Virus record (IMG/VR): IMGVR_UViG_3300030060_003215
Coordinates: 1,053 to 24,317 of that record
Reading direction: 5' to 3' (one strand)
From: a virus
DNA: 23,265 bases
Under the pieces are notes generated by a model. The model was not told the origin of the DNA and did no database searches. It saw nothing but the letters and a program-made list of their open reading frames with translations. Shown here one piece after another: positions 1 to 23,265 of the stretch. How positions within the stretch are numbered: position 1 is the first letter of the stretch; each line of letters opens with the position of its first letter. A program made the position numbers and the translations under genes.

Positions 1-27
1 CTTAGTTGTGGACATTCCGTAGGCCAT
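1..27 (-). CDS. Start of a gene running off the window (N-terminal codons only)
   Basis: On the minus strand an ATG at 25-27 opens a frame reading MAYGMSTTK up to the window edge, 16 bp downstream of the terminase stop. Its position directly after the large terminase in the same direction would suit a portal or other head gene, but nine codons cannot identify it. The call rests on position and an open frame alone. Confidence 0.35.
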
Positions 28-43
28 AAGCAAAAAGGGTATC

Positions 44-1300
44 TTAGTATATTCTAAACGAAGTTTGGCCTAGTGTCTCTGGTTTTGCAAGGTTAAATTG
101 TTGTAAACAAAGATAACCAAAGGCATCAAACGCATGATCTACTCCCAAATTTTTATTTGGCAAACCAGTATTTGGTGCATAAGTCAAAGTTCTAAGCGAT
201 TTTATTAATTCTTTACAACGTGGATGTATTAAAGTTCTTCGATCTCCATTTGCATCATACAAAGCAGTATTAACAGCAGTAATCTTATCTCTAATTTTCC
301 AAGGAGCTTTTGGACTCATAACAGTAAATCCACTACGCCTAAGAATACTATGATCTGTTGAACCTACTCCACTTGTCTTTCTTGCATTACCAGTAGGGTC
401 AGGGCAGGCAATTACTCTTCGATCCACCCCATATCTCCTTGTAACTTCTTCAGCAAAATCCCAGGTTGTAGCTCCACCCGTCAACATGATCTCATCAAAC
501 ACATAAAGAGTGTCATTATGCTTCACAGCACAGACTCCTGCCATAGGATCAACGTTAAAATCTAAACCTAACAACAATGGCAGCATATGTAGGTCTTGCA
601 CTTCTTTATCAATATTGTCATCAGCAAAGCTTACAGCAACTAAACCAGTAAGATTTTCAAAACTAGCTTCAAATTCCTGTCTGAATGTCCTTGCATCTAA
701 CTGCTCTCTAGCAGCTTCAACTTCTTCTGGTGCAACATTACCCCCCTCTATCGTAGTAAAACTCCATCTTTTCCAATCATCCCATTCCTGTTCACCACAA
801 AAACACCACATATCATAAAACCAACTGGCAGTACCATCAGGAGTACTAATAAACAAAGCCCACCCCTGTTTATCTGCCAGAGCAGGTCTAATTACTTCTG
901 CCCATACATCTCGATCCATAAACGCTGCTTCGTCCAATACAACCCCTGCTAGGCTCCTACCTCTCAATGCCATCGCATTCTCTGTACCCTTCAATTCAAT
1001 AGTTGATCCATTAATCAATTCCAACCTCAAATCTGTCTCATTTTTACTCTGAACCCAAACTTTAGGTACTAATCTTTTTAATTCTTTCCATGCAATATCC
1101 TTTGCCATCCGATATGTAGGAGCACAATAAAAATACACTTCCCCAGGTCGATTGATAGCTCCTCTGAGCAGTTCAATACAAGATAAATATGATTTACCAA
1201 ACCTTCTACCTGCAACTAACACCCGAAATCTTTTATCACAATTAAATACTTCCCCTTGTGCATACCTTAAACTAATTTCTGGTTTGTTTTTTACCGCCAT
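44..1300 (-). CDS. terL: Terminase large subunit (DNA-packaging ATPase and nuclease)
   Basis: The 418-residue product fits the Terminase_6 type of large terminase, the motor that drives DNA into the prohead and cuts it. The N-terminal ATPase shows a Walker A GRRFGKS at residues 31-37 and a Walker B VVLDEAAF at 120-127 with D123/E124. The C-terminal RNase H-like nuclease has acidic clusters GLDFN (D247), ACPDPTG (D301) and VDHAFDAF (D388, D392). Length is normal and both domains look intact. It is divergently arranged with the small-terminase-like gene at 1404, with about 100 bp between the starts. No clear Shine-Dalgarno precedes the ATG. The family assignment is firm; the packaging mode (cos or pac) cannot be told from sequence. 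Confidence 0.96.
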   Translation of the reverse strand: MAVKNKPEISLRYAQGEVFNCDKRFRVLVAGRRFGKSYLSCIELLRGAINRPGEVYFYCAPTYRMAKDIAWKELKRLVPKVWVQSKNETDLRLELINGSTIELKGTENAMALRGRSLAGVVLDEAAFMDRDVWAEVIRPALADKQGWALFISTPDGTASWFYDMWCFCGEQEWDDWKRWSFTTIEGGNVAPEEVEAAREQLDARTFRQEFEASFENLTGLVAVSFADDNIDKEVQDLHMLPLLLGLDFNVDPMAGVCAVKHNDTLYVFDEIMLTGGATTWDFAEEVTRRYGVDRRVIACPDPTGNARKTSGVGSTDHSILRRSGFTVMSPKAPWKIRDKITAVNTALYDANGDRRTLIHPRCKELIKSLRTLTYAPNTGLPNKNLGVDHAFDAFGYLCLQQFNLAKPETLGQTSFRIY

Positions 1301-1403
1301 ACACTTAAAAATAACAGAATTTTCTTCTTATACCCCTTATTTATAGCCTAGTTCACTATTTTTAGGTTATTATTCGATTATTAACTCCTTTCAGATCAAG
1401 TCC

Positions 1404-1847
1404 GTGGCTTCTTCTACCTTTCCTAACGATATAACACCCCCAATAGCTCAATCTAAAAAACGTGGTAGACCTAGATTTGTTGCTAGGTCAACAGCAGAAA
1501 AGGTTCAAGAACGTGCTCAACGCTTATATTCAAGACAACTTGATGGTCAAACTACTCGTCAACTTGTAATAGAACATTCAAAAATTGAAGGCATCTCTGA
1601 AACTACTGCTTGGCAGGATTGGGATAAAGTAAAACATTGGAATACTGAAGATTGGGATAAAGATAGAGAAAATATGCTTCCACGCCTCCAAGCCATGAGA
1701 GTACGTCTTTTCAACAAAGCAGTTAAAAAAGGTCAATTACAAACAGCAGCACAGATCTTAGATAGCTTAGGTAAAGTAATAGGTGAATCCGTAGAAACAG
1801 TAAATATACAAGCTCCAGAACTTTCAATTAAAGTTGAGTCGAAGTAA
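1404..1847 (+). CDS. Putative terminase small subunit / HTH DNA-binding protein
   Basis: This 147-residue protein starts at GTG; no better ATG lies upstream. It has a basic N-terminus (KKRGRPRF, about residues 18-25), then a helix-turn-helix-like segment around residues 49-75 (TTRQLVIEHSKIEGISETTA), and a helical tail (about 92-132) that could support oligomerisation. Such proteins next to a large terminase usually recognise the packaging site and load the ATPase. The divergent orientation relative to terL is less usual than a co-directional pair. It could instead be a different HTH regulator; I rely mainly on neighbourhood and fold impression. Confidence 0.65.
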   Translation: MASSTFPNDITPPIAQSKKRGRPRFVARSTAEKVQERAQRLYSRQLDGQTTRQLVIEHSKIEGISETTAWQDWDKVKHWNTEDWDKDRENMLPRLQAMRVRLFNKAVKKGQLQTAAQILDSLGKVIGESVETVNIQAPELSIKVESK

Positions 1848-2046
1848 CGAAGATTTAGAGAATATATTTAAGTACCGAGGGGATGGCCATATATCAAAAT
1901 TTTTTTGAACACCCCCCCAAATACGCTCTAAGACCTCTGTGCGGCTCTCTGATAGCACTTAAATATAACTTGCTTGTGATAGTACCTTGAAAATTATCGC
2001 TTCTCAGAATCGATTCTCAGCTAAGTAATATTTCTTAACTTTTATA

Positions 2047-2075
2047 TTGACTATATATCACAATTATGATAATTT
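2047..2075 (+). promoter_or_regulatory. Candidate sigma70-like promoter
   Basis: TTGACT at 2047-2052 is followed after 17 bp by TAATTT at 2070-2075, reading toward the small genes from 2269. The surrounding sequence is AT-rich, so chance matches are likely; I judge it by spacing and position. Confidence 0.45.
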
Positions 2076-2101
2076 TATATCAATGTAATATTACATAATT
2101 G

Positions 2102-2134
2102 GTACATGGTGTATTTAAACAATTCCCTATGTAC
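2102..2134. repeat. Inverted repeat GTACAT...ATGTAC
   Basis: GTACAT at 2102-2107 pairs with ATGTAC at 2129-2134 across about 21 nt that also contain GG and CC flanks. It sits between the promoter-like signal and the first small gene, so it could be an operator or an RNA hairpin. No T-run follows, so it is not an obvious terminator. Confidence 0.4.
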
Positions 2135-2268
2135 AAAATATGATTTTACACCTTTTGAGACTTTGCATTCTTTGATGTTAAGACTATTTCGATAGATTAA
2201 CCGCTCCAGAGAATACAAAAGCAAAGAACCAAAAAAGATCCTAGAAAATTTATCCTTCTTTCCTTCCT

Positions 2269-2517
2269 ATGGATTATTTAAAAGAAGTTAGCCCATATTT
2301 AAATATGGAGTTAACTAACAATCATAAGTTAGCCTTCAAAATTGCACTTGATAAATTAGGAGCTACAGTAGAAAATCCCGTAAATATTACTACGTGGATG
2401 TTTATTGAAGCGACTAACGCAATACACCCAACTAGTCCCAATGTATTGATTTTCAAAGATCAAATTACTAGGGAATCATTTAAGATCTCATATGATCTAT
2501 ATGACCTAGCGATATGA
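2269..2517 (+). CDS. Hypothetical small protein (82 aa)
   Basis: An intact 82-residue frame with acidic and hydrophobic helical character and no motif I recognise. No signal peptide or membrane segment is visible. The ATG follows a pyrimidine-rich TTTCCTTCCT instead of a Shine-Dalgarno; the same decamer recurs ahead of the next small gene at 2550-2559. It is closed by a clear hairpin terminator at 2526, so it forms its own short transcription unit. Function unknown. Confidence 0.6.
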   Translation: MDYLKEVSPYLNMELTNNHKLAFKIALDKLGATVENPVNITTWMFIEATNAIHPTSPNVLIFKDQITRESFKISYDLYDLAI

Positions 2518-2525
2518 TTAGATCA

Positions 2526-2560
2526 GGAGTAACTTTAATTAGTTACTCCTTTCCTTCCTT
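2526..2560 (+). terminator. Rho-independent terminator
   Basis: GGAGTAACT (2526-2534) pairs perfectly with AGTTACTCC (2541-2549) around a 6-nt loop, followed by TTTCCTTCCTTT. It lies 9 bp after the stop of the 82-residue gene. Confidence 0.75.
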
Positions 2561-2580
2561 TATCCCTTCCTCAAAAAACT

Positions 2581-2679
2581 ATGGAACTATTAATTTTAAT
2601 TGGTGGAGTCTATGCACTTTACTTAGTCGGCTATTCAATAGCCGTAAATATTGATTATTGGAGTATTAACAAGAAATGA
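2581..2679 (+). CDS. Small single-span membrane protein (32 aa)
   Basis: A 32-residue frame whose first 24 residues are hydrophobic (starting MELLILIGGVYALYLVG), consistent with one membrane helix, ending in a short polar tail (NKK). Its stop overlaps the start of the next gene by 4 bp (ATGA), which supports real translation. Function unknown; small phage membrane peptides may act on the envelope, but nothing here shows it. Confidence 0.5.
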   Translation: MELLILIGGVYALYLVGYSIAVNIDYWSINKK

Positions 2680-2822
2680 AATTTTACGTATTTTATTTAC
2701 TTGCAGTTATTGCAAGCACTCTCTATTTAACGTCAATTTTGAAAGATATGACAAAGGCAGACTGTGCCTATGGTGTACAATCTGCTTGCACTTATCTAGA
2801 AAAAATTAATAAGGAGCTTTAA
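2676..2822 (+). CDS. Small membrane-anchored or secreted protein (48 aa)
   Basis: A 48-residue product with a hydrophobic N-terminal helix (MKFYVFYLLAVIASTLYL) followed by a short polar domain with two cysteines (ADCAYGVQSACTYLEK) that could form a disulfide if exported. The start overlaps the preceding stop by 4 bp, and it ends just before the 60-residue coiled-coil gene. The topology is seen in sequence; the role is unknown. Confidence 0.55.
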   Translation: MKFYVFYLLAVIASTLYLTSILKDMTKADCAYGVQSACTYLEKINKEL

Positions 2823-2825
2823 TTT

Positions 2826-3008
2826 ATGGGATACGCAAACCCCGACTATTATTGGATTAAACAATTAGAAGTTAAAGATAATAAAATTATTGAGCTTTCT
2901 AATTTACTTATCAAAAGAAACAACGAACTAATAAAAGCTATTGAAAAAATATCTTTTTTAGAAACACAGATTGAATTATCAACCACACAAAAAAAGGAGT
3001 TAAATTAA
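2826..3008 (+). CDS. Short coiled-coil protein (60 aa)
   Basis: After a short aromatic N-terminus (MGYANPDYYWIK) the remaining residues form a heptad-like helix rich in Leu, Ile, Lys and Glu (about 14-58), consistent with a short coiled coil. A GGAG-like site precedes the start and an AAAAGGAG lies just ahead of the next gene, so these genes look co-transcribed. No family recognised. Confidence 0.55.
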   Translation: MGYANPDYYWIKQLEVKDNKIIELSNLLIKRNNELIKAIEKISFLETQIELSTTQKKELN

Positions 3009-3242
3009 ATGTTAAACGTTTTACTAATTATTAACGAGTGCGGTGACGCAGGAATGATAGCCGCGACTATTTCAAAAGAGAAATTAGTTGACTTCGTGGA
3101 GACTAAAGGCTACGAAGCCTGTGAATTCCAAAACGAAGATTATTCAAACGAAGATACTGTAGAATCCTTACAAAAGGAGTGCGGTTACTTCACACTAAAG
3201 ACGTTACCAGATGCAGAAGATACAATAGGCTACGGATGTTAA
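3009..3242 (+). CDS. Hypothetical acidic protein (77 aa)
   Basis: A 77-residue acidic protein with four cysteines (C12, C38, C58, C77 by my count) and no recognised motif. It starts two codons after the upstream stop, behind AAAAAGGAG, and is the last gene before a strong terminator at 3251. Higher use of C/G-ending codons than its neighbours is noticeable. Function unknown. Confidence 0.55.
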   Translation: MLNVLLIINECGDAGMIAATISKEKLVDFVETKGYEACEFQNEDYSNEDTVESLQKECGYFTLKTLPDAEDTIGYGC

Positions 3243-3250
3243 ACAATTTT

Positions 3251-3281
3251 ACCCAGATGTTAAAATCTGGGTATTTTTTTT
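3251..3281 (+). terminator. Rho-independent terminator
   Basis: ACCCAGAT (3251-3258) pairs with ATCTGGGT (3265-3272) around a 6-nt loop, followed by a run of T. It ends the 2581-3242 operon. Confidence 0.88.
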
Positions 3282-3347
3282 GTCAAAAATTTTTTTCAAA
3301 AAAAAAAATTAAAAAAAAAATTAAAAAAAATAAATTAGCTTAATAAA

Positions 3348-3378
3348 TTGAATGCAAAATTGAATGCAAAATTGAATG
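3348..3378. repeat. TTGAATG tandem sites, 12-bp period
   Basis: TTGAATG occurs at 3348, 3360 and 3372, spaced exactly 12 bp, at the end of an A-rich run and ahead of the gene at 3467. The TGAATG core recurs in the control regions at 4928-4992 and 7497-7557, so these may be operator sites for one regulator. Confidence 0.5.
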
Positions 3379-3466
3379 AATTTTTTATATATAATTAATA
3401 AGACATACTTTCACATACATAGACAGATAATTTATAATATGATAGTAAACTATTTTTTTATTTAAA

Positions 3467-3826
3467 ATGTCTACTCAAACAGAGTTAAAAGAAAGTAACT
3501 TCGGATATGTTACTTATTCAAGTGCTTTACAGAATTACATCGGATTGAATCCAGAATTAATTGACGAAGTAATTGTGCAAATCTTTCAAAATAAATTTCT
3601 AAAGGGAAATTGGGGAATTGTTGAAAGTGATTCAAAAAAAACTAATAACCGCACTATAAAAAGTGAAAATGGTGGCAGTTTATTAGGAGTCTATAAATTA
3701 TCTACTGGCCGTAAAATATGGATTATGACAGTAGGCTACGGATTAACAGAGGATAAAATGGACTTAAAAAATTATACAAAAATGGATTACAACAACACTT
3801 GCATTATGTTCCCAGAGGATTACTAA
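3467..3826 (+). CDS. Hypothetical phage protein with GRKIWIMT...MFPEDY motif (119 aa)
   Basis: This 119-residue protein has a C-terminal half with LLGVYKLSTGRKIWIMT followed by CIMFPEDY. That pattern resembles small phage and plasmid proteins of the form 'GvY...G.kiWIiTe...T..LFPeeY' that I remember without an assigned function. No membrane segment or catalytic motif is evident. It begins a new unit after the TTGAATG repeats and is followed one base later by the gene at 3828. Confidence 0.65.
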   Translation: MSTQTELKESNFGYVTYSSALQNYIGLNPELIDEVIVQIFQNKFLKGNWGIVESDSKKTNNRTIKSENGGSLLGVYKLSTGRKIWIMTVGYGLTEDKMDLKNYTKMDYNNTCIMFPEDY

Positions 3827-3827
3827 A

Positions 3828-4046
3828 ATGAGTTTTATTACTTTACTCCCTGCTTATGGTAGAGACTATAAAAGCAAAAAAGTTATTATTGATGATTTAA
3901 ACAATAATAAGGATTTTCTAGAATCTACCAGTTTAAGAGCTATTAATAAATTACAATTCAAAGAGCTAAATATTAGCTCTTTTAATGTTCGATATGATCA
4001 GCAAAGAAAAATAACAAATATAAAAATAAAAGATTTAAAAAATTAA
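3828..4046 (+). CDS. Hypothetical basic protein (72 aa)
   Basis: A 72-residue Lys/Asn-rich protein beginning MSFITLLPAYGRDYKSKK. The motif LLPAYGRDYKS followed by a helix recalls small phage proteins I have seen in other marine genomes, but I know of no function. It starts one base after the preceding stop and is closed by a long hairpin terminator. Confidence 0.6.
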   Translation: MSFITLLPAYGRDYKSKKVIIDDLNNNKDFLESTSLRAINKLQFKELNISSFNVRYDQQRKITNIKIKDLKN

Positions 4047-4096
4047 TACTTTCATAAAGGGATCATTTAAAACTGATCCTTTTATAAAAGTATTTT
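4046..4096 (+). terminator. Long hairpin terminator
   Basis: AATACTTT...GGATCA pairs with TGATCC...AAAGTATT around an A/T-rich loop, followed by a run of T. The long stem with small bulges directly after the stop at 4046 ends the two-gene unit. Confidence 0.75.
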
Positions 4097-4135
4097 TTCA
4101 AATGCTTTTAACCTTCCAAAATTTTTTGAATTATT

Positions 4136-4852
4136 ATGAATGCACTTTTAAAAATGTCAAAAGGTAATAAAAAATTAAAAAATACTTTAATTTTTGACTT
4201 GCCAAGTGGTAAAACCTGCCCTAATGCTAATGAATGTCTTGCTTATGTCATTATGAATGCAAAAGGTAAAACAGAATTAAAAGAGGGTGAAAATAATATT
4301 TTTCGATGTTATGCCGCAAGTCAGGAAAATCAATATCCAAATGTATATAAAGCTAGAAAATATAATTTAGATTTAATTCTAAAATCTTTAAAAGGTGAAT
4401 ATGGATTTTATAAAACTTATGAATTAATAAATAATTCTATTCAAAAGCATAAGACTAGAAATATTAATAAAGTTAGAATTCATTCAAGTGGCGATTTTTT
4501 TAGTGGGGAATATTTAAGAAGTTGGCTTGCAGTAGCTCGATTGAATCCACAACTTAAGTTCTATTGTTATTCTAAGTCTTTGCACTTGTTTGGAACTAAT
4601 ATATCTATTCCAGAGAATTTCTTTTTAACTGCCAGTATGGGAGGATTAAGGGATGACTTAATACATAAGGGATATTTTAAAAGATGGGCAATAGTTGTTA
4701 ATTCAGAAGACGAAGCAATAAAAAAAGGTATTGAACATATAGGTAAGCCGTACAAAATAGATAAAGATGATTCAAGTTGTTTTGAACCTGATCCATTCGC
4801 TTTATTGATACATGGAACTCAAAAAAAAGGATATTTCAAAAATTTAAAATAA
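4136..4852 (+). CDS. GP88-family phage protein (238 aa)
   Basis: The 238-residue product matches my memory of the Gene Product 88 family (PF17338) of phages: an early Cys pair (CPNANEC, 28-34), the diagnostic VRIHSSGDFFS segment (about 113-123), an aromatic FYCYSKS strand (142-148), and a late Asp/Cys-containing stretch (KDDSSCFEPD). The conserved Cys and SGD residues suggest a metal- or cofactor-dependent enzyme, but the family has no established function that I know of. It stands alone between a terminator and the TGAATG cluster at 4928. Length is close to other members. Confidence 0.8.
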   Translation: MNALLKMSKGNKKLKNTLIFDLPSGKTCPNANECLAYVIMNAKGKTELKEGENNIFRCYAASQENQYPNVYKARKYNLDLILKSLKGEYGFYKTYELINNSIQKHKTRNINKVRIHSSGDFFSGEYLRSWLAVARLNPQLKFYCYSKSLHLFGTNISIPENFFLTASMGGLRDDLIHKGYFKRWAIVVNSEDEAIKKGIEHIGKPYKIDKDDSSCFEPDPFALLIHGTQKKGYFKNLK

Positions 4853-4927
4853 TTTATTTAATTTTTAAAAAGTAAAAAAGCAGAAATTGAAATAAAAAAT
4901 CAAAATTAGTTTTTTTTAATTTTTGGA

Positions 4928-4992
4928 TTGAATGGGTTGAATGGATGAATGATTGAATGTCAGATTGACTAAATTCTGAATGATCATGAATG
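4928..4992. repeat. Cluster of six TGAATG sites
   Basis: TGAATG (often TTGAATG) occurs six times between 4928 and 4992, at irregular 7-25 bp spacing, about 80 bp ahead of the gene at 5073. Sequence downstream (TATATATAGTTTACTAATATAT) is promoter-like but too AT-rich to define. The core is shared with the sites at 3348-3378 and 7497-7557, suggesting a common regulator. Confidence 0.55.
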
Positions 4993-5072
4993 AATTGTTT
5001 AACTCTGGACATATTTATATATAGTTTACTAATATATGATATCATACTTATTACAGTCTCACATCACTAATT

Positions 5073-5342
5073 ATGAAATTATCAGAAATTAAAATTTCTA
5101 CAACTGTTGCATTAATGAAAGCATCAGTTCAAAGTTCCAAAAATAAAAAAGGTAGAATTAATATTTCAAAAGATATTGAAAGGCAATGTGAAATAGTTGG
5201 TCAATATTTGGGTAATAAATTTCTATTGGAATGTATTAGTGATGCTGAAGAATGTTTAGATAATACAAAAAAATTTGATGAAATTATGAATAAATTTGAA
5301 TCAATTGGTGCGAGATTTTCTGAAAATGTGGAGTTAGATTAA
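5073..5342 (+). CDS. Hypothetical helical protein (89 aa)
   Basis: An 89-residue, mostly helical and charged protein with no recognised motif. It is the first gene of a tightly packed run (5073-7349) where successive stops and starts overlap or abut. It lies directly downstream of the TGAATG cluster and is probably controlled there. Confidence 0.55.
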   Translation: MKLSEIKISTTVALMKASVQSSKNKKGRINISKDIERQCEIVGQYLGNKFLLECISDAEECLDNTKKFDEIMNKFESIGARFSENVELD

Positions 5343-5515
5343 TGGATATTAAAAACAAAGTAAATATATTACTGAACATACTTTCAGTATTATGTGAGTT
5401 AGCAGAAAGGGATGCTACTTTCTTTTTACCTCAGAAAGGTAATGAGATAGATTACGAAGAATCAATTAGATATTTAGTTAGAGAAATACAAATTACCAGT
5501 AGGAGAATTGATTAA
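5342..5515 (+). CDS. Hypothetical helical protein (57 aa)
   Basis: A 57-residue frame starting MDIKNKVNILLNILSVLCEL, overlapping the previous stop (TAATGG) and ending in TAATG shared with the next start. The tight overlaps on both sides are the main support. It is mostly helical with no motif. Confidence 0.5.
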   Translation: MDIKNKVNILLNILSVLCELAERDATFFLPQKGNEIDYEESIRYLVREIQITSRRID

Positions 5516-5820
5516 TGACTTATCAATGTAAACAAGTTGATATAGGAAATAAATGCGTAGAGTGTTTAAGATCAACTTCTTTTGGATCAGGTTTATTTGT
5601 AAATAGAATACCTGCTGATAATGATGAATACATAGGTTGGTTATGTCCAGAATGTAACTGGCATGAGTGTGATAGATGTGATGAAAAGATTTATTGTGAT
5701 GAAGATATTACTGCTTATGATGTTTTTGATGAAAATAAAAACTTTTCTGATGGTGCATATAGGGTTCATTATGATTGTTTAACTGAAGAAGAAAAAAAGT
5801 TATTAGAGGAGAATCAATAA
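5515..5820 (+). CDS. Cys-rich, probably zinc-binding protein (101 aa)
   Basis: The 101-residue protein has three CxxC pairs: CVEC (about 14-17), CPEC (44-47) and CDRC (52-55), plus CD at about 61-62 and a late HYDC. This suggests one or two structural zinc sites (zinc ribbon or LIM/RING-like). It may bind nucleic acid or protein; nothing else indicates its role. Start overlaps the upstream stop by one base (TAATG), as does its end with the next gene, so translation is probably coupled. Confidence 0.65.
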   Translation: MTYQCKQVDIGNKCVECLRSTSFGSGLFVNRIPADNDEYIGWLCPECNWHECDRCDEKIYCDEDITAYDVFDENKNFSDGAYRVHYDCLTEEEKKLLEENQ

Positions 5821-6002
5821 TGAAAACAATTAAATTATCTGATAAAAAGTTTAAATTATTTAAAGAATACTGTGAAGAATGGATTGATAGAAGAATTGAA
5901 TTAATAGAAGAATGTAGTAACAGAGGAGACTCTTATACACAGGAAAAATTACTTGAACACATAATGTTCGATATTTATGACTTAATAAAGGAGATTAAAT
6001 AA
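5820..6002 (+). CDS. Hypothetical helical protein (60 aa)
   Basis: A 60-residue Lys/Glu-rich helical protein (MKTIKLSDKKFKLFKEYC...) linked by TAATG overlaps to both neighbours. An AAAGGAG lies ahead of the next start. No family recognised. Confidence 0.5.
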   Translation: MKTIKLSDKKFKLFKEYCEEWIDRRIELIEECSNRGDSYTQEKLLEHIMFDIYDLIKEIK

Positions 6003-6388
6003 TGACAAATAATAATCCTCATAAAGAAGAGATAGTTGAAAGAATTAAAGAGTTGATTAGAGAAGGTAAACCTAGAGATTACATAATGGATAAAATTAAA
6101 GAAGAATTTAAAGGATTAGTTTTTCCAACTACACCTTACGAATGGTGGAAAGATATTATAAAAGATCAGGATATTAAAGAATGGGAAAAAGAAAATAAAG
6201 AGAAAGTTTTAAGTCTTTATGATCATAAAAGAAATGCTAAAATTCAAATGTATTACTGGACTTATAATAGATATGAAAAGCAACTAAAGAAGTTTGAAAG
6301 TAAGCAAAGTGAAGATCCAGAGTTATTAGATGAGATATATAGATTACAAGATAGATTACATAATAATTATTTGAAAAAAGTGGAATAA
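6002..6388 (+). CDS. Hypothetical charged protein (128 aa)
   Basis: A 128-residue strongly charged, helical protein. The N-terminal part (EEIVERIKELIREGKPRDYIMDKIKEEF) reads like a short helix-turn-helix of the type that follows 'G.s...I.+.l', followed by a Trp-rich segment (YEWWKDII) and a helical C-terminus. DNA binding is possible but unproven. It is the last gene of the TAATG-linked run before a 90-bp gap. Confidence 0.55.
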   Translation: MTNNNPHKEEIVERIKELIREGKPRDYIMDKIKEEFKGLVFPTTPYEWWKDIIKDQDIKEWEKENKEKVLSLYDHKRNAKIQMYYWTYNRYEKQLKKFESKQSEDPELLDEIYRLQDRLHNNYLKKVE

Positions 6389-6390
6389 TT

Positions 6391-6426
6391 TACTGGCATT
6401 AATTAATTAAGTAAGCCCAGTACTTT
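6391..6426 (+). terminator. Possible weak terminator
   Basis: TACTGG (6391-6396) can pair with CCAGTA (6417-6422) with an extra C on the 3' side, followed by CTTTTC. It sits right after the stop at 6388. The stem is short and the T-run weak. Confidence 0.35.
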
Positions 6427-6478
6427 TCAAATACGAAAATTCGGTAACGAAAATGAAAAAACCAAAACACAAATACTA

Positions 6479-6658
6479 ATGACTAACAATTCAAAACTAA
6501 CTAAACTTCAAAAACAACTTTTAGTTGATTTGATTGATGGTTATTGCTATCCGAGAGAACTTGGTAATGATTATGAAAAATTCTTAGAAATAAGAAAAAT
6601 TCTAGAGCCAGATAATACTTGGATAGATAATTTTCAATGGGGGTATTTTAAAAAATGA
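6479..6658 (+). CDS. Hypothetical protein (59 aa)
   Basis: A 59-residue frame beginning MTNNSKLTKLQKQLLVDLID and ending NFQWGYFKK. The pattern of an N-terminal helix, GYCYPREL and a 'fleirkile' helix looks like a small folded helical protein. Its TGA overlaps the ATG of the next gene by 4 bp. No function assigned. Confidence 0.5.
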   Translation: MTNNSKLTKLQKQLLVDLIDGYCYPRELGNDYEKFLEIRKILEPDNTWIDNFQWGYFKK

Positions 6659-6831
6659 TTAAAAAAATTCAAGTTACTTTACTGGTAGAGGTTGATACTG
6701 AGGATGAATTTATTTGTCCATCAGGAGATCCATTATTAGAAAATTGTGTAGTAAATACAGTTGAAGATAGATTTTTTACTGATCCAGTAAAAATATTAGA
6801 AGTAAAGGAGTATAAAAATGAAAATGTCTAA
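6655..6831 (+). CDS. Hypothetical small protein (58 aa)
   Basis: A 58-residue product starting with a beta-like strand (MIKKIQVTLLVEVDTED). Start overlaps the previous stop (ATGA); its 3' end overlaps the next gene by 14 bp and carries the AAAGGAG likely used by that gene. Unknown function. Confidence 0.5.
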   Translation: MIKKIQVTLLVEVDTEDEFICPSGDPLLENCVVNTVEDRFFTDPVKILEVKEYKNENV

Positions 6832-7054
6832 ATTAACGTATCAACAAAGATGTTTTATATGGGCATCAGGTCATTATCTATCTGAAGAATTAGATCCAGA
6901 TTTTTATGATTTAGAAACTGAAGATCAATTTGAAGTTTTAGAACAAATGGCTTGGCAACCTTTTGAAGATTATAGAGGTAAAGATATTTACCAATATATA
7001 TCTCAACTTGCTTGGGATATACAGAATAAAAAATTTCCTATGGAGAATGATTGA
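6818..7054 (+). CDS. Hypothetical protein (78 aa)
   Basis: A 78-residue acidic protein with a Trp- and Tyr-rich core (FIWASGHYLSEEL, LEQMAWQPFEDYRGKD). Two ATGs, 6818 and 6824, are both possible; an AAAGGAG just upstream favours the first. No family recognised. Confidence 0.55.
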   Translation: MKMSKLTYQQRCFIWASGHYLSEELDPDFYDLETEDQFEVLEQMAWQPFEDYRGKDIYQYISQLAWDIQNKKFPMEND

Positions 7055-7060
7055 AGAATA

Positions 7061-7201
7061 ATGGATTCATTTTTAATAAATCATCAACCAGTTATAGATC
7101 ATATGCATGAAGAAAATGCGATTAATGATCTAAAAAATGCTGGTATATATCCTGAGATAGAAAAGCCAGAAATAGATGAGGATTATGAAGAATATATTTG
7201 A
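7061..7201 (+). CDS. Hypothetical acidic peptide (46 aa)
   Basis: A 46-residue very acidic frame (14 Asp/Glu by my count), starting MDSFLINHQPVID. It begins 6 bp after the previous stop and ends 1 bp before the next start. Acidic small phage proteins sometimes mimic DNA or inhibit host enzymes, but there is no direct sign of that here. Confidence 0.45.
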   Translation: MDSFLINHQPVIDHMHEENAINDLKNAGIYPEIEKPEIDEDYEEYI

Positions 7202-7202
7202 T

Positions 7203-7349
7203 ATGACTAAATACATTGTAAAAACAACTTCAATTACATACAAATATGTAGAAGCTACATCGAGAGAGCAAGCTGAAGAGTTTGCTTTATCTGAAGATGT
7301 AAGTGAATTTGAAGAATATGTAGAAGTTGAAGAAGATTATGATGATTAA
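7203..7349 (+). CDS. Hypothetical acidic protein (48 aa)
   Basis: A 48-residue product starting MTKYIVKTTSITYKYVEATS, followed by an 'REQAEEFA' helix and a strand with an acidic tail. This matches a strand-helix-strand pattern seen in many small phage proteins. Its stop overlaps the stop of the convergent regulator at 7346 by 4 bp. Confidence 0.5.
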   Translation: MTKYIVKTTSITYKYVEATSREQAEEFALSEDVSEFEEYVEVEEDYDD

Positions 7350-7495
7350 CTTTTTTTAGCTTCTTTTAAGAATCGGTGTATTGCCTCTCTAATTAAAAAA
7401 CCAACTGACATTCCAGAACGTGTCAGTTTTTTTAATTCATCATATTCTTGAGAATCGACACTTACGCTTATTCGTTTTAGCTTTTCTACTGTCAT
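7346..7495 (-). CDS. Ribbon-helix-helix transcriptional regulator (49 aa)
   Basis: The 49-residue product has the layout of Arc/CopG-type repressors: an N-terminal strand (KLKRISVSVD, 5-14), helix A (QEYDELKKLT) and a turn into helix B (SVGFLIREAIHRFLKEA). Such proteins dimerise, place the ribbon in the DNA major groove and bind tandem short sites. It is transcribed against the flanking small genes and away from the replication block. TGAATGGCAA sits directly upstream of its start and again 50 bp further on, so autoregulation is likely. Repression of the rightward genes is inferred. Confidence 0.75.
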   Translation of the reverse strand: MTVEKLKRISVSVDSQEYDELKKLTRSGMSVGFLIREAIHRFLKEAKKS

Positions 7496-7496
7496 A

Positions 7497-7557
7497 ATGA
7501 ATGGCAAACTTATACCATAATACTAGCACATGGATATTTTTCAACTATGAATGGCAA
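7497..7557. promoter_or_regulatory. Operator-like pair ATGAATGGCAA with promoter for the RHH gene
   Basis: ATGAATGGCAA occurs at 7497-7507 and again, identical and in the same orientation, at 7547-7557. Between them on the minus strand lies TGCTAGTATTA (7518-7528), an extended -10-like element facing the regulator gene. The two sites bracket the promoter, a common arrangement for autorepression. Confidence 0.55.
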
Positions 7558-7593
7558 CCAAAAGAAAAAGAAAAGAACCAAAAGAAAAAGAAA
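7556..7593. repeat. 20-bp-period direct repeat AACCAAAAGAAAAAGAAA
   Basis: The 18-mer AACCAAAAGAAAAAGAAA occurs at 7556-7573 and 7576-7593. It directly abuts the A/T-only tract downstream, an arrangement seen in iteron-type origins. Confidence 0.6.
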
Positions 7594-7680
7594 TATAATA
7601 TAAGTAAGTAAATTTATTATAAATATATAAATAATAATATATATATAAATATATATATTAATAAATAAGGAAAAATAATT
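7594..7680. other. A/T-only tract, candidate DNA unwinding element / origin
   Basis: About 87 bp are almost entirely A and T, with only a few G. Together with the direct repeats just upstream and the replisome-organiser-like gene at 7734, this looks like an origin of replication. It could also simply be an AT-rich control region; no initiator-binding site is proven. Confidence 0.4.
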
Positions 7681-7683
7681 TTC

Positions 7684-7712
7684 TTGACAGAATATAAACT
7701 CGATATTACACT
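7684..7712 (+). promoter_or_regulatory. Promoter of the replication and recombination block
   Basis: TTGACA (7684-7689) is a perfect -35 and is followed after 17 bp by TACACT (7707-7712). The start codon at 7734 lies about 20 bp downstream. ATATTACACTTA (7703-7714) overlapping the -10 recurs inverted at 10150-10161. Confidence 0.65.
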
Positions 7713-7733
7713 TACATACAAAGACATGAACTT

Positions 7734-8246
7734 ATGCCAAAAGAAAAACTTACATTGTATTTAGAGCCAGAACAAATTGAATGGCTTAATTCACAAACAG
7801 ATGAAGAAAAAAAAGTATCTACTGTTGTTAGAAACTTAATTAGAAAAGCTATGAAAGTTAAATCAAGAAAAAAAATTGTTTCAGTACCTATGGATATATA
7901 TGGATTTAGCACGATTACACCAGACTTAATACCTGATGATTTAAAAGATTGTGCTGATTTAATCGAAGAATGGTGGCCTATAAGAAAACAAAAAGGTGCA
8001 ATCAACTCCACAAAGGTCGCTAGACGCATCTTTGATAAACTCAGGTCATTTCCATCACAGGACAGGAAAAAAGCTCTTGAGAACGCAATTACGGCTGGCT
8101 GGAAGGACATTTATGAACTTAAGAAGGGTTACAAACCAGAAGAGCCAGAATTTAAACCAAAATATTTTAAGGCTAGTGAAAATGAAATGCCACCAACTCT
8201 TGCTGAACTTGGTAAGACAGCTAAAGATTATATGGGAGATAAATAA
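7734..8246 (+). CDS. RHH-domain protein with replisome-organiser-like C-terminus (170 aa)
   Basis: The N-terminus (about 3-45: EKLTLYLEPEQIEWLNSQ, then STVVRNLIRKAM) has ribbon-helix-helix character. The middle and C-terminus (about 82-125) contain WWPIRKQKGAINS, a 'FDKLRSFP' segment and ALENAITAGWKDIYEL. The last of these resembles the 'A..AI.nGW.gl' helix found at the end of many phage replication proteins that load the helicase. As first gene after the candidate origin, a role in replication initiation is plausible, with the RHH part binding the repeats and autoregulating. The combined architecture is unusual. The function is inferred. Confidence 0.6.
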   Translation: MPKEKLTLYLEPEQIEWLNSQTDEEKKVSTVVRNLIRKAMKVKSRKKIVSVPMDIYGFSTITPDLIPDDLKDCADLIEEWWPIRKQKGAINSTKVARRIFDKLRSFPSQDRKKALENAITAGWKDIYELKKGYKPEEPEFKPKYFKASENEMPPTLAELGKTAKDYMGDK

Positions 8247-8416
8247 TGAGACAAAATGAATGGACAGTTAAAGGTGTTATGGCTGAATACAATGCGGTAG
8301 GTAAACTATCAAGACGTAAGAAAGCGTTTATGAAAGAAGTATATTTAACTGCGGTAAAAGAAAAACAAATAGAATTTGACAGAGAGTTCTATAACTATTT
8401 AGGAGATATTCGATAA
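8246..8416 (+). CDS. Hypothetical helical protein (56 aa)
   Basis: A 56-residue basic helical frame starting MRQNEWTVKGVMAEYNAVGK, joined to both neighbours by TAATG overlaps. The overlaps at both ends and the replication context support translation. No function recognised. Confidence 0.55.
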   Translation: MRQNEWTVKGVMAEYNAVGKLSRRKKAFMKEVYLTAVKEKQIEFDREFYNYLGDIR

Positions 8417-8673
8417 TGGAAAAACTGTTTGATGCTTCAGTTCTAGCTTTACTTAGAGATGGTATTAAAAAAGGTTACTGGACTTTAGAAGATCTAGACA
8501 AGCCTCCCCCAGGGTGGACAGAATGTGTTAATAGCACCAGCGGTAACAAAGCATTTCCGCAGGGTTACCAAGGTGTTAAATACAAAAATCTTGCTAGGGT
8601 AGAAACACCCAAACCAAAACAGGAGAAAGTAGAACTTACTGATCCAAAAGACCTTCCAACTTCAGATTCTTAA
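8416..8673 (+). CDS. Hypothetical protein (85 aa)
   Basis: This 85-residue protein has a helix (DASVLALLRDGIKKGYWTLEDLD), a Pro-rich turn (KPPPGW) and a low-complexity Lys/Pro/Asp tail. I recall similar short proteins preceding RecB-like exonuclease genes in marine phages. Start overlaps the preceding stop; it ends 2 bp before the exonuclease gene. Possibly an accessory factor of that nuclease. Confidence 0.55.
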   Translation: MEKLFDASVLALLRDGIKKGYWTLEDLDKPPPGWTECVNSTSGNKAFPQGYQGVKYKNLARVETPKPKQEKVELTDPKDLPTSDS

Positions 8674-8675
8674 CA

Positions 8676-9368
8676 ATGAAAACCTTCCAACTATTAAAAC
8701 CACTTCCTATTAGAAGAGATGAGAACACACATAGATATGTAAATATCGAGACTAAGCAATGGATGTCCTACTCAACTACTGAAGTCTGTAGTGAGTTGAC
8801 AGAAGAAGATAAAGAAAATATCGAAAAATGGAGATCACAATGGCAGCCCAGAGGAGAAAAATGTCATGAGTGCCTTGCTGAACATATGTTAGGTAATGGC
8901 AAGATCGATCCCGATGAGTATGGTGCATGGGTTAAGCCTTTACTTCAACATGAACTGTTTACACATTTTGAACCAATGGCAGTTGAACATATGATGGCTA
9001 TCCCAGATAAATCAGTTGGAGGTCAACTTGATCTTCTTGGTCGAGATACTAAAACTAACCAAATAAGATTAATTGACTTGAAGACAAAGAGTAGTTGCAA
9101 TTACTTTATGCGAAAGAGAAAGAAAGATGGTTTGTTATATATCGAAGATCTTGATATGTACTGGAAAGAACCTTACTCAACTGATAAGCAACTTGGTTGC
9201 TACGTTGAGATGTTAAAACTAAACTACGATTTAAGACCAGATGTATGTAATACAATTTGGGCATTTGAAGGAAGATGTATTATGAACATTGATCAACCCA
9301 CAGAAAGATGCGAAGCTGCATGGCAGAAAGCATGGACAAAGTTTGAGTCAGAACAGGAATTATTTTGA
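8676..9368 (+). CDS. PD-(D/E)XK nuclease, RecB/Cas4-like exonuclease
   Basis: The 230-residue protein carries the core of the PD-(D/E)XK family. E104 (AVEHMM), D119 (GGQLDLLG), D134-L-K136 (LIDLKTK) and a QxxxY element at 172-176 match the RecB/Cas4 type of metal-dependent exonuclease. An early His in KCHECLAEH (about 63-69) fits the upstream His motif. In phages such enzymes resect dsDNA ends to make single strands for an annealing protein, and an ERF protein is encoded 800 bp downstream. The three Cys in the central region are not in the Cas4 iron-sulfur arrangement. The family call is firm, the substrate inferred. Confidence 0.85.
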   Translation: MKTFQLLKPLPIRRDENTHRYVNIETKQWMSYSTTEVCSELTEEDKENIEKWRSQWQPRGEKCHECLAEHMLGNGKIDPDEYGAWVKPLLQHELFTHFEPMAVEHMMAIPDKSVGGQLDLLGRDTKTNQIRLIDLKTKSSCNYFMRKRKKDGLLYIEDLDMYWKEPYSTDKQLGCYVEMLKLNYDLRPDVCNTIWAFEGRCIMNIDQPTERCEAAWQKAWTKFESEQELF

Positions 9369-9451
9369 TGAGAAGAAAAGAAAAAATAGAAGCTGCTCAA
9401 AAACGTATTAAAGAACTTGAAAAACTTATCAGTCATTGGAGTAAAAAATGA
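9368..9451 (+). CDS. Very small basic helical peptide (27 aa)
   Basis: A 27-residue Lys/Arg-rich frame (MRRKEKIEAAQKRIKELEKL) overlapping the exonuclease stop by one base and the next start by 4 bp. Coupling at both ends is the main support; it would form one amphipathic helix. Confidence 0.35.
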   Translation: MRRKEKIEAAQKRIKELEKLISHWSKK

Positions 9452-9654
9452 GATATATACTTGATGTCTCAGGTCGTGATTTGAAACTCATAAGAGCCTC
9501 TCTTGTTAATTTTCAAAGGTCATTACAGATGTCAGATCAAGCAGAGTTTGAAGAACTAACAGAAGAACTTGATATTCTTTTCTTTAAAATATCAATAATG
9601 AAAAAAGAACAGCTAAATAACAAAATTAAAAGAAAATGGGGTAGTAAAAAATGA
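9448..9654 (+). CDS. Hypothetical helical protein (68 aa)
   Basis: A 68-residue protein with a strand (MRYILDVSGRDLKLIRASL) and two long helices, ending in a basic tail (KIKRKWGSKK). Overlaps ATGA with both neighbours. No family recognised. Confidence 0.5.
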   Translation: MRYILDVSGRDLKLIRASLVNFQRSLQMSDQAEFEELTEELDILFFKISIMKKEQLNNKIKRKWGSKK

Positions 9655-9809
9655 ATCAATTTGAACAAGAAATAAAACGTAGAATAAAACACTATTACGA
9701 TCAATTAGCAGCATTGGAAAATGCATATTACAACCATGAAATAAAATCAAAAGAATATATTGTTGAGTATGAAAAGATTAAAGGTAAAATTCAGTTATTG
9801 AAAGGATGA
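9651..9809 (+). CDS. Hypothetical coiled-coil-like protein (52 aa)
   Basis: A 52-residue, fully helical frame beginning MNQFEQEIKRRIKHYYDQLA, likely a short helical hairpin. The ATGA overlaps with both flanking genes argue it is translated. Function unknown. Confidence 0.45.
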   Translation: MNQFEQEIKRRIKHYYDQLAALENAYYNHEIKSKEYIVEYEKIKGKIQLLKG

Positions 9810-10141
9810 CTAACCCACAAAAACGCAAAGGTGATAAGGCAGAACATGAAGCAGCAAGATTGCTTACAGATGTTACTGGTTTTAAATGTCAAAGAAATCT
9901 CAGCGCAGGAATACCTGGAGATGTCGGAGATATCTATGGCATACCTAATTGTGTAATACAAGTCTGCGACTGGCAAGATAAATCAAAAGCCTGTCTTGTA
10001 AAGCCTAGAGAAGTTGAAACACAAAGAGAAAATGCAGGTGTGGACTTCGTTGCTAGCATGGTTAGATTTAGAGGTGGTAATTGGAGAGTTGTGCTGACAC
10101 CAGAACAATTCAACACTTTATTGCAATCTGCCTTGCAGTAA
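9806..10141 (+). CDS. Holliday-junction-resolvase-like PDDEXK nuclease (111 aa)
   Basis: The 111-residue product starts RKGDKAEHEAARLL, the typical first helix of archaeal-Hjc-like phage resolvases, followed by PGDVGDIYG and CVIQVCDW, in the place of the D and (E/D)xK strands. The final catalytic strand reads QVCDW instead of the usual ExK, so the active site may be altered. It is placed between the exonuclease and ERF genes, fitting a role in resolving recombination intermediates. Family likely, activity uncertain. Confidence 0.7.
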   Translation: MTNPQKRKGDKAEHEAARLLTDVTGFKCQRNLSAGIPGDVGDIYGIPNCVIQVCDWQDKSKACLVKPREVETQRENAGVDFVASMVRFRGGNWRVVLTPEQFNTLLQSALQ

Positions 10142-10149
10142 ACATTATA

Positions 10150-10161
10150 TAAGTGTAATAT
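10150..10161. promoter_or_regulatory. TAAGTGTAATAT, inverted copy of the 7703-7714 site
   Basis: This 12-mer is the exact reverse complement of ATATTACACTTA overlapping the -10 element at 7703-7714. It lies in the 45-bp gap ahead of the ERF gene. Two copies at the starts of the two recombination segments suggest a shared operator. Confidence 0.45.
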
Positions 10162-10186
10162 AAAAAACAAGTAAACTATTTTACTA

Positions 10187-10885
10187 ATGACCACTAAACA
10201 GCCTTCGACACTAGTTGAAGCACTTAATGCTTTTCAGAAAGAGCATCATGCTGCTGGCAGAGATGGTACTAACCCTTTCTTCAAAAGCAAATACACCACA
10301 TTAGCTCAAGCCTTGTTAGCTGTTCAACCAGCTACAGAATTTGGGTTATGTCATACACAAATGAATGACTTTGTAATTACTCCAGAGGGAGAAGTTATCA
10401 CGATAGTCATTACAAAATTAATGCATACATCTGGAGATGAACCATTAATTAGTAAATATCCAGTTCCTAAGATTCCTGACAATGTCAAGAATGCACATCA
10501 AGAGGCTGGTTCAGCACAGACTTATGCTCGAAGATATAGTCTTCTTGCTGTTTATGGTTTAGCTGGAGATGATGATGATGGCAATTCATTAACGAAAACA
10601 CCACCACCAAAAGTTGGTGTAGGTAATACTCGTACTAAACCTAATGAAAAGCCAGAGCCTACATCTGTTTTGAAAGGATTACCTGATCCTATTTCTAAAG
10701 AAGCAAAACAATCTATTATGAATGCACTTAAGGAATTAAGTGAAATAGATCCAGATGCAATTAAGAAAATCTCAGAAGCATTTAAAAAAGAATTTAATGT
10801 TCCTAAATTAAGTGGTTTCATTACAGAAGCTAGACATGGCGAATTTCTAAGTCATGCTATATCAAAGGTAAATGGAACCACATGA
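10187..10885 (+). CDS. erf: ERF-family single-strand annealing protein
   Basis: The 232-residue protein matches the ERF superfamily of phage recombinases: an N-terminal TLVEALNAFQKE helix, NPFFKSKYTTLAQAL (29-43), and the diagnostic GSAQTYARRYSLLAVYGL (108-125), followed by an acidic linker (GDDDDG) and a variable C-terminus. ERF proteins anneal complementary single strands and promote circularisation or recombination of phage DNA, working with a 5'-3' exonuclease such as the one at 8676. The start has its own upstream control gap. The family assignment is strong. Confidence 0.9.
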   Translation: MTTKQPSTLVEALNAFQKEHHAAGRDGTNPFFKSKYTTLAQALLAVQPATEFGLCHTQMNDFVITPEGEVITIVITKLMHTSGDEPLISKYPVPKIPDNVKNAHQEAGSAQTYARRYSLLAVYGLAGDDDDGNSLTKTPPPKVGVGNTRTKPNEKPEPTSVLKGLPDPISKEAKQSIMNALKELSEIDPDAIKKISEAFKKEFNVPKLSGFITEARHGEFLSHAISKVNGTT

Positions 10886-11097
10886 CAACAGAAGAAGCTG
10901 AGTTTTCTGGTCGCCTAATCATGAAACAACTTGAGGAAAGACGAGCAGAACGCAAGAAAGATTGGAACAGAAACGTGTTTGGGGTGCGTACTAATGATGA
11001 TCTTGCTTCTAAACTTCGAGAGCATTGTAAGTCGAACAATCTCTCAACCAATCAATTTTTAAACTATTTATTAAAAGATTTTTTTAACTATGGCTGA
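10882..11097 (+). CDS. Small protein with C-terminal ribbon-helix-helix (71 aa)
   Basis: After a charged N-terminal helix (about 1-30), the C-terminal 40 residues (VFGVRTNDDLASKLREHC, then NLSTNQFLNYLLKDFF) follow the strand-helix-turn-helix pattern of Arc/CopG-type DNA-binding proteins. It overlaps the ERF stop by 4 bp and the following gene by 8 bp. It may regulate the recombination operon or bind DNA with the ERF protein. Confidence 0.6.
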   Translation: MTTEEAEFSGRLIMKQLEERRAERKKDWNRNVFGVRTNDDLASKLREHCKSNNLSTNQFLNYLLKDFFNYG

Positions 11098-11398
11098 TTT
11101 TAATTTCAATCCAGCATTACCATTACCTATTGCATTTAAAATTCAAGAAGGTCAATATGGTAATCAACTAAATTTATTTATTCCTACAGAATCAATAACA
11201 CATTTTATTGATCATTTGCAAAAATTAGTAGATACAAAAACTACAGGAGGTCAGGTTTATCTTGGAAAAGAAAAAGGTACACTTAAAACTGAGGGTATAT
11301 ATATCAACGCTAAAGCGAATGAAAATGAATACGGGATATATGGACAAATTAATCCACAGAAGATTAACACAGGATTAAATGAAGAATTACCTTTCTAA
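11090..11398 (+). CDS. Possible single-stranded-DNA-binding-like protein (102 aa)
   Basis: The 102-residue product is beta-rich with one central helix and ends in NEELPF. An acidic tip ending in PF is the hallmark of bacterial SSB C-termini, which bind partner proteins. Placed after ERF and nuclease genes, an SSB-like role fits. The core does not show an OB fold that I can recognise by eye, so this is a suggestion. Confidence 0.5.
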   Translation: MADFNFNPALPLPIAFKIQEGQYGNQLNLFIPTESITHFIDHLQKLVDTKTTGGQVYLGKEKGTLKTEGIYINAKANENEYGIYGQINPQKINTGLNEELPF

Positions 11399-11510
11399 TA
11401 CAAAAACTAAAAAATATTTAGTAAAAGATCCTTTACTAAATATACATTTTAAAATACAGGATGGTGTACGCTACTGGCTTACACCTCCTCCAGATTCATA
11501 TCAAAAATGA
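11379..11510 (+). CDS. Hypothetical protein (43 aa)
   Basis: A 43-residue frame starting MKNYLSNTKTKKYLVKDPLL and ending with RYWLTPPPDSYQK. It overlaps the preceding gene by 20 bp and the next by 4 bp. The otherwise empty gap and the ATGA overlap support it; no family recognised. Confidence 0.4.
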   Translation: MKNYLSNTKTKKYLVKDPLLNIHFKIQDGVRYWLTPPPDSYQK

Positions 11511-11794
11511 ACCCAGTTAGAAAATCTGTTTTAAAATTACGCAAACTTAAACAAATAAGACGTAAAGATTTAGAAAAAAATTTATTAGAAGTTCAACTAA
11601 AAGGACAAGATCACTATGTCTTTATCAAAGATAATGGTAAAGCTCAAGTAGTTTATTTGGAAGGTCAATGGGTTTCAGATCATATAAGAACTGCTGTTCT
11701 TAAATTTAATTATGAAGTTGATAAAACTGAAAAAATGTTAGTTAGAGACTTTGAAGATAAATATATTAACGAGTACGAAAAAACTTTGCAATAG
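11507..11794 (+). CDS. Hypothetical basic protein (95 aa)
   Basis: A 95-residue protein with a strongly basic N-terminus (VRKSVLKLRKLKQIRRKDLEK) followed by alternating strands (YVFIKDNGKAQVVYLEGQW) and a helical acidic tail. It could bind nucleic acid. It is the last gene of the recombination block and overlaps the convergent gene 11766-12041 by 29 bp at the 3' ends. Confidence 0.5.
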   Translation: MNPVRKSVLKLRKLKQIRRKDLEKNLLEVQLKGQDHYVFIKDNGKAQVVYLEGQWVSDHIRTAVLKFNYEVDKTEKMLVRDFEDKYINEYEKTLQ

Positions 11795-12041
11795 GATTTC
11801 TTGGTTTTTTTTCTCTTAATTCTTTTACAACAGCGTTAGCTTCTAATTCTATTAATCTACCCAACATAGAAACCATAAATATATCTTGATCAAATTTTTT
11901 TCTTATAAGATGTGTGCAATATCTTTTTATATTATCTAAGTCATCACTTTTCATAATTTCTCTACATTCCATCTCAACTTGTAATTCCATTTCTGGAGGT
12001 GCTGGTTCTATATCAATGTTGAGGAATTTAGTAATTTTCAT
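11766..12041 (-). CDS. Hypothetical protein of a recurrent marine-phage type (91 aa)
   Basis: The 91-residue helical protein starts MKITKFLNIDIEPAPPEMEL and contains CREIMKSDDLDNIKRYCTHLIR and a MLGRLIELEA helix. I remember similar proteins next to small membrane proteins in marine phages, without known function. The start overlaps the stop of the upstream gene (12038) by 4 bp, so the pair is coupled. Two cysteines are present. Confidence 0.7.
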   Translation of the reverse strand: MKITKFLNIDIEPAPPEMELQVEMECREIMKSDDLDNIKRYCTHLIRKKFDQDIFMVSMLGRLIELEANAVVKELREKKPRNPIAKFFRTR

Positions 12042-12223
12042 CTTATTGGAAAAAGTTGTTTTTCTAGCAAATCAACTGCTCTATCATCAAGACTATTCGA
12101 GGTCTGCTTGCAAATTGCTCGAAGTAAATCTACAATAAGTCTCTTAACAGCAGTAGTAGTCAAAAATGTAAGTAATATTGGTTTGAGAATCTTATACATA
12201 AAAAAATGTGTGTTACTTTCCAA
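12038..12223 (-). CDS. Small membrane-associated protein (61 aa)
   Basis: A 61-residue protein with an amphipathic or membrane-spanning N-terminal part (YKILKPILLTFLTTTAVKRLIVDLL, in parts) and a polar C-terminus (SNSLDDRAVDLLEKQLFP). A second ATG at codon 9 would give a shorter form. Similar 'TTTAVK..v.dLL' proteins occur in marine phages near lysis genes; a holin-like or accessory role is possible but unproven. Confidence 0.65.
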   Translation of the reverse strand: MESNTHFFMYKILKPILLTFLTTTAVKRLIVDLLRAICKQTSNSLDDRAVDLLEKQLFPIR

Positions 12224-12235
12224 ACATAGCTAAAA

Positions 12236-12246
12236 TGCTAGTATTA
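12236..12246 (+). promoter_or_regulatory. Extended -10-like element TGCTAGTATTA
   Basis: The 11-mer TGCTAGTATTA lies 20 bp ahead of the holin start and is identical to the element facing the RHH gene at 7518-7528 on the other strand. TGn followed by TAGTAT fits an extended -10, which can work without a good -35. Confidence 0.45.
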
Positions 12247-12265
12247 GACAAGAGTCTTAACTTTC

Positions 12266-12628
12266 ATGATTGAAGAGAAAAAAGGTATGATGGATAAGAT
12301 AAAAGAAAAGTTTGAAGATAAAGAAGAACAATTTGAGTACATCTCAGTCGCAGTCAGGCTTCTGGTAGTTTTTTGGAGCGGTCTTCTCGTTACGAGTAAC
12401 TACCTACCTAAGATTCCAGGTCTTACAACGGGAGAAAAGCAGGATATAACTTTTCCTGCTAGCTTGTTAGCAACCGCCCTTAGTTCCTTTGGGCTGGAGC
12501 AAGCTAAAAAAGGTAATAAGAAAGACGATAAGGTTGCCACAGAAAATGGTATGGTTCAAACTATAAGGGTAATAACACCTATTAAAATAGAAGGTGCTGA
12601 AGTAATCGACCCTAAACCTAAAAAATGA
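12266..12628 (+). CDS. Putative holin (120 aa)
   Basis: The 120-residue protein has a charged N-terminus, a membrane segment at about 28-46 (VRLLVVFWSGLLVTSNYL), a second weaker hydrophobic segment at about 59-76 (FPASLLATALSSFGL), and a charged C-terminal tail. This topology fits a two-span phage holin, which forms holes in the inner membrane to trigger lysis. No endolysin is visible in the window. It overlaps the next gene by 4 bp and heads a run with three secreted proteins. Confidence 0.65.
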   Translation: MIEEKKGMMDKIKEKFEDKEEQFEYISVAVRLLVVFWSGLLVTSNYLPKIPGLTTGEKQDITFPASLLATALSSFGLEQAKKGNKKDDKVATENGMVQTIRVITPIKIEGAEVIDPKPKK

Positions 12629-13110
12629 AAAAGCTACTTCCATTTTTATTTCTTGTATCTGCACCAGTTTATGCAGATATGAATCACAGTATTTCATCTA
12701 GCGTGAAATTTGAATCGCTTTCAGCAGCTAGTACGGCTGATAAAATTGGCTCCTCGTACAGCATAAGCGGTAATAATATTACAACTGTGGATTCAAACTC
12801 AGCATCTACATTGGGAGGTTTTGGATCTACGACTTCGGGTGTTCCATCAGTTACTTTTCCTTCTGCAACACAAGCCACAAGTGGTGAAGCATTTAGTTTT
12901 ACTCAATCATACACAGAAGGAGATGCTACACCTGGAAGTTCAATAACAGTTGGTACAGTTCCAAACTTTAGTGATATTACATCTACAAGTGCTGGAAGCG
13001 TAGGAACATCAGCAGTAGCAATAGATAATCATAATATTACAATGACACCAGGAACAGGAACAGGTATCGTAATTACAGGTCAGTTTGTCGTTGATCTCAC
13101 TATCGAATGA
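12625..13110 (+). CDS. Secreted beta-rich protein (161 aa)
   Basis: A clear signal peptide (MKKLLPFLFLVSAPVYA, cleavage after residue 17) is followed by a Ser/Thr/Gly-rich beta domain with no cysteine in the mature part. I recall a recurrent trio of such exported proteins behind a holin in marine phages, of unknown function; this is the first member. Cell-surface or periplasmic action during lysis is a guess. Overlaps both neighbours by 4 bp. Confidence 0.75.
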   Translation: MKKLLPFLFLVSAPVYADMNHSISSSVKFESLSAASTADKIGSSYSISGNNITTVDSNSASTLGGFGSTTSGVPSVTFPSATQATSGEAFSFTQSYTEGDATPGSSITVGTVPNFSDITSTSAGSVGTSAVAIDNHNITMTPGTGTGIVITGQFVVDLTIE

Positions 13111-13532
13111 GGAGGCTACTTTTACTTGGCTTTGTTGTATCTACTCCTTGTTACGCTGTACCAGTTATTCCAAATTTCACACAAGGTAGTTCTACCAGCC
13201 GAACAGAAACTTCCACAATTATTACAGAATCTATACGAACAACAGAGTATAATTCTGGATTCTTGTATTCAGTTACAGGATCAGGAATACAGCATGACGG
13301 ATCTTCTATATCTCCAACAGCTACCACAGTTAATGAAACTATAAACGGAACAACTCATACATGGCAGGGATTAGACCTAAATCAAAGACCAAACTGGACT
13401 CAAACAAATCAAGGAGATGCCTTTCAATTTACAGAAGTTTATCAGTCGCCTGGAATGGAATCCGTAACCGATATAACCCGAACCATAGAAAGCACAAGCG
13501 TAACAGATACCACAACTATCTTCTCGCAATAA
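13107..13532 (+). CDS. Secreted Ser/Thr-rich protein (141 aa)
   Basis: A signal peptide (MRRLLLLGFVVSTPCYA) precedes a Ser/Thr-rich beta domain containing FQFTEVYQSPGM and ending STSVTDTTTIFSQ, an ending I associate with the second member of the marine-phage secreted trio. Translation is coupled to the first member by ATGA. Its 3' end overlaps the next gene in another frame. Confidence 0.75.
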   Translation: MRRLLLLGFVVSTPCYAVPVIPNFTQGSSTSRTETSTIITESIRTTEYNSGFLYSVTGSGIQHDGSSISPTATTVNETINGTTHTWQGLDLNQRPNWTQTNQGDAFQFTEVYQSPGMESVTDITRTIESTSVTDTTTIFSQ

Positions 13533-14137
13533 GTCTTATAAGCAATCCAGTCTTTGCTAATGTATCAAACACAAGTGCTCCTGTAGCACAATCCTCATCA
13601 TCGGTATCAAACTTCGCCACTCAAGTATTAGGGGGTCCGATGGTAGAAAATCAATATGGAAATGGAATAGTTTGCTCTGGTCCACAAATGGGATTTAGCC
13701 CCTTTGTAACTACGACATTTAATCAAAGACGGCCAATGGATTACATTTATAGTACACCCGTATACGATCCAACAGACGATGATAATAATGGTGTGCCAGA
13801 CAATCCAGGGAACATACTTTATTATCAGGAAAACTATAGTGGTAATAAAGATTCTTTAGGACTCAACTTTGGATTTGCATTTACATTTAATATTCCATTA
13901 GATAATAGATTTCAGAACTCTTGCCTTGATGCAGCTAATACACAAATTCAATTACAAAAACAAGAATTAAATGCAAAAATGCTTAATTATGAAATTGCCA
14001 GATTAAAAAATTGCGGAGAATTAATGTTAAAGGGAATTTATTTTGATCCTAAAAGTAACTTTGCAAAACTATGCGAAGGAGTTATAGTTTCACCTCCTCC
14101 AAATCAAGTTATACCACACACTCATAAACTAAAGTAG
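13361..14137 (+). CDS. Third secreted protein of the trio; start uncertain
   Basis: From about 13520 the frame reads LLAISLISNPVFA, a signal-peptide core with an A-x-A-like end, then a mature domain with SNTSAPVAQSSSSVSNFA, a GNILYY segment and a C-terminal NCGELMLKGIYF. By analogy with the two upstream proteins the start should lie near 13510-13520, but no ATG, GTG or TTG is in frame there. The only in-frame ATG, at 13361, would add about 50 basic residues and read 170 bp of the upstream gene in a second frame. A near-cognate start, a -1 frameshift from the upstream gene or a sequence error are alternatives. Only the part after 13520 is secure. Confidence 0.7.
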   Translation: MAGIRPKSKTKLDSNKSRRCLSIYRSLSVAWNGIRNRYNPNHRKHKRNRYHNYLLAISLISNPVFANVSNTSAPVAQSSSSVSNFATQVLGGPMVENQYGNGIVCSGPQMGFSPFVTTTFNQRRPMDYIYSTPVYDPTDDDNNGVPDNPGNILYYQENYSGNKDSLGLNFGFAFTFNIPLDNRFQNSCLDAANTQIQLQKQELNAKMLNYEIARLKNCGELMLKGIYFDPKSNFAKLCEGVIVSPPPNQVIPHTHKLK

Positions 14138-14213
14138 ACAACCTACGGGTTTAAGTTGTCCACCAAAATAATTATAAAGTAGATAAGTCCCTTCCAAGTA
14201 ACCTATCTACTTT
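14137..14213 (+). terminator. Two stem-loops after the secreted-protein operon
   Basis: GACAAC (14137-14142) pairs with GTTGTC (14155-14160), starting at the stop codon. A second hairpin has a perfect 10-bp stem, AAAGTAGATA (14176-14185) with TATCTACTTT (14204-14213). Neither has a strong T-run, so termination is likely but not certain; they could also bind a protein. Confidence 0.5.
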
Positions 14214-14280
14214 AGGCTAAATCTCACAGCCAAATTCATTATATCAAATATTCTCTTTTTGTAACATATATAATATATAT

Positions 14281-14309
14281 TTGACATATAAATAATATAT
14301 GCTTAATAT
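14281..14309 (+). promoter_or_regulatory. Strong sigma70-type promoter of the RAMP-like/RNA-array operon
   Basis: TTGACA (14281-14286), a 17-bp spacer and TAATAT (14304-14309) form one of the best promoter matches in the window. It is isolated from the upstream operon by hairpins and reads into 14362, 14997 and the array. A longer reading frame from 14299 would begin inside this promoter, which argues for the start at 14362. Confidence 0.75.
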
Positions 14310-14316
14310 AAAAAAG

Positions 14317-14351
14317 TCCGTTAAGGATTTAAACTTTCACTCCGTTAAGGA
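14317..14351 (+). promoter_or_regulatory. Duplicated ribosome-binding element TCCGTTAAGGA
   Basis: TCCGTTAAGGA is present at 14317-14327 and 14341-14351, 24 bp apart. The second copy provides the AAGGA Shine-Dalgarno 10 bp before the ATG at 14362. Duplicating the ribosome-binding site with its flank suggests a translational operator, possibly bound by the operon's own RNA-binding product. Confidence 0.55.
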
Positions 14352-14361
14352 AACTTTTATT

Positions 14362-14997
14362 ATGGCTCTAAATAGCTACAAAGTCACAGTTCATGGAACT
14401 GCTGGACTTCTCTGTTCAAACGTACAAAACTCTGATCCATTAGGTGAAGGAGCAAAACAAAAAGCATTCTTCTCTAGTAAGAAAAAGAAAAACGATGAAG
14501 ATCATCTTTGCCTTCGTGCTTTAGATTGGGTTTTTTCTGGATATTGGAAAAAAGAAGGTAAGGTTAAAGTTAACGAAACTAAAAACTCTATCGAATTTGA
14601 TGGATTTTCTGATCCATATATGCCAGGTGCTAACTTCTTACGTTGTCTTAGAAACGCTGCTACGAAATGGAAGTTAGGTAAAGATGTTCTCCGTTCTGTT
14701 GTTGTTACGAATGATCCATTAATTGAATATGAAGGATCGAAAAACGCTTTAGAAATGTACACTAAAGACCAAACTTATTTTTCTAATACAGCATTTACAT
14801 CAAGAGGTGTCTGGGTACAAAGATTATTATTTCCAGATTGGAAATGTACTTTTGAACTAATGGTTGACGATGAAATCTTAAGTGTATCTCAGCTAAATAG
14901 AATCATTACGATGGCAGGAAAAGCTGAAGGATTAGGTACATGGAGGCCAAGATTCGGCAGATTTTCTGCATCTGAACTAGTGGAGATGGCTGACTAA
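14362..14997 (+). CDS. RAMP/Cas7-like candidate RNA-binding protein (211 aa)
   Basis: I choose the ATG at 14362 because it has the AAGGA site and lies after the promoter. The 211-residue protein opens with a strand YKVTVHGTAGLLCSN, then a basic KKKKNDED segment, PYMPGANFLRCLRNAATKWK in the middle, a second strand-rich part (WKCTFELMVDDEILS) and the Gly/Arg-rich GLGTWRPRFGRF at 190-201. I remember this 'GTs.LL ... KrkKtdeD ... GlGdWRPRFGRF' pattern as a recurrent uncharacterised phage and plasmid family. A first strand ending in a binding loop plus a C-terminal Gly-rich loop are traits of RAMP (Cas7-like) RNA-binding folds; this is inference. Use of CGT, AAC and TTC codons is higher than in neighbours, suggesting strong expression. 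It is followed by a coupled partner gene and the repeat RNA array. Confidence 0.6.
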   Translation: MALNSYKVTVHGTAGLLCSNVQNSDPLGEGAKQKAFFSSKKKKNDEDHLCLRALDWVFSGYWKKEGKVKVNETKNSIEFDGFSDPYMPGANFLRCLRNAATKWKLGKDVLRSVVVTNDPLIEYEGSKNALEMYTKDQTYFSNTAFTSRGVWVQRLLFPDWKCTFELMVDDEILSVSQLNRIITMAGKAEGLGTWRPRFGRFSASELVEMAD

Positions 14998-15485
14998 TGT
15001 CAAATCCAAGAATAGACGGAATAGATTGGAGATCACTTCAAAAAGGTGATGTTATCCCAGAAGAACATATTCTTGATTACTGGAATACTTGTTTCCCAGA
15101 TAGAGAATGGGATAAGTTCAGCATGGTTACTGTTAGAGGCAACATCGAAAAACTTCGTGAAGGCATTAATAGACCCATCGTTCTTAAAGAAGTAAAAGGA
15201 ACTCTGGTTGTGCTTACTGATAAGGAGGCTGTTGATTATTCAGCAGCCCAAGCCAATGCTGGCATCAAAAAACATCGAAGGCATACTCGTAGACTATTTA
15301 CTCACATAGATTCTTCTAAATTGGATCAAGCTAAGAAACGTGATTTAGAAACAAAACAAATTCATCATGCGTTCATAGCTTCTGCTGCTGATGGTGCTAG
15401 AAAAGAATCATTGCAGCTACAAAGAAAAGGAGAAAGATTACCTAAGTCTTTGATCGAGAAATCAGACTTTAAAAAATCTTCATAG
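14997..15485 (+). CDS. Basic partner protein of the RAMP-like gene (162 aa)
   Basis: The 162-residue protein begins by overlapping the previous stop by one base (TAATG). Its N-terminal half contains WRSLQKGDVIPEEHILDYW and a small beta unit ending VVLTDKEAVDYS; then a very basic stretch (GIKKHRRHTRRL, about 88-99) and a helical basic C-terminus. I remember a phage family with the layout 'L.kGdviP.e.le...LTD.EA..Yn', of unknown function, but cannot verify it here. Arg/Lys-rich helices suit RNA or DNA binding. The stop codon (15483-15485) ends one base before the first pentamer of the RNA array. Confidence 0.6.
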   Translation: MSNPRIDGIDWRSLQKGDVIPEEHILDYWNTCFPDREWDKFSMVTVRGNIEKLREGINRPIVLKEVKGTLVVLTDKEAVDYSAAQANAGIKKHRRHTRRLFTHIDSSKLDQAKKRDLETKQIHHAFIASAADGARKESLQLQRKGERLPKSLIEKSDFKKSS

Positions 15486-15486
15486 C

Positions 15487-15577
15487 GATTCACTTTACTT
15501 CGACTCGCTTTATCTTCATTGAGACTCAGAACCACGATTATCGTTATGACTCCATGTGACTCGGATTTATGCATATC
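15487..15577 (+). repeat. Pentamer tract 0
   Basis: About 18 pentamers of NNYKY type (GATTC ACTTT ACTTC GACTC at its start). The register slips by one base near 15522 and is then in phase with the CG of module 1. It is the only tract with no hairpin 2 before it; it starts right after the stop codon at 15485. Confidence 0.7.
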
Positions 15578-15580
15578 ATT

Positions 15581-15643
15581 CGTTATGGGTGTTACGACAA
15601 ACCCTTCTCAACATCTCTTGTAGGTGCAAGAACCAAAGAGATG
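15581..15643 (+). repeat. Hairpin module 1
   Basis: CGTT, then GGGT/ACCC (15587-15604) around loop GTTACGACAA; hairpin 2 is CATCTCTT/AAGAGATG (15612-15643), an uninterrupted 8-bp stem with an inner GGT/ACC. It has the loop most unlike the others (GCAAGA). Confidence 0.75.
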
Positions 15644-15649
15644 ATTTAC

Positions 15650-15759
15650 ATTTCTTTTCGATTAGCCGTAACTCTCTGTGGCTCCAAGTAACTCAGATCG
15701 TTTCTTTATCATTCTGCTTATTGTCACTCGTTTTGCTTCCTCTCTATTTGCCTCAAATC
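15650..15759 (+). repeat. Pentamer tract 1
   Basis: 22 pentamers (for example GGCTC CAAGT AACTC AGATC). Position 4 is T or G in 21 and position 5 is a pyrimidine in 21, by hand count. It ends with AAACG, in register, opening module 2. Confidence 0.85.
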
Positions 15760-15762
15760 AAA

Positions 15763-15824
15763 CGTTGTAAGTCTTACGATAAACTTTCCTCAACATCCTT
15801 CTGGGTTAATAGCCTTGAAAGATG
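15763..15824 (+). repeat. Hairpin module 2
   Basis: CGTT, AAGT/ACTT (15769-15786) around CTTACGATAA, then CATC..GATG (15794-15824) with an inner GG/CC enclosing GTTAATAG. Confidence 0.75.
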
Positions 15825-15826
15825 AT

Positions 15827-15936
15827 AATTCGCCTCACTTCTTTTCGGAGTAACTTGATTCACCTTACTGCCCTGCGTCTAAATTCGGTTCACGGCATCT
15901 TGGCTCGATTTCGTTCATTTCTTTTTAGCTTGACTC
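15827..15936 (+). repeat. Pentamer tract 2
   Basis: 22 pentamers; position 4 is T or G in all 22, and position 5 a pyrimidine in 21. It ends with AAACG in register. Confidence 0.87.
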
Positions 15937-15939
15937 AAA

Positions 15940-16001
15940 CGTTATGAGTGCTACGACAAACTCTTCTTAACATCTTTGATACTTAATAGGTTGACAAGGT
16001 G
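15940..16001 (+). repeat. Hairpin module 3
   Basis: CGTT, GAGT/ACTC (15946-15963) around GCTACGACAA, then CATC../..GGTG (15971-16001), where one pair is U-G on the plus strand and would be C-A on the minus strand. Inner ACU/GGU encloses UAAUA. Confidence 0.78.
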
Positions 16002-16132
16002 ACTTTGGCTCAATAAAGCTCCATTCGGATCTATTCGCTTTGTTTTGGCTCTTAGTGGTGCGACTCATTTTTAAATCACTTTTTCTCAGCGTACCTCCAG
16101 GTATAACCTTGTAAATCGACTTCATTCTGTTC
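16002..16132 (+). repeat. Pentamer tract 3
   Basis: About 26 pentamers, the longest tract. The register slips by one base at about 16082 and then stays in phase to the TTTCG that opens module 4. Three pentamers break the T/G rule at position 4. Confidence 0.8.
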
Positions 16133-16135
16133 TTT

Positions 16136-16198
16136 CGTTGTCAGTTTACGATTAAAACTGTCATTAACACTTCTATGACTTAATAGGTTTGCGAAGTG
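16136..16198 (+). repeat. Hairpin module 4
   Basis: CGTT, CAGTTT/AAACTG (16142-16160) around ACGATTA, then CACTTC/GAAGTG (16168-16198), a perfect 6-bp outer stem with inner ACU/GGU around UAAUA. Confidence 0.8.
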
Positions 16199-16313
16199 AT
16201 TATAACTCCTCGTTTCTCGTTTTCATTCGATTCAGAGTCATTTCTAACATCGTATTTTGGTTCTATTCTCATCGACATAATCCATCTCGACTTAGTTCCG
16301 TGCTTCTCAAATC
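16199..16313 (+). repeat. Pentamer tract 4
   Basis: 23 pentamers starting on the base after hairpin 2. Position 5 is a pyrimidine in all 23, position 4 is T or G in 19. It ends with TATCG in register. Confidence 0.83.
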
Positions 16314-16316
16314 TAT

Positions 16317-16378
16317 CGTTCGCACTTTACGATTAAAAGTGTCTTAACACCTTTATTACTGAATAAGTATGCGAGGTG
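16317..16378 (+). repeat. Hairpin module 5
   Basis: CGTT, CACTTT/AAAGTG (16323-16341) around ACGATTA, then CACCTT/GAGGTG (16348-16378), in which the last pair is U-G on the plus strand. Inner ACU/AGU encloses GAAUA. Confidence 0.8.
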
Positions 16379-16498
16379 ATTTAAAATCTACGCTTTGTAG
16401 TTCTCCTCATTTTGGCTCCTTGTAGATCCCCGTAACTCACATTGCTTCATTGTAGTTCTGTTTATTTAGCCGCAATTTTTTGCCACTTTCTTCGATTC
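16379..16498 (+). repeat. Pentamer tract 5
   Basis: 24 pentamers beginning on the base after hairpin 2; all 24 have T or G at position 4 and 22 have a pyrimidine at position 5. It ends with AATCG in register. This is the cleanest tract. Confidence 0.88.
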
Positions 16499-16501
16499 AA
16501 T

Positions 16502-16561
16502 CGTTTAAGGTCTTACGTTAAACCTTTTTAACACCTCTATGATTTAATTGTCTGCGAGGTG
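16502..16561 (+). repeat. Hairpin module 6
   Basis: CGTT, AAGGT/ACCTT (16507-16526) around CTTACGTTAA, then CACCTC/GAGGTG (16532-16561), perfect, with inner GAU/GUC containing a U-G pair. Confidence 0.8.
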
Positions 16562-16666
16562 ACTACGTTACGACTTTCTGTCTTTCGTTTCAATGTACTT
16601 CCAAATAAAGCTATTTACCGACTTTCATTTCCATTCAGTTCGACTTTATACCACTCACATCGGCTC
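16562..16666 (+). repeat. Pentamer tract 6
   Basis: 21 pentamers starting on the base after hairpin 2; 17 have T or G at position 4 and 20 a pyrimidine at position 5. It ends with AATCG in register. Confidence 0.8.
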
Positions 16667-16669
16667 AAT

Positions 16670-16698
16670 CGCTTGCCAGTTTCACGATTAAGAACTGG
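16670..16698 (+). repeat. Terminal hairpin module 7 (hairpin 1 only)
   Basis: CGCT (variant of CGTT) and CCAGTT/AACTGG (16676-16698) around a loop with ACGATTAA. No hairpin 2 follows; instead TATCCTTTTTCTTTG, so this hairpin may also act as the terminator. It overlaps the 3' end of the convergent gene 16688-17332. Confidence 0.72.
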
Positions 16699-17332
16699 TA
16701 TCCTTTTTCTTTGAAAGTTTTTTAATAATATTTTTTATTAAAGGTTTGATAATATTAAGCAATAATGGAGTAGTGGCAGCAACAGTAGCAATAACAGCAG
16801 TACTAATAAGCTGTGGAGGATTAGGTATGTATTGCTCGATGAATTTAACGTCTTCATACAGAGTTATACATTTACTACCATCTTCGCTTCTTTCGTGTCC
16901 AATAACACGCTCTAATTTAAACTCTGAAGCATATTGGCCTACTCTTTGATCATTTGGTCCAGGACATTCAACAAAAAGTATTTTATCTTCGTTTTTTTTT
17001 GGTGTGTATTTTGGTGGTTCTACTGTCGGTGTTACAAATTCTTCTGTTTGATTGGTGGCTTTAGCTTGCGTGTACTTAAATTCGTTGGGGTTATACTCCA
17101 AAGGTTCAAAACTAGGAATACTGAAGTTACCACATTCTGTATATGTTCCATATTCATCTTTAGGGTTGTCAATAAGGCTAGTTAAATTATTTCTATGAAC
17201 TCTTACACAACCTGGAATGTCTACAACAGGTTTATTTATATAATTTACTACTGGATTACTGAATTTCCATATTGGTACTTCGTGTATTTGAATCTCATTT
17301 ATTCTAAAACGAGGTATTTCAATCGTAGGCAT
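16688..17332 (-). CDS. Membrane-anchored virion or appendage-associated protein (214 aa)
   Basis: The 214-residue protein has a repetitive strand-rich N-terminus (MPTIEIPRFRINEIQIHEVP), a conserved-looking VVDIPGCVRVHRNN, a Pro-rich linker (TPTVEPPKYTPKK), and near the C-terminus a hydrophobic segment (STAVIATVAATTPLLLNII, about 176-194) followed by a Lys-rich tail. I recall this type in marine phages downstream of fibre genes, with no known function. Its start overlaps the small zinc-ribbon gene by 14 bp. Its last codons lie inside the last hairpin of the RNA array. Confidence 0.7.
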   Translation of the reverse strand: MPTIEIPRFRINEIQIHEVPIWKFSNPVVNYINKPVVDIPGCVRVHRNNLTSLIDNPKDEYGTYTECGNFSIPSFEPLEYNPNEFKYTQAKATNQTEEFVTPTVEPPKYTPKKNEDKILFVECPGPNDQRVGQYASEFKLERVIGHERSEDGSKCITLYEDVKFIEQYIPNPPQLISTAVIATVAATTPLLLNIIKPLIKNIIKKLSKKKDTSS

Positions 17333-17486
17333 CTCTTGGTAAAAATACTTCTACAAAAGAATTACATTTAGGACAGGAAAGATTAGTAACCATACTATAT
17401 TCTCCAGATCTTAATGGATAATCTTCGCCATCCATATCATGGTCACCACCCCAAATTAATTCAGTTTTACAGTGCCAACAGTTCAT
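17319..17486 (-). CDS. Small zinc-ribbon protein (55 aa)
   Basis: A 55-residue protein with two CxxC pairs, CWHC (3-6) and CPKC (38-41), spaced as in a zinc ribbon, with WGGDHDMDGEDYP between them. It overlaps both neighbours (ATGA with the gene at 17483, 14 bp with the gene at 16688). Similar short 'MNCWHC..L.WGGDHD' proteins occur in marine phages in my memory. Role unknown, perhaps nucleic-acid or protein binding. Confidence 0.75.
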   Translation of the reverse strand: MNCWHCKTELIWGGDHDMDGEDYPLRSGEYSMVTNLSCPKCNSFVEVFLPRDAYD

Positions 17487-17704
17487 TTTTTAGGTAAAGG
17501 CAAAGATGGACCTGTAACATCAGGCATAACATTATCTAAAACTTTAGGCATAGAACCCTGTATGTTTCCAAGAATTTCATTCATAACTTGAGACTTGAAG
17601 TTTTCAGATGTTACATATTTGTAGCCCAAGTATGCTCCACCACTCATGGAGGCTACCATTACAAATGAGACAATACTCAAAACATTAGCAATTTTTTGAA
17701 ACAT
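17483..17704 (-). CDS. Small membrane protein (73 aa)
   Basis: The 73-residue protein has a hydrophobic segment at about 8-29 (VLSIVSFVMVASMSGGAYLGYKYV), consistent with one membrane span or an uncleaved signal, then an amphipathic part (FKSQVMNEILGNIQG) and a Pro/Lys-rich end. Likely membrane-anchored with the rest outside. It is coupled to the zinc-ribbon gene. Function unknown. Confidence 0.65.
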   Translation of the reverse strand: MFQKIANVLSIVSFVMVASMSGGAYLGYKYVTSENFKSQVMNEILGNIQGSMPKVLDNVMPDVTGPSLPLPKK

Positions 17705-17729
17705 GATAAAATTTGCAATTATTAGAGCT

Positions 17730-17834
17730 ATGTCAGTTATGACATTCGCTACATTACTGCTAATTATAGGTCTATCTCCTCTCTACGTCACGATGGGTTT
17801 AATGACAAGGCAAATGCAGGAATCTAAGCGTTAG
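17730..17834 (+). CDS. Tiny membrane protein on the opposite strand (34 aa)
   Basis: A plus-strand frame of 34 residues, MSVMTFATLLLIIGLSPLYV followed by TMGLMTRQMQESKR, lies in the 119-bp gap between two minus-strand genes. It has one clear membrane helix and a polar basic tail. It overlaps the 3' end of the 17824 gene by 11 bp. No good Shine-Dalgarno is visible, so support is moderate. Confidence 0.45.
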   Translation: MSVMTFATLLLIIGLSPLYVTMGLMTRQMQESKR

Positions 17835-18366
17835 GATCTTCTGGATATTGTGTCATGTTAGGTGTATAAACTCCATCTTTTTCTGTTGACGAATAAAGAG
17901 TAACTAAAGCTGCGGTATCTGCACACGCATCAATTTCTGTTTCCCTTGTATTACAAGCTGTTCTTACTCCATCACGATAAGTTGAGATTGCTGTTGGTAT
18001 TGCAGTAGATTTTTCTGCTTTCCTTACAACATACCAATCATATCTTGCTAACAAACTACCAGCAGTTGCTTTTTCCTGTGCTTTTAATACTGATTTAACA
18101 CCTTGTATAACCATCTGACTGCCATCAGGGTTTTTCAATAACTTACCATCTGAATCTTTAGCATCTTCATCATCAAGTGCTTTTGCAGTTCCATCACCCC
18201 AATAAAAACGTGAGTCATATACTGGTGCGTCAGCAACCTCAGTAATACCAAGATCCTTTTTCTCTTGTGCTGTTGATAGTCTTAACCAGTTAGCAGGGTA
18301 ATGTACATCCCCATAAGTAAAGGGAACATCAACTGCTAAAGGTTTTCCGTCTAATAAAAAAGCCAT
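17824..18366 (-). CDS. Tail-associated structural protein, probable chaperone or fibre accessory (180 aa)
   Basis: The 180-residue protein starts MAFLLDGKPLAVDVPFTYGD and continues with YPANWLRLSTAQEKKDLGI, features I recall from a common family encoded just after fibre genes in marine phages (XkdW/DUF4376-like layout). The C-terminal half is a long helix (LLARYDWYVVRKAEKSTAI, RTACNTRETEI). Such proteins usually assist fibre assembly or sit on the tail; the role is inferred from position. It begins 10 bp after the 905-residue gene ends. Confidence 0.65.
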   Translation of the reverse strand: MAFLLDGKPLAVDVPFTYGDVHYPANWLRLSTAQEKKDLGITEVADAPVYDSRFYWGDGTAKALDDEDAKDSDGKLLKNPDGSQMVIQGVKSVLKAQEKATAGSLLARYDWYVVRKAEKSTAIPTAISTYRDGVRTACNTRETEIDACADTAALVTLYSSTEKDGVYTPNMTQYPEDPNA

Positions 18367-18375
18367 ATCTATATA

Positions 18376-21093
18376 TTACCTTGCCCTTGCATTTTTGAAA
18401 GGAGATTCCGCAAATGCTAAATAAATAATAGTATCTCCATTTTTATTAAATTCATCCCATGTACTTCTAGGTTTAAATCCATTACTTAAAATATCTAAAG
18501 CTGGTAAGCTCGCATGAGATTCTTCAGCATTACTTAGGTTTGCATATAAATTTCGTAAAGCTATATTATGTGGCTCTCTTTTAGTATCATAAATTTCCCA
18601 GTTTGTTGTTGTGCTTGAATTTTTAAAAAGTATAAAGGCTGGTCTAAAACCTGTAAAAACAAACGTGCCATCGGCATTTCCGTTGCCTATATATGACCCA
18701 AACTTGCTATACCCTGCTACTTCGCTAAATACAAAAGCCACATAAGTTGAAGTGTTTCTATTAATATCATCATTACTACCAATTGTTATAAGACTTGATG
18801 TAGGTTGGCTAGTAAAAAAAGTATTGTAATAACTATTTGTAAAAGTATCTGTTGCATTTAATTTTCCAGCAGTTTGTAGGTCGAAAAAAGGACTAATCCA
18901 ATTACTTGAACCATCTCGTCTTTTAACAAAAGCAGCTTTAGGAGCAACTCCTAATCCATGTCCTATTGTAGATCCACTACTGCCATTACCTGTATAAGTA
19001 ACAATAGAAAACCCTGCCGAGGCATTTACTTTCGCAGTTGTTTGAATTGTTCCATCAAAATTACTTGATCCAAGAGTTGAATTTGTATTTATCTGCCCTC
19101 CCATTCCAGCATGAGCAGAGCATTGATAGAAAAGCGTAGGAGCAGAAGCAGGTACAACGATTTGTGTATAAGCACCGCTTGACCCTGCTGTGCCAGCAGT
19201 AGTAACTCCTGTTGTATATTCTCCGCCAGTTTTATCTGCTGCTGTGTAGAACCTTAAAGGGTGTCCAGCGTTAGAGCTATCAGACTGATCAAAGATATAA
19301 GTGCCACCTTCTGCAAGATCAAGAGTTACAGCAGACGTTCCAAAGCCATCAAATCTATATTTATTACCAGAATCATCAACAACTGTAACTGTATAAGTCT
19401 TGCCATCTGTATCACCAGCATTCCAATTCCATGCAACATTAGTAACACCATTTTCATTAATTGAAGCATCAGTTCCAATATTAAAACCATTAGAAGAAAA
19501 AGACGTTAATCCATTTGGCCTAGTACCTTCAGCAGCAGTTTGATCAGCTCTTAAACGTAAATTAGCACCACGAACAGCATCATATAATTGATGACTACCA
19601 TCAGAACTTCTCTCTTTAGTCCAAACCCAATCAGGAGCAAAGTTTAAACCTGTAATTGATTGAGTTCCACCATTACCTGTATAAAGCAAAGTATTAAAAT
19701 GTTTACTAGGTAGCAGTATTGTTGGGTCGGGTAAGTTTGCTGAATTAAGTGCTTTATATCCAGTTGGTGGTGTATATACAAATCCATTACCTCCAAAATT
19801 AATAGCACCTTGAATAAGCTGACTGGCAGTATCTCCTTTTATCCAAGCCAAGTAGTTAACATTTTCATAACCAGAGACAAGAGATATGGTTCCAACTAAA
19901 GAGTTATTTTTATAAAATTTAATTTCATTATTATCCATATCAAGAGCAGCACCAATATTATCACTATTACTAAAACTCGCTGCCCAACTTGCAGTTTCAG
20001 AACCACTTACAACTTTTGAACCATAAGCTGCATAACCTATAGAACCAGTTGGAATTGCAGGGTTTATGACATTTGAATATGTAGCAGGTGTTATTCCAAA
20101 TGAAAAGTTTGAATTACTCGATAATAATTTTACTTCCCAATACCATTTACCAGTTTTAGGAAATGCCATTGTGGCTGGACAACCAGCTTGGTTATTACTT
20201 TGACCATTCCATTGTAAATTTCCATTTTCGGTAGTACTTGATGAGCCATTTAAAAAAGCGTGATTTGGGTTTAAAGTTGGAAAATTATTTGTAGGTGTAT
20301 CCTCAAAAGAATCATTACCCAATCCAGCACTTACAGAAAAATTATTTGGTGTGAAGTTGTTGCCGTTACCGCTTGAATCTTTGCCAAGTGTTGTTGCAGT
20401 CGTTCCAGAATTGTCTGAAAAATTTAAATAAAATCCATTTGTTCCGTAACTACCTGTATATTTTTTAGGATTCCATTGACCTGTTAATACGTCTGTCTGT
20501 CCAAAATATGAAGGGTCGTATTGAAAACCATCAATAAAGTTAACCTCTGCAATATATCCATCAGCAGTATTTGATAGTGCATTAGATTGTGTGCCTATTC
20601 TATGAACTGAGGTATCATTAAAAGCTATGTTCATATTTTGAGTTACACTACCACTTGTTGAAAATGATGTTTCTTGTACTCCGTTGATATAAATTTTTAT
20701 TCGATCATCTGCTGAACTTTGTGTCGTGTCAAAGGCAACAACCACATGAAACCAAGCTGAAGGATCTCTAAATTTTCTGTTAGTAATTCTAAAATTGTTT
20801 GCATATCCAACTACCCTTAATTCACAATTACCAGAGCTTTGAGGGCGAAATGTTATAGAAATATTGTCATTGTTATTATTTCCAGAGTAAGCACTTGCAA
20901 GACAATGACCTACATCAAGATTAGATCTTTTTGTCCAACAGGAAAAAGTACAGATTTGTCTGTTTCCAGCACTACTTGGCGTTCTTTCTAAGTAATGATC
21001 GTCAGCTTCACCAGTAAATCTTAAACTACGTTCTACCTCGTATGCTTTCTTCCCTGCTATAAAGAAAGGATTAGGACTGCCAAGACTGCTCAT
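18376..21093 (-). CDS. Large tail fibre/appendage protein with LamG, SPRY and cupredoxin-like domains (905 aa)
   Basis: Domains by eye: a LamG/concanavalin-like beta-sandwich at about 20-230 (FSCWTKRS, WFHVVVAFDTT, RIKIYINGVQE), a SPRY-like domain at about 295-440 (KWYWEVKLLSS, IGAALDMDNNEIKFYKNN), and DUF7483-like units at about 460-560 and 675-905. A cupredoxin-like insertion lies at about 562-673 with H611, C658, H661 and M664. LamG and SPRY units bind carbohydrates or proteins, so this is likely a host-recognition fibre or adhesin of the virion. It overlaps the upstream gene by one base. The family type is well supported; the receptor is unknown. Confidence 0.85.
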   Translation of the reverse strand: MSSLGSPNPFFIAGKKAYEVERSLRFTGEADDHYLERTPSSAGNRQICTFSCWTKRSNLDVGHCLASAYSGNNNNDNISITFRPQSSGNCELRVVGYANNFRITNRKFRDPSAWFHVVVAFDTTQSSADDRIKIYINGVQETSFSTSGSVTQNMNIAFNDTSVHRIGTQSNALSNTADGYIAEVNFIDGFQYDPSYFGQTDVLTGQWNPKKYTGSYGTNGFYLNFSDNSGTTATTLGKDSSGNGNNFTPNNFSVSAGLGNDSFEDTPTNNFPTLNPNHAFLNGSSSTTENGNLQWNGQSNNQAGCPATMAFPKTGKWYWEVKLLSSNSNFSFGITPATYSNVINPAIPTGSIGYAAYGSKVVSGSETASWAASFSNSDNIGAALDMDNNEIKFYKNNSLVGTISLVSGYENVNYLAWIKGDTASQLIQGAINFGGNGFVYTPPTGYKALNSANLPDPTILLPSKHFNTLLYTGNGGTQSITGLNFAPDWVWTKERSSDGSHQLYDAVRGANLRLRADQTAAEGTRPNGLTSFSSNGFNIGTDASINENGVTNVAWNWNAGDTDGKTYTVTVVDDSGNKYRFDGFGTSAVTLDLAEGGTYIFDQSDSSNAGHPLRFYTAADKTGGEYTTGVTTAGTAGSSGAYTQIVVPASAPTLFYQCSAHAGMGGQINTNSTLGSSNFDGTIQTTAKVNASAGFSIVTYTGNGSSGSTIGHGLGVAPKAAFVKRRDGSSNWISPFFDLQTAGKLNATDTFTNSYYNTFFTSQPTSSLITIGSNDDINRNTSTYVAFVFSEVAGYSKFGSYIGNGNADGTFVFTGFRPAFILFKNSSTTTNWEIYDTKREPHNIALRNLYANLSNAEESHASLPALDILSNGFKPRSTWDEFNKNGDTIIYLAFAESPFKNARAR

Positions 21094-21518
21094 TAGCTAA
21101 AGTTTCCAATAAACTGTGCAGCTATATTTGTATTGGTTCGTGCGATCCAAGCGATAACATCTACCTGGTTTGCACCTGTTGATAATGTAGGTGCTGTGCC
21201 ATCACTAAAATCCCAATACGATCCAAATGCTGCGGTTCTACTTCCTGTACCATCTTGAGTTATAAATAAAACACCACTCTGTCCAGCAGAGATATTTGAG
21301 GGGTTGGCAAAGGTAACATTACCAGTAAGTGTTGTAGAAAAATTATTACCAGTTCTGAAATCTAAAGTAATTGTAGATGCGTAAGAGATTGCAGTAATTT
21401 CTCCGATAGTACCTTTTGTAGTGACTCTTCCGTTACCAGAACCACCACCATTATCAAATACAAGCGTGTTTAAAGTGCTTGTTTCGTGTGCAACATTAGT
21501 GACTTTTAGTGTACTCAT
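21093..21518 (-). CDS. Tail fibre-like beta protein (141 aa)
   Basis: A 141-residue Gly/Ser/Thr-rich beta protein (MSTLKVTNVAHETSTLNTLV, NVTFANPSNISAGQSGVLFI, YWDFSDGTAPTLSTGANQVD). The last part matches a repeated C-terminal segment seen in phage and prophage fibre proteins ('f..gt.ptls.ta..vDvl.w'). Overlaps the 905-residue gene by one base and the preceding gene by 4 bp. Probably a virion appendage subunit. Confidence 0.75.
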   Translation of the reverse strand: MSTLKVTNVAHETSTLNTLVFDNGGGSGNGRVTTKGTIGEITAISYASTITLDFRTGNNFSTTLTGNVTFANPSNISAGQSGVLFITQDGTGSRTAAFGSYWDFSDGTAPTLSTGANQVDVIAWIARTNTNIAAQFIGNFS

Positions 21519-21862
21519 GGCTTGGGATATTTTGCTTTAACTGCTGCAATATGAGTATGCCAAGTTGCAAACTTTGTTTTTAAATCAGAGTCAGCATCTA
21601 TTGCATGAAATAACATGTCCAATTGATTACCGATTGTGTCATATATAGTATCTGTCGTACCATCTGCCCCAGTTCTTTGAGACTTATAGGCTATTGCGGC
21701 TGCAGCCGTATTGAGGGCTGTTCTAGCTGCATCTATTTTGGTTTGATCTAGTGTTACTGAATTACCATCAGCGTCAAAAGCACCAGCAGAGTCATCTATA
21801 GAAACAACAGGTTTTGCTTCTGATTTATAAGCTTCATAAATAGCTTCGTGATCTAAGGCCAT
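21515..21862 (-). CDS. Small helical virion-associated protein (115 aa)
   Basis: The 115-residue protein begins MALDHEAIYEAYKSEAKPVV and carries VSIDDSAGAFDADGNSVTLD, then helices ending KFATWHTHIAAVKAKYP. Proteins with this 'hEAIY.aYP..v.i.d..g..D..G..v..d...' layout are common beside marine phage fibre genes, of unknown exact role. Coupled to the downstream fibre gene by ATGA. Confidence 0.7.
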   Translation of the reverse strand: MALDHEAIYEAYKSEAKPVVSIDDSAGAFDADGNSVTLDQTKIDAARTALNTAAAAIAYKSQRTGADGTTDTIYDTIGNQLDMLFHAIDADSDLKTKFATWHTHIAAVKAKYPKP

Positions 21863-21894
21863 AATAGTTTTTCCTTAATTATAGAAGATAGCCA

Positions 21895-22551
21895 TTATGC
21901 TGCTATCTCCATTACTGTTAATGTTGAAACATATCTTGGACCAGACGTGCCATTTGAGTCAGTTTGTGATCTATTTATATATACTGTTCTAGCTCCATCT
22001 GGTTGTGTTAATTGTAATTTAATAGTATGAGCATTTCCATCACTTGCATTTACCAAAAAATCAATTGCCGCAGAATATAAACCATATTGGTTGTGAGAAT
22101 TTATATCTGCATACCCTACACCCGAAGTATGTCCAACAGGTCTAGAACCATCTGAGTCTCCATTTCCAACTACAGTTCCATTAACATTTATATGTATAGC
22201 ACCAACTGTTGCATATGTTGCCGACATCGCTACTTTACCAGTAATGTAAAATTTACTTGATGCATTTGCAGGAGTAATTGTAATTGACAATCCACTTATA
22301 TCTTGTGGTGTACTTTGAGGGCCAGTTAAACTTGCGGTATCAGTTTTTGTAACTGATTGTAATTGAAGAAGTTTACCGCCAGCTACAGTTGCAAATGATA
22401 AATTTCCAGAAGCATCTGTAACCATAGCCTGTCCAGATGTCCCATCAGCATTTGGTAGTTTAAATGCTACGTCTGCTGATGTTGGTGCGGAAGTTGGAGA
22501 GTTGAGTGAAACAACATTACCGCCTGAGTGTTTGAGTGAAATCTTGGACAT
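21895..22551 (-). CDS. Tail fibre-like protein (218 aa)
   Basis: The N-terminus (MSKISLKHSGGNVVSLNSPT, then FKLPNADGTSGQAMVTDASG) is the usual attachment segment of marine phage fibre proteins ('f.LP..dGt.gq.l.td..G.L.f'). The C-terminal domain (SITITPANASSKFYITGKVA, YINRSQTD, STLTVMEI) is a beta-sandwich repeated in the next gene. It probably forms part of a trimeric fibre or a capsid/tail decoration. One-base overlap with the upstream gene. Confidence 0.75.
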   Translation of the reverse strand: MSKISLKHSGGNVVSLNSPTSAPTSADVAFKLPNADGTSGQAMVTDASGNLSFATVAGGKLLQLQSVTKTDTASLTGPQSTPQDISGLSITITPANASSKFYITGKVAMSATYATVGAIHINVNGTVVGNGDSDGSRPVGHTSGVGYADINSHNQYGLYSAAIDFLVNASDGNAHTIKLQLTQPDGARTVYINRSQTDSNGTSGPRYVSTLTVMEIAA

Positions 22552-23129
22552 TATGCAACTACCTCATAAATTGTTATCGAACTCAATGTTTCTATTGAGT
22601 CTCCACCACTTGTATTACCACTTCTATTCCATCTAATTGTACCTGTTTGCTGTTTAGCAACGATTTGGTAAGTATGATTACTTGTGTCACCTGCTGCATC
22701 TTCAAAATTAAATTGAATACACTCTACAGCATTACTATTTCCTCTATGGCTAAAACCAGCTATTCCTTGTATTCCATAACCTGTATCAGGTGCTGTTCCT
22801 GTGACTGCACTATCTTTGTAAATTGCAAGAGCAATTTCATTATCACCAGTTGCTCCGATATTATTTGATGATTGAATAATGAATTTATTTGAACTATTAG
22901 ATAATGCAACAGTTAAGGTTGTTGGACTTATAGTCCAAGAATCAGCAGAACCTACTACTTTATTTGCAGAACTATGATGATAAACCTTTACAATAGACCC
23001 ACTTGGTAATGATAATTTAGTTCCGCTTGCTGCTCCTACAGCTAATGTGTCTGCATCAACAGTTCCGTCAGGCAAACCCCCTACTGATAAACCTGTGATT
23101 GTTCCTGATCCGTTGATTGTTACTGGCAT
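22551..23129 (-). CDS. Tail fibre-like protein (192 aa)
   Basis: A 192-residue fibre-like protein with a short Gly-rich N-terminus (MPVTINGSGTITGLSVGGLP), a typical phage fibre start, and a C-terminal beta domain (SNKFIIQSSNNIGATGDNEI, IRWNRSGNTSGGDSIETLSS) similar in layout to that of the 218-residue neighbour. The two genes are likely related by duplication. It begins 2 bp after the stop of the gene entering from the right edge. Confidence 0.75.
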   Translation of the reverse strand: MPVTINGSGTITGLSVGGLPDGTVDADTLAVGAASGTKLSLPSGSIVKVYHHSSANKVVGSADSWTISPTTLTVALSNSSNKFIIQSSNNIGATGDNEIALAIYKDSAVTGTAPDTGYGIQGIAGFSHRGNSNAVECIQFNFEDAAGDTSNHTYQIVAKQQTGTIRWNRSGNTSGGDSIETLSSITIYEVVA

Positions 23130-23131
23130 AA

Positions 23132-23265
23132 CTATAAGATAACAAGGATTGCACCAGAAGGCACAGTTATTGTGACTCCTGAGTTAATTGTAGGACTAAC
23201 AGTATGTGCGTTTTTATTTGCCGTAATACTGTAAGAAGTTGTTGCAGTTTGATCCGATTCAAAAA
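23132..23265 (-). CDS. C-terminal end of a fibre-like gene (partial)
   Basis: Reading leftward from the window edge, an open frame ends at a TAG (23132-23134) with SPTINSGVTITVPSGAILVI. A 'v.sGvTvTVp.Ga.w.i' ending is frequent in phage tail or appendage proteins. Only 43 codons are inside the window. Confidence 0.65.
   Translation of the reverse strand, partial: FESDQTATTSYSITANKNAHTVSPTINSGVTITVPSGAILVIL

Follow-up and report, generated by a model that had tools for sequence, protein, structure and literature searches.

The window, the whole stretch of DNA analyzed here (23,265 nucleotides), is part of an IMG/VR virus record of 36,039 bases (IMGVR_UViG_3300030060_003215, positions 1,053 to 24,317) and harbors, on its minus strand, a gene for a 905-residue protein. 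PHROGs assign this protein to a family of virion structural proteins (phrog_19943, E 3.7e-201) and also to a tail fiber family (phrog_24898), and its tblastn relatives come from marine phages, in which they are annotated as virion structural or tail fiber proteins. On the basis of its family, the protein is expected to be a component of the virion. According to Pfam, an N-terminal region is followed by a SPRY domain and by a DUF7483 region that is interrupted by an insert. The features of the locus are as follows.

18376–21093, minus strand: gene for the tail-fiber or virion structural protein (ORF, 905 residues)
19891–20148, minus strand: SPRY domain, residues 316–401 (Pfam PF00622, E 1.2e-8, above the cut-off)
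19414–19710, minus strand: first DUF7483 repeat, residues 462–560, profile positions 2–105 (Pfam, E 3.1e-32)
19075–19410, minus strand: inserted domain, predicted cupredoxin, residues 562–673 with strands within 564–672 (AlphaFold2, Foldseek, VIA)
19261–19263, minus strand: His611, predicted copper ligand 1 (conserved column)
19120–19122, minus strand: Cys658, predicted copper ligand 2 and the only conserved cysteine of the domain (conserved column)
19111–19113, minus strand: His661, predicted copper ligand 3 (conserved column)
19102–19104, minus strand: Met664, predicted axial copper ligand (conserved column)
18400–19077, minus strand: second and third DUF7483 repeats, residues 673–898, profile positions 106–330 (Pfam)
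17824–18366, minus strand: ORF downstream of the fiber gene, with a weak match to a tail fiber assembly family (phrog_4912, E 1.8e-4)
21895–22551, minus strand: tail-fiber-like ORF upstream of the fiber gene (phrog_6942, tail fiber protein, E 2.4e-16)

Elsewhere in the window, positions 4136–4852 encode a Gene product 88 family protein (PF17338, E 1.3e-40). Two consecutive small proteins with signal-peptide-like starts are encoded at 12625–13110 and 13107–13532 and match phrog_564 and phrog_650, both of unknown function in PHROGs. The latter ORF (phrog_650/DUF6322) overlaps that at 13361–14137 (phrog_848) by 172 bases in a different frame; the overlap may be real because the phrog_848 match begins at residue 7.

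The fiber protein belongs to DUF7483 (PF24299), scoring 328.4 bits against a cut-off of 27. The Pfam model of this family has 330 positions and comprises three repeats. When the repeats are scored apart, residues 462–560 correspond to profile positions 2–105 and the two later pieces to positions 108–220 and 221–330; with the whole protein, the second DUF7483 stretch covers residues 673–898 and positions 106–330. Because the profile ends at position 105 before residues 562–673 and resumes at position 106 after them, these residues form an exact insertion, located between the first and second of the three repeats. A preliminary description had placed a domain at 19075–19410, or residues 562–673, between two DUF7483-like units, and both the coordinates and the insertion hold, as do the positions given for its motifs (GHPLRF from residue 610, hence H611, and CSAHAGM from residue 658, hence C658, H661, and M664). 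Domain-free relatives are common: an IMG/VR search with only the C-terminal part of the fiber as the query yielded 65 fibers, 8 of which bear the domain, 54 of which are without it (an assignment that required at least 60 upstream residues), and 3 of which are too short. The joint of the domain-free fibers is typically ...WNWKANGAGSSNTDGSI..., and that of the domain-bearing fibers is ...WNWNAGDTDGKTYTV...[domain]...NTNSTLGSSNFDGTI...

The inserted domain is predicted to adopt a cupredoxin fold. For a 134-residue piece, AlphaFold2 with 46 sequences (picked for diversity from the 81 loci available at that point) yields a model with nine strands, a pLDDT of 81.4, and a pTM of 0.78. For residues 440–905, the use of 37 sequences (the window and 36 of 53 non-redundant relatives, picked for diversity) results in a pLDDT of 88.1 and a pTM of 0.84, and the domain stays distinct, its strands forming a block of their own between the repeats. 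In a Foldseek comparison with the PDB, the first rank is taken by the cupredoxin domain of a three-domain nitrite reductase (2dv6_A, E 4.9e-4, probability 1.00), and rusticyanin, multicopper oxidases, and plastocyanin come next; ranks 1–21 are all cupredoxin-fold, including coagulation factors and oxidases, which we take to belong to this class. When the larger model is compared with the PDB, most rows cover model residues 123–234, and cupredoxins occur in every row listed. VIA-align gives a copper nitrite reductase domain as the best match (Z 9.6, 106 aligned residues, rmsd 2.8), and all 50 of the matches listed are cupredoxin-fold. The models and their structural matches thus correspond to the Greek-key beta sandwich of the cupredoxin superfamily, and the cupredoxin reading, which had been put forward together with a call for structure prediction, is borne out by the prediction and by comparison with solved folds. 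Among viral models (BFVD), ranks 48 and 49, from Pithovirus LCPAC304 and Marseillevirus LCMAC201, are beta-sandwich proteins that resemble the fold of the domain.

The four candidate ligands occupy the positions expected for a type-1 (blue) copper site. In the AlphaFold2 model, His611 lies just before strand 62–65, Cys658 at the end of strand 103–107, and His661 and Met664 on the loop preceding the last strand, which is the order of type-1 copper; the ligand assignment made from the motifs is therefore supported by their placement along the predicted strands. Of 104 distinct phage copies, 103 retain the set His611/Cys658/His661/Met664; with cellular copies included, the figure is 145 of 148. 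By sequence, strand order, and retention in phages, this set conforms to the His-Cys-His(-Met) arrangement of type-1 sites. The tally was 135 of 135 before deeper searches, after which distant phages were added. The three exceptions are gp080 of cyanophage P-SS2, the first copy in a SAR86 locus (L233), and a Prochlorococcus protein (L227) that departs at the axial methionine position only. The counts exclude partial copies that do not span the four positions (e.g., the second copies in L208, L212, L247, L248, and L249), some of which are without the ligands. Cellular copies lean toward intact sites, as the pattern used to scan genome contigs included part of the His/Met loop; the six patterns that supplied the viral-contig candidates include four that do not cover the ligands.

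The ligand loop itself reads Cys-x2-His-x2-Met in 102 of the 104 phage copies, with x3 in one and no such loop in another. The residue after the first histidine is proline in 140 of the 148 copies; at this position, plastocyanins have asparagine, and His-Pro is found in the type-1 sites of multicopper oxidases. Across 28 diverse members (chosen for diversity and comprising the window, 12 of the 20 genome loci, and each of the 15 phage loci retrieved by that point), identity to the window falls to 41%, and only eight columns are invariant, namely Tyr48, Phe50, His60, Tyr105, Cys107, His110, Met113, and Gly114 in domain numbering, four of which are the ligands. In an earlier set, which predates the retrieval of P-SS2, the ligands are kept in all 29 members with less than 70% mutual identity, and there is no other conserved cysteine column. 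Conservation of the four ligands is far beyond chance, and the pattern read from these alignments says that the site has probably been selected for metal ligands.

The domain is encoded by a wide range of marine phages. Pattern scanning of IMG/VR gives at least 592 relative-encoding candidates among the 600 listed, and tblastn searches with three members retrieve 30, 47, and 34 records of named phages, each of which is a cyanophage, pelagiphage, methylophage, or marine environmental record. Cultured carriers of the domain include Synechococcus phage S-B68, Pelagibacter phage HTVC028P, and Methylophilales phage Melnitz; in the related Methylophilales phage MEP301, the match is without the domain. 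Seven PHROG families match the domain of the window, a number that rises to nine when all 28 members are considered; the annotations include tail fiber, baseplate wedge tail-fiber connector, baseplate wedge subunit, virion structural protein, and unknown. In BFVD, 68 viral models match with E ≤0.001. The preliminary description had regarded the domain as part of a phage fiber, where it indeed occurs, yet it is not peculiar to one fiber and is instead a module commonly present in the virions of marine phages. Its family is unnamed in the annotation libraries searched (Pfam and NCBIfam), and no report of a cupredoxin domain in a phage virion was found in a full-text literature search whose coverage excludes most subscription journals and bioRxiv.

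Gp080 of cyanophage P-SS2 (ORF 080, 63255–63593; L244:3079–3417) corresponds approximately to the domain alone, with 112 residues and a stop. Table 2 of the P-SS2 virion proteome lists ORF 080 with an average of 9 detected peptides (PMC2784084), at coordinates that match those obtained in the present analysis. In gp080, the His, Cys, and His ligands are replaced by D, A, and T, respectively, and the methionine is kept; the same three ligands are gone from the first copy in the SAR86 locus L233. Gp080 is therefore the best evidence both for the module as a virion component and for use of the fold without copper, and the two proteins together indicate that the fold can persist without the site.

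Copies are also found in cells. The domain occurs in 23 of 41 SAR86 genomes; among the SAR86 loci read (L229–L243), several encode short proteins with a lipobox-like start (...LAAC-GGGG...), and others encode longer proteins, up to giant ones. Gene context was examined in three of the 20 genome loci (L092, L082, and L097). In the SAR86 locus L097, the domain lies among metabolic-looking genes on a 241-kb contig, and these surroundings, along with its presence in 23 of 41 genomes, led us to reject the idea that the bacterial copies derive from contaminating phage contigs. Conversely, matches in Pelagibacteraceae were rejected as host genes and taken as phage-like because L092 reads as a phage region, with a T7-like fiber start and a terminase identified by eye.

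Prochlorococcus MIT 9201 harbors one copy (L082:5001–5339; 77% identity) that is part of a surface protein of more than 2,800 residues, where it sits inside an Ig-like repeat and beside a TolC-like gene (both labels assigned by eye). In a tree from which near-identical and duplicate rows were removed, and in which group G comprises viral contigs L115–L178 and L113, this copy nests in the clade of window-like phages (9 rows, support 100/99; sister L010, 96/89); the root, placed on the long PF00127 branch, is uncertain. No copy of this type occurs in any of the 59 other relatives searched. Phage-to-host transfer is the simpler direction, since the copy is nested among phages and absent from these relatives.

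The relation of the domain to known copper families is indirect. The window protein does not match PF00127 (Copper-bind) at E 1, nor does any of the 28 members at E 0.1. With both Pfam and NCBIfam, these members give isolated matches only, with no copper family above its cut-off and one member matching Cu-oxidase at E 0.066. A phmmer search of the domain against the PDB returns a single antibody chain (E 0.19), a 28-member profile finds nothing significant among PDB sequences (best, pseudoazurin, E 0.13), and hhalign against a marine plastocyanin profile gives a weak match (probability 1.4, E 0.015). Because these direct searches are null or weak, the link to PF00127 rests on a bridge of two proteins. 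The first is a secreted-looking Prochlorococcus protein of 134 residues (L106), which scores as Copper-bind in Pfam (29.4 bits against a cut-off of 21.2) and aligns with the phage profile over 107 columns (hhalign, E 5.7e-10; hmmsearch, 7.3e-10), with the His, Cys, and His ligands aligned. The second is PHM1_104 of Prochlorococcus phage P-HM1, which has two different cupredoxin copies (L250:2405–2740 and 4133–4405), the second of which is near the Copper-bind cut-off (20.3 against 21.2 bits, E 7e-4). The L106 protein has matches in 9 of 60 genomes. L227 is a paralogue of L106 in which the axial methionine position is replaced and the loop reads CSPHAPFGTGG.

Within the fibers, the domain is more conserved than its surroundings. 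Mean pairwise identity is 78% for the domain and 43–48% for the flanking repeats, a comparison that is partly biased, as most of these fibers were found through the domain; in the eight loci found through the flank, the difference has the same direction (74% versus 48–51%). Being more conserved than the adjoining repeats, the domain is unlikely to choose the host, and its candidacy as a determinant of host specificity was rejected because no other part of these fibers is as conserved.

Taken as a whole, the domain of the window is a widespread and mobile cassette of marine virions, of predicted cupredoxin fold and with its type-1 ligand set intact. The best explanation, which we consider probable, is a cupredoxin cassette with the full set of type-1 ligands that is placed in a DUF7483 linker, probably binds copper, and may serve a stabilizing or adhesive purpose. 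Copper is the natural metal for a His-Cys-His-Met ligand set, and its occupancy of the domain is likely; the stabilizing or adhesive role is proposed tentatively. In such a mechanism, each chain would bind one copper ion, which would be loaded outside the host cytoplasm, whether in the periplasm, during lysis, or from the surrounding seawater. The domain would act as a rigid, metal-stabilized spacer or as a general adhesion module of a kind also present on bacterial surface proteins, and it would not be the part that sets host specificity. Its occurrence in linkers and loops of repeat proteins, in phages as well as in cells, fits a stabilized spacer or a general adhesion unit.

Shuffled beta-sandwich modules are common in virions, and the domain could be a passive, Ig-like decoration or adhesion module, with a beta sandwich only and with residues conserved for folding or for a buried hydrogen-bond network. 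The presence of gp080 in the P-SS2 virion proteome without the ligands (PMC2784084) and a SAR86 copy that likewise lacks them agree with such a module. However, an unpaired cysteine, two histidines, and a methionine stand at type-1 positions in nearly all phage copies, and most other columns drift, which makes a purely passive module unlikely. That the characteristic residues are a chance motif in an unrelated beta domain would be consistent with the failure of Pfam to recognize the copy in the window; nevertheless, the fold match, the conservation, and the homology to a Copper-bind member render this barely credible, and structure prediction refutes it to the extent that a prediction is able to.

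Type-1 copper sites are usually redox sites, and the complete ligand set would allow for a copper center that, on the surface of the virion or the cell, transfers electrons or scavenges superoxide. Against this stand the other assigned families of the ORF, which are DUF7483 and SPRY only, the failure to find a redox partner or a further copper site, and the lack of an evident electron path from a single copper site on a fiber; a redox or protective function is thus very unlikely. Alternatively, the copper-loaded domain could dock on the host through a surface protein involved in the handling of copper or of copper proteins. Bacteria of the same waters have this module too, on lipoproteins and on surface proteins, and for iron, HxH motifs and a Trojan-horse idea for tail fibers have been published (PMC11705849); a copper version is at most conceivable. 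A domain that is far more conserved than its flanks and that also occurs in baseplate wedge proteins is unlike a specificity determinant, however, and receptor engagement of this kind appears rather improbable. The copper-binding cassette with a stabilizing or adhesive role remains the preferred reading.

It is plausible, short of being probable, that many marine tailed phages carry copper in their virions through a mobile cupredoxin cassette in fibers, baseplate wedges, and connectors that is shared with surface proteins of SAR86 and Prochlorococcus. If so, cyanophages, pelagiphages, and methylophages would comprise a large unrecognized class of virion metalloproteins, and such phages would be a pool of copper-binding ligands in seawater. 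To our knowledge, metal sites of phage tails are known in few cases, most of which involve iron. If abundant ocean phages have a conserved copper site on their fibers and baseplates, this would represent novel chemistry for virions and would link these phages to trace-metal chemistry in the sea. The Prochlorococcus copy inside a phage clade suggests that the module moves between phages and host surface proteins, and the analysis points to a family that has been left blank by Pfam and NCBIfam.

The domain shares its cupredoxin fold and the ligand order His ... Cys-x2-His ... Met with the plastocyanin/azurin family (PF00127), including L106. In contrast to members of that family, it is part of a virion protein, has no Pfam match, and carries proline after the first histidine; its loop is Cys-x2-His-x2-Met, whereas the corresponding spacing in L106 is x4. 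By score, the domain is outside PF00127, and it appears amicyanin-like in spacing only. Amicyanin, a free periplasmic electron carrier, has the ligand spacing Cys-x2-His-x2-Met, and this part of the likeness drawn in the preliminary description stands. Amicyanin is not among the best structural matches listed by Foldseek or VIA; among the solved structures listed, the domain comes closest to the N-terminal domain of three-domain nitrite reductase, to small laccases, and to rusticyanin. The best structural matches listed, namely the N-terminal cupredoxin domain of three-domain copper nitrite reductase (2dv6 and 6tfo; Z 9.6) and rusticyanin (2cal; Z 8.4), differ from the domain in their cellular role and share 15–21% identity in the matched rows.

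Among phage proteins, iron-binding HxH motifs have been seen or proposed in the tail fibers of T4 (gp37) and Alteromonas phage R22Y (PMC11705849). These are octahedral histidine sites for iron, whereas the site of the window is predicted to be a single-domain Cys-His2-Met site of the cupredoxin type. A phage-encoded cupredoxin is already known in the plastocyanin gene petE of cyanophages (PMC3037559). The role of petE is metabolic and lies in the electron transport of the host, whereas the domain of the window is a module of the virion.
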